From assembly GCF_030268965.1 (NCBI RefSeq), contig NZ_BSSE01000004.1, positions 186,001 through 250,000 on the forward strand: 64,000 nt of DNA, given 5' to 3'. Each line of letters begins with the position of its first letter. The first letter of the stretch is position 1. The position numbers were made by a program, and so were the translations under genes. The notes beneath the pieces were generated by a model that saw nothing but the letters and a program-made list of their open reading frames with translations, did not search any database and had not been told where the DNA came from. Below are positions 1 through 64,000 of this stretch, in pieces. This stretch comes from Microtetraspora sp. NBRC 16547. Lineage in GTDB: Bacteria; Actinomycetota; Actinomycetes; Streptosporangiales; Streptosporangiaceae.

Positions 1-2
1 AC

Positions 3-575
3 CACGAGCCGGAGAACGACGTCCGGCTGGACGGCGGCTACTCCGCGGAGGACTACGTCGCGATGTTCCGCCACGTGGTCACCCGGCTGCGCGGCAGGGG
101 AGTGACCAACGCCGTCACCGTGATGACGTACATGGGGGCGCCCAACTGGGCCACCAAGCCGTGGTTCGACAAGCTCTATCCCGGCGACGACGTGGTCGAC
201 TGGATCGGGATCGATCCGTACGCCGACGGGCGGGTGCACGACTTCGCCAGCCTGGTCAACAAGACCCGGCCCGACCACCCGCAGTGGCCGGGGTTCTACC
301 GGTGGATGCAGTCGCGCTTCCCCGGAAAGCCGATCATGCTCTCCGAGTGGGGCGCCTTCGAACGGCCGCAGATGCCGCAGTTCAAGCCGGAGTTCTACGC
401 CTCGGTCGCGCGCCAGATCAGCGAGTTCCCGCAGATCAAAGCCCTGGTGTACTTCGACTCCCCGGCGGCCCCGCGCGGCGACACGCGGTTCGACTCCACC
501 GCCGCGGCGGACCGGGCGTTCTCCAGCCTGGCCGGCGGGCCGTACTTCAGCGGGACGCAGGTTCCCACGAGCTGA
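3..575 (+). CDS. Glycoside hydrolase, GH26-like (5' end missing)
   Basis: This is the C-terminal part of a (beta/alpha)8 glycosidase; the reading frame is open at the window edge, so the start lies outside. The first residues read HEPEN, which fits the acid/base segment of GH26 and related clan A enzymes. DWIGIDPYAD and LSEWGAFERP follow; the Glu in LSEWG is the likely nucleophile. Such enzymes usually act outside the cell on mannans or beta-glucans, but any signal peptide would be upstream. The gene overlaps the convergent TauE/SafE gene by 29 nt. The clan is reasonably supported, the exact family less so, and the substrate is unknown. Confidence 0.65.
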   Translation, partial: HEPENDVRLDGGYSAEDYVAMFRHVVTRLRGRGVTNAVTVMTYMGAPNWATKPWFDKLYPGDDVVDWIGIDPYADGRVHDFASLVNKTRPDHPQWPGFYRWMQSRFPGKPIMLSEWGAFERPQMPQFKPEFYASVARQISEFPQIKALVYFDSPAAPRGDTRFDSTAAADRAFSSLAGGPYFSGTQVPTS

Positions 576-1449
576 CCGGTCCGTCCTCTTCGGCGCGCGC
601 CTTGGCCATCCGCCATCCGAAGGCGGCGGCGACGCCGAAGCAGGCGACGACGACCAGCAGGGCCACGTTGCCCACCCCGAGCAGCTTGAGGGCCGAGGCG
701 AGGAGCGCGACGGCCAGTGCGAGCCGGATCACCTGGTCCGGCGCCCAGGTCGAGATCCGCGACCCGAGGTAGACCCCGGGAACCGACCCGAGCAGCAACG
801 ACGCGGTGAGATCGAGCTTGAAGTCGCCGAACAGGATGTGTCCCACGGCCGCCGAGGCGACGAGCGGCACCGCCTGGACGAGGTCCGTGCCGACGAGCTG
901 GTTGGCGCGCAGCGCGGGATACACCATGACCAGCGCGACGACGATGAGGGAACCGGACCCGACCGAGGTCACCCCCACGACCAGGCCGCCGACCATACCG
1001 ATCAGTACAGTCGGTATTGGGCGCACGGCGACATGCCGCGCGGAGATCGCGCCCTCCCCCTGGCGCAGGCTCAGCAGCGACTTCGCCAGCAGGCCGGCCA
1101 GCGCGAGCAGCAACGCGACTCCGAGCGCGTACTTGACGACCTGCTGCATCCGCTCGCCCTCGCCGAACAGTCGGGCGGCGAACACCCCGGCGAAGGCCAT
1201 GGGAACCGAGCCCACACACAGCCAGCCCACCATGCGCAGGTTCACCGTCCCCTTGCGCAGGTGCACCATGCCGCCGACCGGCTTCATGACCGCCGACGCC
1301 ACGAGATCGCTGGAGACCGCGGCGAGCGGCGGCACGTTGAAGAACAACATCATCATCGGCGTCATCAGGGCGCCGCCGCCCATTCCGGTCAGCCCGACGA
1401 TGATCGCCACCAGGAACGAACCCGTCACCAGGGCCGGATCGATCTCCAT
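547..1449 (-). CDS. Sulfite exporter TauE/SafE family permease
   Basis: This 300-residue integral membrane protein begins with the glycine-rich segment FLVAIIVGLTGMGGGALMTP and has a second related half (around residues 148-175, GMVGGLVVGVTSVGSGS). This duplicated GxGG pattern is typical of the TauE/SafE (DUF81) family, which moves sulfite, sulfoacetate or related anions. About eight hydrophobic segments can be seen. It lies downstream of and on the same strand as the APS kinase gene, which suggests a sulfur-assimilation role; that is inference. The ATG is preceded by GAGGAG inside a repeated sequence. The last 29 nt overlap the glycosidase gene. Confidence 0.88.
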   Translation of the reverse strand: MEIDPALVTGSFLVAIIVGLTGMGGGALMTPMMMLFFNVPPLAAVSSDLVASAVMKPVGGMVHLRKGTVNLRMVGWLCVGSVPMAFAGVFAARLFGEGERMQQVVKYALGVALLLALAGLLAKSLLSLRQGEGAISARHVAVRPIPTVLIGMVGGLVVGVTSVGSGSLIVVALVMVYPALRANQLVGTDLVQAVPLVASAAVGHILFGDFKLDLTASLLLGSVPGVYLGSRISTWAPDQVIRLALAVALLASALKLLGVGNVALLVVVACFGVAAAFGWRMAKARAEEDGPVSSWEPASR

Positions 1450-1569
1450 TGGTCGCTCACCGCTCCTCGTTCACTGCGCGGATGACCTCGTTCCTCGGTC
1501 TTCCACTGCGTTCACTGTGTCGGGTTCGCTCCGGCTCCACTGGTCGCTCACCGCTCCTCGTTCACTGCG
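1444..1569. repeat. Direct repeat pair, 35 bp, 1 mismatch
   Basis: Positions 1444-1478 and 1535-1569 carry the same 35-bp sequence with one mismatch (core GGTCGCTCACCGCTCCTCGT). The 56 nt between contain shorter echoes of the same words (TTCACTG, CCACTGCG). One copy covers the start codon and ribosome-binding site of the TauE gene; the other ends just before the stop codon of cysC. Confidence 0.85.
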
Positions 1570-1570
1570 A

Positions 1571-2788
1571 TCAACGGATCCACCCTCCGGACGTCAGCAG
1601 GTTCAGAACGGCGGACACCGCCCGGTCCACGGACATGCCGGTGGTGTCCAGCGTCAGGTCGGCGTCCTCCGGTACCTCGTACGGGTCGGAGACGCCGGTG
1701 AACTCCGGGATGAGCCCGGCTCGGGCCCTGGCGTACAGGCCCTTGCGGTCGCGGCGTTCGCACTCCTCCAGCGGCGTGGAGACGTGGACGAGAAGGAAGT
1801 CGGCGCCGACCTCCTCGGCCATCGCACGCACCTCCTCCCGCGTCTCGGCGTACGGCGCGATGGGCGCGCAGATGGCGAGACCGCCGTGCCTGGCGACCTC
1901 GGCGGCGACGAAGCCGATCCGCCGGATGTTGTGGTCGCGGTCCTCGCGGGAGAACGTCAGCCCGGCGGACAGGAGCCGGCGCACGACGTCGCCGTCCAGG
2001 TAGGTGACGGCCCGGCCGCCGCGCTCAAGCAGGGCGTCGCGCAGTCCGCGGGCGATCGTGGACTTGCCGGAGCCGGACAGGCCGGTGAAGAACACCACGA
2101 GTCCCCGGCGGTGCGGCGGCCCGGGGATGACGACGGGAGCCGGGCCGGCGTAGTGCTCGGTCGCCCCGTAGTTGCGTGCCACGTGCTCGCGCAGTTCCAG
2201 GTCGATCTCGACGTCCTCGCGCGGCGCGAGCGGCACCGCGACCACCGAGGAGCCGGGCAGCGCGGCGGACGCCTTGAGTGCGGCCCGCACCACCGCGGGG
2301 CCGCCCTCTCCGAACACGAGGGGGAGCAGCAGAACACCGGCCTCCAGTTCCTCGGCGGTGGCGGCGATGTCGTCGAGCGTGGCGGAGTCGAGGGGGCCGC
2401 GCATGGTGACCGCCAGGATCTCGCCGTCCGGCAGCTCCTTGCGCACGTCCTCGGGCGTACGGCGCAGCCGGGCGAACGGTCCGTACGCGGGAGCGTCGAG
2501 CGCCTCGACCGGACCGGCGGCGTGGTGGCCGTCCCGCTCGCGCACGGTCATGACGGCGACGGCCGCGCCCTCGGGGTCGCTGAGCGTGACCCGTGCGCCG
2601 ACCGGGATGTCGTCGGGAAGCGCGATGGTGATCGGATCGGGCCACGGGGTGCCGTCGGCGAGCCGTCCGTGCTCGATCACCTCGGCCACATCCGCCGAGG
2701 CGAGAAAGCCGTTGAGTGGCGCGTACGCACCCGAGAGCAGCAGTTCCAGGTCGGCGAGCTCACGTGCGTCGGGGGTCCACTCAGACAT
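1571..2788 (-). CDS. cysC: APS kinase with ATP-sulfurylase-like N-terminus
   Basis: The C-terminal half (about residues 225-405) is an adenylylsulfate kinase, which phosphorylates APS to PAPS. Its P-loop GLSGSGKST has Lys near residue 242, followed by LDGDVVRRLL and a DRDHNIRRIGFVA segment. The N-terminal half begins like the PUA-like domain of ATP sulfurylase (LELLLSGAYAPLNGFL) and continues into sulfurylase-like sequence, but neither the QTRNP-type motif nor the HxGH-type motif is visible. The sulfurylase half is therefore probably structural or regulatory. I chose the ATG at 2788 (GGAA 8 nt upstream); ATGs at 2797 and 2845 are alternatives. The gene is followed by the TauE permease gene on the same strand. 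Confidence 0.87.
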   Translation of the reverse strand: MSEWTPDARELADLELLLSGAYAPLNGFLASADVAEVIEHGRLADGTPWPDPITIALPDDIPVGARVTLSDPEGAAVAVMTVRERDGHHAAGPVEALDAPAYGPFARLRRTPEDVRKELPDGEILAVTMRGPLDSATLDDIAATAEELEAGVLLLPLVFGEGGPAVVRAALKASAALPGSSVVAVPLAPREDVEIDLELREHVARNYGATEHYAGPAPVVIPGPPHRRGLVVFFTGLSGSGKSTIARGLRDALLERGGRAVTYLDGDVVRRLLSAGLTFSREDRDHNIRRIGFVAAEVARHGGLAICAPIAPYAETREEVRAMAEEVGADFLLVHVSTPLEECERRDRKGLYARARAGLIPEFTGVSDPYEVPEDADLTLDTTGMSVDRAVSAVLNLLTSGGWIR

Positions 2789-2804
2789 AGCTTCCATTTC
2801 CGAT

Positions 2805-2815
2805 CGACTTAGTCG
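2805..2815. promoter_or_regulatory. Inverted repeat upstream of cysC, possible operator
   Basis: CGACTTAGTCG is a perfect 5+1+5 inverted repeat 17 nt upstream of the chosen cysC start, in an AT-richer stretch (2795-2827) that would hold the promoter. A role as repressor site is inference; the regulator is not known. Confidence 0.35.
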
Positions 2816-3037
2816 GATAACTACCTTAACCCGCGACCGGGGCATAGCGCAGCCCCTGGCGCGGCGTCCAAGAAGGTGACATTAACCCTTGGAGGTGGTC
2901 GTGGACGCCGCAGACGAGCGACGTGCGCCTGGAGAGGCCGGATCGGGGGGCCGCAGGTGGAGCGGCCCGGTCGGGCGAGGCCGGGTGGTGCCGGTTCGGG
3001 TGAGCCCGATCAGACGAGCCGGTTCCGGTGGGCCGGG

Positions 3038-3784
3038 TCAGATCAGGCGGGCGAAGTGGTTCTGCGGCTTGCGGACGACCACGATGATCTCGTCGTGTCC
3101 GGCGGGCAGACGCCCGCCCGAGAGCTTGTCCACTATCCGGCAGATCGTCTCCACCATGCTCGCGCGCGGGCCGCGGCAGGCGGGGCCGCTCGTCCTGGCG
3201 TGGTCCTCTGTGATCATCAGGCCCCGCATGAGGCAGTACGCCTGGATGCCCTCGCGCGAGCTGACCGGCTCGTAGACGGCGGGCAGCGGGCCCACCGTCC
3301 CGGCGGGGACGAACCCCTTCCACAGCATCCGGCGCACCCACGACGGCAGCATCCGGTCGCAGAAGCCGTACGCGGAGCTCCTGTCCCTGAGCCGGATCAG
3401 CATCAGTCCGCCGGGACGCAGCCCGGCGGACATGCGGTCCATCACGAGCTCGGCGTTGCGGATGCGGTCCAGCAGGAAGTCCACGAAGATCACGTCATAG
3501 GAGCGCTGCGGGATCGGCACGTTGCGCAGGTCGCCCAGCGTGAACGAGTCCAGGTCGTCGCGCTTGGTGGCGTACGCGCGCAGCGTCGGCAGGTCCTCGT
3601 CGATCCCGCTGACCCGGGAGCCGAACCTGTCCATGTTCCCGTCGCCGAAGATCGACGTGCTGGCGCGGCCGCACCCGGCGACGAGGATGTCGAGCTTGCG
3701 GCCGAGCTGCTCGGTCCATTGCTCGCGGATCTTCTTGCTGAAAACGTCGTCGTGGCCCGCCGACGGAGAACGAACATCGGTCAT
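3038..3784 (-). CDS. Class I SAM-dependent methyltransferase
   Basis: This protein of 248 residues has motif I as LDILVAGCGRAST (about residues 32-44), an acidic post-II residue in VSGIDEDLPTLRAYA, and a motif IV-like SYDVIFVDFLLDRI. A later segment, LRPGGLMLIRLRD, matches motif VI of small-molecule methyltransferases. No substrate-specific feature is visible. It stands alone between cysC and mfd on the minus strand. The target could be a metabolite or a lipid; that cannot be decided here. Confidence 0.75.
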   Translation of the reverse strand: MTDVRSPSAGHDDVFSKKIREQWTEQLGRKLDILVAGCGRASTSIFGDGNMDRFGSRVSGIDEDLPTLRAYATKRDDLDSFTLGDLRNVPIPQRSYDVIFVDFLLDRIRNAELVMDRMSAGLRPGGLMLIRLRDRSSAYGFCDRMLPSWVRRMLWKGFVPAGTVGPLPAVYEPVSSREGIQAYCLMRGLMITEDHARTSGPACRGPRASMVETICRIVDKLSGGRLPAGHDEIIVVVRKPQNHFARLI

Positions 3785-3939
3785 GTCACCGATAGTAATC
3801 AGACATGTTCGCAGGGTTGTGTATCCGGGGGGCCGCTAGCGGTTTGTCCGGGCACGTCGGTGGGCGGGCGTAGCCTTGAGCACGTGCCCCCCGGTTCGCA
3901 CCGACCGGGGGTTCGACCCGTGCCATCGTGGGGCTCTTC

Positions 3940-7425
<3,486 letters not shown>

Positions 7426-7484
7426 CCCGCGGACCTATGAGAATCGGCACAATTGCCTGGCCTGCGTCGTCGGAGGGATCGTTC

Positions 7485-8084
7485 GTGAAGTCGTATCGTG
7501 TGCGGGTCACCGTAGCCGTGGGCATGGCGGTCGCGGGTCTCGCGTTGAGCGCCTGCGGGCCCGTCCAGGCCGGCGCCGCCGCCATCGTGGGCGGGGAGCG
7601 CATCTCCTCCAGCGATGTGGACGCGAAGGTCCGCGAGTTCCGCGCCGACCTCGCCTCCCACAAGATTCCGGAGGAGCAGCTCAACCTCGGCATGTCGGTT
7701 TCGCAGCTCATTCTGTACAACACCGCCAACGCGCGGCAGTACGCCGAGCTCGCCCGGCGGAAGGGCGTCACCGTCACCGAGAGCGAGATCGACGGCTTCG
7801 TCACCCAGAACGGCGGTCAGGCGAAGATGGACGAGATGCTGCTGTCCAGCGGCATCCCGCTCTCCATGGGCCGGGACACCCTCCGGACGGTCCTCATCCA
7901 GCAGAAGCTGATGATGCAGGCGGGCGCGGGCAACGACCAGCAGAGCAGGCAGGCCGCGATGATCAAGGTCGGCCAGGAGGCGGACGCCGCCGTCCCGGTC
8001 AGCTTCAGCCCGCGGTACGGCAAGTTCGACCCGCAGCAGGGCTTCGTCGCCGACGATCGCCTCGGCGCGGTCCCCTCCGAGTAG
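7485..8084 (+). CDS. SurA N-terminal-like lipoprotein
   Basis: This 199-residue secreted lipoprotein starts at GTG 7485, with GGAGGG 7 nt upstream. The signal peptide ends in the lipobox LSAC. The mature part begins with AAIVGGERISSSDVDAKVREF, the pattern of the SurA/trigger-factor-like N-terminal domain of peptidyl-prolyl isomerase chaperones. No parvulin PPIase domain follows, so it is probably a chaperone-like or scaffold lipoprotein on the outer face of the membrane. It lies 59 nt after mfd and 18 nt before mazG. In mycobacteria the nearby lipoprotein LpqU is a different, transglycosylase-like protein. Confidence 0.75.
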   Translation: MKSYRVRVTVAVGMAVAGLALSACGPVQAGAAAIVGGERISSSDVDAKVREFRADLASHKIPEEQLNLGMSVSQLILYNTANARQYAELARRKGVTVTESEIDGFVTQNGGQAKMDEMLLSSGIPLSMGRDTLRTVLIQQKLMMQAGAGNDQQSRQAAMIKVGQEADAAVPVSFSPRYGKFDPQQGFVADDRLGAVPSE

Positions 8085-8102
8085 GCCGGTGCTCTTCGCG
8101 GC

Positions 8103-9062
8103 ATGGCGCTGATCATCCTGACGACGTCGCCCCGGGTCGCCCCGGGGCTGCTGACCGCGCAGGCGTGGGCGGCGCTCGGCCGCTACCCCGTCCGCACGGC
8201 GTCGGCCGATCACCCCTACCTGCCCTTCCTCGCCGAGGCGGGGATCGAGGTAGAGACGGTGACTCCCGACGCCGCCGCCCTCGCCCGCGACGGTCGTACG
8301 GACACGATCGTGTGGCTGGCCGCGCAGGACGGCGAGGAGGACTTCATGCGGGCGCTGGGCCAGGCGGCGATCGCCCTCGACGAGCCTCCGGTGATCGAGG
8401 TGCTCCCGGGGTCGTACGACCTGCCCGGCGCCAGGCTGCTCGACCTCGTCCGTGTCATGGACCGGCTCCGGCGGGAATGCCCGTGGGATCGCGAGCAGAC
8501 CCACGAGTCGCTCGTGCCGTACCTCGTCGAGGAGTCCTACGAGGTCCTGGAGACGATCGAGGAGGGCGACCGGGCGGCGCTCCGCGAGGAGCTCGGCGAC
8601 CTGCTGCTCCAGGTGATGTTCCACTCGCGCGTCGCGCAGGAGCGGCTGCCGGACGAGGACGGGTTCGACATCGACGACGTGGCGGCCGGCATCGTCGAGA
8701 AGCTGGTCCGCCGCCACCCGCACGTCTTCGCCAGCACGCGCGTGTCAGGCGCCGACGAGGTCAGCGACAACTGGGAGACCATCAAGGCCGCCGAGCGCGC
8801 GGCCAAGGGGACGCCGGAGTCCGCCGTCGCCGGCGTGCCCATGGGCCAGCCCGCGTTGTCCCTGGCCGCTCAGTTGCTGCGCCGCGCGGAGCGCGCCGGC
8901 GCTCCCGCCGACCTGGCGGTGGACCTGCCCTCCGAGCTCGGCGCGCGGCTGTTCGACCTCGTACGGCTCGCGGGGGAGCGCGGACTGGACCCGGAGGCCG
9001 AACTGCGGGCGGCGGCCCGGGCGTACCGGTCCCGGGTGGAGGAGTGGGAGACCCGCACGTAA
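8103..9062 (+). CDS. mazG: Nucleoside triphosphate pyrophosphohydrolase MazG
   Basis: MazG hydrolyses (d)NTPs to NMP and pyrophosphate and cleans damaged nucleotides from the pool. The MazG core is at about residues 115-240, with metal-binding helices carrying EESYEVLETIEEGD and REELGDLLLQVMFHSRVAQE. An N-terminal domain of about 110 residues (MALIILTTSPRVAPGLLTAQ) precedes it, as in other actinobacterial MazG proteins. The conserved NWETIKAAER loop lies near residue 222. The product is 319 residues. The position between the lipoprotein gene and eno matches the conserved block. Confidence 0.92.
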   Translation: MALIILTTSPRVAPGLLTAQAWAALGRYPVRTASADHPYLPFLAEAGIEVETVTPDAAALARDGRTDTIVWLAAQDGEEDFMRALGQAAIALDEPPVIEVLPGSYDLPGARLLDLVRVMDRLRRECPWDREQTHESLVPYLVEESYEVLETIEEGDRAALREELGDLLLQVMFHSRVAQERLPDEDGFDIDDVAAGIVEKLVRRHPHVFASTRVSGADEVSDNWETIKAAERAAKGTPESAVAGVPMGQPALSLAAQLLRRAERAGAPADLAVDLPSELGARLFDLVRLAGERGLDPEAELRAAARAYRSRVEEWETRT

Positions 9063-9141
9063 CGGGGCCAATGGGGCGGTAGCCGTACCGGGTAGTAAGG
9101 GCCGATAGGCTCGTGAGGCAAACTGCCCGCGACATTGCTAG

Positions 9142-10431
<1,290 letters not shown>

Positions 10432-10459
10432 CCCTAACTGAGACGATGCCCCGCCGGGG

Positions 10460-10879
10460 GTGTTCCGGAGGTGGTTGGAGTTGGCGAAACGGCCGCAGCT
10501 GACGGGACGCGCGGCGATCCTCGCCGTCGTCGTGTGCGCGATCGCGATGAGCCTGGCCTACCCCTTCCGGGAGTACATCGCCCAGCGGCGGCAGATCGCC
10601 GCGTACGAGCAGGAGCAGGCACAGGCGCTCCAGCACCTGCGCAACCTGGAGGAACAGCGCAGGAAGCTGGAGGACCCGGAGTACGTCAAGCAGCTCGCGA
10701 AGAAGCGGTTGCACTACTGCGAGCCCGACGCCAAGTGCTATGTCCTGCTCGACGGCAAGGACAAGACGGTTCCGGTGAAGGCCGAGCGGAAGCAGGCCGC
10801 CACCACGCCGTGGTACGTGACGATCTGGCAGTCCGTCCGGGCGGCGGACACCGGCGACGGCCAGAAGGCCGCTTCCTGA
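10460..10879 (+). CDS. Septum formation initiator (FtsB/DivIC)
   Basis: This small bitopic membrane protein of about 139 residues belongs to the divisome FtsB/DivIC family. A transmembrane helix (AAILAVVVCAIAMSLAYPF, about residues 18-36) is followed by a coiled coil (YEQEQAQALQHLRNLEEQRR) and the typical EDPEYVKQLAKKRLHYCEP motif. Such proteins bridge FtsQ/FtsL and activate septal peptidoglycan synthesis. The start is uncertain: GTG 10460 is used here, but GGAGG at 10467 suits a TTG at 10481 as well. The position between eno and DUF501 is conserved in actinobacteria. Confidence 0.9.
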   Translation: MFRRWLELAKRPQLTGRAAILAVVVCAIAMSLAYPFREYIAQRRQIAAYEQEQAQALQHLRNLEEQRRKLEDPEYVKQLAKKRLHYCEPDAKCYVLLDGKDKTVPVKAERKQAATTPWYVTIWQSVRAADTGDGQKAAS

Positions 10880-10892
10880 AGGAGTTTCGAGG

Positions 10893-11408
10893 GTGGTTGA
10901 TCCGGCCGATCTGGCGGCCGTCCAGGCGCAGCTCGGGCGCCCGCCGCGCGGGGCCCGTGCGGTGGCGCACCGGTGTCCCTGCGGCCTGCCCGACGTGGTG
11001 GAGACGGCGCCTCGGCTGCCCGACGGCTCGCCGTTCCCGACGCTGTTCTACCTGACCTGTCCCAGGGCGGCGTCCGCGATCGGCACGCTGGAGTCGTCCG
11101 GGCTGATGCGGGAGATGCAGGCCAGGCTGGCCGAGGATCCGGAGCTCGCGGCGGCCTACCGCGCGGCGCACGAGGACTATGTCGCGCGCCGGGACAGGGC
11201 GGCGGAGGAAGAGGGCCTGGAGCCGCTTCCGCGCGAGATGCAGAGCGCCGGAGGCATGCCGGAGCGGGTCAAGTGCCTGCACGCCCTGGTGGGCCACGAG
11301 CTGGCCGTGCCGGGAGTCAACCCGTTCGGGCGGGAGGCGCTGGACGCCCTCCCCGACTGGTGGGCGGACGGGCCCTGCGTGGGCTCGTGCGCGGAGGAGC
11401 GGGCATGA
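10893..11408 (+). CDS. DUF501 family protein
   Basis: This 171-residue protein has the conserved DUF501 features: VAHRCPCGLPDVVETAPRL near the N-terminus, PTLFYLTCPRAASAIGTLE, then ERVKCLHALVGHELA and a C-terminal CVGSC. The paired cysteines suggest metal binding or redox chemistry, but the function of the family is not established. The GTG start lies 13 nt after the ftsB-like gene, and its stop overlaps the start of the exopolyphosphatase gene (ATGA), so the two are likely translationally coupled. Confidence 0.92.
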   Translation: MVDPADLAAVQAQLGRPPRGARAVAHRCPCGLPDVVETAPRLPDGSPFPTLFYLTCPRAASAIGTLESSGLMREMQARLAEDPELAAAYRAAHEDYVARRDRAAEEEGLEPLPREMQSAGGMPERVKCLHALVGHELAVPGVNPFGREALDALPDWWADGPCVGSCAEERA

Positions 11409-12364
11409 CCCGGGTGGCCGCGATCGACTGCGGCACGAACTCCGTGCGCCTGCTGATCGCCGACCTTCCCGCGGATCCGGAGCGCGGCGAGCCCGCAGAC
11501 GTCGAGCGCCTGATGGAGATCGTGCGGCTCGGCCAGGGGGTCGACCGCACCGGCAGGCTCGCGCCCGAGGCCCTGGAGCGCACCTTCACCGCCATGCGCG
11601 GCTACGCGAAGCTGATCGTGGAGCACGGCGGAGGCGCGCCCGGTGCCCGTCCCGCCGACGTGATGCCGGTCCGGGTCGTGGCGACCAGCGCGACGCGGGA
11701 CGCCTCCAACCGCGAGGAGTTCACGGTCGGCGTCCGCGAGATCTTCGGTGTCGAACCCGAGGTGGTGACAGGCGCCGAGGAGGCCCGCCTGTCGTTCACC
11801 GGCGCGACGCGCGGCCTGGCCGCGCTCGGTCCCGAGGCGCCCTATCTCGTCGTGGACATCGGCGGCGGCTCGACGGAGTTCGTCGTCGACGCGGACGCCG
11901 TCGACGGGGCGCTGTCGGTCGACATCGGGTGCGTACGGCTGACCGAGCGCCACATCCGGCAGGATCCGCCGGATGAGCAGGCCGTGCGAGCGATGATCGC
12001 CGACATCGAGGCCGCGATGGACCGGGTCGAGGAGGCCGTGCCGGTCCGTGTGGCCCGGAGCCTGGTCGGGCTGGCCGGTTCGGTCACCACGGTCGCGGGC
12101 ATCGCCCTCGGCCTGCCCGCGTACGACTCGGCGCTGATCCACCACTCCCGGATCCCGGCCGGGACGGTGCACGAGGTCTCCGCCGGGCTGCTCGCGTCCA
12201 CGCATGAGGGGCGCGCCGCGATCCCGGTGATGCACCCGGGCCGGGTGGACGTCATCGGCGCCGGGGCGCTCATCCTGGACCGCATCGTGCGCAGGTACGG
12301 CTTCGCGGAGGTCGTCGTCAGCGAACACGACATTCTCGACGGCATCGCCTGGTCGCTCGTCTGA
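11405..12364 (+). CDS. Ppx/GppA phosphatase family protein
   Basis: This 319-residue member of the ASKHA fold acts on polyphosphate or on pppGpp. The phosphate-1 motif AAIDCGTNSVRLLIAD is at the N-terminus, VVATSATRDASNREEF near residue 98, and the phosphate-2 motif YLVVDIGGGSTEFVVD near residue 149. A catalytic Glu is expected in the GAEEARLSF segment. The single-module length is the short actinobacterial type (as in Rv1026) rather than the long enteric Ppx with C-terminal HD-like domains. The ATG overlaps the DUF501 stop by 4 nt. Confidence 0.92.
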   Translation: MTRVAAIDCGTNSVRLLIADLPADPERGEPADVERLMEIVRLGQGVDRTGRLAPEALERTFTAMRGYAKLIVEHGGGAPGARPADVMPVRVVATSATRDASNREEFTVGVREIFGVEPEVVTGAEEARLSFTGATRGLAALGPEAPYLVVDIGGGSTEFVVDADAVDGALSVDIGCVRLTERHIRQDPPDEQAVRAMIADIEAAMDRVEEAVPVRVARSLVGLAGSVTTVAGIALGLPAYDSALIHHSRIPAGTVHEVSAGLLASTHEGRAAIPVMHPGRVDVIGAGALILDRIVRRYGFAEVVVSEHDILDGIAWSLV

Positions 12365-12418
12365 TCTTTCTCCCGGCAGGGGACCTCAGGGTTCCCGCTG
12401 TTGCCACTATTGCGCATT

Positions 12419-12432
12419 GCACAGTACTGTGC
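12419..12432. promoter_or_regulatory. Palindromic operator at padR start
   Basis: GCACAGTACTGTGC is a perfect 14-bp palindrome ending 5 nt before the GTG of the PadR gene. No Shine-Dalgarno sequence precedes that GTG, so the transcript may be leaderless and the palindrome would then overlap the core promoter. PadR proteins usually bind such sites to repress their own operon; here that is inferred from position. Confidence 0.65.
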
Positions 12433-12437
12433 GGTGC

Positions 12438-12767
12438 GTGGACAGTAGCCAGCTACTCAAGGGCGTCCTCGATCTGGCCGTGCTCGCGGTGCTCGACGGC
12501 CAGGACAGCTATGGATATGACGTCGTGCGCCGCCTGCGCGAGGCCGGGCTCGACGACGTCGGCGACGCGTCCGTGTACGGCACGCTCCGCCGGCTGTTCA
12601 AGGCTGGGGCCCTCACCTCGTACGTCGTGGCCTCCGACGAGGGGCCGCACCGCAAGTACTACGGCCTGAACGACGTGGGCCGATCGCTTCTCTCCGACTC
12701 GGCGAGGACCTGGACGTCCTTCGCCGCCACCATGGACGGCCTGCTCAAGGAGGTTGGTGCCGGATGA
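12438..12767 (+). CDS. PadR family transcriptional regulator
   Basis: This 109-residue winged-helix regulator carries the PadR core: LLKGVLDLAVLAVLDGQDSYGYDVVRRL, then SVYGTLRRLFKAGAL (recognition helix and wing) and RKYYGLNDVGRSLL. The C-terminal helix for dimerisation is short. The start is taken as GTG 12438, because upstream codons would run through the palindromic operator. Its stop overlaps the next gene (ATGA), the usual arrangement of PadR with its partner membrane protein. It probably senses a small molecule or envelope stress; the ligand is unknown. Confidence 0.92.
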   Translation: MDSSQLLKGVLDLAVLAVLDGQDSYGYDVVRRLREAGLDDVGDASVYGTLRRLFKAGALTSYVVASDEGPHRKYYGLNDVGRSLLSDSARTWTSFAATMDGLLKEVGAG

Positions 12768-13855
12768 CCCCCCCGATGGATCCGCACGAGTACGCCCGCG
12801 CCGTGCGCGCGGAGCTCGCCGACCTGCCCGCGAAGGACAGGGACGAGCTGCTCGAGGATCTCGACGACCATCTGGCCGAGGTGGCGGCCGAATCCGACGT
12901 GCCGCTCGAGGAGCGTCTCGGCTCTCCCGAGGCGTACGCGGCCGAGCTGCGGGCCGCCTACGGGGGCCGTCCCGCCCGGCCGCGTGTCCGGGTCACTGAT
13001 CGGGGCCTCGCCCTGATCGGCGCGGCGCACACCCGGCTGCTGAGACTGACGCCGTACCGGCAGCTCGTCGCGTTCCTGCCCGAGCTGCGGCCGGCCTGGT
13101 GGGCGGTGCGCGGATACGCGGCGGCCCTGGTCGTGCTGTCGACCGTCGGGCAGCACAGGCTGATCCCCGACGACCCCGTGGCCTGGGTGTTCACCCTCCT
13201 GATGGTCTGGGCCTCCGTGTGGCTCGGGCGGCGTACCGTCGCCGGCGCCGGGAGCGGTTGGAGGCGGGTCCCGCTGATCCTGACCAACGTGGCGGCGGCG
13301 TGGGCCGTCCTCGTGGGGATGGCCGCGGCGGGCCATACGGGGGGGTACGCGAGCTCGACCGAGTTCGCGGCGAGCGGGCCCGCGCCGGTGGAGGTCAGAA
13401 ACGTGGCCACGTTCGACGGCGGCGGGATCTACAACATCCTCCCGTACGCCGAGGACGGCACGGCGTTGAAGAACGTGCGGCTCTACGACCAGGACGGCAG
13501 GCCGCTCGTCCTCGACCCGGAGATGTACAACAAGCGGATCGACCGGCCCTGCGAGGGGGAGCCGCCGATGGCCAACGCCTACCCGCTGGCGCTGCGGGAC
13601 GTGTTCGAGGAACAGTTCGACGAGAACGGCCGCCCGCTTCCCGACCCCTGCGCCTCCGCGACGCCGGCTCCGCTCGTCCCTGCCGAGCCGTCCGCCACAG
13701 CCGAGGCGTCGGCGGAGGTCTCGGTCTCCGCGGATCCGTCCGCCGATCCGTCCACTGCTCCGGAGGCTTCCGCCGAGCCGTCCGCCGAGCCGTCCGCCGA
13801 GCAGTCCGTCAAGGCATCCGCCGAGCCCTCCGCCCGGCCGTCCGGGAAGCGCTGA
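12764..13855 (+). CDS. HAAS/DUF1700-like membrane protein with Pro/Ser/Glu tail
   Basis: This 363-residue protein starts with a cytoplasmic helical domain ([20 protein letters not shown], then [15 protein letters not shown]) of the HAAS/DUF1700 type found beside PadR regulators. Three membrane segments follow (about residues 108-128, 135-152 and 168-188). The outer part contains two Cys (RPCEGEPP and PDPCASA). The C-terminal 60 residues are low complexity, with repeats of [10 protein letters not shown]. The ATG overlaps the padR stop by 4 nt. A role in envelope sensing with PadR is inference. Confidence 0.78.
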
Positions 13856-13904
13856 CCGGGGAGAACGGCCGAAGCACGGGTGTGAAGCTGGCACGATCGA
13901 TGGC

Positions 13905-14699
13905 ATGAGCTTCGTACCGCCCGGATCGGGTTGGCCGGGCGACCTGGCCGGGCCAGACACGCCCGTCGCCCACGACGCCGCCGAGGTCGTACGGCTCGCG
14001 GGTGAGAGCCGTACGATCGCGGAGCTGGTCGCGCGGGAGTCGGTGTGCCGGGCCTGCCCATCATTGGTGAAGTGGCGGGAAGAGGTCGCGGACGTCAAGC
14101 GGAAGTCCTTCGCCGACCAGACCTACTGGGGGCGGCCGGTGCCGGGGTGGGGCGACGAGGAGCCGCGCGTCCTCATCGTCGGGCTGGCCCCGGCCGCCCA
14201 CGGCGGCAACCGTACGGGCCGGATCTTCACGGGGGACCGCAGCGGCGACTGGCTGTTCGCCTCGCTGTACCGCACCGGGTTCGCCGCGCAGGAGACCAGC
14301 ACGCACGCCGGGGACGGGCAGCGGCTGATCGGGGCGCGAGTGATGGCCGCGGTCCGGTGCGCGCCCCCCGCCAACAAGCCGACACCGCAGGAGCGTGACA
14401 CCTGCTCGCCCTGGCTGGCCCGGGAGTTCGCGCTGGTCGCCGGATCCACGCGGGTGATCGTCGCGCTGGGCGGGTTCGCGTGGCAGGCGATGTGGCCGGC
14501 GCTGCGGGCGGCGGGGTACGACCTGCCGCGCAGCCGGCCGCCGTTCGGTCACGGGCGGGAGATCGCCGTGTCGTACGAGGGCCGGCCGGTGCACCTCCTG
14601 TGCTGCTATCACCCGAGCCAGCAGAACACCTTTACCGGCCGTGTCACGGCCGAGATGCTGGACGCGGTCTTCTCACAGGCGGCCACCCTGGCCTTGTGA
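13905..14699 (+). CDS. Uracil-DNA glycosylase, family 5 (UdgB type)
   Basis: This base-excision enzyme of 264 residues removes uracil and other deaminated bases from DNA. Motif A is [14 protein letters not shown] (about residues 91-104), which lacks the catalytic Asp/Asn of family 1 and is diagnostic of family 5. The 4Fe-4S cluster ligands are probably the cysteines in [15 protein letters not shown] and TCSPW. Motif B is [14 protein letters not shown]. The last bases overlap the first Rex-like operator of the downstream ndh gene. Confidence 0.93.
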
Positions 14700-14712
14700 A
14701 CGCTTTCACGAA
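14693..14712. promoter_or_regulatory. Rex-type operator, distal site
   Basis: CTTGTGAACGCTTTCACGAA matches the Rex consensus TTGTGAAnnnnTTCACAA at all but one inner position. It overlaps the stop codon of the uracil glycosylase gene and lies about 180 nt upstream of ndh. Rex is the NADH/NAD+-sensing repressor of actinobacteria; its action here is inferred from the match and the target gene. Confidence 0.7.
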
Positions 14713-14845
14713 TGTGAACTCGGTCACCCCCTGAAACTTCGCCCGACTTTCCGCAGAGAACTTGGTCCCAATCTCCTCAAAATCGGAAAAACTGGACAAT
14801 TTGCCCAGGGGGCGGGTTGGTATCAGTCGAGCGGCGTGACGTAGC

Positions 14846-14865
14846 CTTGTGAATGCTTTCACAAG
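14846..14865. promoter_or_regulatory. Rex-type operator, proximal site
   Basis: CTTGTGAATGCTTTCACAAG is a perfect 8+4+8 inverted repeat and matches the Rex consensus TTGTGAAnnnnTTCACAA exactly. It ends 24 nt before the ndh start codon, where a bound repressor would block the promoter or early elongation. The stretch between the two sites (14713-14845) holds a weaker half match at 14714 and otherwise AT-richer promoter-like DNA. Confidence 0.82.
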
Positions 14866-14889
14866 CGATCTACACACGAAGGGCACCCC

Positions 14890-16221
14890 GTGGTGAACCG
14901 CAAGTCAAAGCACATCCTCATCGTCGGCGGTGGATACGTGGGCCTCTACACCGGTCTGCGGCTCCAGCGAACGCTCCGTCGTGAGCTGCGCGAGGGGACT
15001 GTGCGGATCACGCTCATCGATCCCCAGTCGTACATGACCTACCAGCCGTTCCTTCCGGAGGCGGCGGCCGGGAACATCTCCCCCCGCCACGTCGTCGCCC
15101 CGCTCCGCAGGGTGTTGCCCAAGATCCGCATCCTCAACGGCAAGGTGTCCAAGGTTCACCACGAGGCCAGGACGGTGACTTTCGAGCCGGGCACCGGCCA
15201 GTCGCGCGAGATCGAGTACGACGTCATCGTCATGGCGGCCGGCTCCGTCTCGCGTACGCTGCCCATCCCGGGCCTCGCCGACGCCGCCATCGGCTTCAAG
15301 ACCGTCGGCGAGGCGATCGCGCTGCGCAACCGCGTGATCGCCCTGCTCGACCGCGCCGAGACCAGCGAGGACGAGGACGTGCGCCGCCGCGCGCTCACCT
15401 TCGTCGTGGTCGGCGGCGGGTTCGCCGGCATCGAGGCCCTCGCCGAGCTCGAGGACATGACCGAGGACGCGATCAAGTACTACCCGAGCATCGAGAAGAA
15501 GGACCTGCGCTGGGTCCTCATCGAGGCGTCGGACCGGATCCTGCCCGAGGTCGGCCCCGAGATGGGCAAGTGGACCGCCGAGCAGCTCCGCGAGCGCGGC
15601 ATCGAGCTCAAGCTGGAGACCTTCCTCCAGTCGTGCGAGGGTGGCCTGGTCAAGACCTCGGACGGCGACGAGTTCGAGTCCGCCACGATCGTGTGGACCG
15701 CCGGCGTCAAGCCGAGCCCGGTCGTCAACTCGGGTGACCTGCCCCTCGACGAGCGCGGCCGGATCAAGACCACCACCCGGCTGACGATCACCGGCACCAA
15801 GGGCGCCTTCTCCGCCGGTGACGTCGCGGGCGTGCCCGACATGATGAACGCCGGCCAGTACTGCGCCCCCAACGCGCAGCACGCCGTACGGCAGTCGAAG
15901 GTCCTCGGTGACAACATCACCGCGTACCTGCGTGGCGACCAGTTGAAGGACTACCGGCACAGGTATGCCGGGTCGGTCGCCGGTCTCGGCCTCTACCGGG
16001 GCGTGGCCAACGTCTACGGCGTCAAGCTGCGCGGGTTCCCCGCGTGGTTCATGCACCGGACCTACCACCTGTCCCGGGTCCCCACGGTGAACCGGAAGGT
16101 CCGCGTGGTGGCCGACTGGACCCTGTCCCTCTTCTTCCGCAGGGAGACGGTGTCGCTCGGCGAGATCGAGCACCCGCGTGAGATTTTCAAGGCCGCAGCG
16201 GCCTCGATGCCCAAGAAGTAG
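14890..16221 (+). CDS. ndh: NADH dehydrogenase, type II (NDH-2)
   Basis: This 443-residue peripheral membrane flavoprotein passes electrons from NADH to menaquinone without pumping protons. The FAD-binding GGGYVGLYTGLRLQ is at about residues 12-25 and the NADH-binding VVVGGGFAGIEALAELEDM near residue 172. The second FAD contact is GAFSAGDVAGVPD near residue 306, and AQHAVRQSKVLGDN is the quinone-side signature. The C-terminal region carries a hydrophobic/basic membrane anchor (RKVRVVADWTLSLFFRR). GTG start, with AAGGG 6 nt upstream. The upstream Rex sites predict induction when NADH is high or oxygen is low. Confidence 0.95.
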   Translation: MVNRKSKHILIVGGGYVGLYTGLRLQRTLRRELREGTVRITLIDPQSYMTYQPFLPEAAAGNISPRHVVAPLRRVLPKIRILNGKVSKVHHEARTVTFEPGTGQSREIEYDVIVMAAGSVSRTLPIPGLADAAIGFKTVGEAIALRNRVIALLDRAETSEDEDVRRRALTFVVVGGGFAGIEALAELEDMTEDAIKYYPSIEKKDLRWVLIEASDRILPEVGPEMGKWTAEQLRERGIELKLETFLQSCEGGLVKTSDGDEFESATIVWTAGVKPSPVVNSGDLPLDERGRIKTTTRLTITGTKGAFSAGDVAGVPDMMNAGQYCAPNAQHAVRQSKVLGDNITAYLRGDQLKDYRHRYAGSVAGLGLYRGVANVYGVKLRGFPAWFMHRTYHLSRVPTVNRKVRVVADWTLSLFFRRETVSLGEIEHPREIFKAAAASMPKK

Positions 16222-16240
16222 ATCAGTAGAATCCCGCTCA

Positions 16241-16283
16241 CCGTACGGCGTGCGCCCCTCGACAGGGGGCGCACGCCGTACGG
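16241..16283 (+). terminator. Strong hairpin after ndh
   Basis: An 18-bp perfect stem (16241-16258 with 16266-16283; it starts CCGTACGGCG) with a 7-nt loop follows the ndh stop by 19 nt and is followed by CTTTCC. It is a likely terminator that separates ndh from the tRNA gene. Confidence 0.85.
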
Positions 16284-16363
16284 CTTTCCATGTCCGGAAG
16301 AAGGAGAAGCGGCGTAAGGTCCAACCAGTTACAGATGAGCGATCCGTGACGTATGATCGCGGC

Positions 16364-16439
16364 GCCCCCGTAGCCCAATGGCAGAGGCAAGCCCCTTAAA
16401 AGGGCTCCGGTGTGGGTTCGAGTCCCACCGGGGGCACCA
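16364..16439 (+). tRNA. tRNA with UAA anticodon, short (class I) form
   Basis: The cloverleaf can be drawn directly. The acceptor stem GCCCCCG pairs with CGGGGGC, discriminator A and CCA are encoded, and the T arm is GTGGG-TTCGAGT-CCCAC. The anticodon arm is AGCCC-CTTAAAA-GGGCT, giving anticodon UAA, which would read the leucine codon UUA. The variable loop is only 5 nt (CCGGT), whereas bacterial tRNA-Leu is class II with a long variable arm, so the amino-acid identity is uncertain. The D stem is weak: three pairs (GCC/GGC) plus a C-A mismatch. Total length is 73 nt without CCA. Confidence 0.85.
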
Positions 16440-16627
16440 TCCGCATGCCCGCGATACGCGTCTCTGACCAGCGAAAACACCGATTTCCGCGTTCACCCGC
16501 CGGTCCGGCGCGGCCCTGGGCTCAGATCGCCGGGCCGAATTGGACGATCATCGGGTTCCGCCCTTCCTGAGGCCCGCGCCGCCGGCCGGGCGCGTACGGC
16601 CACGAGTCCGGCGAGAGCGGTCCGACG

Positions 16628-17284
16628 TCAGTCGGCGCGGACGTCCAGGCCCAGGGCGATGGCGAGCAGGACGGCCTGCTGGACGTCGATCACGGCGCCC
16701 TTCAGATCGACGGAGAGCGGGTCCACGGAGGACAGATCGCTGCCGCGTAGGTCGCAGCGGGACAGGTTGGCGGCGCGCAGCCAGGCGCCGGACAGGTCCA
16801 CCTTGCGGAGGGTCGCCCCTTCCAGCCGGGCGCCGCTGAGATCGGCCTCGCGCATCCGCAGGTCGGTGAAGGTGGCGCCGCGCAGGTCGGCGCCGGGGAG
16901 CCCGGCGAAGGACCAGTCCCCGCCCTCGACCTTGAGCAGGTCGAAGGTGCAGCCGTCGAACACGCTGCCCACCATCTTGCAGCCGGTGAAGGTGGAGTCG
17001 AAGAACGAGCACCGGACGAACGTGCAGTTGGTGAAGGCGGCGTCGGTGTGCGTGGACGCGTTGAACTTGACGCCGCGGAAGGTGCACTCGGAGAAGACGG
17101 CGCCGTGACCGAACGCCTCGGTCATGTCGACGTCGACGAAGAGGACCTGGCTGTGCTCGTGACCCGATAGATCCTCACTGTCCCAGTCCGCGCCGTGGAC
17201 GGTGGTGAAGGTCGGCGCGGCCGGCCGACCGTACTTGCGCACGGCCACGGGTGGGCTCCTGACGTCGGGTTCGGTGGCGGGCAT
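16628..17284 (-). CDS. Pentapeptide-repeat protein
   Basis: This 218-residue protein is built from A(D/N)LxX-type repeats forming a right-handed quadrilateral beta-helix. Visible repeats include FDGCTF, GADLRGATFTDLRMREADLS and GARLEGATL, then VDLSGAWLRAANLSRCDLRG. A short C-terminal helix (DVQQAVLLAIALGLDV) ends it. Some family members (Qnr/MfpA) mimic DNA and protect gyrase; others have unknown roles, and nothing here decides between them. The start is ATG 17284, with a G-rich Shine-Dalgarno sequence upstream. The 190 nt between the tRNA and this gene hold nothing I recognise. Confidence 0.88.
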   Translation of the reverse strand: MPATEPDVRSPPVAVRKYGRPAAPTFTTVHGADWDSEDLSGHEHSQVLFVDVDMTEAFGHGAVFSECTFRGVKFNASTHTDAAFTNCTFVRCSFFDSTFTGCKMVGSVFDGCTFDLLKVEGGDWSFAGLPGADLRGATFTDLRMREADLSGARLEGATLRKVDLSGAWLRAANLSRCDLRGSDLSSVDPLSVDLKGAVIDVQQAVLLAIALGLDVRAD

Positions 17285-17345
17285 GATTCTGCCCCCGGGG
17301 TACGACAAAAATCGCGGGCGGCCCGGGGGCGTCGACATAGTCGTT

Positions 17346-17816
17346 TCAGCCGGTTGTGTGGTGCCCGAAGGGGACGGCCTTGACCAGCGTCACCTTCATC
17401 GTCCGGCCGTTGGGCAGCTCGTACGACCGCTCCTCGCCCTCCCTGGCACCCGTCAAGGCCATGCCGAGCGGGGAGTTCGGGGAGTAGACCGGGATGTCGC
17501 CACCGACGGACTCGTCCCTGACCCCCATGAGGAAGGTCTCGGTCTCCTCCTCGCCGTCATAACGGACGGTCAGCACCATGCCCGGCTCGGCGACCCCGTC
17601 GTCCGGGGGATCCTCGCCGACCACGGCGTTCTTGAGGAGATCCTGGATCTGGTGGATGCGCGCCTGCCGGCGCTCCCGCCCCATGATCTCCTCGTTGCTG
17701 TCCGGGTCGTGCGGCGCGGCGTCGTCGCCGTCGCGGTGCCCGAGCAGCCCGGCCAGCTCCTCTCGCAGCCGGTCGTACGCGTCCTGGGTGAGCCATGTCC
17801 GCTGTGTGCTGGTCAT
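17346..17816 (-). CDS. Diverged GreA/GreB-family transcription factor
   Basis: This 156-residue paralogue of the GreA at 52 kb has the N-terminal coiled coil WLTQDAYDRLREELAGLLGH and the C-terminal FKBP-like domain (ETFLMGVRDESVGGDIPVYS, then NSPLGMALTGAREGE). Between the two helices the canonical acidic tip (GDLKEN in the other copy) is absent and is replaced by a shorter Asp/Pro-rich stretch with NEEIMGRERR. Transcript-cleavage stimulation needs those acidic tip residues, so this copy may bind the secondary channel without Gre activity. Start ATG 17816, with AAAGGAGG upstream. It is transcribed away from pucR. Confidence 0.87.
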   Translation of the reverse strand: MTSTQRTWLTQDAYDRLREELAGLLGHRDGDDAAPHDPDSNEEIMGRERRQARIHQIQDLLKNAVVGEDPPDDGVAEPGMVLTVRYDGEEETETFLMGVRDESVGGDIPVYSPNSPLGMALTGAREGEERSYELPNGRTMKVTLVKAVPFGHHTTG

Positions 17817-17849
17817 GTCGCGCCTCCTTTTGTCCACATAACACAAAGA

Positions 17850-17885
17850 CACAGCCCGATACGGACTGTGCCCAGTGCAATTATA
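17850..17885 (-). promoter_or_regulatory. Promoter/operator region of the Gre-like gene
   Basis: On the minus strand TATAAT occurs at 17880-17885, and a TTTAAC that could serve as -35 lies 16 nt upstream of it. Downstream, in the presumed leader, CACAGCCCG-ATA-CGGACTGTG (17850-17870) is a 9+3+9 inverted repeat with one mismatch, a possible operator. The assignment is by inspection only. Confidence 0.45.
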
Positions 17886-17970
17886 TCTACCTGTCAAGCC
17901 AGTTAAAGGTCCGATCTGCGTTACCGTTGGAGGGAATGTCGGCGATCCGGTGACTCTGCGAGCGTGAACG

Positions 17971-19506
17971 ATGGTGGTCCTGGGGCAGCTCCTGGACATC
18001 CTCGGCACCCTGGGCGCCTGCGAGTGCCGGGGCCCGGTCGACCGGGAGACCAAGCTGCGTGGCCTGGCCCTGTACGACCCGTCGGACCCCCAGGTGGCGG
18101 CGGGTGACCAGGTCATGCTCGGGGTCGGGATCGACACCCCGGCGAGAGCCGCCCGCCTGCTGGCCGAGACCGACGCCGCCGTCGTGGTTCTGCGCGGCGG
18201 GTTCTCACTGGACCAGGGAGTCACGGGCGCGGCCCGCGACTCCGGGATCCCGGTGGTGCTGGTCGATCCCGGCGTCTCCTGGGGGCAGCTCGTCGCGGTG
18301 ATCCACACGCTGGTGTTCGGCGAGCGCGTCGCGGCCAAGGCGGCGGCGCCGGGAGGGCTGTTCGACCTCGCCGACACCATCGCCGGAGCGGTTGACGGGC
18401 CGGTGACCATAGAGGACGTCCACGCCCGTGTTCTCGCCTACTCCCACCGTCAGCAGGACGTGGACCAGGCGCGGTTGCGCACCATCCTGGGCCGCCGTGT
18501 CCCGGACGAGACGCTGGAGGCGCTGCGCGATCAGGGTGTCTTCACTCACCTGGACGAATCCGACGAACCGCTGTTCGTGCCCGAACTCAGCAGCGAGCTG
18601 ACCGCGCGGGTGGTCGTGGCGGTGCGCGCGGGCCGCGAGCTGCTCGGCTCGGTGTGGGTGGAGGTCGACGGGCCCCTGTCGCCCGGGCAGAACGCGGCGC
18701 TGGTGGCCGGCGCCCGGGTGGCCGCGACCCACCTGCTGACCACCCGCGCGAGCGCCGATCTGGAACGCCGGGTCGAGGCGGATCTGGTGCAGAGCCTGAT
18801 CGAGGGCGCCGCCGACGCGCCGGCCGCGCTGTTGCGGCTCGGGCTGCCCGCGACCGACCTGCGGGTCATCGCGCTGCGCGCCGACGGAGGCGCGGACGCG
18901 ATGCTGCTCGCGGCGCGCCACGCGACCATCGGCTTCACCTGGTCGCGTCCCGGCCGCAGCGCTCTCGTCGGTGACGTGCTGTACACCGTCCTCTCCGGCG
19001 GCAAGGACGCGGACGCGGCCCGCACCTGGGTGCGGGTGCTCGCGCGCGATCTCCCGTCGGACGCCAGGGTGTGGGCGGGGGTCGGCGGCCCCGCGGACGT
19101 GTCCCAGCTGCCGGCCAGCAGGAGCGAGGCCGATGAGAGCCTGGTGATCCACATGTCCGACCCGGACGCGGAGCTGCCCGTCACCTACGACGCCGTCTGG
19201 GACCGCATCGTACTGCGCCGTCTCGCCGGCGCGGCCGCGGCGGGGAGGATGCCCACCAGCGGCCCGGTGATCGACCTGGCCCGCCACGACGCCGAACACG
19301 GCACCGAGTACGTCCCCACGCTGCGCGAGCTGCTCCGCGCGCAGGGCGACCTCCGGGAGGCGTCCGCCCGGCTGGCCGTCCATCCCAACACGGTGCGGTA
19401 CCGCCTGCGGAAGATGTCCGAGGCCACCCGGCTGGAGCTCGACGACCCGCGCAAGCGCCTGGCGATGATGATCGCACTTGAGGTCGGCGCGGCGATGTCC
19501 GGATAG
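17971..19506 (+). CDS. PucR family transcriptional regulator
   Basis: This 511-residue regulator has the three-part PucR layout: an N-terminal PucR/purine-catabolism domain (VLGQLLDILGTLGACE onward, to about residue 125), a central GGDEF-like degenerate domain, and a C-terminal helix-turn-helix (ASARLAVHPNTVRYRLRKMS, about residues 468-487). Family members often control amino-acid or nucleobase catabolism. The FAD amino-acid oxidase gene follows 98 nt downstream on the same strand, which suggests it is the target. It is divergent from the Gre-like gene. Confidence 0.9.
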   Translation: MVVLGQLLDILGTLGACECRGPVDRETKLRGLALYDPSDPQVAAGDQVMLGVGIDTPARAARLLAETDAAVVVLRGGFSLDQGVTGAARDSGIPVVLVDPGVSWGQLVAVIHTLVFGERVAAKAAAPGGLFDLADTIAGAVDGPVTIEDVHARVLAYSHRQQDVDQARLRTILGRRVPDETLEALRDQGVFTHLDESDEPLFVPELSSELTARVVVAVRAGRELLGSVWVEVDGPLSPGQNAALVAGARVAATHLLTTRASADLERRVEADLVQSLIEGAADAPAALLRLGLPATDLRVIALRADGGADAMLLAARHATIGFTWSRPGRSALVGDVLYTVLSGGKDADAARTWVRVLARDLPSDARVWAGVGGPADVSQLPASRSEADESLVIHMSDPDAELPVTYDAVWDRIVLRRLAGAAAAGRMPTSGPVIDLARHDAEHGTEYVPTLRELLRAQGDLREASARLAVHPNTVRYRLRKMSEATRLELDDPRKRLAMMIALEVGAAMSG

Positions 19507-19604
19507 AACAACTGGATCGCCATCGGTTGTCCGAAAATGGCAGCTCCAGCCTCTTCCATGGCGTACATGCTGGTGGTGTACGTCTCAAGAGAGGGAGAGC
19601 AGTC

Positions 19605-20855
19605 GTGGCGGAGGAGAAGTCACCGCGCAGCGTCGTGGTGGTAGGGGCCGGGATGGTCGGCCTGTCGGTGGCATGGTTCCTCCAGGAGCGAGGAGTCGAG
19701 GTCACGGTGGTCGACCGGGCCGGCGTGGCCGCCGGTGCGTCCTGGGGCAACGCCGGATGGCTGTCCCCCGGCCTCGCCATCCCGCTGCCCGAACCCAGCG
19801 TCCTGCGGTACGGCATGCGCTCGCTGCTCGACCGTGACGCGCCGTTGTACATTCCGACCAAGCCGGACCCGCGGCTGTGGGCCTTCCTCACCAAGTTCGC
19901 CACCCACTGCACCATGCGGCAGTGGGAGCGCGGCATGCAGTCCTACCGCCCGATCAACGCCCAGTGCCTGGACGCCTTCGACGTCCTGACCTCGAACGGC
20001 GTCGAGGCCCCCACGATCGAGGCGCCGATCATGGCCGCCTTCGAGAAGGCCGGCCAGGCGGACGACCTGCGCCGCGAGCTCGAACTGATCCTGCGTTCCG
20101 GGCAGGAGATCAGCTTCACGGAGATCCCCGGCGACAAGATCGCCGCAGAGGTCCCGCAGATCTCGTCCAACGTCGAGCTGGCGATCCGGCTGGACGGCCA
20201 GCGCTACATCGACCCCGGCGCCTTCACCCAGTCGCTCGCGGACGCCGTGGTCGCCCGCGGCGGCCGGATCCGTACCGGCTTCACGGCGCGGAACCTGCGC
20301 CACGGCGCGCGCGGTGTCACCGTCGAGGCGTACGCGGGAGACCCGGAGCACGCGGACGCGGTCGTGATCGCGACCGGAGCGTGGCTGAACGACCTCGCCC
20401 GGCCGCTGGGCGTGCGCACCCCCGTCCAAGCCGGCCGTGGGTACTCGTTCACCGTGCCGACCGAGCAGACCGTTCCGTGCCCGATCTACTTCCCCGCCAC
20501 CCGCGTCGCCTGCACGCCGTACCAGGGCCAGCTCCGGGTGGCCGGGACCATGGAGTTCCGCTCGCCCGACCACCCGCTGGACACCGGCCGGGTCGCCTCG
20601 ATCATCAAGGCCAGCCGGCCGCTGCTCACGGGAGTCGACTGGTCGAAGCGGACCGACACCTGGGTCGGTCCCCGTCCCGTCACCCCCGACGGGCTTCCGC
20701 TCATCGGCGGCACTCGGGTGCCCAGCGTCTACATCGCCGGAGGCCACGGCATGTGGGGCGTCACCCTCGGCCCGGTGACCGGTCAGCTCCTCGCCGAGCA
20801 GATCGTCCTCGGCAAGCAGCCCGCCGAGCTGCGCCCCTTCAGCCCCGTCCGCTGA
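19605..20855 (+). CDS. FAD-dependent amino-acid oxidoreductase (DadA-like)
   Basis: This 416-residue flavoprotein of the DAO family has the dinucleotide-binding VVVVGAGMVGLSVAWFLQER near the N-terminus and WGNAGWLSPGLAIPLPEP, typical of D-amino-acid dehydrogenases (DadA). A later FAD contact is WVGPRPVTPDGLPLIGG, followed by YIAGGHGMWGVTLGP. It would oxidise D-amino acids (or glycine/proline-like substrates) to keto acids. GTG 19605 follows GAGGGAGAG. Regulation by the adjacent PucR is inference; substrate specificity cannot be read here. Confidence 0.87.
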   Translation: MAEEKSPRSVVVVGAGMVGLSVAWFLQERGVEVTVVDRAGVAAGASWGNAGWLSPGLAIPLPEPSVLRYGMRSLLDRDAPLYIPTKPDPRLWAFLTKFATHCTMRQWERGMQSYRPINAQCLDAFDVLTSNGVEAPTIEAPIMAAFEKAGQADDLRRELELILRSGQEISFTEIPGDKIAAEVPQISSNVELAIRLDGQRYIDPGAFTQSLADAVVARGGRIRTGFTARNLRHGARGVTVEAYAGDPEHADAVVIATGAWLNDLARPLGVRTPVQAGRGYSFTVPTEQTVPCPIYFPATRVACTPYQGQLRVAGTMEFRSPDHPLDTGRVASIIKASRPLLTGVDWSKRTDTWVGPRPVTPDGLPLIGGTRVPSVYIAGGHGMWGVTLGPVTGQLLAEQIVLGKQPAELRPFSPVR

Positions 20856-20874
20856 CCACGCGAGGACCGGACGT

Positions 20875-20907
20875 CCACCGGAGTTCCTTTTCCAGGAACT
20901 CCGGTGG
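20875..20907 (+). terminator. Hairpin after the DadA-like gene
   Basis: A 14-bp perfect stem (20875-20888 with 20894-20907) closes a 5-nt loop, 19 nt after the stop codon. There is no U tract after it, which is common for actinobacterial terminators. Confidence 0.75.
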
Positions 20908-21010
20908 GGAACTCCGCTCACCTGACGATCGTTGGAAACGGCAGTGGACTGGCGTAACGCCCGCTTGAGATGCTGGCGTCGCACGCTGATCGGAAAGTCG
21001 GAGGCAGAGC

Positions 21011-21796
21011 GTGGAGAGCAGGAACCCCATATTCAGCCAGCGGGGCGCCCCCGGGGGGCAGTCGACCTTGGCAGGTCCGACCCCCAGTGTCCAGCAGTTG
21101 AACGCCATGTACGCGCCTTCCTACGCCCCTCCGGCGGAGCGCGCGATGACCATGGACGATGTTGTCGTGCGCGGCTTCATGACCCTCGGCACGCTGGTCC
21201 TCTCGGCCGCCGTCGCGTGGTACATGGGGATCGGCTGGTCGATCGCGGCCCCTGCGATGATCGTCGGCCTCATCCTCGGGCTGATCGTCTCATTCCGGCA
21301 GAGCACCAACCCGGCGCTCATCCTCGGCTACGCCCTCTGCTACGGCATCGCCATCGGCGTGCTCAGCCGCATGTACGAGGGCGTCTTCCACGGCATCGTC
21401 CTGCAGGCCGTCCTCGGCACGATGCTGGCCTTCGGCGGCACGCTCGCGGTCTACACGCTGAAGATCTTCCGGCCCACGCCGAAGTTCACCAAGTTCGTCA
21501 TCGGCGCGAGTCTGGCCGCGGTCGGCCTCATGCTCGTGAACTGGATCGCCGGCTTCTTCGTGACCGGCGGCCTCGGTCTGCGCGCCGACAACCCCATCGG
21601 CTGGATCTTCAGCATCGCGATGATCCTGCTCGGCTGCTTCTTCCTGCTCCTCGACTTCGACGAGATCGAGAGAGGTGTGCGGAACGGTGTTCCGGCGCGG
21701 TTCTCCTGGCTGATGGCCTTCGGCCTGACGTTGAGCCTGGTTTGGCTCTACCTGGAGATCCTCCGGTTCATCAGCTACTTCACGGACAACGACTAA
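21011..21796 (+). CDS. Bax inhibitor-1/YccA family membrane protein
   Basis: This 261-residue protein has seven hydrophobic helices after a cytoplasmic N-terminus of about 50 residues. LGYALCYGIAIGVLSRMYE and the C-terminal LLDFDEIERGVRNG (the acidic half of the conserved di-aspartyl region) are typical of this TMBIM family. Bacterial homologues such as YetJ form pH-sensitive calcium leak channels; that role is inferred here. GTG start with GGAGG 7 nt upstream. The gene is monocistronic: a hairpin precedes it and about 100 nt follow before the next gene. Confidence 0.9.
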   Translation: MESRNPIFSQRGAPGGQSTLAGPTPSVQQLNAMYAPSYAPPAERAMTMDDVVVRGFMTLGTLVLSAAVAWYMGIGWSIAAPAMIVGLILGLIVSFRQSTNPALILGYALCYGIAIGVLSRMYEGVFHGIVLQAVLGTMLAFGGTLAVYTLKIFRPTPKFTKFVIGASLAAVGLMLVNWIAGFFVTGGLGLRADNPIGWIFSIAMILLGCFFLLLDFDEIERGVRNGVPARFSWLMAFGLTLSLVWLYLEILRFISYFTDND

Positions 21797-21904
21797 TCTC
21801 TGTGATCAATATTTCATAACGAAACGATTTCCGTTGAGGTCTTGTCAAGCCGGGACGGGTAAGGCAGTGTCGAGCGCAAAGGAGCCTTATCCGTGGAGGT
21901 GCTC

Positions 21905-22132
21905 ATGACGTTGAACCACTCACCGGAGACACAGACCAAGCTCATCGCGCGCGTCCCCACCATCACCGGGCGCGCCCTCCCCGAGTGGTTCCAAACAATC
22001 GACAACGGCCCGGCTTTCCTGAGATGTGACGAGCGGGCCAACTGGCTCGCCGACGAGCACGGGCTCACCCACGGCTACGCGGTCGCCATCGTCCTCGAGC
22101 ACGAGCGGCGGCGCAGGGGCCGGCAGTTCTGA
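21905..22132 (+). CDS. DUF4287-like small protein
   Basis: This 75-residue soluble protein resembles the DUF4287 family: TKLIARVPTITGRALPEWF followed by WLADEHGLTHGYAVAIVLEH. Such proteins have no firm function; some are fused to DUF5655 (a predicted transporter/nuclease-associated domain). The start is taken as ATG 21905 (GGAGG 5 nt upstream); GTG 21893, with AAAGGAG 8 nt upstream, is equally possible. A terminator hairpin follows immediately. The 5' region (21797-21904) holds no clear operator. Confidence 0.6.
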   Translation: MTLNHSPETQTKLIARVPTITGRALPEWFQTIDNGPAFLRCDERANWLADEHGLTHGYAVAIVLEHERRRRGRQF

Positions 22133-22140
22133 TCTGATGT

Positions 22141-22166
22141 CGCCCGCGCCGTCCTCGGCGCGGGCG
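22141..22166 (+). terminator. Hairpin between DUF4287 and PPOX genes
   Basis: CGCCCGCGCCG pairs perfectly with CGGCGCGGGCG across a TCCT loop, 8 nt after the stop codon of the upstream gene. It ends 13 nt before the next start codon, so the downstream gene would need a promoter inside or upstream of it. Confidence 0.75.
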
Positions 22167-22179
22167 CATCATTGTCTTC

Positions 22180-22590
22180 ATGGACTTGGACAAGGCACGC
22201 GCCTTCCTCAGGAACAACCACCGCGCGGTCATGCTCACCTGGCAGGCCGACGGGCGGCCGCAGATGTCTCCCGTCGCCGTCGGCGTCGACCGCGACGGAT
22301 ACGCGGTCGTCAGCAGCCGCGAGACGGCCGTCAAGACCCGCAACCTGCGCGGCAATCCTCAGGTGTTTCTCACCGTCACGACCGACGCTTTCTACGGCGA
22401 ATGGGTCCAGATCCAGGGCACCGCCGAGATCATCTCGCTGCCGGACGCGATGGACCGGCTGGTCGACTACTACCGCGGCCTCAGTGGTGAGCATCCCGAC
22501 TGGGACGACTACCGCGCCGCCATGGTGCGGGACCGCCGCGTGATCATACGGATCGCGATCGACCGCGCCGGCCCCGACTTCCATGGCTAG
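22180..22590 (+). CDS. PPOX-class F420-dependent oxidoreductase
   Basis: This 136-residue single-domain split-barrel protein has features of the F420H2-dependent PPOX group: HRAVMLTWQADGRPQMSPVA at the N-terminus, KTRNLRGNPQVFLTV in the middle, and YYRGLSGEHPDWDDYRAAMV near the end. These enzymes bind F420 or FMN and reduce small molecules such as quinones or biliverdin. No ribosome-binding site is clear before the ATG and a hairpin sits just upstream, so the start or the expression mode is uncertain. Confidence 0.82.
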   Translation: MDLDKARAFLRNNHRAVMLTWQADGRPQMSPVAVGVDRDGYAVVSSRETAVKTRNLRGNPQVFLTVTTDAFYGEWVQIQGTAEIISLPDAMDRLVDYYRGLSGEHPDWDDYRAAMVRDRRVIIRIAIDRAGPDFHG

Positions 22591-22613
22591 CCCGGATTAG
22601 CCCAGCACCAGCA

Positions 22614-23831
22614 CTAGCTCAGCCGCTCGACGATCATGGCCATGCCCTGGCCGCCGCCGACGCACATGGTCTCCAGACCGATCGACTTGTCGTGGAACTG
22701 GAGGCTGTTGAGCAGCGTGGACGTGATGCGGGCACCGGTCATGCCGAAGGGGTGGCCGACGGCGATCGCGCCACCGTTCACGTTCAACCGGTCGATGTCG
22801 ATGCCGAGCTCCCGGTAGGACGGGATGACCTGGGCAGCGAAGGCCTCGTTGATCTCGACGAGGTCGACGTCGCCGATGGACATGCCGGCCCGGGCGAGCG
22901 CCTGCTTGGACGCCTCGATCGGGCCGAGACCCATGATCTCGGGTGAGAGACCGGTGACACCGGTGGAGACGATCCGCGCCAGGGGAGTGATCCCCAGGGA
23001 CGCGGCCTTGGTGTCGCTCATGATGACGACCGCGGCGGCGCCGTCGTTCAGCGGGCAGCAGTTGCCCGCGGTGACGGTGCCGTCGGGCCGGAAGACCGGC
23101 TTCAGCTGCGACACCGCGTCGTACGTCGTGCCCGCGCGCGGACCGTCGTCCTTGCTCACCACGGTGCCATCGGGGAGGGTCGCCGGGGTGATGTCCTTCT
23201 CCCAGAAGCCGCTCGCGATGGCCTTCTCGGCGAGGTTCTGCGAGCGTACGCCGAACTCGTCCTGCTCCTGGCGGGTGACGCCCTTGAGGCGGGCGACGTT
23301 CTCGGCGGTCTGGCCCATCGCGATGTAGATGTCCGGCAGCGTGCCGTCCTCGCGGGGGTCGTGCCAGTCCTGGCCGCCCTCGGCCAGCTTCGCGGTCCGC
23401 GCGTTCGCCCCCTCGAACAGCGGGTTCTGCGTCTCGGGAAGCGAGTCGGAGCTGCCCTTGGCGAACCGGGAGACGCACTCGACGCCGGCGGAGATGAACA
23501 CGTCGCCCTCGCCGGCCCTGATCGCGTGCATCGCCATCCGGGTGGTCTGCAGCGAGGAGGAGCAGTAACGAGTGACGGTCGTGCCGGGCACGCCGTCCAG
23601 CCCGAGCAACACCGAGACGACGCGTGCCAGGTTGAAGCCCTGCTCGCCGCCCGGCAGCCCGCAGCCGAGCATCAGGTCGTCGATGTCGTTCGGGTCGAGC
23701 TGGGGCACCTTGGCCAGTGCGGCGCTGATCATCTGGGCGGTGAGGTCGTCCGGACGGATGTCCTTGAGCGACCCCTTGAAAGCACGTCCGATCGGCGATC
23801 GGGCCGTCGCGACGATGACTGCCTCAGGCAT
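22614..23831 (-). CDS. Thiolase (acetyl-CoA C-acyltransferase)
   Basis: This 405-residue enzyme condenses or cleaves acyl-CoA and acetyl-CoA. The nucleophilic Cys is C90 in [15 protein letters not shown] is present, the catalytic His is near residue 360 in [16 protein letters not shown], and the second Cys near residue 390 is in CVGGGQG. The gene has AGGAG before its ATG. No neighbouring beta-oxidation genes are present, so it may serve fatty-acid degradation or a housekeeping acetoacetyl-CoA function. Confidence 0.94.
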
Positions 23832-23923
23832 GTGGCTCTCCTGCCTAGTCCGTTTCTGCGGAGGTTACCCCCGGGTACGGCGGACGCCATCCCCGGGGGG
23901 CCACAAAACAGAACTTTCTACGG

Positions 23924-25279
23924 TCAGCCGTACATGCCGGGAGATGTGGTGGTCCCATCCTTGATCGCGTGCAGCGCGCCCTTCTCGTCCCGCCAGATCC
24001 GCCAGCCGCTCTGGCTGCCGGTGAACCACGTGGGCGGGGCCCCGGCGGTGGTGATCCGCCGGCCGGTGGCGAGATCGAACTCGCACAGCGCGGCGATCGA
24101 GTAGAACCCCGAGGCGATGCCGGTGAGCTTCAGCGGTTGCGGGTCGGTCACGCAGAACGACCACCCCTTGGCGCCCTGCACCTCGGCGGGCTGGCCGCTG
24201 ATCAGGTTGAAGGCGGTGCCGGGCGCGCTGGGCTTCAGGAAGCCCAGCGTGTCCATCTTCTGCGGGAACGCGAGCCACCATCCCGAGCCGGGCACCTGGG
24301 CCGCGGTGATCTGGCCGACGACCCGGCCGGAATCGCCGTCCAGCCGGGCGAAGCCGCCGTACTGGCCCTGCTGGTCGACGGGACGGACGATCGGCGAGAG
24401 CGCGGGGTTGCCGCTGGGGTAGACCCGGACCACCGACGGCCGCATCCACTCCAGGACGCCGTCCGCGAGCCGGAGCGAGAACAGCCCGAACATCGAGGTC
24501 CTCTTGGTGTGCGGGTCGGTGTACGGCGCGACGTAGCCGACCAGGTTGGTGTCGGTCGCGCCGAAGGCCCAGCCGCCGGACATGTTGACGCCGGCGCCGA
24601 GCGCCTGCTCGACGGGGAGCTGCCACAGGGTCTTGCCGGTCTTCAGGTCGTGCGCCTCCAGCACGGGATGGCTGGCGAGCCGCAGCAGCACGACCCGGGT
24701 GGGATCCGACCACTCCACCTCGGCGATGCCGGGAAGCCGCCAGACGGTCTGGCCGGTCAGGGGATCCAGCACGACCAGCCGGGCCGTGTTGAGCGCGGTG
24801 TGCTCGGACAGGCAGAGGTACGGCCCGCACCGCTGGGGGCCGAACGTCGAATGGACCGGCCTGGTCCACTTCTGGCGGCCCGTGCGGGCGTCCCTGGTGA
24901 CCAGGGTGGCGTTCCACTGGCCCTGCTTGACGGGGTCGATCGCGGCGACGACGGCCTGGCCGCGCCCGGCGTCGACGACCGCGGGGGCCTGCACGCCCAT
25001 TCCCGGCAGCCGTCCGGTCATCGTCGCGGGGTTGGCCCAGAGCTTCTGCCCCGTCGTCTCGTCGAGCGCGACGGTCTCCAGGGTGCCGTCCGGCTTCATC
25101 GAGGTGGTCGCGGCGACGCCCGCCCCCGTGGTGGTGCGGCTCACGGCGTTCACGTCGGTGTTCTGCCAGGTGGGGTACTTCTTCGCGGCGGCGGCGTCGC
25201 TCTGGGTGCAGCCGGTCAGGGCCCCGCAGGTCAGCAGGGCGGCCGAGGCGAGCGTGAGGGTGACTTTCGCGCGGGTCAT
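23924..25279 (-). CDS. PQQ-like beta-propeller lipoprotein
   Basis: This 451-residue lipoprotein has signal peptide LTLASAALLTCGALTGC with lipobox LTGC, then blades of the PQQ/YvrJ type: LDETTGQKLWANP, RDARTGRQKWTRPV, LDPLTGQTVWRLP, HDLKTGKTLWQLPV. It is probably a scaffold or sensor on the outer membrane face; the role is unknown. ATG 25279 has AGGAG 5 nt upstream. The SGNH hydrolase gene lies 47 nt upstream on the same strand and may be co-transcribed. Confidence 0.8.
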   Translation of the reverse strand: MTRAKVTLTLASAALLTCGALTGCTQSDAAAAKKYPTWQNTDVNAVSRTTTGAGVAATTSMKPDGTLETVALDETTGQKLWANPATMTGRLPGMGVQAPAVVDAGRGQAVVAAIDPVKQGQWNATLVTRDARTGRQKWTRPVHSTFGPQRCGPYLCLSEHTALNTARLVVLDPLTGQTVWRLPGIAEVEWSDPTRVVLLRLASHPVLEAHDLKTGKTLWQLPVEQALGAGVNMSGGWAFGATDTNLVGYVAPYTDPHTKRTSMFGLFSLRLADGVLEWMRPSVVRVYPSGNPALSPIVRPVDQQGQYGGFARLDGDSGRVVGQITAAQVPGSGWWLAFPQKMDTLGFLKPSAPGTAFNLISGQPAEVQGAKGWSFCVTDPQPLKLTGIASGFYSIAALCEFDLATGRRITTAGAPPTWFTGSQSGWRIWRDEKGALHAIKDGTTTSPGMYG

Positions 25280-25326
25280 ATCACTCCTACTGGGGGTGAC
25301 GGCCGGGTCGCGAAAGGTGACCGACC

Positions 25327-26304
25327 TTAGGCGCTCTTGGATATCGGCCCGGGACGCCGGCGGAGCAGCGTCGCCCACCGTCCCTGGGGGCCGACCGCCC
25401 GGCCGGCGACCCGGGTCGCGCTGACCTCGGTGCCGGGTTCTTCCACGGCCATTGCCGCCAATAGGTATTGCGATCCTTCGACGCGCTGGGGCTCGGGCTC
25501 GGGCCACAATCCCAACGCGGCGCATACAGACGGTAGCACTGTGTACGCGGCCTGTAGGTAACCTCTGGCAGATGGGTGATATCGATCGGGGCCGAACATC
25601 TCGGCAGGGTTCGTGTCGAAGTCGGGTCCGAGCAGGTCGGCGAAGGCCACCGTCCGGCCGCCGGCTTCGACGACGGCCACGGTCTGGGCCGCGGCGAGCT
25701 GCCGTGACCAGCGCCGCGTGACCCAGCGCAGGGGCTGCGGGATGGGCCGGATCGAGCCCAGATCGGGGCACGTCCCCACGACCACCTCCGCCCCGGCCTC
25801 GCGCAGCCGGCGCACCGCCTTCTGCAGGTGCCGTACGGCATGGGCGGGGAGGGTGGCGGTGGTGACGTCGTTGGCGCCGACGAAGATGACCGCGATGTCG
25901 GGTTCCGCGGCGATCGCGCGGTCCACCTGGGGGCCGAGATCGGCCGAGGCGGCGCCCGACTGGCCGACGACGGTGAGGTGCACCGGGCGTTCCGCCACCG
26001 CGGCCAGGCCGTGGGCGAGGTTGACCGCCGGAGTGTTGGTGGGAAGCGCCATGCCGAGCCCCACGGAGGTCGAGTCGCCCAGCATGACCATCCGGATGGG
26101 CTCGCCCTCGAAATCGCCGTAGACACCGTCGGCGTCGGGGCCGTCCATGCCGTAGGGGTTTCCCACGATCCGCCGGGCGATCAGCGCCTCCGCCATGAGC
26201 AGGCCGTACGTCGCGACACCCAGTGCGGTGATGCCTCCGCCGCCCATCGCGGCCGCGGTCGCGATCCGGCGCGCGGCGCGCGCCGCTCCCGGTGTCCAGA
26301 TCAC
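25327..26304 (-). CDS. SGNH/GDSL hydrolase
   Basis: This 325-residue protein has an N-terminal hydrophobic helix (AAAMGGGGITALGVATYGLL) and an SGNH hydrolase domain. Block I is MVMLGDSTSVGLG with Ser near residue 78, block III is FVGANDVTT, and the Asp-His pair is in FGPDRYHPSARGY. It likely deacylates a lipid or cell-wall ester at the membrane. GTG 26304 with GGGAG upstream was chosen over a longer N-terminus without a ribosome-binding site. It is divergent from cbs. Confidence 0.87.
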   Translation of the reverse strand: MIWTPGAARAARRIATAAAMGGGGITALGVATYGLLMAEALIARRIVGNPYGMDGPDADGVYGDFEGEPIRMVMLGDSTSVGLGMALPTNTPAVNLAHGLAAVAERPVHLTVVGQSGAASADLGPQVDRAIAAEPDIAVIFVGANDVTTATLPAHAVRHLQKAVRRLREAGAEVVVGTCPDLGSIRPIPQPLRWVTRRWSRQLAAAQTVAVVEAGGRTVAFADLLGPDFDTNPAEMFGPDRYHPSARGYLQAAYTVLPSVCAALGLWPEPEPQRVEGSQYLLAAMAVEEPGTEVSATRVAGRAVGPQGRWATLLRRRPGPISKSA

Positions 26305-26429
26305 CTGCTCTCCCTGGTGTAGGTGACGGTACCTTTTGGTAGAGAAACTAGCCCAGTTCCGGCCACCCCCTCGGGATGACGGCTGCAGGCAGGCTGACAA
26401 AGCTTCGGTAAACCAAGGCGGTCTTCGCG

Positions 26430-27800
26430 GTGCGCGTACATGATTCCCTGATCGAGCTGATGGGTGACACCCCGCTCGTACGGCTGCGCAAGGTGACGGC
26501 GGGCTTGCCCGCCCAAGTGCTGGCCAAAGTGGAATATTTCAACCCGGGCGGTTCGGTCAAAGACCGGATCGCGCTGAGGATGGTGGAGGCGGCCGAGAAA
26601 AGCGGCGCGCTGAAGCCCGGCGGGACGATCGTCGAGCCGACATCGGGGAACACCGGTGTCGGTCTGGCCATCGTGGCCCAGGAAAAGGGCTACAAGTGCC
26701 TGTTCGTCTGCCCGGACAAGGTCGCCCAGGACAAGATCGCGGTGCTCAGGGCCTACGGCGCCGACGTCGTGGTCTGCCCGACGGCTGTCGCGCCCGACCA
26801 CCCCGACTCCTACTACTCGGTGTCCGACCGGCTGGCCCGCGAGACGCCGAACGCGTGGAAGCCGGATCAGTACTCCAACCCCGAGAACCCCGCGAGCCAC
26901 TACCACTCGACCGGCCCGGAGATCTGGGAGCAGACGGAGGGCAGGATCACCCACTTCGTCGCCGGTGTGGGGACGGGCGGCACGATCAGCGGCACCGGGC
27001 GCTACCTCAAGGAGGTCTCCGGCGGCCGGGTCAAGGTCATCGGCGCCGACCCCGAGGGCTCGGTCTACTCCGGCGGCACCGGCCGGCCCTACCTCGTCGA
27101 GGGCGTCGGCGAGGACATCTGGCCCGCGACGTACGACACGACGATCTGCGACCAGGTGATCGCGGTCTCGGACAAGGACTCCTTCGGGATGACCCGCCGC
27201 CTCGCCCGCGAGGAGGCGCTGCTGGTCGGCGGTTCCTGCGGCATGGCCGTGGTCGCCGCGCTGCGCGTGGCGCGCGACGCGGGGCCCGACGACGTCGTGG
27301 TCGTGCTGCTGCCGGACGGCGGCCGCGGCTACCTCTCCAAGATCTTCAACGACGAGTGGATGGCCGACTACGGCTTCCTCACCACGTCGACGGACGAGGG
27401 CCTGGTCGGCGACGTGCTGCAACGCAAGGGCAGCGGCATGCCCGAGTTCGTGCACGTCCACCCGCACGAGTCGGTCGGCACCGCCATCTCGATCATGCGG
27501 GAGTACAGCGTCTCCCAGCTCCCGGTCATGAAGGAGGAGCCGCCGGTCATGGCGGCCGAGGTGGTCGGCTCGATCATCGAGCGCGACCTCCTTGAGGGTC
27601 TGTATCGCGGGAAGGTCGCCTCCGAGGACCCGCTGGGCGACCACATGTCCTCGCCGCTCCCGATGATCGGTTTCGGCGAGCCGGTCTCGCGCGCGGTCGA
27701 GGCACTGGAGAAGGCGGACGCGGCCGTGGTCCTCGACGACGGCAAGCCGGTCGGCCTCCTCACTCGCCAGGACCTGCTCGCGTTCCTCGCGTCGAGCTGA
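26430..27800 (+). CDS. cbs: Cystathionine beta-synthase
   Basis: This PLP enzyme condenses serine (or O-acetylserine) with homocysteine to cystathionine. The fold-type II core has the PLP lysine K44 in GGSVKDRIA and the phosphate/substrate loop TSGNTG near residue 71. Glycine-rich GVGTGGTISGTGRYL is near residue 180. Two CBS domains fill the C-terminus (about residues 340-456). The product is 456 residues. Start GTG 26430 with AAGGCGG upstream. metB follows 24 nt later, giving the reverse transsulfuration pair. Confidence 0.95.
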   Translation: MRVHDSLIELMGDTPLVRLRKVTAGLPAQVLAKVEYFNPGGSVKDRIALRMVEAAEKSGALKPGGTIVEPTSGNTGVGLAIVAQEKGYKCLFVCPDKVAQDKIAVLRAYGADVVVCPTAVAPDHPDSYYSVSDRLARETPNAWKPDQYSNPENPASHYHSTGPEIWEQTEGRITHFVAGVGTGGTISGTGRYLKEVSGGRVKVIGADPEGSVYSGGTGRPYLVEGVGEDIWPATYDTTICDQVIAVSDKDSFGMTRRLAREEALLVGGSCGMAVVAALRVARDAGPDDVVVVLLPDGGRGYLSKIFNDEWMADYGFLTTSTDEGLVGDVLQRKGSGMPEFVHVHPHESVGTAISIMREYSVSQLPVMKEEPPVMAAEVVGSIIERDLLEGLYRGKVASEDPLGDHMSSPLPMIGFGEPVSRAVEALEKADAAVVLDDGKPVGLLTRQDLLAFLASS

Positions 27801-27824
27801 ACAACGTTCGGGAAGGTTATCTCT

Positions 27825-28967
27825 GTGATGAACGAAGGCTTCGAGACGCTGGCCATCCACGCGGGTCAGGAGGCGGATCCGCACACGGGGGCGGTTGTGC
27901 CGCCCATCTACGCCGTGTCCACGTACAAGCAGGACGGCGTGGGCGGGCTGCGCGCGGGTTACGAGTACAGCCGCTCGGCGAACCCGACCAGGACCGCGCT
28001 TGAGGAGTGCCTCGCCGCCGTCGAGGGAGGCGCCCGCGGTCTCGCGTTCGCCTCGGGACTCGCCGCCGAGGACACCCTGCTCCGCACGGTGTGCGCCCCG
28101 GGTGACCACGTCCTGATCCCGGACGACGCCTACGGCGGCACCTTCCGGCTGTTCGCCAAGGTGCTGGAGCGGTGGGGCGTGTCCTACGACCCGGTGCCGC
28201 TCGGCGACGTGGACGCGGTCCGCGCCGCGGTACGGCCCGAGACCAAGGTGATCTGGGTCGAGACGCCCACCAACCCGCTGCTCGGGATCGCCGACATCGC
28301 CGCGCTGGCGTCGGTGGCCCACGACGCGGGCGCGCTGCTGGTCGTGGACAACACGTTCGCCTCGCCGTACCTGCAGCAGCCGGTGGCGCTCGGCGCGGAC
28401 GTGGTGGTCCACTCGACGACGAAGTACGTCGGGGGACACTCGGACGTCGTCGGCGGCGCGCTGGTGGCCGCGTCGGCGGAGCTCGGAGAGCGGCTCGCCT
28501 ACCACCAGAACGCCATGGGCGCGGTGGCCGGGCCGTTCGACGCCTGGCTGACGCTGCGCGGGCTGAAGACGCTGGCCGTCCGGATGGAGCGGCACTGCGA
28601 CAACGCCGAGCGCGTGGTCGAGCTGCTGGCGTCCCACCCGAAGGTGACCCAGGTTCTCTATCCGGGGCTGCCCGAGCACCCGGGGCACGAGGTCGCGGCG
28701 AAGCAGATGCGGCGCTTCGGCGGGATGGTGTCGTTCCGGGTCGCCGGAGGCGAGGAGGCCGCGGTCGCGGTGTGCGACCGGGCGAAGCTGTTCACGCTCG
28801 GCGAGTCGCTCGGCGGTGTCGAGTCGCTGATCGAGCACCCGGGACGGATGACCCACGCGTCGGCCGCCGGGTCACCGCTGGAGGTGCCCGGCGACCTCGT
28901 CCGGCTGTCGGTCGGCATCGAGACGGTCGAGGACCTGCTCGCCGACCTGACCCAGGCGCTCGGCTAG
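27825..28967 (+). CDS. metB: Cystathionine gamma-synthase/lyase
   Basis: This fold-type I PLP enzyme (380 residues) of the Cys/Met metabolism family has the PLP lysine near residue 200 in STTKYVGGHSD, the aspartate in LLVVDNTFASPYLQQP, and the substrate-binding GYEYSRSANPTRTALE. It could make cystathionine or cleave it to cysteine; coupling to cbs favours the lyase/cysteine direction. The annotated name MetB follows the mycobacterial counterpart next to cbs. GTG 27825 and ATG 27828 are both possible starts. It ends 3 nt before the convergent DUF2269 gene. Confidence 0.92.
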   Translation: MMNEGFETLAIHAGQEADPHTGAVVPPIYAVSTYKQDGVGGLRAGYEYSRSANPTRTALEECLAAVEGGARGLAFASGLAAEDTLLRTVCAPGDHVLIPDDAYGGTFRLFAKVLERWGVSYDPVPLGDVDAVRAAVRPETKVIWVETPTNPLLGIADIAALASVAHDAGALLVVDNTFASPYLQQPVALGADVVVHSTTKYVGGHSDVVGGALVAASAELGERLAYHQNAMGAVAGPFDAWLTLRGLKTLAVRMERHCDNAERVVELLASHPKVTQVLYPGLPEHPGHEVAAKQMRRFGGMVSFRVAGGEEAAVAVCDRAKLFTLGESLGGVESLIEHPGRMTHASAAGSPLEVPGDLVRLSVGIETVEDLLADLTQALG

Positions 28968-28970
28968 CGA

Positions 28971-29408
28971 TTAGCGAGTCGAGGCGAAGAGGACCATAAG
29001 GAACAGGATCACCAGCCAGATCACGGCGGCGATGCCGCCCATGGCGGCGATCCGGCCGATCTGTACCCTGGCGTCGTCCTCCGGGCTCTCGCTCGACAGA
29101 GCCTGGATGGCGGTGCCCTGGTCTCGCGCGACGAAGACCATGAGCACGGCGGCGACGACGAAGAGCGTCATCGACGCCGAGAGCCATGGCGCGCCCAGGT
29201 CGCTGCCGCCGAGGATGAGCCCGGTGATGAACACGCCCAGCGTCAGCACCCCGAAGATCCGGGTGCTCCGCTGGAGATAGCGCAGGACGCCGAGGTCGCG
29301 CGAGCGGATATAGCGCGGGACGGAACTCGTCACCGCGGTCAGGGGCCCGATGGCGAAGATCGCGAACCCGATGTGCAGCCACAGCAGCACCTTGCCGAGA
29401 AACGACAT
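28971..29408 (-). CDS. DUF2269-like small membrane protein
   Basis: This 145-residue protein has four transmembrane helices (about residues 5-25, 52-70, 78-95 and 120-142) and the motif VLLWLHIGFAIFAIGPLTAV near the N-terminus. That helical pattern with an early His matches the DUF2269 family; the function is unknown. It is convergent with metB, with only 3 nt between the stops, so mutual termination is likely. Confidence 0.75.
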   Translation of the reverse strand: MSFLGKVLLWLHIGFAIFAIGPLTAVTSSVPRYIRSRDLGVLRYLQRSTRIFGVLTLGVFITGLILGGSDLGAPWLSASMTLFVVAAVLMVFVARDQGTAIQALSSESPEDDARVQIGRIAAMGGIAAVIWLVILFLMVLFASTR

Positions 29409-29507
29409 GTGGCCGAGGCTATCGCCTGAGTGATCCGATCGGGAGGACGGCCACTGTCCAGGTGGCCAGGTCGTGTCCTCGGCTTGCCGGCGGATCTGGC
29501 GGCGGAC

Positions 29508-31451
29508 CTAGCGGGCGCGGCGGCTGCGCAGGAAGTCGCTGACGACGTACTCGCCGAGTCGCTCGGCGCTGGGGGAGAAGACCCGGCCTCCGTTGCGCCG
29601 GGCGACCTCGTCGACGAAGGCGCGCAGCCGCTCGTCGGCGGCCAGCATGAACACGTTGATGGTCGCCCGCCGACGGGTCATCTTGTCGACCTCGGCGAGG
29701 GTGAGTTCGAGGGTCTCCGGCGAGGGCGGCCAGTCGAAGCGCGGCACGCCGTTGCGGAGCAGGTGGGCCGTGGGCTCGCCGTCGGTGACCACCAGGACGA
29801 CCGGCTCGAAGTCCGGGTGCCGGTCGAGGTGGCGGCCGGCGATCAGCAGCGCGTGGTGCAGGTTGGTGCCCTGGACCATGTCCCACTCCAGCCCGGCCAG
29901 CTCGTCGGCCCGGAGCACCCGCGCGTAGTTCGAGAACCCGATGATCTGCACGGCGTCCTGCGGGAACTTGGCAGTCACCAGCGCCTGGAGGGCCAGCGCG
30001 GTCTGCTTGGCCGCCGCCCAGGTGCCCCGCAGGGCCATGGAGTACGACAGGTCGACCAGCAGGCAGACCGCCGCCGCGGACCTCCGCTCGGTCTCCATGA
30101 TCTCGAAGTCGTCGACCGAGAGGGTGACCGGGGAGCCGCCGCCGCGCCGTACGCCGTTGACGATCGTGCGGACGACGTCGATCGGCTGCTCGTCGCCGAA
30201 CCGCCAGGGCCGGGTGGATCCGGTCAGCTCGCCCGCGGCCCCGGCGTCCCGCTGGTCGTGGTCGCCGCGGCGGCTGGACTGGAGCGAGGAGAACGCCCGG
30301 CGGAGCGCGGTCTCGCCGAGCCGGCGCACGGCCTTCGGGGTGAGTTCGAGCTTGCCGCGGTGGCGGCGGAGGTATCCCTGGGCCTCCAGCTCGCGTTCGA
30401 TCCGCCGGAGGGCCTCCAGGTCGTCCACCGCGGACCGGCCGAGCGCCCGCCGGATCGCCGCCTCGTCGATGTCGTCGAGCCGGGCTCCGGGGTAATCCTG
30501 GCGGAGGGCGGACTCCAGCTCGCCGAGGTCGGCCAGCTCCTGCAGGGCGGTCACGGCGTCGCCCATGCCCATGGGGTCCTCGCCGGACAGCCGCTCGGGC
30601 GAGTCCCAGGCGAGATCGGGACGCCGGGCGTACAGGCTCTCGCCGAGGCGGCGCATCTGCTCGGCCAGCCCGGCCTGCTCCAGCGTCTGCTCGATCAGGC
30701 CGGCCAGCTCGGCCCGCTGCTCCGGGGTCAGCGACGCGAGCAGCCGTTGCGCCGCCGCGGCCCGGCGGGCGAGCTGGTCGACGAGTTCCTCGAGGTTCCG
30801 CGGATTCTCCGGGAACATATCCCCATATTTCCGCATAAAGTCGGCGAAATCGTCTTGGGTGTGCTCCCCGCGGGCGTCCCGGTCGAGCATGTCGTTGAGG
30901 TCCGTCATCATCTGGCGGACCCGCTCCATGGCGGCGGGATCGGGGTTGGCCAGCGCGTCCCGCATGCCGCGGAACCGGCTGTCCAGGACCTCCCTGCGGA
31001 GCAGGTCGCGCAGCTCGTCGAACGTCCGGCGCGCGGCCGCCGAGCGCCAGTCGTAGGAGCCGAGCTCCTGAACGGCCCGGGACGTGTCAGCGGGAAGCGC
31101 GTCGAGCGCCGCCTCCCGGAACCTGGCGTCGTCCGACGGGTCGGGGAACAGCTCGGCCCGCTCCTGCCCGATCGCGGTGTCCAGCAGGGTGCGGGCCCGT
31201 TCCAGGGTCCCGTCGAGCCGGGTGCCCGACCGCAGCTCCCCGCGGCGTCGCCGTACCTGGCGGAGCAGGTCGTCCAGGCCGCGCCGTTCCGAGGCTCCGG
31301 GGAGGCCGCGTCTCAGCAGGTCACGCAGCGCGTCCAGCGGTGTCGATCCGGACAGGATGGCGTCGCCCATGCCGTCCAGCGCCTCGCGCACGTCGTACGG
31401 CGGGGCCAATGGATCCGGCCCGTCGTGATACTCCCCGTACAGGTAAGCCAC
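29508..31451 (-). CDS. VWA-domain protein paired with MoxR-like AAA ATPase
   Basis: This 647-residue protein has a long charged helical N-terminus and a C-terminal von Willebrand A domain. The MIDAS metal site is DLSYSM (DxSxS) in VCLLVDLSYSMALRGTW, with TDGEPTA later. Such proteins act with a ChlI/MoxR AAA+ ATPase in metal insertion or protein remodelling. Here that partner lies two genes upstream on the same strand, separated by a lipoprotein gene. The substrate is unknown. The GTG start has no clear ribosome-binding site. Confidence 0.85.
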   Translation of the reverse strand: MAYLYGEYHDGPDPLAPPYDVREALDGMGDAILSGSTPLDALRDLLRRGLPGASERRGLDDLLRQVRRRRGELRSGTRLDGTLERARTLLDTAIGQERAELFPDPSDDARFREAALDALPADTSRAVQELGSYDWRSAAARRTFDELRDLLRREVLDSRFRGMRDALANPDPAAMERVRQMMTDLNDMLDRDARGEHTQDDFADFMRKYGDMFPENPRNLEELVDQLARRAAAAQRLLASLTPEQRAELAGLIEQTLEQAGLAEQMRRLGESLYARRPDLAWDSPERLSGEDPMGMGDAVTALQELADLGELESALRQDYPGARLDDIDEAAIRRALGRSAVDDLEALRRIERELEAQGYLRRHRGKLELTPKAVRRLGETALRRAFSSLQSSRRGDHDQRDAGAAGELTGSTRPWRFGDEQPIDVVRTIVNGVRRGGGSPVTLSVDDFEIMETERRSAAAVCLLVDLSYSMALRGTWAAAKQTALALQALVTAKFPQDAVQIIGFSNYARVLRADELAGLEWDMVQGTNLHHALLIAGRHLDRHPDFEPVVLVVTDGEPTAHLLRNGVPRFDWPPSPETLELTLAEVDKMTRRRATINVFMLAADERLRAFVDEVARRNGGRVFSPSAERLGEYVVSDFLRSRRAR

Positions 31452-31499
31452 GGGACCACGCTACCCGCCGGTGCCGGACCCGTCAGGGGCGCGAGGCGA

Positions 31500-32363
31500 T
31501 CACGGCGCGCACTGGGCGCCCTGGCAGGGATACACCTCCCGGACCTCCGCGATCTCTCCGCTGGCCGGGAGATAGTCCAGCTTCACCTGCATCTCCTTCC
31601 GCGCGCCGAGGACGCGGGCGAGGTCGGTGTTCCTGCACTGCAGGGTCCCCACGCCGTCCGAGTCGGCGTTCGTCGGCTGGAACGACTCATCGGCGCAGGT
31701 CGCACTGACACGGAAGAAGGGCGTCAGACCGGTGTAGACGAGGGTGACGGGGGCGCCGGACCGCTTCGTGAAGGAGTAACCGGTCTTCGGCACCCTCTTC
31801 ACCGCGTAAGGCGTGAAGACGACGGCACCCGCGCCCGAGGGGGTGACCTCGCCGAACGCCGTCCTGGGGTCCTGCGGGGCATAGAGGAACTCGCGAGCCT
31901 GGGTGGCGGCGCCGGTGCCCGGGTCATACGTGACCTTCACCGGAACCGGGCCGAGACCGAGCGTGAACGACAGGTCCTTGTCGGTGCAGCGGGTGGTGCC
32001 GAGGCCCTTGGCGTCGATCGCGACCTTGCCCTCGGTCTCCTTGAGGTCGCACGCGGTCGTGACCCTGCGATAGTCCAGTGACCGCCCGAACGTCACCCGC
32101 ACGTCCTTGGCGGAGACGAGCGGCCGGACCTGGTACCGCTTGCTCTTGAGCTGCACCTTCCTGGGGCTGATGATCATCGCGCCCGTGCCGTCCGGGCGGG
32201 CGAAGCCGTACACGGTCCGTGTCGGCGCGGACTGGGCCGCGCGGGCCCCACCCGTCGTCGTCTGCTGCTGTGCCGTCGCACCCTGGGCTACCTGGGCGCA
32301 ACCGGTCACGGTGATCGTGACCAGTGTGGCGACTGCGAACGGGACGCGACCTCGCGTGAACAT
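31500..32363 (-). CDS. Lipoprotein with two related halves, unknown function
   Basis: This 287-residue lipoprotein has signal peptide VPFAVATLVTITVTGC with lipobox VTGC. The mature part holds two similar modules, each with a beta-rich pattern ending in a conserved Cys: TTACDLKETEG...TTRCTDKDL and SATCADESF...TLQCRNTDL. This points to an internal duplication of an extracellular domain. It does not match a family I recognise. It lies between the VWA and AAA genes on the same strand; a shared function is possible but unproven. Confidence 0.65.
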   Translation of the reverse strand: MFTRGRVPFAVATLVTITVTGCAQVAQGATAQQQTTTGGARAAQSAPTRTVYGFARPDGTGAMIISPRKVQLKSKRYQVRPLVSAKDVRVTFGRSLDYRRVTTACDLKETEGKVAIDAKGLGTTRCTDKDLSFTLGLGPVPVKVTYDPGTGAATQAREFLYAPQDPRTAFGEVTPSGAGAVVFTPYAVKRVPKTGYSFTKRSGAPVTLVYTGLTPFFRVSATCADESFQPTNADSDGVGTLQCRNTDLARVLGARKEMQVKLDYLPASGEIAEVREVYPCQGAQCAP

Positions 32364-32453
32364 GATGGGCCCCCATGGTGGTAGCGGCGGTTGTTGCGCT
32401 ACTTCAGATGGCGCCATCGGAGAAAAAGTTGCTGGAGGAAGGTCACGATCCGA

Positions 32454-33863
32454 TCATGTGCGGTAGACGGCGCCTCCGGGGAGCTCGTCCTTGGAGAGGC
32501 GGCGCAGGAGGTAGAGCCCTTCGAGCGCGAACTCCAGGGCCGCCGCGGCGTGACCGGGGGATTCGTCGCCCTCGCCCATGCCCAGCAGCGACATGATCTT
32601 GGCCAGGCCGTCCACCCGGCCGATGCGGCGCAGCAGCTCGGTGGCGGGCACCAGTTCGCCGGACTCCACCCGGGCGCCCTCGGAGAACCTGGCGAGCAGC
32701 CCGGACAGGTCGGCGCCGCCCAGCGAGCCCCGGAACGTCTCGGCGGTCGCCCGGCGCAGGAGATGGGCGAGGACCTCGACCTCGCGCCCCTCCTCGCTCA
32801 CCTCGAACTCGACCTTGCCGCGCAGCGTGTGCACGACGCCGGGAAGGTCGCACACCCGGGCCACCGCGCGCTCCTCACCGGACAGCGCGGCCCGCCGTAC
32901 GGCGGAGGCGGCGGCGGTCTCGGCGGCGGCGATCGAGAACCGCGCGGAGACCCCGGAGCGGCCGTCGACCGCGCTGGACTCGCGGACCAGCCGGGTGAAC
33001 CTGGCGACGACCTCGACGAGGTGATCCGGGAGGTCGGCGCCGAGCTCGTGCAGCGCGGCCTCCTGCCGGATCAGGACCAGCTCGTCGGCGATGCTGCGGG
33101 GGTAGTGCGTGCGGATCTCCGCGCCGAACCGGTCCTTGAGCGGCGTGATGATGCGGCCGCGGTTGGTGTAGTCCTCGGGGTTGGCGCTGGCGATCAACAG
33201 GATGTCGAGCGGGAGGCGCAGGTTGTATCCCCGGACCTGGATGTCGCGCTCCTCCAGCACGTTGAGCAGCGAGACCTGGATGCGCTCGGCGAGGTCGGGC
33301 AGCTCGTTGACCGAGAAGACCCCCCGGTTCGTCCGCGGCACGAGGCCGTAATGGACGGTCTCGGGGTCGCCGAGGGTGCGGCCTTCGGCGATCTTGATCG
33401 GGTCCACGTCGCCGATGAGGTCGCCCACCGAGGTGTCGGGCGTGGCCAGCTTCTCGCCGTAGCGGTCGTCGCGGTGCCGCCAGGCCACGGGCAGCGCGTC
33501 GCCCGCCGAGGCGGCCAGCCGTACGCACCGGACGCAGGCCGGGGCATAGGGGTGGTCGTTGATCTCGCAGCCCTCGACGACGGGCGTCCACTCGTCGAGC
33601 AGGCCGGCGACCGTGCGGATCAGCCGGGTCTTTCCCTGGCCGCGCTCGCCGAGGAGCACCAGATCGTGGCCCGCGATGAGGGCGCGTTCCAGGTGCGGCA
33701 GCACGGACTCGTCGAAACCGACGATGCCGGGGAACCGGGGCTCCCCCGAACGCAGCCGGGTGAGGAGGTTCTCGCGGATCTCGGCCTTCACGGTCCGATG
33801 GACGTGTCCACTCTCGCGCAGCTCGCGCAGAGTGCTGGGAGCAGGTGCGGGCGATTCGTGCAC
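32454..33863 (-). CDS. MoxR/ChlI-type AAA+ ATPase
   Basis: This 469-residue AAA+ protein has Walker A in LVLLGERGQGKTRLIR (about residues 67-82), Walker B in RGVFSVNELPDL and a sensor-1 Asn in ILLIASANPEDYTNRGR. It resembles the magnesium-chelatase ChlI subunit and MoxR chaperones, and also carries a Cys-rich loop (PACVRCVRLAASAGDA) within the ATPase domain. It likely works with the VWA protein at 29.5 kb. GTG start. In actinobacteria such AAA/VWA pairs are common, and their clients are mostly unknown. Confidence 0.88.
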   Translation of the reverse strand: MHESPAPAPSTLRELRESGHVHRTVKAEIRENLLTRLRSGEPRFPGIVGFDESVLPHLERALIAGHDLVLLGERGQGKTRLIRTVAGLLDEWTPVVEGCEINDHPYAPACVRCVRLAASAGDALPVAWRHRDDRYGEKLATPDTSVGDLIGDVDPIKIAEGRTLGDPETVHYGLVPRTNRGVFSVNELPDLAERIQVSLLNVLEERDIQVRGYNLRLPLDILLIASANPEDYTNRGRIITPLKDRFGAEIRTHYPRSIADELVLIRQEAALHELGADLPDHLVEVVARFTRLVRESSAVDGRSGVSARFSIAAAETAAASAVRRAALSGEERAVARVCDLPGVVHTLRGKVEFEVSEEGREVEVLAHLLRRATAETFRGSLGGADLSGLLARFSEGARVESGELVPATELLRRIGRVDGLAKIMSLLGMGEGDESPGHAAAALEFALEGLYLLRRLSKDELPGGAVYRT

Positions 33864-34037
33864 GGAGTCGAGACTACGTCGCCGTGGGGAGATCCGGCAT
33901 CTCAGTACGCGTGGGGATCTTGACTATTGTGTGAGGCCTATTGTGCGTCGATCCCCCCGTAGTGGGGAGAATCGGGGCAAGAGGGCAATTAGCGGCCCAG
34001 TAGTGACCCAGCAGTGTCGACAGGAGGAGGCGAGACG
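33864..34037. promoter_or_regulatory. Divergent promoter region, AAA ATPase / FIST gene
   Basis: This intergenic stretch holds CTATTGTG twice as direct repeats (33924-33931 and 33938-33945) near a TTGACT (33920-33925), bracketed by GGGGATC (33913-33919) and GATCCCC (33950-33956). It could be a promoter with operator repeats for either gene. The Shine-Dalgarno AGGAGGAGG for the FIST gene lies at 34022-34030. Confidence 0.4.
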
Positions 34038-35207
34038 ATGGCGGTTATGACGAGCCGGTTCGCCGATGGTCTCGCCGTGGGCACCGATCTCGTGGAGACG
34101 GCCGAGGCCGCCATCCGGCAGGCCCTGGCCGGGCTTTCCGGGCGACCCGACCTGGTCTGCTTCTTCATCTGCGGGGACGATGCCGACGACGTCACGCGTG
34201 CCGGGCAACGCGCCATGTCCCTGGTGTCCGGCGCGCACGTAATCGGATGCAGCGCCACCGGCGTGATCGGGGACGCACAGGGGGTGGAGCTCCGGCCCTC
34301 GGTGAGCGCCTGGGCCGCGTCACTCGGCGACGCCGAGGTGACGACCTTCGCCCTGGAGACGCTCCGTACCGAGGACCGTTTCGTGGTCATCGGCCTGCCG
34401 GAACGCGGGCCGGAGGACAGGGTCGCGATCCTGCTCGCCGACCCCTACAGCTTCCCGACGGACGCGTTCGTCGAGCATTCCGCCGAGGTGCTCGGCAACC
34501 TGCCGATCATCGGCGGCCTGGCCAACGCGCTCGCGGGCCGCGACTCGGTACGACTCTTCGCGGACGGCGAGACGTACACGGAGGGCGCGATCGGCGTCAT
34601 CCTGGGGGGCTCGCTGAAGGTGAGCACCGTGGTCAGCCAGGGCTGTCGCCCGATCGGGCCGACGATGGTGGTCACCCGGTCCGAGGACAACCTGCTGCTC
34701 GAACTGGCCGGCCAGCCCGCGCTCGCCCGTCTGGAGGACATCGTGAGCGGGCTCGGCGAGGCGGACCGGGAGCTGGTCGCGTCCGGGCTGCAGATCGGAC
34801 TCGCCATGGACGAGTACGCGGAGCGCCACGAACGCGGAGATTTCCTCATCAGAGGCGTGCTCGGCATCGACCCCGAGCGGGAGGCCGTCGCCATCGGGGA
34901 CGTGGTGGAGATCGGCAGGACCGTGCGCTTCCAGGTCAGGGACGCCGAGACCGCGGATGAGGACCTGTACGACCTGCTCGACGACTACGCCAACCAGGGC
35001 GGCCGGGTGGACGGCGCGCTTCTGTTCTCCTGCAACGGGCGGGGCTCCGCCATGTTCGGCTCGGCCGACCACGACGCCCTCGCCGTGCGCGACACGCTTG
35101 GGCCCATCGGCGTGGCGGGATTCTTCGCCGCCGGAGAGCTCGGCCCGGTGTCCGGGCAGAACCACGTGCACGGATTCACCGCGTCCATCCTGGTCTTCTC
35201 GTCCTAG
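34038..35207 (+). CDS. FIST N- and C-domain sensory protein
   Basis: This 389-residue protein matches the FIST layout: an N-terminal FIST domain (CFFICGDDADDVTRAGQRAM, then GAHVIGCSATGVIGDAQGVE) and a FIST-C domain ending in LLFSCNGRGSAMFG and GVAGFFAAGELGPVSGQNHV. FIST domains are thought to bind small ligands such as amino acids in signal transduction. ATG 34038 has a strong AGGAGGAGG. The end overlaps the convergent PLP decarboxylase gene by 4 nt. Confidence 0.85.
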   Translation: MAVMTSRFADGLAVGTDLVETAEAAIRQALAGLSGRPDLVCFFICGDDADDVTRAGQRAMSLVSGAHVIGCSATGVIGDAQGVELRPSVSAWAASLGDAEVTTFALETLRTEDRFVVIGLPERGPEDRVAILLADPYSFPTDAFVEHSAEVLGNLPIIGGLANALAGRDSVRLFADGETYTEGAIGVILGGSLKVSTVVSQGCRPIGPTMVVTRSEDNLLLELAGQPALARLEDIVSGLGEADRELVASGLQIGLAMDEYAERHERGDFLIRGVLGIDPEREAVAIGDVVEIGRTVRFQVRDAETADEDLYDLLDDYANQGGRVDGALLFSCNGRGSAMFGSADHDALAVRDTLGPIGVAGFFAAGELGPVSGQNHVHGFTASILVFSS

Positions 35208-36577
35208 AGATCCGTCCGCTGGGCGAGCTGCTCCAGCCGCTGGTGCAGGTGGTCCACATAGTCCTCGGACTCGGGCTTCATCAGGACGCTGCGCAGGATC
35301 CGGGCCCCGTCGGCGTCCTGAGCGATCTTCGGATGCCGGGCCGCCATGGCCTCCGCCCCGACCCGGAGCGTGCTCACGAAGACCGGGTCCTCGGCGTCCG
35401 CCATGCCGTCCTGGAGGATTCGGGCGCTTGCCGCGTCGATCCGGCTCAGCGTGGCGGGCTCGGTCACCGGGAAATAGCCGACGATGTCGAGCTCCGGCCG
35501 CTGGTACAGATCCAGGTGCTCGGACTCCTCGATCAGCTCGGCCCAGCGCACCGCCGCGCGCCGCCCGGCGGCGAGGACCTGCCCCAGCCCGTCCCGCGTG
35601 GGCGGAAGGAGCTGGAAGGTGAGCCACAGGGCCGCGGCGGCGGCGCCGGCGCGCGAGCACTCCAGGCTGATCTCCCCGAGGTGCAGCTCCTCCGAGGTGA
35701 AGTAGGTGTACGGGGAGTCATGGAGGTAGAAGCGGCCGACAGCCGGGTCGCGGAACAGCACCGCGCCACAGCCATACGGCTGGAGTCCGTGCTTGTGCGG
35801 GTCCACCACCACCGAGTCACACTGCGCGATCGCCCGCCAGGGCTCCTCGGGCAGCCCCTCCGGCCCGTCAGAGCCGGCCAGCAGCGTGAAGAAGCCCCCG
35901 TAGGCGGCGTCCACGTGGATGCGCACGCCGTACCGCTCACGCAGCGCCAGCGCCTCGTGGATCGGATCGACCGTGCCGAGCGCGGTGGTGCCCGCGGTGA
36001 GCACCACGGTGCCGACGCGTCCCGCGCGCAGCAGCTCCTCCAGCGCGTCGAGGTCCATCGCACCGCGGCCGTCCACCGGCACCGGATGTCCCTCGATCCC
36101 CAGGACCCCGCACATGCGGCTGTGCGTGTAGTGGGCCTCGGCGCTGTACGCGACGCCCCGGTCCGGGTGGAGTTCCCTGGCGACGAAGAGGGCTTCCAGG
36201 TTGGCGATGGTGCCGCTGGTGGTGAGATGCCCCAGATGCGTGTCCAGGCCGAACATCGCCGCCAGCCGCGCGACCACCTCGCGCTCCATCGCGGCGGTGG
36301 CCGGGCCGCCGTCCAGCGCGTGGTTGTTGGGGTTGATCAGCATGGCGGACAGGTAGCCCACGACCGCGGCCGGGTGCGGCGGCTTGAGCATCTGCCCGGC
36401 GTACCGCGGGTGGAAGAACGGAAAGTTGTCCCGCAGTCGCTCGCTGAACAGGTCGAACGCCGCGCCGAAGCGCTCATCGTCGATCCGCAGCGAGGGATGC
36501 GGGGTGACCTGCCCGAAGGTACGGGACCAGGTCTCGTTGGCGGTCACCGCCTCGTCGAGCCAGCGTCGCAAATCCAT
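35204..36577 (-). CDS. PLP-dependent decarboxylase (group II)
   Basis: This 457-residue fold-type I enzyme of the glutamate/aromatic amino-acid decarboxylase group has the PLP lysine in VVDPHKHGLQPYG and the Asp in VRIHVDAAYGGFF. LTTSGTIANLEALFVAREL binds the cofactor phosphate. It would release an amine from an amino acid (tyrosine, tryptophan, glutamate or a diamino acid); which one is not clear. ATG start with AGGAGAG upstream. It is divergent from the ECF sigma gene. Confidence 0.85.
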   Translation of the reverse strand: MDLRRWLDEAVTANETWSRTFGQVTPHPSLRIDDERFGAAFDLFSERLRDNFPFFHPRYAGQMLKPPHPAAVVGYLSAMLINPNNHALDGGPATAAMEREVVARLAAMFGLDTHLGHLTTSGTIANLEALFVARELHPDRGVAYSAEAHYTHSRMCGVLGIEGHPVPVDGRGAMDLDALEELLRAGRVGTVVLTAGTTALGTVDPIHEALALRERYGVRIHVDAAYGGFFTLLAGSDGPEGLPEEPWRAIAQCDSVVVDPHKHGLQPYGCGAVLFRDPAVGRFYLHDSPYTYFTSEELHLGEISLECSRAGAAAAALWLTFQLLPPTRDGLGQVLAAGRRAAVRWAELIEESEHLDLYQRPELDIVGYFPVTEPATLSRIDAASARILQDGMADAEDPVFVSTLRVGAEAMAARHPKIAQDADGARILRSVLMKPESEDYVDHLHQRLEQLAQRTDL

Positions 36578-36671
36578 GAAGGCGCTCTCCTGACTTCATT
36601 TGGTCTCAAACAAAATATGCGTGCTCGATCGCCGCGCGCCAGTGCCGTACGGGGCTGGAGTTGCGGGCGTG

Positions 36672-36695
36672 TGTAACGGTTGATCGGGGTTCGTC
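36672..36695 (+). promoter_or_regulatory. Candidate ECF-type promoter
   Basis: TGTAAC (36672-36677) and CGTC (36692-36695) are spaced 14 nt apart, similar to the -35 TGTAAC / -10 CGTC pattern of autoregulated ECF sigma factors. It lies 45 nt upstream of the sigma gene. Confidence 0.4.
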
Positions 36696-36739
36696 CAAGC
36701 ACGGGTGTATTCCGCAGGACGACAAAGGGAGCGACGCTG

Positions 36740-37312
36740 GTGCGCCTGAAACAGACGGGACTGGCGGACATCGCCGATGATCCCGTGGCATTCGAAGCCT
36801 TCTATCGGCGCCATTTCGAGGCCGTGACCCGGTTCCTGGCACGGCGGGTGGGGGACCCGCACGCCGTGGCCGACCTCACGGCCGAGGTGTTCCTCGCGGT
36901 GCTCGACTCCGCGCACACCTACCGGCCGGGCAAGGGCAGCGAGATCGCCTGGCTGTACGGCGTGGCCCGCAACACGCTGCTCGCCGAGCGGCGCCGCTCG
37001 GCCAGAGAGTTGCGTGCGAACAGCCGGATCGCGGGGCGCCGGCTGCTCGAAAGCGACGACGTGTCCCGGCTGGAGGATCGGATCGACGCCGAGTCTCCCG
37101 CCCGGCGGGCCATGGAGGCGATGGCCGGACTCCCGGAGAACGACCGGGCTCTGCTGGAACTCGTCGCGGTCGACGGCCTCAGTCCGGCGGAGGCCGCCGC
37201 CGCCCTCGGCATCCGGCAGGGAACGGCCCGAGTCAGGCTCCACCGCGCGCGTCGCGCGCTCCAGCAGATCCCCGGCGTCGTGCCACCTCTCGTGATGGAA
37301 GGACACCGATGA
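36740..37312 (+). CDS. ECF-type RNA polymerase sigma factor
   Basis: This 190-residue sigma-70 family protein has region 2 (FEAFYRRHFEAVTRFLARRV, then DLTAEVFLAVLDSAHTYRP and IAWLYGVARNTLLAERRR) and region 4 with a helix-turn-helix (LSPAEAAAALGIRQGTARVR). It directs RNA polymerase to stress or envelope genes. GTG 36740 was chosen because AAAGGGAG lies 8 nt upstream. The stop overlaps the next gene (ATGA), whose product may be its membrane-bound regulator. Confidence 0.9.
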   Translation: MRLKQTGLADIADDPVAFEAFYRRHFEAVTRFLARRVGDPHAVADLTAEVFLAVLDSAHTYRPGKGSEIAWLYGVARNTLLAERRRSARELRANSRIAGRRLLESDDVSRLEDRIDAESPARRAMEAMAGLPENDRALLELVAVDGLSPAEAAAALGIRQGTARVRLHRARRALQQIPGVVPPLVMEGHR

Positions 37313-37983
37313 ACGACACGTTCGAAGACCGCCTGCTCGCCGAGCTCAAGACCGAGATGGCCATCCGGCCCGCACGTGCCGCCGCTCCGCGCCGGATGAC
37401 CGGCCGCCGGATCTTCGCCGCGGCCGGAGTCCTCGGGCTCGCGGCGGCCGCGGCCGTCGCCGTGCCGATGGTGGTCGGCACGGACACCCCCGCGTACGCG
37501 CTGACGAAGAACGCCGACGGCTCGATCAATCTCAAGATCCACGAGTTCCGGGACCCGGACCAGGTCGAAAGGGATCTGGCTGGCATGGGTGTGACCGCCG
37601 ACATCACCTACCTGCCCCTGGGCAAGTGGTGCGGCAATCTCCGCGTCACCCCTGTGGACGGCGATCATCTCTCGATGTCGCCAGAGGAACTGGCGAGCGA
37701 GGATCCGGCCGTGACGGAGAAAGCCCGGAAGAGGCTGCTGAGCTCGATCTCCTACAAGGCCATCGAGATGCGCAACGGCATCACGATCCATCCGGAGTAC
37801 ATCAAGCCCGGACAGGTCGCGGTGATCGAGGTCGCGGAGAACCAGGTGAAACCCACGGACAGCCCCGGGGTCGTCTGGTCCGTCCGTGGGCACCTGTCGG
37901 CCGGCCCGGCCAAGCCGTGCCAGGTGGTCGACCAGCCCGGCGCGTTCGAGGTCGGCGACGCCACCCCTCCGCCCGGTAGCTGA
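37309..37983 (+). CDS. Membrane protein coupled to ECF sigma factor
   Basis: This 224-residue protein has a short cytoplasmic N-terminus, one transmembrane helix (IFAAAGVLGLAAAAAVAVPMV, about residues 42-62) and an extracytoplasmic domain with a lone Cys pair (GKWCGN, KPCQVV). No zinc-binding HxxxCxxC anti-sigma motif is visible. The 4-nt overlap with the sigma gene suggests a functional pair, perhaps an atypical anti-sigma factor; that is inference. Confidence 0.6.
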   Translation: MNDTFEDRLLAELKTEMAIRPARAAAPRRMTGRRIFAAAGVLGLAAAAAVAVPMVVGTDTPAYALTKNADGSINLKIHEFRDPDQVERDLAGMGVTADITYLPLGKWCGNLRVTPVDGDHLSMSPEELASEDPAVTEKARKRLLSSISYKAIEMRNGITIHPEYIKPGQVAVIEVAENQVKPTDSPGVVWSVRGHLSAGPAKPCQVVDQPGAFEVGDATPPPGS

Positions 37984-38112
37984 CCGTTCACCGGCTCGTC
38001 CGTCAACGGCGGGGAGGCCGAAGACGCGATGTCGGCCCTCCCTCGTGAGCCCTGTGCGACACGGGGTGGGTGGGCCGCATGGCGACTGGCGGCCGAATGG
38101 CAGACTTCCGCC

Positions 38113-39327
38113 ATGGGTGTCCCACAGGTGTCGTACGACGACGTCGTCGCCGCACGCAAGGTTCTCGACGGGGTGATCGTGCAGACCCCGGTCGTGCAGT
38201 CCCGGGTGCTGTCCGAGATGCTCGGCGGCCCGGTCCGTCTCAAGTGCGAGAACCTCCAGCGCGCCGGATCGTTCAAGGTGCGCGGCGCGTACGTCAGGAT
38301 CGCGCGGCTCACCGACGAGGAGCGGGCCAGGGGCGTGGTCGCCGCCAGCGCGGGAAACCACGCCCAGGGGGTCGCGTTCGCCTCCGGGCTGCTGGGGGCG
38401 AAGTCGGTCGTCTACATGCCCGAGGGCGCTCCGCTGCCCAAGATCGAGGCCACCCGGGCGTACGGCGCGGACGTCGTCTTCGCGGGGCAGACGGTGGACG
38501 TGGCGCTGCAGGCCGCCAAGGAACACGCGGAGCGGTCGGGGGCGGTGTTCATCCACCCCTTCGACCACCCGGACGTGATCGCCGGGCAGGGGACGATCGG
38601 GCTGGAGATCCTGGAGCAGTTCCCGGAGGTCGGCACGATCGTGCTGCCGATCGGCGGCGGCGGGCTCGCGGCGGGCGTCGCACTCGCGGTGAAGTCGCTC
38701 CGCCCCGGCATCAGGATCGTCGGCGTGCAGGCCGAGCGGGCGGCGGCCTACCCCGAGTCCCTCGCCGCCGGGCATCCGGTCATGGTGGAGCCCATGTCCA
38801 CGATGGCCGACGGGATCGCGGTCGGCCGCCCGGGTGAGCTGCCGTTCGAGCTGATCCACTACCTGGTGGACAGCGTCGTCACGGTGTCGGAGGAGTCGCT
38901 GTCCCGGGCGCTGCTGCTCTGCCTCGAACGCTCGAAGCTGGTCGTGGAGCCCGCGGGCGTGGCTGGGGTGGCCGCCCTCCTCGACCACCCGCACGCGTTC
39001 GATCCGCCGGTGGTCGCGGTGCTCTCGGGCGGCAACATCGACCCGCTGCTACTCGCCAAGGTGCTGCGGCACGGTCTCGCGGCGGCGGGGCGGTACCTCG
39101 CGTTCCGCATCCGGCTGACCGACCGGCCCGGAGCCCTGGCGGCGCTGCTCGCCAGGCTCGCGGACCTCGGCGCGAACGTGCTCGACGTGGTGCACGAGCG
39201 GGTCGCGCCGCGCCTGCATCTCGACGAGGCCGAGGTCCTGCTCCAGTTGGAGACCCGAGGACCCGCGCACTGCGACGAGGTCCTCGGCGCGCTGCGCCGC
39301 GACGGCTACAAGCTCACCTTCGGTTAG
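38113..39327 (+). CDS. ilvA: Threonine ammonia-lyase
   Basis: This fold-type II PLP enzyme of 404 residues converts threonine to 2-oxobutanoate for isoleucine synthesis or catabolism. K55 in GSFKVRGAY forms the Schiff base, and the glycine-rich PIGGGGLAAGVA binds the phosphate. One ACT-like regulatory domain ends the protein (RIRLTDRPGALAALLARLAD onward, about residues 330-404). It is the TdcB/short type with one ACT domain rather than the long IlvA with two. Start ATG 38113. Confidence 0.92.
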   Translation: MGVPQVSYDDVVAARKVLDGVIVQTPVVQSRVLSEMLGGPVRLKCENLQRAGSFKVRGAYVRIARLTDEERARGVVAASAGNHAQGVAFASGLLGAKSVVYMPEGAPLPKIEATRAYGADVVFAGQTVDVALQAAKEHAERSGAVFIHPFDHPDVIAGQGTIGLEILEQFPEVGTIVLPIGGGGLAAGVALAVKSLRPGIRIVGVQAERAAAYPESLAAGHPVMVEPMSTMADGIAVGRPGELPFELIHYLVDSVVTVSEESLSRALLLCLERSKLVVEPAGVAGVAALLDHPHAFDPPVVAVLSGGNIDPLLLAKVLRHGLAAAGRYLAFRIRLTDRPGALAALLARLADLGANVLDVVHERVAPRLHLDEAEVLLQLETRGPAHCDEVLGALRRDGYKLTFG

Positions 39328-39504
39328 CGGCCCGGCAGGCCGGCCCGTCGAGTCACTTCGCCCCGGCCGGCCGGCCGTCAATCCAGCTTGGTCCACCAAG
39401 CCGGCGCTCTATCCACCCCGGCTCATCGGGCCGGTCCGTCGAGCCGCTTCGGCCCGTCAGGCCACCGCTGCCCGGTGGTTCAGCGGCGTCGCGGGAGATG
39501 CCGA

Positions 39505-40980
39505 TCAGCCGAGGGTGGGGCGGGTGGGCTGGAAGAGCCACGCGTCGAAGAGCGGTCGCAGGTCCTTGCCGGACATCTTCTCCGCCATGGAGATGAACTC
39601 GTCCGTCGTGACATTTCCGTACTTGTACGTCGCGGCCCACTTCTTGACCAGGGCGAAGAACGTGCTGTCGCCGATCTTCTGGCGTAGGGCGTGCAGCGTC
39701 ATGGCGCCGCGCGTGTAGACGGAGTCGTTGAACAGGTCGTCACGCTGGGCCTTGCCGGGCGGGTACGCCCACATCGCGTTGTCCGGGTCGTTGTACGCCG
39801 TCCGGAACATCTGCTCGGCGGTCGCCCCGCCGGTGTGCTCGGACCACAGCCACTCGGCGTAGGTCGCGAAGCCCTCGTTCAGCCACAGGTCCTGCCAGCG
39901 TTTGATGCTCAGGCTGTCGCCGAACCACTGGTGCGCCAGCTCGTGGGCGATGATGGTCGAGTCGGGCGCGAAGCCGCCGTAGATCGGCTTGGTCTGGTTC
40001 TCCAGCGCGTATCCCGCGCTGTAGTCGTCGATCACGCCGCCGGTCGAGGAGAACGGGTACGGCCCGAACACCGTCGCCCAGTAGTCGGTGATCTGGGCGC
40101 TCTTCGTGTAGAGGGTGTCGAGCGTGCCGCTGTACTTCGGGTCCGTCGCCGCGTAGACGGGGATGCCGCCGGGGGAGGTGCCGGTGCGCACGTCGAACTT
40201 CCCGGTCGTCATGGTGGCGAGATAGGTCGCCATGCGGTGCTTCTCGCGCCACACGAACGTCGTCTTGCCGCCGCTCGTCGTCGGCGGACCTGTCAGCTCG
40301 CCGTTCGCGATCGCGGTCACGCCCGCCGGCACGGTGATCTCGAAGTCGTACGTGGCCTTGTTCGAGGGGTGGTCGTTCGACGGGAACCACGTCTTGGCCC
40401 CGTTGGGCTCCCCGGTCACGAACGACCCGTCGTCCGTCGGGATGAACCCGTAACTGCCCAGGTTGGAGGAGTTGCGCACCGGGTCGGGGACGCCGGAGTA
40501 GTCCACGGTCACGGTGAAGGGCGCGTTCTTGGCGATCATCTTGGGCGCCGTGATGACCAACTCGTCACCGTCCCGGGTGAACGTCGCGTTGGAGCCGCCC
40601 ACGGACACCCGGCTCACCGTGAACCCGTGCAGGTCCAGATCGAACCGCGACAGATCCTGTACGGCCTTCGCCTGGATGGAGGCGCTGCCCGCGAGCATCT
40701 TGGACGGCGGATCGTAGGACAGCTTCAGCGTGTAGTGCCCGACGTTGTACCCCCCGTTGCCGTCCAGAGGGAACGCGGGGTCGCCGATCCCCGGGGCGCC
40801 GATCGTGTCGGAACGGTCCACATGAGATCCGGGCGAAGTGGAGGCGACGTGTCTCGGCGAGGTCGCGGTGCCCCCGTCAGAGGACGCGCCCGTCGTGACC
40901 GCGCCCTCAGAGGGCGAGCACCCGATCACGGAGAACAGGGCGAGCGCGGCGAACATGGTGGTCAGTCGGCGTGCGGCCAT
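39505..40980 (-). CDS. M1-family metallopeptidase, lipoprotein
   Basis: This 491-residue secreted aminopeptidase is anchored as a lipoprotein (signal TTMFAALALFSVIGC). The zinc site is HELAHQWFG with His near residues 346 and 350, and the third ligand is in WLNEGFATYAEWLW about 20 residues on. The exopeptidase motif is degenerate compared with GAMEN (ALENQTKPIYGGF). The N-terminal beta-domain of M1 enzymes covers residues 60-250. GTG 40983 is an alternative start. The gap to ilvA (39328-39504) holds GC-rich imperfect repeats and no gene. Confidence 0.92.
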   Translation of the reverse strand: MAARRLTTMFAALALFSVIGCSPSEGAVTTGASSDGGTATSPRHVASTSPGSHVDRSDTIGAPGIGDPAFPLDGNGGYNVGHYTLKLSYDPPSKMLAGSASIQAKAVQDLSRFDLDLHGFTVSRVSVGGSNATFTRDGDELVITAPKMIAKNAPFTVTVDYSGVPDPVRNSSNLGSYGFIPTDDGSFVTGEPNGAKTWFPSNDHPSNKATYDFEITVPAGVTAIANGELTGPPTTSGGKTTFVWREKHRMATYLATMTTGKFDVRTGTSPGGIPVYAATDPKYSGTLDTLYTKSAQITDYWATVFGPYPFSSTGGVIDDYSAGYALENQTKPIYGGFAPDSTIIAHELAHQWFGDSLSIKRWQDLWLNEGFATYAEWLWSEHTGGATAEQMFRTAYNDPDNAMWAYPPGKAQRDDLFNDSVYTRGAMTLHALRQKIGDSTFFALVKKWAATYKYGNVTTDEFISMAEKMSGKDLRPLFDAWLFQPTRPTLG

Positions 40981-41018
40981 CACCGAGCCAGCCTATGCGA
41001 GGAGACCCGTGCCCATCG

Positions 41019-41546
41019 TCATGCGTCCACCACGAGTGTCCCCGCAGCCTTGTCGTGCAGCGCCTGCTTCCTCCCGTCGAACACGATCCACCCGAGGTCC
41101 AGGATCCAGAGGCAGCACAGCCAGGCCAGCACGACTTCCGTGAGCTGCCGGATGGCGGCCTGCCCCACGCCGACGCGCTCCCCGCTCTCGCGGACCACCC
41201 GCATCCCGAAGATCTTCTTGCCCGGGGTCTGACCGTTCCAGTACGCGTGGAAGAGCCAGAAATAGAGGAAGCCGACGACGCTCGCCAGATAGGTGTGGGT
41301 GACGTCGACGAGCGTCACCGTGCCGGTCTCCGGTTCTGTGACGATCCGCCACGACGTCCAGACGATCGGTGACGAGATGATGGCGATGACGACGACGTCG
41401 AAGACGCCGGCGAACAGGCGGCGCCAGCGGCCGGCGAGCGACGGAGCCGCCGGCCCCAGGGGCGGCGGCTCCCACGGCGTCCCGGGCTCCGGCCGCTCCG
41501 GTCGCCCCGGTCGGGGTTCGCCCCCGGGCGGAAACGGTGGTTCCAT
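41019..41546 (-). CDS. RDD family membrane protein
   Basis: This 175-residue protein has a proline-rich N-terminus (FPPGGEPRPGRPERPEPG) and an RDD domain with GRWRRLFAGVFDVVVIAIIS, a second helix (VGFLYFWLFHAYWNGQTPGKK) and a third helix near LAWLCCLWILDLGW. RDD proteins are small membrane proteins of mostly unknown function. The start is ATG 41546; upstream codons encode only the tandem repeat and are unlikely to be translated. It runs opposite to the Lrp gene. Confidence 0.78.
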   Translation of the reverse strand: MEPPFPPGGEPRPGRPERPEPGTPWEPPPLGPAAPSLAGRWRRLFAGVFDVVVIAIISSPIVWTSWRIVTEPETGTVTLVDVTHTYLASVVGFLYFWLFHAYWNGQTPGKKIFGMRVVRESGERVGVGQAAIRQLTEVVLAWLCCLWILDLGWIVFDGRKQALHDKAAGTLVVDA

Positions 41547-41625
41547 GCCCTTTTGGTCACCAGGTGCCGGCCACCCGAAAGCCCCGGCCGCGCAAAATCG
41601 CCCAGGGTTTCCGCGCAGCGCACGC

Positions 41626-41693
41626 GCCCGCCCGCTCGCGCCTGCCCGCCCGCTCGCGCCTGCCCGCCCGCTCGCGCCTGCCCGCCCGCTCGC
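41626..41693. repeat. Tandem repeat, 18-bp unit, about 3.8 copies
   Basis: The unit GCCTGCCCGCCCGCTCGC is repeated at 41640-41657, 41658-41675 and 41676-41693 and is preceded by a partial copy from 41626. It lies in the 274-nt gap between the RDD and Lrp genes. A looser CCCTCC/GCCC-rich run continues to about 41735. Confidence 0.9.
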
Positions 41694-41820
41694 GCCCTCC
41701 CGCCCTCGCGCCCGCCCGTCCGTCCGCGCATGCTCGGCTCTGGCCACGATGTGCACCATATGGGAAAATCAGTAGACAATCTGCCCAGTTACCGCCCCCC
41801 GATCCTGGGAGAACGTCGTG

Positions 41821-42288
41821 ATGATCGATCAATTGGATGTACGGCTCATCTCGATGCTGGCCGCCGAGCCCCGCATCGGTGTGCTGGAGTGCTCACGCAG
41901 GCTCAACGTGGCCCGCGGCACCGTCCAGGCCAGGCTCGACCGCATGGTGGCGCGCGGGGTGATAACGGGATACGGCCCGGACATCGATCCGACCGCGCTC
42001 GGATACGGCGTGACGGCCTTCGTGACCCTCCAGATCCGGCAGGTGAGCGGGCACAGCCCGGTCGTCGACCGGCTCGCGCTCGTGCCGGAGGTGCTGGAGG
42101 TCCACACCATCACCGGCGGCGGCGACATGCTGTGCCGGGTGGTCGCCCGCAGCAACGCCGACCTCCAGCGCGTCATCGATCTCATCGTCGACGTCGACGG
42201 CGTGGTCCGCACCTCGTCGGTGATCGCGCTGGACACGCCCGTGCCGTACCGGACCCTGCCACTCGTCGCCGCCGCGAACCGGAACTGA
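41821..42288 (+). CDS. Lrp/AsnC family transcriptional regulator
   Basis: This 155-residue regulator has an N-terminal winged helix (DVRLISMLAAEPRIGVLECS, then RRLNVARGTVQARLDRMVAR) and a C-terminal RAM/AsnC ligand-binding domain with VLEVHTITGGGDMLCRVVAR. Such proteins sense amino acids and form octamers. ATG 41821 is adopted; a GTG just before it is an alternative. The upstream gap carries the tandem repeat and AT-rich sequence where the promoter should be. Confidence 0.9.
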   Translation: MIDQLDVRLISMLAAEPRIGVLECSRRLNVARGTVQARLDRMVARGVITGYGPDIDPTALGYGVTAFVTLQIRQVSGHSPVVDRLALVPEVLEVHTITGGGDMLCRVVARSNADLQRVIDLIVDVDGVVRTSSVIALDTPVPYRTLPLVAAANRN

Positions 42289-42433
42289 GAACCGAGAGCC
42301 GGGGACGGCGACCCGGAGGGGGTGCAAAGAAGGTCCGCTCGACACGCCAACCATCGTTATCCGTCATTTACCTTTGAATGGTTCGCCCAGGCATCGCAGG
42401 GGCAGCGAAAGCGTGAACAATCGGGGGTAATGC

Positions 42434-44677
42434 GTGGAGACCGACGAGATTCCGGAGCAGCCGTCAGGGCCGGAGTCGCCGTCCGAGCCCAAGCGGAAAC
42501 GGCCGAGGAGGCGGTTCTTCAGGATCGCCCTGATCACCTTCGGGGTCTGCGTGGGCGTGATGATCGGCCTGTTCGGCGTCGTCTGGACCATGACGCCGAT
42601 CCCCGACACGACGCAGGACGACGCCACCGCCCAGGGGTCGGTGATCTACTACCGGAACGGCAAGACCGTCCTGGCCACCGAGGGTAAGAATCGCAAGAAC
42701 GTGCCGCTCAGCGAGGTTCCCGTGCCGGTCAGGCAGGCCGTCATCGCCGCCGAGAACCGGACCTTCTACAGCGACAGGGGCGTCTCCATCTCGGGTACGG
42801 CGCGTGCGATCTGGTCGACGGTCACCGGGCAGCAGCTCCAGGGCGGCTCGACGATCACCCAGCAGTTGGTCCGCAACTACTACAGCGGGCTCAGCCAGGA
42901 GCGTTCCGTCGAGCGCAAGCTCAAGGAGATCATGATCTCCCTGAAGGTGGATCGGTCCAAGTCCAAGGACTGGGTCCTGGAGCAATACCTCAACACGATC
43001 TACTTCGGCCGCGGCGCGTACGGCATCCAGGCCGCGTCCCAGGCGTACTTCGACAAGAACGTGCGGGACCTGACCACGGCCGAGGGCGCCTACCTCGCCG
43101 CGGTGATCCAGCAGCCGTCCCGCTTCGCCAACCCCGAGGGCGACGTCCTCGACGCCGCCAAGGCGCGCTGGCGGTCGGTCGTCGACGGCATGGTCCAGAC
43201 CCGCGCGCTGACCCGCGAGCAGGCCGCGGCGCTCACCTTCCCCACGCTGGCCAAGCAGAAGGCCCCGATCAGCCGCAACGGCCAGAACGGGTTCATGGTC
43301 GAGCAGGTCATCGCCGAGCTGCACCGGCTGGGCTACACCGACGAGGACATCAGCCAGGGCGGCCTGAAGATCACCACGACATTCGACAAGAAGCTGATGA
43401 AGCTCGCCGAGGAGTCGGTGAAGTCGGTCCTGCCCGACAACACGCCGAAGAAGGTGCGGACCGGCCTGGCCGCCGTCGATCCCCGGACGGGCGAGGTCCT
43501 CGCGTTCTACGGCGGCAGGTACGAGTCCAACCAGTACGACAACGCCTTCTCCGCCAAGGTCCAGGCGGGCTCGACCTTCAAGACGTACACGCTGGCCGCC
43601 GCGCTGGAGAACGGCTACGGCCTCACCAGCCGGGTCAACGGCAACTCGCCAATGCATATCGCCTCGGCCACCATCCCGAACTCCGGCGGCCGGTCGTACG
43701 GCTCCGTCGACCTCGTCGAGGCCACCCGCAACTCGGTGAACACCGCGTTCGTGGACCTGGGGCAGCAGGTCGGACTCAGCAAGGTCGCCAAGGCGGCCGA
43801 GGCGGCCGGCATCCCCGCGGACCAGCTCGCCCCGCACCAGGCGGCCGCCACGTTCCCTCTCGGCGTCGCCTCGGTGAGCGCCGTACAGCAGGCGTCCGGG
43901 TTCGGCACCTTCGCGGCCGAGGGCATTCACCACGACGTCCACGTGATCCGCTCGATCACCGATGCCAGCGGGAAGACCCGGAAGATCACCACGCCGGGCA
44001 CGCGGGCCTTCAGCGAGGAGACCGCCGCCGACACGACGTACGCCCTGCAGCAGGTGGTGCGCGGCGGCACCGGCACCGCGGCGCAGCTGCCCGGCCGGCC
44101 GGCCGCCGGGAAGACCGGCACCACCGACAAGTCGGCCGCCGCCTGGTTCACCGGCTACGTCCCGCAGCTTTCGGTCGCGGTCAACATGTTCCGCGATGAC
44201 AACAAGCCCGTGGAGGTCCCCGGATACGGCGCGCTCTACGGCGGGACGCTGCCCGCGCAGATCTGGAAGAGCTTCATGTCGGAGGCGATGGACGGCAAGC
44301 CTGTCAAGGACTTCCCCGGGCCGTCGTCCTACTACTACGACGGTGGCGGATACAACTCCTACGACGGTCCGTACGGGTCGTACGACGGCTACGGCGACCG
44401 GTTCGGCCAGGGCAACGGAGGGAACCCGTCGCCGAACCCCGAGTCGTCGGTCACCGATCCCCGCTCCCCGAACCCGGGGGGGCCGGGCGGCGGCGAGACC
44501 ACCGGACCCGGCCGTCCCGACAACGGAGGCGGCACGGGCGGTACAGGCGGCGGGACCGGAGGCGGCCCGGGCGGTGGGACCGGAGGCGGCCCGGGCGGTG
44601 GGACCGGAGGCGGCACGACGGAGCCGCCGGGGAACACCGGCGACACCGAGGCGCCACCCGACCAGCCGATCCAGTGA
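42434..44677 (+). CDS. Class A penicillin-binding protein (transglycosylase/transpeptidase)
   Basis: This 747-residue bifunctional peptidoglycan synthase has one membrane helix (about residues 31-52). The GT51 domain has its catalytic Glu near 107 in AAENRTFYSDRGV, then QGGSTITQQLVRNYY. The transpeptidase domain has SxxK at 380-383 (AGSTFKTYTL), SxN in TRNSVNTAF and KTGTT at 560. The C-terminal 100 residues are a Gly/Pro/Thr-rich tail, disordered and probably in the wall. GTG start with GGGGG 7 nt upstream. Confidence 0.96.
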   Translation: METDEIPEQPSGPESPSEPKRKRPRRRFFRIALITFGVCVGVMIGLFGVVWTMTPIPDTTQDDATAQGSVIYYRNGKTVLATEGKNRKNVPLSEVPVPVRQAVIAAENRTFYSDRGVSISGTARAIWSTVTGQQLQGGSTITQQLVRNYYSGLSQERSVERKLKEIMISLKVDRSKSKDWVLEQYLNTIYFGRGAYGIQAASQAYFDKNVRDLTTAEGAYLAAVIQQPSRFANPEGDVLDAAKARWRSVVDGMVQTRALTREQAAALTFPTLAKQKAPISRNGQNGFMVEQVIAELHRLGYTDEDISQGGLKITTTFDKKLMKLAEESVKSVLPDNTPKKVRTGLAAVDPRTGEVLAFYGGRYESNQYDNAFSAKVQAGSTFKTYTLAAALENGYGLTSRVNGNSPMHIASATIPNSGGRSYGSVDLVEATRNSVNTAFVDLGQQVGLSKVAKAAEAAGIPADQLAPHQAAATFPLGVASVSAVQQASGFGTFAAEGIHHDVHVIRSITDASGKTRKITTPGTRAFSEETAADTTYALQQVVRGGTGTAAQLPGRPAAGKTGTTDKSAAAWFTGYVPQLSVAVNMFRDDNKPVEVPGYGALYGGTLPAQIWKSFMSEAMDGKPVKDFPGPSSYYYDGGGYNSYDGPYGSYDGYGDRFGQGNGGNPSPNPESSVTDPRSPNPGGPGGGETTGPGRPDNGGGTGGTGGGTGGGPGGGTGGGPGGGTGGGTTEPPGNTGDTEAPPDQPIQ

Positions 44678-44779
44678 GCCCGTCCCGGCCGCGCCCCGAG
44701 GCGAAGTGCACCCGGCTGGAGGCGCTGGCGGGCCCCGCCCGACAGACCTCCAGCGGATCGTCCGGTCAGTGGTGCGGCG

Positions 44780-44804
44780 GTCCGGGCGTGGGCTACGCCC
44801 GGAC
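44780..44804. terminator. Bidirectional hairpin between PBP and YyaL genes
   Basis: A 10-bp perfect stem GTCCGGGCGT / ACGCCCGGAC closes a GGGCT loop between the convergent stops of the PBP gene and the yyaL-like gene. It could terminate transcription from both sides. Confidence 0.75.
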
Positions 44805-44806
44805 AG

Positions 44807-46829
44807 TCACCGGGCCAGTTCCGCCTTCAGCTCGGCCGGGGTGGTGACCGGAGCCCGGCAGGTGAACCGGCGGCACACGTATGCCGCCGGGGCGCCGTCC
44901 ACCATCGGCCGCCCGTCGAGCAGCGGAACCTCCCGATCCCGCACGTCCCGGTCGCCGGCACCCGGCTCTCCGAGCGCGATCACCAGTCCGGGCGCGGTGG
45001 ACAGGAGGGCGGCGCGGTGCAGCGCCGCCGTACGCGGATCATCGGCCGGGCCGACGATCGCCACCTCGGCCGGGCCGTGCAGCGCGGCCTCGGCCACCGC
45101 CAGGCCCCAGCCCGCGAACCTGGCGTACTTCCCGGCCAACACGGTCACCGTGCCCAGCGCCGCCTCGGCGGCCTCCCTGTGCCGGGCCGAGCCGGTGAGC
45201 GCGGCATACGAGAGCAGCGCCCCCGCCGCCGCGAACTGCCCGGACGGCACGGCGTTGTCCGTCGGGTCCTGCGGGCGCTGGAAGAGGCGCTCGCCGTCGT
45301 CCGCGGTGTCGAAGAACCCGCCCGACCCGTCGAAGAACCTGGTCAGCACCGTTTCGAGCAGTTCGCCGGCCAGGCCGAACCAGCGGGTCTCGCCGGTCAC
45401 CCCGTAGAGGGCGAGGAAGCCCTCGGCCACGTCCGCGTAGTCCTCCAGCACGCCGGCGTTGTGGCCCGCCCGGCCGTCGCGTGATGTGCGCAGCAGCCGC
45501 CCGCCGTCCATGTGCAGCCGGGCGAGGAGGCCGGCCGCCGCCGTCGCCGCCTCGACCAGGTCGGGCCGCTCGAACAACGCCCCCGTCTCGGCCAGGGCCG
45601 CGATGGCCAGGCCGTTCCACGCGGCCACCACCTTGTCGTCCCGTCCCGGTCGCGGCCGCTCCTCGCGCGCCGCCAGCAGTGCCGTACGGACCCGGTCGAG
45701 ACGGGCTCGGTCGTCCGGGTCGGCGAGGAGCTGGAGCACGGAGGTGCCGTGCTCGAAGGTGCCGGTGACCTCGAACACGGAGGTCGCCCAGGCACCGTCG
45801 TCGTCCCCCAGGACCTCGCGGAGTCGGCCGGGGGTCCAGACGTAGAACAGGCCCTCGCCGCGGCGGCCGTCCGGGCCCGCGCTGTCGGCGTCCAGGGCCG
45901 AGGCGAAGCCGCCCTCGGGTGTGCGCATCTCGCGGAGCAGCCACTCCGCCGTCTCCAGCGCCACCCGCCGGGCGAGCGGCGAACCGGTCGACCGCCACCA
46001 GTGGGTGTACACGCGCAGCAAGAGGGCGTTGTCGTACAGCATCTTCTCGAAGTGCGGCACGACCCATCCGGCGTCCACGGAGTATCGCGCGAAGCCGCCG
46101 CCGAGCTGGTCGTACATCCCGCCCCTGGCCATCGCGTCCATGGTCTTCTCGGCCATGGCGAGCGCGTCGGGCGTCCCGTGCCGGAGCAGGAACTCCAGCA
46201 CCATGGACGGCGGGAACTTCGGCGCGCCGCCGAAACCACCGTTGCGCGGGTCGAACCCGCCCGACAGATCGCGTACGGCCTGCTCGAGGATCGCCGCCGT
46301 GGGCAGCGGGCCGGACGGCAGCCGCGCCTGCTCGTTCAGGGCCTCGACGATCTTCGATCCCTGCCGCACGACGGTGTCGCGGTCGTTCCGCCACGCCTGC
46401 GAGACGCCGTGGAGCAGCCGCTGGAACTGCGCGCGCGGGAAGTACGTCCCGGCGTAGAACGGATCGCCGTCCGGGGTGGCGAAGACCGTCATCGGCCAGC
46501 CGCCCTGCCCCGTCATCGCCTGGGTGGCGGTCATGTAGACCGCGTCGACATCGGGCCGCTCCTCCCGGTCGACCTTGATGTTGACGAACCACTCGTTCAT
46601 CAACTCGGCGGTCCCCGGGTCCTCGAACGACTCGTGCGCCATCACATGGCATCAGTGGATGTCAAGAAGCGAGTAACCAATGGCAAGACGAATACCCCAC
46701 TGAGATCAACAGGGGTACGTCTCGCCTACTCGCTTCTTGCATCGCCTCCTCTCCCCATGGCCACCAATCCACAGGATTGCCAGCGTGTTGGAGGAGGTAG
46801 GGAGAAGTCTCGCTACCAAGCCGGTTCAT
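44807..46829 (-). pseudogene. Thioredoxin-domain YyaL/DUF255 protein, frameshifted
   Basis: The gene would start at ATG 46829 (GAGAGG 8 nt upstream) with a normal N-terminus [20 protein letters not shown] and continue to [12 protein letters not shown]. At that point a 25-nt insertion shifts the frame and puts stop codons in the way. After it the sequence resumes with CHVMAHESFEDPGTAELMNE and stays intact to 44807. Joined without the insertion it reads CHWCHVM, the thioredoxin-like CxxC of this family, followed by an alpha/alpha-barrel. A 612-residue product from GTG 46645 would lack the CxxC. The 5' piece is less GC-rich than the rest. Confidence 0.8.
46652..46676. other. 25-nt insertion inside the CxxC codons of YyaL
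   Basis: On the minus strand the 25 extra bases (beginning TTACTCGCTTCTTG) lie between the Trp and second Cys codons of CHWC. Thirteen of them, TACTCGCTTCTTG, are the reverse complement of coding bases about 55 nt upstream in the same gene (46728-46740). That suggests a template-switch event rather than a mobile element. Confidence 0.75.
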
Positions 46830-46908
46830 ACGGCCAGCCTCTCACACGGTCAGAAGAGGACAACGCGAGTAAGGATCACATGGTGGTCGTCTCGGTCGTT
46901 TCCCTCGC

Positions 46909-47226
46909 TCATGGGACGGTGTTCTCCTGCCGGCGGCGGAGGATCTCGTCCATGGTCGTGGTGCGCAGCGTCCCGGCTTCCGCCGCCGCGCGAACGTGCT
47001 CACGGTCCGGATCGGTGTCGAGCATCGCGCGGCCCCACCAGGCGGTCATGACGCCGTCCAGCTCCGGGCCCTGCTGGGCCTGGAGCAGCTCCGCGAAGAA
47101 CTGGGCGCGACGGCTGCCGTGCAGGGCGTCGGAGATCCCGCCGATGGTCCTGGGGACTCTCGGTCGCTCGTTCGCGACCTTGTGAATGGGGTGACCCCGC
47201 GAAGGCGCCGCGGGTGGCCCGGACAT
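46909..47226 (-). CDS. Small protein downstream of abiEii, unknown
   Basis: This 105-residue soluble protein has a Trp-Trp motif in VMTAWWGRAMLDTDPDREHV and a basic N-terminus. Its ATG overlaps the abiEii stop in TGATG, so it is translationally coupled to the toxin-antitoxin operon. I do not recognise the family; small acidic/basic proteins of this sort with an AWW-RAML stretch occur beside actinobacterial toxin genes, but that is only an impression. It could be a third component of the AbiE system or a passenger. Confidence 0.6.
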   Translation of the reverse strand: MSGPPAAPSRGHPIHKVANERPRVPRTIGGISDALHGSRRAQFFAELLQAQQGPELDGVMTAWWGRAMLDTDPDREHVRAAAEAGTLRTTTMDEILRRRQENTVP

Positions 47227-48128
47227 CACGGCAGCCACCTCCGCCCGAGTGCGTTCCAGCTGACGGCACCGGCCTCTCCCACGAGGAGTGGGTCGGCGAA
47301 GGTGACGACGTCGGCGATGAGGTCCCGGAAGAGCTGCGGATAGGAGTTCCCGGCCACTCCCTGCTTCCTCCGCCAGACGGAGTAAGGGGTCTGCCGGCTG
47401 TCCGGCAGGTCCAGGATCACGTCAGAGAGCCTTTTCATGGTCACGCCGCGATGGGACGCCGTTCTTTCCAGGGCCGCGCGCACGGACGGGCCGTCGAGGT
47501 TGTGACGGCCGGTGAGCTGCCAGATGTCCGCGTAGTCCCGGTCGCGGGTGTTCATGCTGGAGCGTTCCAAAGCAGTCGATATCTTTTCCGCCAGCACGTT
47601 CTCGATGGGGTAGCCGAGGAGCGGGAAGCCGCCGTCGCCGATCAGCGTGGGGTAGGCGATCGTCTCGGGTCCCGGCGTGATCGGATCGCCGAAGCTCACG
47701 TCCAGTTGGAGGCGGGCGCGGGACCTGCCGAGCAGCGCGGGAACGATCACCCGCACGCCTCCGTAGAGATCGTCCTCGCGGATGGCGGAGGTGCGGATCG
47801 TCGTGACGTCGAAGCGCAGCCCGTCTCCGGCCTCCGTCGAGGCGATGGAGACGACTCGGGAGAGGACACTCTGTTCGTCGTTCGCGAATCCGCGCCCCAT
47901 CAGGTCGATGTCGCGAGTGACCCGGCGCGCGCCGAAGGCCGCGAGGAGCAGGCCGCCTTTCAGGATGAACTGCCCGGCCATCTGGGACGAACTGAGTCGA
48001 CGGAGGAAGCCTTCGAGGGCGTACAACGTGATCAGATCGTCGGTGTTGCGGCCCTCGCGCCGTGCGAGATTGCGCAGGGCGTTGTAGGCGAGACCTTCCG
48101 GCGTGTCACGTGGGGGGTTGGGGGACAT
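47226..48128 (-). CDS. abiEii: AbiEii-type nucleotidyltransferase toxin
   Basis: This 300-residue toxin belongs to the type IV AbiE toxin-antitoxin system of the DUF1814 nucleotidyltransferase family. The active-site features are ILKGGLLLAAFGARR (K57-G-G) and TRDIDLMG with D73 and D75. YPIENVLAEKISTALER and RDRDYADIWQL are the C-terminal family motifs. AbiEii transfers nucleotides (GTP-dependent) and blocks growth, protecting populations against phage. The start ATG overlaps the antitoxin stop (TGATG), which couples their translation. Confidence 0.92.
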   Translation of the reverse strand: MSPNPPRDTPEGLAYNALRNLARREGRNTDDLITLYALEGFLRRLSSSQMAGQFILKGGLLLAAFGARRVTRDIDLMGRGFANDEQSVLSRVVSIASTEAGDGLRFDVTTIRTSAIREDDLYGGVRVIVPALLGRSRARLQLDVSFGDPITPGPETIAYPTLIGDGGFPLLGYPIENVLAEKISTALERSSMNTRDRDYADIWQLTGRHNLDGPSVRAALERTASHRGVTMKRLSDVILDLPDSRQTPYSVWRRKQGVAGNSYPQLFRDLIADVVTFADPLLVGEAGAVSWNALGRRWLP

Positions 48129-48739
48129 CAGTCGAGCACCACCTGGATCGCGTTCCGTAGGGGGCCCGCGCCGCCGAGAAGTTCCGCATACCCCAGCAGA
48201 TCGCTGGGTGAGGTCCCGCGGCGTCGCAGGTAGGACCGAAGAGCCCGCAGGGCGACCTGATCGCCGACGATGTGACGCAATCGCATGCAGTCGACCACGG
48301 TCCGTGACGCAGAATAGATTCTCACGGGCTCGGCTGGAGCCGCCTCCCAATATTCGACCCCTTCCTCGAAGGTCGCCCCGGCGAACCGGTGGACGCGCAC
48401 CAGGGGGTACGTGATCCGGGGGAGCGGCCCGCCGCGCGGCACGGCGAGGTTGACCTCGCCGGGGATCTCGTCGGTGAGGTCGTGTACGGCCAGTGCCGTC
48501 TCCAGGCAAAGAACCCCGTGGGGGACCCGGGTGCAGGCCGCGAGCAGATCGACATGCATGGTGAGCGGCGCGTCGCTCTTGCGGTACACACCCCGGCTCA
48601 ACTCCCAGATCAGCCCCACCTCGCGAAGGCGTGCGAGAGCGTTGGAGCCGATGCCGCCCTCCCTGGCCTGGGCGGCGGTGAACGTGGGGCCGAGACGGTC
48701 GAGATGCCGCGCCGACACGGAGTGCTTGGGGTCGATCAC
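48128..48739 (-). CDS. abiEi: AbiEi-type antitoxin and transcriptional repressor
   Basis: This 203-residue AbiEi antitoxin has an N-terminal winged helix (AQAREGGIGSNALARLREVG, then ELSRGVYRKSD) that binds the operon promoter, and a C-terminal antitoxin domain (EIPGEVNLAVPRGG, FEEGVEYWEAAP, SASRTVVDCMRLRH). AbiEi represses its own operon and counteracts AbiEii without forming a stable complex. GTG 48739 has no clear Shine-Dalgarno; the mRNA may be leaderless. A 13-bp inverted repeat lies directly upstream. Confidence 0.9.
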   Translation of the reverse strand: MIDPKHSVSARHLDRLGPTFTAAQAREGGIGSNALARLREVGLIWELSRGVYRKSDAPLTMHVDLLAACTRVPHGVLCLETALAVHDLTDEIPGEVNLAVPRGGPLPRITYPLVRVHRFAGATFEEGVEYWEAAPAEPVRIYSASRTVVDCMRLRHIVGDQVALRALRSYLRRRGTSPSDLLGYAELLGGAGPLRNAIQVVLD

Positions 48740-48744
48740 GATTC

Positions 48745-48780
48745 AAAGTAACACCACGTCGTCAGGGGTGGCGTTACTTT
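48745..48780. promoter_or_regulatory. Inverted-repeat operator of the AbiE operon
   Basis: AAAGTAACACCAC (48745-48757) and GTGGCGTTACTTT (48768-48780) form a 13-bp inverted repeat with one mismatch and a 10-nt spacer. It ends 5 nt from the abiEi start codon on one side and 64 nt from the divergent gene on the other. AbiEi antitoxins bind inverted repeats at such positions, so autoregulation is likely. Confidence 0.75.
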
Positions 48781-48844
48781 TAAATGCGGGTCTCCTGAGG
48801 TGGGGGATGTGTTCTCGGGGCGGCACGGCGTAGGCTCACGGGGC

Positions 48845-50005
48845 GTGAGCTTGGATTTGGACTTCGCCGTCCGGCACGCGGGCCGTCCGGCGAGTGAGTT
48901 GACGCGACGCGACGTGGCGCGAGTGCTGCTGGCGGTGCCGTCGGGGCAGGCCCTTGTCGCTCTTCCCGATCTGAGGCGCGAGCTGCTGGCGGCGGGCAAC
49001 CCGCTGTCGGTCCCCTTCTGGGACTCGGCCAAGGCGACGCTGTCCCGGATCGAGGCCGGCCTGGCGACCGTCGGCGACGTGCAGCGCTGGCTCGAATCCA
49101 CGGGAAGCGAACCGATCCTGCTCACCCGCAGCTATTTCGTCTGGCCGGAGGAGGGCGAACGCGGGCCGGTCGCCACCGAGATGCACGCCCGGATGGTCGC
49201 GTTCCTGGAGGAGCGCGTCGCGTCCGGCCAGATCGACGTGGACGCGCTGGCCGCCGGCGACACCGACGCCCGGCACGCGTACGAGCAGTTGCAGGAGCAC
49301 TGGCTGAGCGCGCCGCTGCCGGACGGCCGGGTGCCGGGCGCGGCGGTCAGCGACGAGCAGGATGAGGAACTGTACGCCGCGTGGGACGAGGAGGAGGCGT
49401 ACGCGCTGGGCGAGCTGCGCCGGGTTCTGGCCGAGCTGCCCGAGCCGCCGCTCCCCGTCGGCGATCTCCGCTCCGCCGCCCTCCGGCTCCGCGTGACGCT
49501 GACGGAGGACGGCTACCCGGGGAACGTGCTGCGGGCCTGCGCGGGCTTCGAAGACGGAGTGTTCCCGGAGCGCGATGAGGACCTCTGGCTCGCGGTGGCG
49601 GCCGGCATCGCCTCGCCGATCTCGGATCTGCCCGACGAGGAGGACGCCGCCCGGTTCTTCGACCTGGAGGGGGAGCTGAGCCACGAGGACTCGATCCTCG
49701 CCTCGCTCTGCGCCATCAACCACGCCGACTGGCTGGCGGCGGTGACCACGCTGGCGAGGTACGGCCCAGGCGTGCTGGCCTCACCCGAACGTATCGCGCG
49801 GTTCATCGCCGACTCCGAGGACGTCGATCTGGACGCCGAGGACACCCTGGGCGAGTCCGAGGACCTGGAGGCGACCGAGATGCTGTTCACCGCGGTCACC
49901 CCGCTGTGGGCGTATCTCGGCATCGTGGACAAGGCCGAGGTGTTCACCCCGCTCGGCTGGTGGGGCCTCTCCAAGGCGTTGGAACGCGCCTGGTCGGCGG
50001 GCTGA
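48845..50005 (+). CDS. Hypothetical acidic protein
   Basis: This protein of about 386 residues is rich in Glu, Asp and Ala, with no membrane segment. Visible landmarks are FAVRHAGRPASELTRRDVAR at the start, FWDSAKATLSRIEAGLATVG (helical) and ILLTRSYFVWPEEGERGPVA, then an acidic linker DEQDEELYAAWDEEEAYALG. I do not recognise the family. GTG 48845 is a tentative start; GGGG lies close upstream. It is divergent from the AbiE operon and convergent with the GNAT gene, whose stop abuts its own. Confidence 0.65.
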   Translation: MSLDLDFAVRHAGRPASELTRRDVARVLLAVPSGQALVALPDLRRELLAAGNPLSVPFWDSAKATLSRIEAGLATVGDVQRWLESTGSEPILLTRSYFVWPEEGERGPVATEMHARMVAFLEERVASGQIDVDALAAGDTDARHAYEQLQEHWLSAPLPDGRVPGAAVSDEQDEELYAAWDEEEAYALGELRRVLAELPEPPLPVGDLRSAALRLRVTLTEDGYPGNVLRACAGFEDGVFPERDEDLWLAVAAGIASPISDLPDEEDAARFFDLEGELSHEDSILASLCAINHADWLAAVTTLARYGPGVLASPERIARFIADSEDVDLDAEDTLGESEDLEATEMLFTAVTPLWAYLGIVDKAEVFTPLGWWGLSKALERAWSAG

Positions 50006-50284
50006 TCACTCAGCCAGCAGGTCGCGGTACTCCGGATGGCGCTCGATGTATCGGGCGACGAACGGGCACAGCGGCTCCACGCTCCGCCCGGTCTCCCGAA
50101 CCTGGTCCAGGGCGCCGCCCACCAGGCGGCTGCCGAGGCCCTTGCCCTCGAACTCCTTGCGGATCTCGGTGTGGGTGAAGACGACCACGCCGTCGCGGAG
50201 GCGGTACTCCGCGAAGCCGGCGACCTCATCGTCGAGCCGGAGCTCGTACCGCGAGGCCGCCGCGTCGTGGACCACTTCGGACAC
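50006..50284 (-). CDS. GNAT-like small N-acetyltransferase (YidJ type)
   Basis: This 92-residue protein of the short GNAT group has the conserved acetyl-CoA-binding stretch FEGKGLGSRLVGGALDQVRE and the C-terminal RHPEYRDLL (a histidine-containing motif). Such proteins are thought to be minimal acetyltransferases with a conserved Cys/His, acting on unknown targets. It directly follows the small membrane protein gene and is on the same strand as mca. Confidence 0.87.
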   Translation of the reverse strand: MSEVVHDAAASRYELRLDDEVAGFAEYRLRDGVVVFTHTEIRKEFEGKGLGSRLVGGALDQVRETGRSVEPLCPFVARYIERHPEYRDLLAE

Positions 50285-50287
50285 TCT

Positions 50288-50464
50288 TCAAGCCTCGCGC
50301 ACGGGGATGGCGGGCTGCTCGCGCTCGTGCGGCACCTCGATCTTCGTCATCTGCTTGTTCATCGACTTGATCAAGAAGAACAGCGCGAAGCCGATGGCGG
50401 CGACGACGATGAAGCCGAGAAGCCCTGGGCCGAAGCTGAGACCGGGTGCGGTGGTTGGGTTCAC
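50288..50464 (-). CDS. Small single-span membrane protein
   Basis: This 58-residue protein is below the usual gene-calling length. It has an N-terminal segment with a hydrophobic helix (LGFIVVAAIGFALFFLIKSM), then a basic/acidic tail ending EQPAIPVREA. It starts with GTG 50464, 9 nt after the mca stop, with GGGAG just upstream. The equivalent small gene follows mca in mycobacteria (Rv1083). The function is unknown; co-transcription with mca is likely. Confidence 0.75.
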   Translation of the reverse strand: MNPTTAPGLSFGPGLLGFIVVAAIGFALFFLIKSMNKQMTKIEVPHEREQPAIPVREA

Positions 50465-50473
50465 GCTCCCAGC

Positions 50474-51355
50474 TTACGAGCAGGCGGGAGTGACCTCCGC
50501 GTGGATCCCCGTGAAGATGTCGTCCTCCGGAAGCGAGGTGTCCACCAGGGACCGCGCGAGGTGGTAGTCCTCCGTCGGCCAGACCTCCTGCTGGATCTCA
50601 CGCGGGCAGACGAACCAGAACCCGTCGGGATCGACCTGGGTGGCGTGCGCGATCAGGGCCTGGTCGCGGATCTCGAAGTACTCGGCGCACGGCACCTTGG
50701 TGGTGACGTCCCACTTCTGCGGGCGGTCCTCCCACCGGGCGATCCAGTCGGCGTACGGCGAGCCCATGCCGCGCGCGTTCATCGCCTCGTGCAGCGCCTC
50801 GAACCGCTCCTTGCTGAACCCCATGTGGTAGTAGAGCTTCAGCGGCTGCCAGGGCTCGCCGGTGCCGGGGTACTTGTCGGGGTCGCCGGCCGCCTCGAAC
50901 GCCTCGATCGAGACCCGGTTGGTCATGATGTGGTCGGGGTGCGGGTAGCCGCCGTTGTCGTCGTACGTGAGGATCACGTGCGGGCGGAACTCGCGGATCA
51001 GCGCGACCAGTGGCGCCGCCGCCACCTCCAGCGGCTGTACGGCGAAGCACCCGTCGGGCAGCGGCTCCGTCTCGTCCTCGGGGAGGCCCGAGTCGACGAA
51101 GCCGAGGAAACGCTGCTCCACGCCGAGGATCTCCCGCGCCCGCTCCATCTCCAGGCGGCGCACCTCGCCGATGTTCTCCACGATCTCCGGCCGGTCCATC
51201 TTGGGGTTCAGCACGGAGCCGCGTTCGCCGCCGGTACACGTGGCGACGAGGACGTCCGCACCTTCTCGCACGTAGCGGGCCATCGTGGCGGCGCCCTTGC
51301 TCGACTCGTCGTCGGGGTGCGCGTGAACGGCCATCAGCCTCAGCGGTGCACTCAC
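50474..51355 (-). CDS. mca: Mycothiol S-conjugate amidase
   Basis: Mca cleaves mycothiol conjugates of toxins, releasing a mercapturic acid for export and recycling GlcN-Ins. The 293-residue product has the LmbE-type zinc motif AVHAHPDDE near residues 9-17 and the third ligand in GGYPHPDHIMTNR. The C-terminal DFYLPRS-like region of MshB is replaced by the Mca-type PREIQQEVWPTEDYHLARS. GTG 51355 with AGGAGAG upstream is the start. It is divergent from the DUF4307 gene, as in mycobacteria. Confidence 0.94.
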   Translation of the reverse strand: MSAPLRLMAVHAHPDDESSKGAATMARYVREGADVLVATCTGGERGSVLNPKMDRPEIVENIGEVRRLEMERAREILGVEQRFLGFVDSGLPEDETEPLPDGCFAVQPLEVAAAPLVALIREFRPHVILTYDDNGGYPHPDHIMTNRVSIEAFEAAGDPDKYPGTGEPWQPLKLYYHMGFSKERFEALHEAMNARGMGSPYADWIARWEDRPQKWDVTTKVPCAEYFEIRDQALIAHATQVDPDGFWFVCPREIQQEVWPTEDYHLARSLVDTSLPEDDIFTGIHAEVTPACS

Positions 51356-51472
51356 GGCTCTCCTCAATGTGTCCAGTCAGCTCACCGAAGAGGTTAGCTT
51401 CTGGAGGGGGCGAGACCCCCGGGTTGGACAATTGTTTCGGACAACACCGTATGACCCCAGGGAGATTCCGCG

Positions 51473-51961
51473 ATGGCCGCCGAATCAAGCAGCAGGGCCG
51501 CCACCGGGCCCGCCACCGCGACCACCCCCGAGCCCGGCGATGCCCATGAAAGGACCGGCACGATCGACGCTCCCATCCTCGGCACGCCCGACGACTTCCC
51601 GGAGCGGCCGCAGAGGCGCCGGGGCGTCCTGGCGTACGTCGTCATCGGTCTGCTCGTCGTCGTGATGGCGGGCGGCTGGGGATACGTGCTGATGGCCGCG
51701 CGCGGCAACCCTGAGGTGCGGGCCGACGTGATCACCTATGACGCCGGCGCGCACGACTCGGCCGCGGTCACCTTCACAGTGCACAAGCCCGCCGACCGCG
51801 AGGCGATCTGCCGGTTGCGGGCCGTCGACGTCTACCACACCGAGGTCGGCATCAAGGAGGTCACCATTCCGTCGGGTAAGTCGGACCTCACGCTGACGGA
51901 GGAACTGATGACGAGTGCCCAGGCCACAAGCGTGGTCGTCCAGTACTGCGATCTCGTATAG
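51473..51961 (+). CDS. DUF4307 membrane protein
   Basis: This 162-residue protein has a cytoplasmic N-terminus of about 50 residues, one transmembrane helix (VLAYVVIGLLVVVMAGGWGY), and an outer beta-rich domain with two Cys (AICRLRAVDVYHTEVGI and VQYCDLV). This matches DUF4307 of actinobacteria, of unknown function. It sits between mca and greA, the same position as in mycobacteria (Rv1081c). Confidence 0.88.
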   Translation: MAAESSSRAATGPATATTPEPGDAHERTGTIDAPILGTPDDFPERPQRRRGVLAYVVIGLLVVVMAGGWGYVLMAARGNPEVRADVITYDAGAHDSAAVTFTVHKPADREAICRLRAVDVYHTEVGIKEVTIPSGKSDLTLTEELMTSAQATSVVVQYCDLV

Positions 51962-52037
51962 TGGAATCTTTGGGGAAGCGTTCGAAGGCGTTAACTTGTA
52001 AGCCTTTCGAGTCACTTAGAGGAATCAAGGAGAGCCC

Positions 52038-52538
52038 GTGGCCGTCTCCCAGAACGACAACGTCACCTGGCTGACGCAAGAGGCGTACGACCGCCTCAAG
52101 GAGGAGTACGAGTACCTTTCCGGCCCGGGTCGCACGGATATCGCGAAGAAGATCGAAGCCGCCCGTGAAGAGGGCGACCTCAAGGAGAACGGCGGCTACC
52201 ACGCCGCCAAGGACGAGCAGGGCAAGATGGAGGCCCGGATCTTCCATCTCCGCCAGATCCTGGACAGCGCCAAGGTCGGCGAGGCGCCCCGCGCCGAGGG
52301 TGTCGTCGGTCCCGGGATGACCGTGACGATCCGATTCGTGGGTGACGACGATGAGGTGACCTTCCTGCTCGCCTCCCGCGAGGAGAGCGGAGCGCCCATC
52401 GACGTTTACTCGCCGAAGTCGCCGCTCGGCTCCGCCATCAACGGCAAGAAGATCGGTGAAAAGGCGATGTACACCCTGCCGAACGGCCGTCAGAACGAGG
52501 TGGAGATCCTCGAGGCCGTTCCGTACATCGGCAACTAG
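52038..52538 (+). CDS. greA: Transcription elongation factor GreA
   Basis: This 166-residue protein has an N-terminal coiled coil with the intact acidic tip EEGDLKENGGYHAAKDEQ and a C-terminal domain (APIDVYSPKSPLGSAINGKK). It enters the RNA polymerase secondary channel, stimulates cleavage of backtracked RNA and rescues stalled complexes. GTG start with AAGGAGAG upstream. It is the functional copy beside the diverged Gre-like gene at 17.3 kb. Confidence 0.97.
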   Translation: MAVSQNDNVTWLTQEAYDRLKEEYEYLSGPGRTDIAKKIEAAREEGDLKENGGYHAAKDEQGKMEARIFHLRQILDSAKVGEAPRAEGVVGPGMTVTIRFVGDDDEVTFLLASREESGAPIDVYSPKSPLGSAINGKKIGEKAMYTLPNGRQNEVEILEAVPYIGN

Positions 52539-52574
52539 GTCCTGTTCGAGGGCCCGACCCCACCACACATGCTT

Positions 52575-52607
52575 CGACCCGTCGGTACGTCTTCGTGCCG
52601 GCGGGTT
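52575..52607 (+). terminator. Hairpin after greA
   Basis: A 12-bp stem with two G-T pairs (52575-52586 with 52593-52604) and a 6-nt loop is followed by TT and lies 36 nt after the greA stop. Confidence 0.7.
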
Positions 52608-52766
52608 TCGGCATGTGCGCCGATTGCGGTATTCGCGCCTGTACGGCAGTCTCGTTGATCAGGCTCGCCGATCCCTTCCTGGAGCGGGCCGACGGGGCGG
52701 AGATGGGGTGGGATGGTGCTCGACCGGCGCGCGGGTTCCTCGTTCCGGACGAGCGTCGCGCGGGTG

Positions 52767-54083
52767 ATGTCCGAGACCCGCCAGGACCTGGCCTATCGGC
52801 CGCGGATGTCGCCCCGCCGCCGGATGCCCCGCGCCGCCGTCCCCGTCATCGCGGCGCTCTTGGTCTCCGTCTTCACCGCCGATCTGGTGGTCCTCAGCCA
52901 TGATCCCGGCACGTCGCCCGTACGGCAGCAGGCAGCGCGGGGCCACGGTGGTGAGCGCGGTGGCGGGCCCGGTGGTGAGCGCGGTGGCGGGCAGGGTGGT
53001 GAGCGCGGTGGCGGGCAGGGTGGTGAGCGCGGTGATGACCGCGGCGGCGAGCGCGACCGGCGGGTGGCGTCCGCGCAACAGATCACGGCGACGACGCCCG
53101 CGGTGGCGCCGCTCAAGGAGCTGCGCGACCCGCACCTGTTCGTGGTGGCGCGGGGGCCGCTCTCCCCGGCCGTCGTGGCGAAGGTACGGGCGGTGAAGGG
53201 CGTGGCGGCGGCCGAGGTGACCGACGCCGCCGACGTCATGATGGACGGCAAGCGGGTGCAGACCCTGGGGGTGGACCCCTCGACGTTCCGTCCTTTCACG
53301 CCGAAGACGACGGCCAGGTCGGACGCCCTGTGGAACAACGTCGCCGCCGGTGAGGTGGCGGTCTCCTTCGACCTGGGCCAGGACGGCGGCATCAAGCTGG
53401 GCTCCACCGTGACCGGTGGCCGGCTGCGGCTGCGCGTCGGCGCGTACGCCACGATGGGCATGGGCTCGATCGCCGCCGTGGTGTCGCGGCAGACCGCGCG
53501 CACGCTGGGCATCCCCGAGGGCAACGCCATGGTCATCAGCGCGCCCAAGGTCGATTCCGGGAAGCTGCGCAGGAAGCTGCTGAAGATCCTGCCGAAGGGC
53601 AGCCAGGTGGCCACGATCAACCCGGTGGTCATCCTGCCGCCCGGCCGGACCACGTCGCAGAAGACCTGGCCGGTGACCGCGTTCATGTCGGTCGACCAGC
53701 TCAGGGTCGCGCTCCAGGCCGCGGCCGGCAAGCTGGGCCGCCCGTACGTGTGGGGCGCGGAGGGCCCGAACAGCTTCGACTGCTCGGGCCTGGTCCAGTG
53801 GGCCTACGGCCAGGCCGGGGTCCGGATGCCGCGGGTCACCACGCAGCAGTGGGCGACCGGGCCGCAGGTGCCGCTGTCCCAGGCCCAGCCGGGCGACCTG
53901 CTGTTCTGGCGGAACGACCCGACCAACCCCAACTACATCTCGCATGTGGCGATCTACTGGGGCGGCGGCAAGATGTTGCACGCGCCGCGTACGGGCGACG
54001 TCGTCAAGATCGCCCCGGTCTACACCCGGAACCTGGCCGGGGTGGTCCGGGTCAGCCCCTGGGTCGCCGCCCGCGTGCGGTGA
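52767..54083 (+). CDS. NlpC/P60 cell-wall hydrolase with FtsX-like middle domain
   Basis: The product is about 438 residues. An N-terminal transmembrane/signal segment (AAVPVIAALLVSVFTADLVV) is followed by a Gly/Arg-rich repeat linker. A middle domain of about 150 residues resembles the FtsX/MacB periplasmic fold (LGVDPSTFRPF, GMGSIAAVVSRQTARTLGI). The C-terminal NlpC/P60 peptidase has catalytic Cys near 339 in SFDCSGLVQWAYGQ and His in YISHVAIYWGG. It cleaves peptidoglycan stem peptides. The start is the ATG at 52767; longer N-termini are possible. Confidence 0.85.
   Translation: MSETRQDLAYRPRMSPRRRMPRAAVPVIAALLVSVFTADLVVLSHDPGTSPVRQQAARGHGGERGGGPGGERGGGQGGERGGGQGGERGDDRGGERDRRVASAQQITATTPAVAPLKELRDPHLFVVARGPLSPAVVAKVRAVKGVAAAEVTDAADVMMDGKRVQTLGVDPSTFRPFTPKTTARSDALWNNVAAGEVAVSFDLGQDGGIKLGSTVTGGRLRLRVGAYATMGMGSIAAVVSRQTARTLGIPEGNAMVISAPKVDSGKLRRKLLKILPKGSQVATINPVVILPPGRTTSQKTWPVTAFMSVDQLRVALQAAAGKLGRPYVWGAEGPNSFDCSGLVQWAYGQAGVRMPRVTTQQWATGPQVPLSQAQPGDLLFWRNDPTNPNYISHVAIYWGGGKMLHAPRTGDVVKIAPVYTRNLAGVVRVSPWVAARVR
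52947..53042 (+). repeat. 24-bp tandem repeats in the NlpC gene
   Basis: Four copies of a 24-bp unit starting GGTGGTGAGCGCGGTGGC (52947, 52971, 52995 and 53019, the last one diverged) encode the repeats GGERGGGP/Q. The run forms the flexible linker after the signal anchor. Confidence 0.85.
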
Positions 54084-54141
54084 GTCACGCGGGCGGCACT
54101 GTCAACGGCGGCTTCGCGGGGGCCAGGGGCGGCCGGCGGAC

Positions 54142-55692
54142 TCACGCGAGCTTGACGGTCACGGGGTCCAGCCATCCGGTCGGGGTGAGCTCGGCCTTGG
54201 CGATGCGCGTGGAGTATCCGGCCTGCTGGCTGTAGACCCAGAGGGGGATGGCGGGCAGATCCCTGACGAGCAGCGCCTCGGCCTGCTGGTAGAGCGCGTT
54301 CGCCTTGGTGGGGGAGCTCTGCCGGTCGGCCGCGCGCAGCAGCGCGTCGAACCGGGGGTTCCGGTAGCGGCTGTCGTTGGACACCCCGTCCGAGGCGTAC
54401 ATGGGAGCGAGCACGTTCTGGATGTGCGGGTAGTCGAGCTGCCAGCCCGCCCGGATCATGCCATTCAGCCGTCCGCCGGTCACGGCGTCCCGGAAACCGG
54501 CGAAGGTCGGCATCGCCTTGGGGACGACCTTCACCTTGCCGCCGAGCGTCTTGGTCACGCTCTCGGCGACGCGCTTGACCCATTCGGCGTGCGGGCTGTC
54601 GGCGTTGTAGTACAGCGGGAGCGCCGCGGGCGGCCGGAAGCCTGACGCGAGGGCCTTCGCGAGGTATTTGCGTGCCTCACCAGGGTTGTACGAGCACACC
54701 TGCCCGCAGGAGTCGCGCCTGCTGCCTTCGGCGGTGGGCGGGACGAAGGAGTGGGCGGGGACGCGACCGCCGCCGAAGACCTCTCTGGTGATCGTCTCCC
54801 GGTCGATCGCCATCGAGACGGCCTTGCGGAAGTCGATGTTCGCCGCGACCTTCGCGGGAAAGGCGACCAACTGAACGGTGTGGCCCGCGCGGTTGAGCAC
54901 GCGCCCGCCCAAGTCCTTCTTGAAGGTCGCCAGCTTCGTGGAGGGGATCAGGCTGGTGAAGTCGAGGTCGCCGGCGCGCAGGTCCGCGTAGAGGGCGGTC
55001 TCGTCACGGTAGACCCGGTAGACGATCCTGGAGACAGCCGGCTTGGCCCCGGGGTAATCGTCGAACCGCTCCACCACGCTCTTCGACGAGAGCGACCACG
55101 AGACGACCCGGAACGGGCCGTTGCCGATCGGCTTCTTGCTGAAGCTCGCCGGGTTCTTCAGGGTCGAGTCCGGCAGGGGGGAGAAGGCGAGCATGCTGAG
55201 CTTCTTCACGAAGGGGCTGAAGGGCCTCGACAGGGTGATGGTGAACGTGTGGTTGCCCGTCACCTTCAGCCCGGACATCCTCCGGCTGCCGTACCCCTTG
55301 ATCTCCTCGAAGAGGAAGGAGTTGTCCGTCTTCCCCGAGGCGACCTGGTTCCACGCCTCGACGAAGTTGCGCGCCTTGACCTCCGTGCCGTCGTGGAACT
55401 TCCAGCCCTTGCGCAAGGTGACATGGAAGACCTGGTTGTCCTTCGTGATGATCGACTCGGCGACCGCGTATCGGGATCTGGAGGTGCCGGGCTCGTACTC
55501 GGTCAGCCCGGTGAAGAGCGCGTCCAGTTGTTCGGAGCCGCAGGGGTCCACGGTTCCGAGATCCAAGAACTGGTAAGGCGTGCAGGTCCCGACGGTGATC
55601 TCCGATGCGCTGTCGGCGTGCGCCGTGCTCCCCAGAGCCGTACAGGGGAGCAGGGTCAGGGCCGCGACGGCGGCGAGTCTCTGACGAGACAT
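54142..55692 (-). CDS. Oligopeptide-type solute-binding protein (SBP_bac_5)
   Basis: This 516-residue exported binding protein has signal peptide RLAAVAALTLLPCTALGSTA. The mature part has the family features ITVGTCTPYQFLDLGTVDPC, RKGWKFHDGTEVKARNFVEA and FVEAWNQVASGK, and the C-terminal RDLPAIPLWVY. It binds peptides or dipeptide-like solutes for an ABC transporter, but no permease or ATPase gene is nearby. The signal lacks a proper lipobox, unusual for a Gram-positive binding protein. The next gene upstream, tetR, lies 114 nt away on the same strand. Confidence 0.88.
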   Translation of the reverse strand: MSRQRLAAVAALTLLPCTALGSTAHADSASEITVGTCTPYQFLDLGTVDPCGSEQLDALFTGLTEYEPGTSRSRYAVAESIITKDNQVFHVTLRKGWKFHDGTEVKARNFVEAWNQVASGKTDNSFLFEEIKGYGSRRMSGLKVTGNHTFTITLSRPFSPFVKKLSMLAFSPLPDSTLKNPASFSKKPIGNGPFRVVSWSLSSKSVVERFDDYPGAKPAVSRIVYRVYRDETALYADLRAGDLDFTSLIPSTKLATFKKDLGGRVLNRAGHTVQLVAFPAKVAANIDFRKAVSMAIDRETITREVFGGGRVPAHSFVPPTAEGSRRDSCGQVCSYNPGEARKYLAKALASGFRPPAALPLYYNADSPHAEWVKRVAESVTKTLGGKVKVVPKAMPTFAGFRDAVTGGRLNGMIRAGWQLDYPHIQNVLAPMYASDGVSNDSRYRNPRFDALLRAADRQSSPTKANALYQQAEALLVRDLPAIPLWVYSQQAGYSTRIAKAELTPTGWLDPVTVKLA

Positions 55693-55806
55693 TTCCGGCC
55701 TCCAGGGGCGATTTTCCCGTAAAAATCAGGTAGATCACCTTATGGGGCAGGCCGGCTCCTCGCCCCTGGCACAGGCTGCGGCTTGATCACGATTCTTGAT
55801 CGAGAT

Positions 55807-56439
55807 TCAGACCGGCAGGCCGCTCTCAAGGAGGCCCAGGGCCTCGTCGACCACGTCGGGCAGGGACCGGGTGCCGTTCGCGGCGCTCCAGCTGAACAGC
55901 GCTGGGAGAATCGCCCCCACCACGGCCCCGGCGAGGGTCTGTACGGCGGGGGCGGCCCTGTCCCGGCCCGTGCGCTCGGCGACCACCCCGGCCAGCACGT
56001 CCACCGTGGTCACCAGGTTGTCCAGGCTGCGGGCACGCACGGCCGGGATCTTCATCATCAGGCCGATCCGGGCGCGGACGTCCTCCAGCTCCGACTGGGG
56101 CACCTGCGCGAAGGCCGTGCGAATGCCCTGGCGGATCGCGGCGAGCGGGGGCAGCTCGGGCGGCTGCGCCCGCACCATCGCCACGAGCAGCGGGTCGTAG
56201 TCGTCCTGGATGATCAGGTCTTCTTTGGTCGGGAAGTACCGGAAGAACGTGCTCGGAGACACCTCGGCCGCTTCGGCGATCTGCTCGACGGTGGTGGCCT
56301 CGTATCCCTGTTCGGCGAACAGCCGGAGAGCGTGTTCCTGGATGGTCCGCCGGGTCTTGGCCTTTTTGCGCTCGCGCAGGCTCAGGACGGCCCGCTCCGG
56401 CGAGTCCGCGGCCCGGTCAGCGCGCTGAGGTGAGCTCAT
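55807..56439 (-). CDS. TetR family transcriptional regulator
   Basis: This 210-residue repressor has its N-terminal helix-turn-helix in RRTIQEHALRLFAEQGYEAT and VEQIAEAAEVSPSTFFRYFP (about residues 30-70). The C-terminal ligand domain is variable. It overlaps the MFS drug-efflux gene by 23 nt on the same strand, so it is co-transcribed with and probably represses that transporter in the absence of a substrate. This is the usual TetR/efflux pairing. Confidence 0.93.
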   Translation of the reverse strand: MSSPQRADRAADSPERAVLSLRERKKAKTRRTIQEHALRLFAEQGYEATTVEQIAEAAEVSPSTFFRYFPTKEDLIIQDDYDPLLVAMVRAQPPELPPLAAIRQGIRTAFAQVPQSELEDVRARIGLMMKIPAVRARSLDNLVTTVDVLAGVVAERTGRDRAAPAVQTLAGAVVGAILPALFSWSAANGTRSLPDVVDEALGLLESGLPV

Positions 56440-57910
56440 GCTCCGATTTTGCCGTCTTCGGAGCGGACCTGGGAAGGAAGATCAACATCAGCGGGGCGGC
56501 GACCAGGGACGCGGCCCCGCACAACAGGAGCACCACGTCCATGCCGGAGACGAACGCCTCGCGGGCGTCGTGCAGGAGGCCGGGGTCGCCGAGCGCCACC
56601 GCCGCCGTGACCGAGTCCTTCGCCATCTGGGGCGCGCCGGACGGCAGGCCGCCGGCGTAGACGGCGGAAAGGAGGCTGCCGAGCCCCGCGACGCCCATGG
56701 TCCCGCCGACCTGGCGCATGGTCTGGAGCGTCGCGGAACCGGAGCCGGAACGCTCCTCGGGCAGCGTGGCGAGCACGCCGTCCATCGCGGGAACCATCGT
56801 GAGGCCGACCCCGGCGCCGACCACCGCCAGCCAGGCGGCGATGAAACCGTACGACGAGGTCGCCCCGGTGGCCGCCCCGACGGCGAAGCCGGCCGCGAGG
56901 AGCAGCAGGCCGGCGGTCATGACGGACCGCAACCCGAGGCGCTCGACCAGGCGTTCCCCGGCCAGGCCCCCGGCCATCAGGCCGGCCACCATGGGGATCA
57001 GCCGGACGCCGGTGCCGAGGGCGTCGTGCCCCAGCACGGCCTGGAGGTGCTGCGGCATGACGAACAGCAGGCCGGACATGCCGAGGCTGACCAGGGTGGC
57101 GCCGACCGCGCCCCACAGGAACACCCGGCTACGGAAGAACCCGAGGTCCATCATGGGCGCCGTGGCCCGCCGCTCGACGGCGACGAAGGCCGCGAGCAGG
57201 ACGACGCCCGCAGCCAGGCTCGCCAGCACCGCCGGGTCGCCCCATCCGTCGATCGGGGCCTGGATGACGCCGTACACGAGGGCGGCGAGACCGGCCACCG
57301 AGAGCAGCGCGCCCGGGATGTCCAGCCGGGTGGCCGACGCGTCGCGGGACTCCGGGAGGAGTACGGCCGCCGCGACCAGGCTGACCAGCACGACGGGGAT
57401 GTTGATCAGGAAGATGGAGCCCCACCAGTAGTGATCGAGCAGATAGCCGCCGACGATGGGGCCGAGCGGCAGCCCGAGCGCCATGGCGGCGCTCCACACG
57501 GCGATCGCCTTGCCGCGCTCCTCGGGCCCGAAGACGCTCGGCAGGATCGACATCGACAGGGGCATGATCAGGGCCGCGCCCGTACCCATGAGCGCACGGG
57601 CGGCGATGAGCGATCCGGTGCCCTCGGCGAACGTGGCGACGACGGACGCGATCCCGAACGCCGCCAGGCCGCCGAGGAGGACGCGCTTGCGCCCGAACCG
57701 GTCGCCGAAGGCGCCCGCGGGCAGCATCAGGGCCGCGAACGGAACCATGTACGCGTCGATGATCCACTGCAGCTCGCCGGTCGTCGCGCGGAGGTCCGTG
57801 GCCAGCGTCGGCAGGGCCACGTTGAGGATCGTCGCGTCCAGGCCGAGCACGAGGACGCTGAGGACGAGCGCGCCGAGAGCCCACCAGCGCGCAGAACTGA
57901 AAGTCACCAT
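56417..57910 (-). CDS. MFS drug efflux transporter, DHA2 (14-TM) type
   Basis: This 497-residue transporter has 14 hydrophobic helices. Motif A is AGAFGDRFGRKRVLLGG between helices 2 and 3, and motif C is in GPIVGGYLLDHYWWGSIFLI. The N-terminal GLDATILNVALPTLATDL is typical of EmrB/QacA proton antiporters. It likely exports cationic or hydrophobic compounds. The end overlaps the tetR gene. It is divergent from the 57,989 gene across a 78-nt gap. Confidence 0.95.
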   Translation of the reverse strand: MVTFSSARWWALGALVLSVLVLGLDATILNVALPTLATDLRATTGELQWIIDAYMVPFAALMLPAGAFGDRFGRKRVLLGGLAAFGIASVVATFAEGTGSLIAARALMGTGAALIMPLSMSILPSVFGPEERGKAIAVWSAAMALGLPLGPIVGGYLLDHYWWGSIFLINIPVVLVSLVAAAVLLPESRDASATRLDIPGALLSVAGLAALVYGVIQAPIDGWGDPAVLASLAAGVVLLAAFVAVERRATAPMMDLGFFRSRVFLWGAVGATLVSLGMSGLLFVMPQHLQAVLGHDALGTGVRLIPMVAGLMAGGLAGERLVERLGLRSVMTAGLLLLAAGFAVGAATGATSSYGFIAAWLAVVGAGVGLTMVPAMDGVLATLPEERSGSGSATLQTMRQVGGTMGVAGLGSLLSAVYAGGLPSGAPQMAKDSVTAAVALGDPGLLHDAREAFVSGMDVVLLLCGAASLVAAPLMLIFLPRSAPKTAKSEHELTSAR

Positions 57911-57973
57911 GAAATGAGAGTAACTACCAAAAGAATGCCCACTGTCAATGCCTGGCCATCGCGAGGATGTGGT

Positions 57974-57989
57974 TGTAATCTCGATTACA
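57974..57989. promoter_or_regulatory. Palindrome at a start codon
   Basis: TGTAATCTCGATTACA is a perfect 7+2+7 palindrome that ends on the first base of the ATG at 57989, 64 nt from the divergent MFS start. Such an overlap suggests a repressor site in a leaderless transcript. Confidence 0.55.
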
Positions 57990-58507
57990 TGGATACAGAA
58001 GAGCAGTTGCGAGGCTGGTTCGCCGGACGCCTGCCGGAGGGCTGGTTCACCGAGGCGCCCGAAGTGGTGCTGGACCGCGAGGAGATCGCCGTCGTCGGCG
58101 TCGTCCCCCCGCTGACGGTGGCGCGCGGGCTGCCCGAGTTGGAGCGTTCCGCCGCTCTGGAGGGCTACGTCGAGCGGTTCCGCGAGGAAACCAGGGAGCG
58201 CCGGATCGAGATCGCCCGCGAGGCGGAGCGCCGGTTCCGCCGGAAGGTCTCCTGGGGGATCGTCGTCGAGGGCGAGAGAGTGATGTTCACCACGTTGTCG
58301 GTTCCAGTTATGACCCGGTTGCGGCAGCCGGAGCGGCAGGTCCTCGACACTCTTGTCGCCGCTGGGGTCGCCCGCAGCCGCAGTGACGCGCTGGCCTGGT
58401 GCGTCCGTCTCGTGGGCCGGCACACCGACACCTGGCTCGCTGACCTGCGGGATGCCCTGCAGCACGTGGACCGGGTCCGCGCCGCCGGGCCGGAGCACGT
58501 GGACTAA
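57989..58507 (+). CDS. Hypothetical protein, helical C-terminus
   Basis: This 172-residue protein has an N-terminal part with FAGRLPEGWF and DREEIAVVGVVPPLTV. Its C-terminal part (SRSDALAWCVRLVGRHTDTW) looks like a ribbon-helix-helix-type DNA-binding or dimerisation segment. I do not recognise the family. It has no Shine-Dalgarno before the ATG, consistent with leaderless translation. Autoregulation through the palindrome is possible. Confidence 0.7.
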   Translation: MDTEEQLRGWFAGRLPEGWFTEAPEVVLDREEIAVVGVVPPLTVARGLPELERSAALEGYVERFREETRERRIEIAREAERRFRRKVSWGIVVEGERVMFTTLSVPVMTRLRQPERQVLDTLVAAGVARSRSDALAWCVRLVGRHTDTWLADLRDALQHVDRVRAAGPEHVD

Positions 58508-58521
58508 ACCAATTGCGAAAA

Positions 58522-58533
58522 TGGCCTAGACCA
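58522..58533. promoter_or_regulatory. GntR/DasR-like box 1 upstream of pckG
   Basis: TGGCCTAGACCA differs by one base from the DasR-responsive element core TGGTCTAGACCA. It is followed by CT, as in the extended consensus. Confidence 0.55.
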
Positions 58534-58540
58534 CTGGCGA

Positions 58541-58552
58541 TGGCCTATACCA
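58541..58552. promoter_or_regulatory. GntR/DasR-like box 2 upstream of pckG
   Basis: TGGCCTATACCA resembles the same GntR-family motif (related forms TGGTATAGACCA) and lies 19 nt downstream of box 1. The two sites occupy the region about 225-255 nt before the pckG start. The rest of the gap (58553-58776) contains TTTAAGG and the Shine-Dalgarno AAGGAG at 58763. Confidence 0.5.
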
Positions 58553-58776
58553 ATATCGTCGGACGGAGTTGATCGAGCGGTCGGAACTCGTTTCTTTAAG
58601 GCGCTATCCACTGGGTAGGCTCCACGAACCGTCACGGCTCCTGCCTGGCCAAACTCCATTACGGAGCCGTGTGGACCCGAATGCCGCCGGATATGGGCGT
58701 GGTCTACGCCAATTGGATTCCGCGGCCATTCGTCGTCAATGATGATTTGGTCCTTCGAGAAAAAGGAGCCGGTTCC

Positions 58777-60573
58777 GTGTCCGTATCAGCAGAGGTGCGC
58801 GTTCCGACGACTCACGCCGAGTTGGCCGCCTGGGTCAGGGAGATCGCCGAGCTGACCCAGCCCGACAGGGTCGAATGGTGCGACGGTTCCGAGGCCGAGT
58901 GGACCCGTCTGACGAACCTGCTCGTCAAACAGGGCACCCTCACGCGGCTCGCCCAGCGGCCCAACAGCTTCCTCGCGACCTCGGACCCGAGCGACGTCGC
59001 CCGGGTCGAGGACCGCACGTACATCTGCTCGGAGCGGGCCGAGGACGCGGGGCCGACGAACAACTGGATCGCCCCCGCCGAGATGCGGCGGACGTTCGGC
59101 GAACTGTTCAAGGGATGCATGCGCGGCCGCACGATGTACGTCGTGCCGTTCTGCATGGGACCTCTCGGCGGCACCATCTCGCAGCTCGGCGTTGAGATCA
59201 CCGACTCGCCGTACGTGGCGGTGTCCATGCGGATCATGACCCGCATGGGTGAGGAGGCGCTGCGCCTGATCGAGGAGCGCGGCGAGTTCGTCAAGGCCGT
59301 CCACTCCGTGGGCGCCCCGCTGGCCGCCGGCCAGGAGGACGTGCCGTGGCCGTGCAGCGAGACCAAGTACATCAGCCACTTCCCGGAGACCCGCGAGATC
59401 TGGTCGTACGGCTCGGGCTACGGCGGCAACGCGCTGCTCGGGAAGAAGTGCTACGCGCTGCGGATCGCCAGCGTCATGGCCAGGGACGAGGGCTGGCTGG
59501 CCGAGCACATGCTCATCCTCAAGCTCACGCCCCCGCAGGGTGAGGCGCGGTACGTCGCCGCGGCGTTCCCGTCGGCGTGCGGCAAGACCAACCTCGCCAT
59601 GCTCCAGCCGACGATCCCCGGCTGGAAGGTCGAGACGATCGGCGACGACATCGCGTGGATGCGCTTCGGCCCCGACGGCCGCCTGCACGCCATCAACCCC
59701 GAGGCGGGGTTCTTCGGCGTGGCGCCCGGGACCGGCGAGTCCACCAACGCCAACGCGATCGAGACCCTCTGGGGCAACAGCATCTTCACCAACGTCGCGC
59801 TGACCGACGACGGCGACGTGTGGTGGGAGGGCCTCACCGACGAGCCGCCGGCCCACCTCACCGACTGGAAGGGCCGCTCCTGGACGCCGGAGTCCGGCGA
59901 GCCGGCCGCGCACCCGAACGCGCGCTTCACCACCCCGGCCGGGCAGTGCCCGACGATCGCTCCGGAGTGGCAGGACCCGGCGGGCGTGCCGATCTCGGCC
60001 ATCCTGTTCGGCGGGCGCCGGGCGACCGCGGTCCCGCTGGTGACCGAGTCGCTGAGCTGGCAGCAGGGTGTCTTCCTCGGCGCCAACGTGGCCTCCGAGA
60101 AGACCGCGGCGGCCGAGGGCAAGGTCGGCGAGCTGCGCCGCGACCCCTTCGCGATGCTGCCGTTCTGCGGCTACAACATGGGCGACTACTTCGCCCACTG
60201 GATCAAGATCGGTCAGCAGGCGGACGCCGCCAAGCTGCCGCGGATCTACTACGTCAACTGGTTCCGCAAGGACGCGAACGGCCGCTTCCTGTGGCCGGGC
60301 TTCGGCGAGAACAGCCGGGTGCTCAAGTGGATCGTCGGCCGGCTGAACGGCCAGGAGGACGCCGTGCCGAGCCCGATCGGCAACCTGCCCGCCGGGCTGG
60401 ACACCGAGGGCCTGGACGTCTCCGAGAGCGACATGGCGGAGCTGCTCAGCGTCGACCCCGAGGTGTGGCGCGAGGAGGCGGCGCTCGTGCCGTCCTTCTT
60501 CGAGACCTTCGGCGACAACCTGCCCAAGGAGCTCTGGGACGAGTACCGCGCCCTCGTCGCGCGGCTCGGCTAA
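58777..60573 (+). CDS. pckG: Phosphoenolpyruvate carboxykinase (GTP)
   Basis: The product (598 residues) converts oxaloacetate and GTP to PEP and CO2, the first step of gluconeogenesis. The kinase P-loop [13 protein letters not shown] is near residue 266, and [10 protein letters not shown] supplies metal contacts. The active-site Cys and the GTP-type insert [20 protein letters not shown] are present. GTG 58777 with AAGGAG 9 nt upstream is preferred over a GTG at 58669 that would add 36 unusual residues. The upstream GntR-like boxes suggest control by a carbon-source regulator. Confidence 0.95.
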
Positions 60574-60631
60574 CTCTGACTTGCCCGTTTTGGGGTGTTA
60601 GCGGCGAGTTGTCGCGGCTAGCGTGTGAAAC

Positions 60632-61210
60632 GTGCAGGGGCTACGGTGCGTGGACGGCTCATACCTTGCCGTTAATCCGGTGCCGTGCCGGGACAGGCTC
60701 GGCGTTCCGTACGAGGTGACGCTGGACCTGTACCGGGACGGTGTGCCGTACGGAACGGTCGGGGAGCGGTGCGGCTGGTTTCTGGCCAGGATGGCCAGGG
60801 TGATCGCGGACGCGAGAGCGGACGGCGGTCCCCTGGCCGGTGACTGGCCGGATCCGGAGGACCGCTTCCCCGGCGGCGAGGGCGAGCTGTTCGCCTTCCG
60901 CTACCGGAGCAGGGGCGACGTGGTCGGCGGCGGCGAACTGCGCTGCCAGGTGCGGACGATGTCCTCATGGATCCCCGCGCGGCGGCGCGGCCGCGCTCCG
61001 CTGGGCGAATGGCGGGTCACCCGCAGGGCCTACCTGGAGGCGTGGGGCACGAGCGGCGTCGGCCTGCGCGCGGAGCTGACCTCGGGCCGCCTGGCCGCCT
61101 TCGTCGCAGGTCTCGTCGGTGACGCCGAGGAACGGCTGGGCGCGAGGTTCGAGATGGAACGTAACGGCAACGTCGTGAACGGAGCAGTCAGGGTGTCGCG
61201 GCCCCGATAA
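60632..61210 (+). CDS. Hypothetical protein
   Basis: This 192-residue protein has no membrane segments and many Arg/Gly. Landmarks are RDRLGVPYEVTLDLYRDGVP and GERCGWFLARMARVIADARA near the N-terminus and WIPARRRGRAPLGEWRVTRR in the middle. I do not recognise the family. It lies between pckG and uppS on the same strand and ends 39 nt before uppS. GTG start. Confidence 0.6.
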   Translation: MQGLRCVDGSYLAVNPVPCRDRLGVPYEVTLDLYRDGVPYGTVGERCGWFLARMARVIADARADGGPLAGDWPDPEDRFPGGEGELFAFRYRSRGDVVGGGELRCQVRTMSSWIPARRRGRAPLGEWRVTRRAYLEAWGTSGVGLRAELTSGRLAAFVAGLVGDAEERLGARFEMERNGNVVNGAVRVSRPR

Positions 61211-61249
61211 TTGACCGGAGCCACCGGGTCGCGAGGGAAGAGGACTTGC

Positions 61250-62023
61250 ATGGGCGTGCGCGATCTCGTGTACAAGCTGTACGAGCGCAGGCTCGAGCGG
61301 AAGCTCTCCGGACCCGGCAGCACGGCACTGATCCCCCGGCATGTCGGCGTGATCGTCGACGGCAATCGGCGGTGGGCCAGGGCGATGGGCCTGCGGGACG
61401 TGAACCGCGGGCACCAGAAGGGCGCCGACAAGATCAGCGAACTCCTGGGGTGGTGCCGGGAGGCCGGCGTCGAGTACGTGACGCTGTGGCTGCTCTCCAC
61501 CGACAACCTCTCCCGTGACCAGGCCGAGCTCCAGCCCCTGCTCCAGGTGATCGAGGGCCTGGTGCGCGACCTCGTCGAGCAGGGATGGCACGTCAACCCC
61601 ATGGGCTCGCTGGACCTCTTGCCCGATCACACGGCTCGTGTCCTGAAAGATGCAAAAGAAGCCACATCGCACCGCCCTGGCCTGATTGTGAACGTGGCCG
61701 TTGGGTATGGAGGAAGACGTGAGATCGCTGATGCGGTGCGCTCTCTCCTCCAGGAGCACGCCAGCAAGGGCGCGAGCATCGAGGACCTCGTCGAGGTCCT
61801 CGACGTGGAGCACATCGCGGAGCATCTCTACACGCGCGGGCTGCCCGACCCGGACCTCGTCATCCGGACGTCGGGAGAGCTGCGACTCTCCGGATTCCTG
61901 CTCTGGCAGAGCGCTCACTCCGAGTTCTACTTCTGCGAGGCCTACTGGCCTGACTTCCGCAGAGTCGACTTCCTGCGGGCGCTCCGCTCGTACGCCGCGC
62001 GGCACCGTCGGTACGGTTCCTGA
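61250..62023 (+). CDS. uppS: Isoprenyl diphosphate synthase (cis-prenyltransferase)
   Basis: This 257-residue UPP-synthase-family enzyme makes the polyprenyl diphosphate carrier for cell-wall synthesis. The catalytic Asp is D37 in GVIVDGNRRWAR; the family regions WLLSTDNLSRD, VAVGYGGRREIADAVR, PDLVIRTSGELRLSGFLLWQ and SEFYFCEAYWPDF follow in order. GAGG lies 7 nt before the ATG. The position between pckG and the phoH-type gene resembles the Rv1086 region of mycobacteria. Chain length is not determined. Confidence 0.93.
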   Translation: MGVRDLVYKLYERRLERKLSGPGSTALIPRHVGVIVDGNRRWARAMGLRDVNRGHQKGADKISELLGWCREAGVEYVTLWLLSTDNLSRDQAELQPLLQVIEGLVRDLVEQGWHVNPMGSLDLLPDHTARVLKDAKEATSHRPGLIVNVAVGYGGRREIADAVRSLLQEHASKGASIEDLVEVLDVEHIAEHLYTRGLPDPDLVIRTSGELRLSGFLLWQSAHSEFYFCEAYWPDFRRVDFLRALRSYAARHRRYGS

Positions 62024-62221
62024 AACGGCACGTGAACGCTCCCTTTCGGTCACGGTTCAGCTCTTGGGATCAAAGGGAACGTTACGTACCGTAGTGGGAG
62101 AGGGCCTGTCCTTGGTCGTGAGGGGGGCCGGAGTCCCGGTCCGCTTCCCCAGGGCACGGGTCCGGTCCGTTCACCACCATTCACGGCAGGGCGCCTTACC
62201 CCGGCGCCCGGGGGAGAACGC

Positions 62222-63526
62222 GTGGCACAGTCCTCGAGTAACCCAACCCGCACCTACATCCTGGACACCTCTGTCCTGCTCGCCGACCCGGCGGCGATGA
62301 GCCGCTTCGCCGAGCACGAGGTCGTCATCCCGGTCGTCGTCGTCACGGAGCTGGAGGCCAAGCGGCACCATCCCGAACTCGGCTACTTCGCCCGTGAAGC
62401 ACTGCGCTTCCTCGACGACCTCAGGGTGCGGCACGGTCGCCTGGACGAGCCCATGCCGATCGGCGAGGGCACCATCCGGGTCGAGCTCAACCACAGCGAC
62501 CCGTCGGTCCTTCCGGCGGGCTTCCGGCTCGGTGACAACGACACCCGCATCCTCACGGTCGCGCAGAACCTGGCGGCCGAGGGCTGCGACGTGGTGCTCG
62601 TCTCGAAGGACCTGCCCATGCGCGTCAAGGCCGCCTCGATCGGCCTCGCCGCGGAGGAGTACCGCGCCGGGATGGTGGTCGAGTCCGGCTGGACCGGCAT
62701 GGCCGAGCTCCAGGTGACCACGGAGGACGTCGAGGCCCTCTTCGAGAGCGGCAGCGCCGACCTGGAGGAGGCGCGCGACCTCCCCTGCCACACCGGCCTG
62801 CGGCTGCTCTCCAGCCGCGGCTCCGCGCTCGGCCGCGTCATGCCGGACAAGTCCGTACGGCTGGTCCGGGGCGACCGTGAGGTCTTCGGCCTGCACGGCC
62901 GGTCGGCGGAGCAGCGGATCGCGCTCGACATCCTCATGGACCCCGAGGTGGGCATCGTCTCCATGGGGGGACGCGCGGGCACCGGGAAGTCGGCCCTGGC
63001 CCTCTGCGCGGGCCTGGAGGCCGTCCTGGAGCGCCGCCAGCACCGCAAGGTCATCGTCTTCCGCCCGCTGTACGCCGTGGGCGGCCAGGAGCTCGGATAC
63101 CTCCCGGGCTCCGAGAACGAGAAGATGGGCCCCTGGGCCCAGGCCGTCTACGACACCCTCGGCGCGGTGACCACGCCCGAGGTGATCGAGGAGGTTTTGG
63201 ACCGGGGGATGCTGGAGGTCCTCCCGCTCACCCACATCCGCGGCCGGTCGCTGCACGACGCGTTCGTCATCGTGGACGAGGCGCAGTCGCTGGAGCGCGG
63301 GGTCCTCCTCACGGTGCTGTCGCGCATCGGCGCCAACTCGCGGGTGGTGCTCACCCACGACATCGCCCAGCGCGACAACCTCCGCGTCGGCCGGCACGAC
63401 GGCGTCGTCGCGGTGGTCGAGAAGCTCAAGGGGCACCCGCTGTTCGCCCACATCACCCTCACCAGGTCGGAGCGGTCGCAGATCGCCGCCCTGGTGACCG
63501 AGATGCTGGAGGACATCACCTTCTGA
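62222..63526 (+). CDS. phoH2: PIN-PhoH ATPase (PhoH2)
   Basis: This 434-residue protein is a fusion of an N-terminal PIN RNase domain ([12 protein letters not shown], then [13 protein letters not shown] and [14 protein letters not shown]) with a PhoH ATPase. The ATPase has P-loop [16 protein letters not shown] near residue 247 and [10 protein letters not shown] near residue 355. Mycobacterial PhoH2 has ATP-dependent RNA helicase/RNase activity. The GTG start lacks a close Shine-Dalgarno sequence. The 198-nt leader (62024-62221) holds GC-rich sequence with no recognised element. Confidence 0.93.
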
Positions 63527-63567
63527 TACCCGGCTCGGGAGTCATGGCGGGACACCTGGCCCGGGGG

Positions 63568-63999
63568 TCACGGCGGGAGATGGCCGTTCTCCGGGGCCAG
63601 GTCCCAGTACTCCCGGCAGGTGTGGATCTTCAGGGTCCCGGCCTCGCCCTGCGCGATCTCCACGGCCCAGATCTCCGGGCGCAGCCGCGCCGTACAGGTG
63701 ATCTGGGCCATCGCGATCCTGGACATCCTCGGCCCGCTGACGAACACCCGCAGCCGCAGGCCGGCGCTGTCCGGGTCGTTGTGGCTCGCCGGATCGCGCG
63801 TGTACCGCACGAGCTGGACCTGGGCCAGCCGCATGCGGGACAGGGCCGTGCTGACGCCGCGCGGCGGGCGCCGACCGGCCCCGAACAGGGCGGAGAGCAC
63901 GTCGTTGACGTGCGCGGAGGTCGCGGCCACGCTGGTGGCCTCCAGCCGCCCGGACCGGACGAGGTAGACGCGTACGAGCGTCGAGGCGTCGCTGATGGC
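63568..63999 (-). CDS. Possible secreted/lipoprotein domain, 5' end outside window
   Basis: The reading frame is open to the window edge, so this is the C-terminal part of a larger protein. Visible are SDASTLVRVYLVRSGRLEAT, then LRLRVFVSGPRMSRIAMAQI and a C-terminal CTARLRPEIWAVEIAQGEAG. The VRVYLVRSGRLE pattern resembles the GerMN-type domain of sporulation/germination and LpqB-like lipoproteins. That resemblance is weak, and no membrane or signal segment is in the visible part. It is convergent with phoH2 across a 41-nt gap. Confidence 0.5.
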   Translation of the reverse strand, partial: AISDASTLVRVYLVRSGRLEATSVAATSAHVNDVLSALFGAGRRPPRGVSTALSRMRLAQVQLVRYTRDPASHNDPDSAGLRLRVFVSGPRMSRIAMAQITCTARLRPEIWAVEIAQGEAGTLKIHTCREYWDLAPENGHLPP

Positions 64000-64000
64000 C

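Follow-up and report, generated by a model that had tools for sequence, protein, structure and literature searches.

Described systems closest to the locus reported here are the class II tRNA-Leu(UAA) of bacteria, the tRNA-Leu(UUR) of animal mitochondria and a short tRNA-Leu of Mycobacterium. In the excerpts consulted, tRNA-Leu is listed as class II (PMC7609411), bacterial tRNA genes are called surprisingly uniform (PMC4033280), and a 2023 review describes tRNA-Leu as long-armed everywhere except in animal mitochondria (PMC9976931). Figure legends mention several Sec, Ser, Tyr or Leu tRNAs with short variable arms (PMC2265525, PMC2474678; excerpts). In the M. tuberculosis set, tRNA-Leu-2, -3 and -5 are named as the long-loop ones, and the short tRNA-Leu draw no remark in the part consulted (PMC11541572). 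A single UUA tRNA gene is given for each of six Streptomyces (PMC4932002, excerpt). Our search, confined to the open-access literature, returned no statement of a group-wide armless actinobacterial tRNA-Leu, and tRNA specialists may already know of this form.

The window, which is the whole stretch of 64,000 nucleotides of Microtetraspora DNA that was analysed, contained a single tRNA called by ARAGORN, on the + strand at 16364-16439 with anticodon taa. The features of the locus are as follows.

16328..16357, + strand: predicted sigma-70-type promoter GTTACA-N18-TATGAT (consensus scan; both hexamers invariant in 5 genomes)
16364..16439, + strand: class I tRNA-Leu(UAA) gene (ARAGORN; RF00005, 59 bits; direct sequence reading)
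16373..16388, + strand: D arm, with a 3-bp stem (16373-16375/16386-16388), a 13-22 mismatch and the loop AATGGCAGA
16397..16399, + strand: anticodon UAA, within the loop CTTAAAA (16395-16401), with U33 at 16396 (ARAGORN and sequence)
16407..16411, + strand: variable loop CCGGT, 5 nt, class I, last base U48 (sequence reading)
16436..16436, + strand: discriminator A73 (sequence reading)
16437-16439, + strand: encoded CCA (sequence reading)

The match to the Rfam tRNA family (RF00005) scored 59 bits where the gathering threshold is 29, which places the gene in that family. The acceptor stem (GCCCCCG/CGGGGGC) was paired at 7 of 7 positions, and the anticodon stem (AGCCC/GGGCT) and the T stem (GTGGG/CCCAC) at 5 of 5 each. 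The variable loop of 5 nt falls below the 10 nt or more of a class II variable arm. ARAGORN, RF00005 and direct reading thus confirmed an intact, complete class I cloverleaf with anticodon UAA, as a sequence-only reading of this DNA had described it, and that reading was right to see a conflict with the class II form expected of bacterial tRNA-Leu. The same reading had called the D stem weak. The stem (GCC/GGC) does consist of 3 bp with a 13-22 mismatch, but this architecture is common to both class II tRNA-Leu (CAG and GAG) of the same genome, and the D loop is identical to that of the class II tRNA-Leu(CAG).

Compared with the canonical class II tRNA-Leu(UAA), including bldA of Streptomyces, the window tRNA shares the anticodon UAA, A73, the pairs G1-C72 and C2-G71 and the reading of UUA, as well as a 3-bp D stem and a D loop of the AA..G(G).AGA type (cf. 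L355, L356). It differs in having the 5-nt variable loop where the canonical form has a long arm, and it is not a member of the class II, Streptomyces-type bldA form. It resembles the animal mitochondrial tRNA-Leu(UUR), which is charged through A73 and A14 (PMC9976931, excerpt), in having no long arm; however, the mitochondrial tRNA is organellar and its anticodon branch is floppy in human, whereas the window tRNA is bacterial, has full stems and occurs beside class II tRNA-Leu. The Mycobacterium cluster tRNA-Leu(TAG) is likewise actinobacterial with a short variable loop, but in the excerpt consulted it is an extra copy beside a long-loop isoacceptor (PMC6582537), whereas here class I tRNAs are the only readers found for UUA, UUG and CUA. 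A class I tRNA-Leu(UAA) in an actinomycete contradicts the animal-mitochondria-only exception as worded in the part of the 2023 review consulted (PMC9976931).

In the 7.8-Mb assembly (100% complete by estimate), 60 RF00005 matches were obtained and 60 tRNA genes were typed by ARAGORN. Five were tRNA-Leu, two of class II (CAG, 84 nt; GAG, 87 nt) and three of class I (UAG, 74 nt; CAA, 76 nt; UAA, 76 nt). The sequence-only reading had raised the possibility of a second UUA reader and advised a search for the genome's class II tRNA-Leu(UAA); the 60 RF00005 matches included no other UUA reader, and the class II Leu(UAA) pattern had 0 matches in this genome. Such a gene should not have been missed, since the class II serine tRNAs were recovered by the same search. 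No UUA reader besides the window tRNA was thus found in the genome, where UUA, UUG and CUA appear to be read by class I tRNAs only. By whole-sequence identity its nearest relative was tRNA-Leu(CAA) (79%), followed by tRNA-Lys(CUU) (71%). The E. coli leucine identity set consists of A73, A15-U48, G18G19 and A20a (PMC9976931, excerpt), and the window tRNA carries this core, which is not exclusive to leucine. Because the set is derived from E. coli, and A15, G18G19, U48 and A73 are also present in the genome's tRNA-Lys(UUU), these bases are compatible with leucine without proving it.

The meaning of the codons was examined by comparing 270 open frames in 344 kb of the genome's own DNA with three relatives (338 frame-by-genome pairs at 70% protein identity or more). 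Codon sites were retained when at least 7 of 10 neighbours matched, and the counts are site-by-genome comparisons rather than independent events. Where UUG sites differed (266 comparisons), the codon found in the relative was CUG, CUC or CUU in 229, UUA or CUA in 2 and another codon in 35. At CUA sites, 48 of 55 differing comparisons led to CUG, CUC or CUU, 3 to UUA or UUG and 4 to others. UUG and CUA are therefore synonyms of the ordinary leucine codons, as CUG, CUC and CUU belong to the two class II tRNAs. UUA was the rarest leucine codon (25 of 102,015 codons of own DNA); it was retained in 8 comparisons and differed in 11 further ones, which came from 4 sites and led to CUG or CUC in 4, to UUG or CUA in 7 and to other codons in 0. 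The direction is the same as for UUG and CUA and, on these few sites, points to UUA meaning leucine too, so that the anticodon would read a leucine codon here. In contrast, 82 of 246 differing comparisons at AUG sites led to leucine codons. A smaller first run without the neighbour filter had the same outcome for the codon exchanges.

The structure of the tRNA was compared among 159 predicted Leu(UAA) genes shorter than 80 nt (including two of 78 nt, L118 and L351), which reduced to 116 distinct ones. Standard pairs occupied 2313 of the 2320 stem cells of these 116 class I genes. Most stem pairs occurred in several types, with many double changes; the pair 28-42, for example, was found as G-C, C-G, A-T and T-A. 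The variable loop had 5 nt in 98 of the distinct genes, 6 in 16, 7 in 1 and 9 in 1. U48 was present in 115 of 116 and A15 in 114 of 116, and among distinct cores of class I UAA genes A73 was present in 118 of 118. Part of the set had been selected by a motif in the D arm and the anticodon loop, so constancy in that arm and that loop is partly built in. Chance is excluded as an origin of the cloverleaf, because at least the first 74 bases are identical in the window genome and 3 congeners and the pairing is kept in the 116 distinct relatives.

The promoter-like sequence GTTACA-N18-TATGAT ends 6 bases 5' of the tRNA gene, a spacing with which transcription would begin on or close to the gene's first base. 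Both hexamers, and the tRNA as far as base 74, were invariant in 5 genomes of two genera (the window genome, 3 congeners and 1 member of another genus), and about 75 bases upstream of the tRNA were nearly so. The DNA 3' of base 74, including the encoded CCA, had diverged among the same genomes.

The interval from the upstream gene to the tRNA promoter contains a perfect 18-base inverted repeat (16241-16258 with 16266-16283, span 16241-16283). The repeat is terminator-like, yet has no T run, and it was absent from the output of the terminator scan.

The distribution of the class I form was followed in a set of genomes whose families are labelled f1, f4 and so on, f1 being the family of the window genome; we take f18 to be Streptomycetaceae and f4 to be Mycobacteriaceae, judging by tRNA type and genome size. 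BLAST matches to the window tRNA were obtained in 146 of 150 f1 genomes, although weak ones may be other tRNAs. Of 34 typed loci from f1 and congeners, 30 held a Leu(taa) and the other 4 a Leu(caa), all of class I; at one of the Leu(caa) loci ARAGORN also made a 96-nt Pro call, which was taken as spurious. All 20 further family loci, chosen in part as misses of the U33 pattern, were class I Leu(taa). When 296 actinomycete genomes were scanned, 168 had a match to the class I UAA pattern and 80 a match to its class II counterpart, chance matches included. Backward patterns, used as a control, matched 3 of 296 genomes for class I and 16 of 296 for class II, so some of the class II matches are due to chance. 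When 42 loci were fetched, all 30 that matched the class I pattern and 10 of the 12 that matched the class II pattern were called tRNA-Leu(taa) by ARAGORN; of the ten confirmed class II-pattern loci, one measured 78 nt and nine 83-86 nt. A class II match in an f1 genome (G098) consisted of the letters of a tRNA-Gly.

The tallies by family were counted by hand. The class I pattern was found in 22 of 24 f4 genomes and 21 of 22 f19 genomes, with no class II match in either family. It was found in 23 of 24 f26 genomes, with 1 class II match whose letters are those of L118, the 78-nt form; in 12 of 13 f36 genomes, with 1 class II match at a locus that holds no tRNA (L119); and in 14 of 14 f34 genomes, with 2 class II matches. 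For f18 the result was class II in 27 of 27 genomes, one of them typed by ARAGORN (L356), and class I in 0 of 27. The f17 family gave 0 of 26 with the class I pattern (TTAAA) and 2 class II matches, one a real class II gene and the other no tRNA; a relaxed pattern found the same letters at class I length in 6 of 6 f17 genomes. In a scan of named genomes, the 80 loci among the matches listed comprised 74 with a class I Leu(taa) 74-77 nt long, 1 truncated where its contig stops and 5 that were not tRNAs. Sources named among the matches listed were Mycobacterium, Mycolicibacterium, Corynebacterium, Nocardia, Rhodococcus, Gordonia, Microbacterium, Pseudonocardia, Streptosporangium, Actinomadura and Spirillospora. 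E. coli genomes gave no match. The sequence-only reading had advised an alignment of homologues in related genera; in the 116 distinct genes described above the stems are kept almost throughout. For its lineage the window gene is ordinary and apparently functional, and it is an instance of a wide and little-remarked exception to a textbook rule.

A class I Leu(UAA) was also observed in six metagenome-assembled genomes with odd labels (L206, L209, L223, L237, L269, L271; Planctomycetota twice, Rokuibacteriota, Deltaproteobacteria, Acidobacteria and an unnamed bacterium), where contamination is possible. A pattern for both classes, which can miss genes, found both forms in the Rokuibacteriota assembly and class I with no recognisable class II in the other five; that of the unnamed bacterium had one additional match, which was not tRNA-like. 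Streptomyces phage Tomas (L359, 301-375) encodes a UUA reader of its own in the form of a class I tRNA-Leu(taa), as does a Sinorhizobium phage. Similar tRNA-Leu matches were obtained in records of other Streptomyces phages. The bldA tRNA of Streptomyces hosts is class II.

The other isoacceptors differed in class between genomes. Leu(UAG) was class I in the window genome, in five members of its family (G067, G049, G090, G114, G024) and in G273, G317 and G330, and class II in G006 (f1) and in matching genomes of f4, f19 and f36. Leu(CAA) was class I in the window genome, G090, G317, G201 and G180 and class II in G172; the CAA patterns recovered few genes and so do not establish how widely class I Leu(CAA) occurs. 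The arm was therefore lost, or regained, separately in different isoacceptors.

Position 33 is U in nearly all elongator tRNAs. The class I UAA pattern with C in this position (CCTAAAA) matched 77 of 150 family genomes, against 0 of 150 for its backward control; two of 79 matches (G016:C110, G094:C353) were unlike this tRNA, and both genomes have another, proper match. C33 was present in 15 of 20 fully read family loci, and G120 had one gene of each kind (U33 and C33; L148, L149). The TTAAA pattern had no match in 17 of 28 f1 and 26 of 26 f17 genomes, and the 13 of those 17 f1 genomes that were in the C33 sample all had the C33 pattern (13/13). Two tRNAs fetched from f17 were class I Leu(taa) with C33, and 4 more f17 genomes were identical from position 34 on; in these four, position 33 is probably not U, because the TTAAA pattern missed them. 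The C33 loci of the two families are L130-L139, L143-L145, L147, L149, L338 and L339.

A single LeuRS gene above the family cut-off was found in the window genome (C19:63643-66084, 838 aa). With three class I forms among the five tRNA-Leu found, this enzyme would have to handle both classes. E. coli tRNA-Leu variants without the long arm remain active (PMC9976931, excerpt). We considered a LeuRS architecture that tracks tRNA class and rejected it: the match to LeuRS was interrupted near model position 142 in f18 (class II UAA pattern) and also in f4, f19 and G174 (class I), and it was continuous there in the window genome (class I) and also in G172 and G180 (class II). No actinobacterial LeuRS-tRNA complex was recognisable among 60 of 76 PDB sequences.

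Taken together, the gene at 16364-16439 is very probably a genuine, leucine-charged tRNA-Leu(UAA) without a long arm, which would be transcribed from its own promoter, receive leucine from the single ordinary LeuRS of the cell and decode the rare codon UUA. LeuRS would accept the armless tRNA because leucine identity in bacteria resides in A73 and the D-loop/T-loop core (A15-U48, G18G19, A20a) rather than in the variable arm, and these features are kept. Leucylation by the ordinary LeuRS is the simplest reading, as the identity elements are present and the D loop equals that of Leu(CAG). A leucine anticodon can nevertheless mislead: a human tRNA gene with such an anticodon and no long arm proved to be tRNA-Met-like and near silent (PMC8450103, excerpt), so shape and anticodon alone are not sufficient. 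The sequence-only reading had entertained an odd identity. In such a case the body would be recognised by another synthetase, such as LysRS or AsnRS, and UUA would be recoded or deliberately mistranslated. The class I shape and the ranking of Lys and Asn tRNAs next after Leu(CAA) by identity would fit this idea, but UUG and CUA exchange mainly with CUG, CUC and CUU and UUA only with leucine codons, the genome has no other UUA reader that we could find, and a recoding tRNA should show a change of codons, whereas the same tRNA type recurs across many actinomycete families. We regard an odd identity as very unlikely, even counting in its favour that missense tRNAs are reported in streptomycetes. 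For a decayed or silent gene, also proposed at that stage, the chance is vanishingly small: nothing suggests it except that the long arm is absent and the D stem short, and this stands against a gene and promoter hexamers invariant in 5 genomes beside diverged downstream DNA, against stem pairing preserved through compensatory changes in the relatives and against the loss of the only UUA reader found.

A genuine tRNA-Leu(UAA) could have an added regulatory role, with which it is compatible and not in competition. In that case scarce or slow decoding of UUA would gate genes containing UUA, as with bldA in Streptomyces, and C at position 33 may make decoding slower still. The rarity of UUA speaks for such a role, as does C33, whose pattern occurs in about half of the family genomes (77/150) and which both fully read f17 tRNAs carry (2/2); but the window genome itself has U33, and the rarity of UUA may simply follow from high G+C. 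We consider the regulatory role unlikely. A broader scenario, which we also consider unlikely, is that much of the Actinomycetes dropped the long arm, isoacceptor by isoacceptor, while a single LeuRS serves both shapes, and that in at least two families C33 acts as an inbuilt slow decoder, which could turn UUA into a translational switch without bldA.

A long arm counts as a hallmark of tRNA-Leu, and an armless form across many actinomycete families would be a bacterial exception of wide reach. Such tRNAs are a natural test of what LeuRS requires, with a bearing on drug work on LeuRS and on tRNA isotype models. They also recast bldA, as the class II UUA reader is by pattern the minority form (80 versus 168 of the 296 genomes sampled), and the C33 variants make the question of U33 testable in living bacteria.

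Several further tRNA-like sequences were observed in the same genome. At G000:C39:48573-48730 (L086), outside the window, two atypical tRNA genes lie next to each other, one with anticodon GGC and one with CUC; their bodies are similar (74% mutual identity), and the second shares no more than 68% identity with the genome's tRNA-Glu(CUC). A tRNA-like gene at G000:C1:26686-26764 (L051), also outside the window, is nearest to tRNA-Glu (~72%) and contains an extra CCC-GCAA-GGG hairpin in its anticodon arm, and the ARAGORN call of Cys(gca) is doubtful. Two tRNA-Sec-like stretches, at G000:C7:145713 and C8:234427, were pattern matches assessed visually; it would be unusual for a genome to have two.
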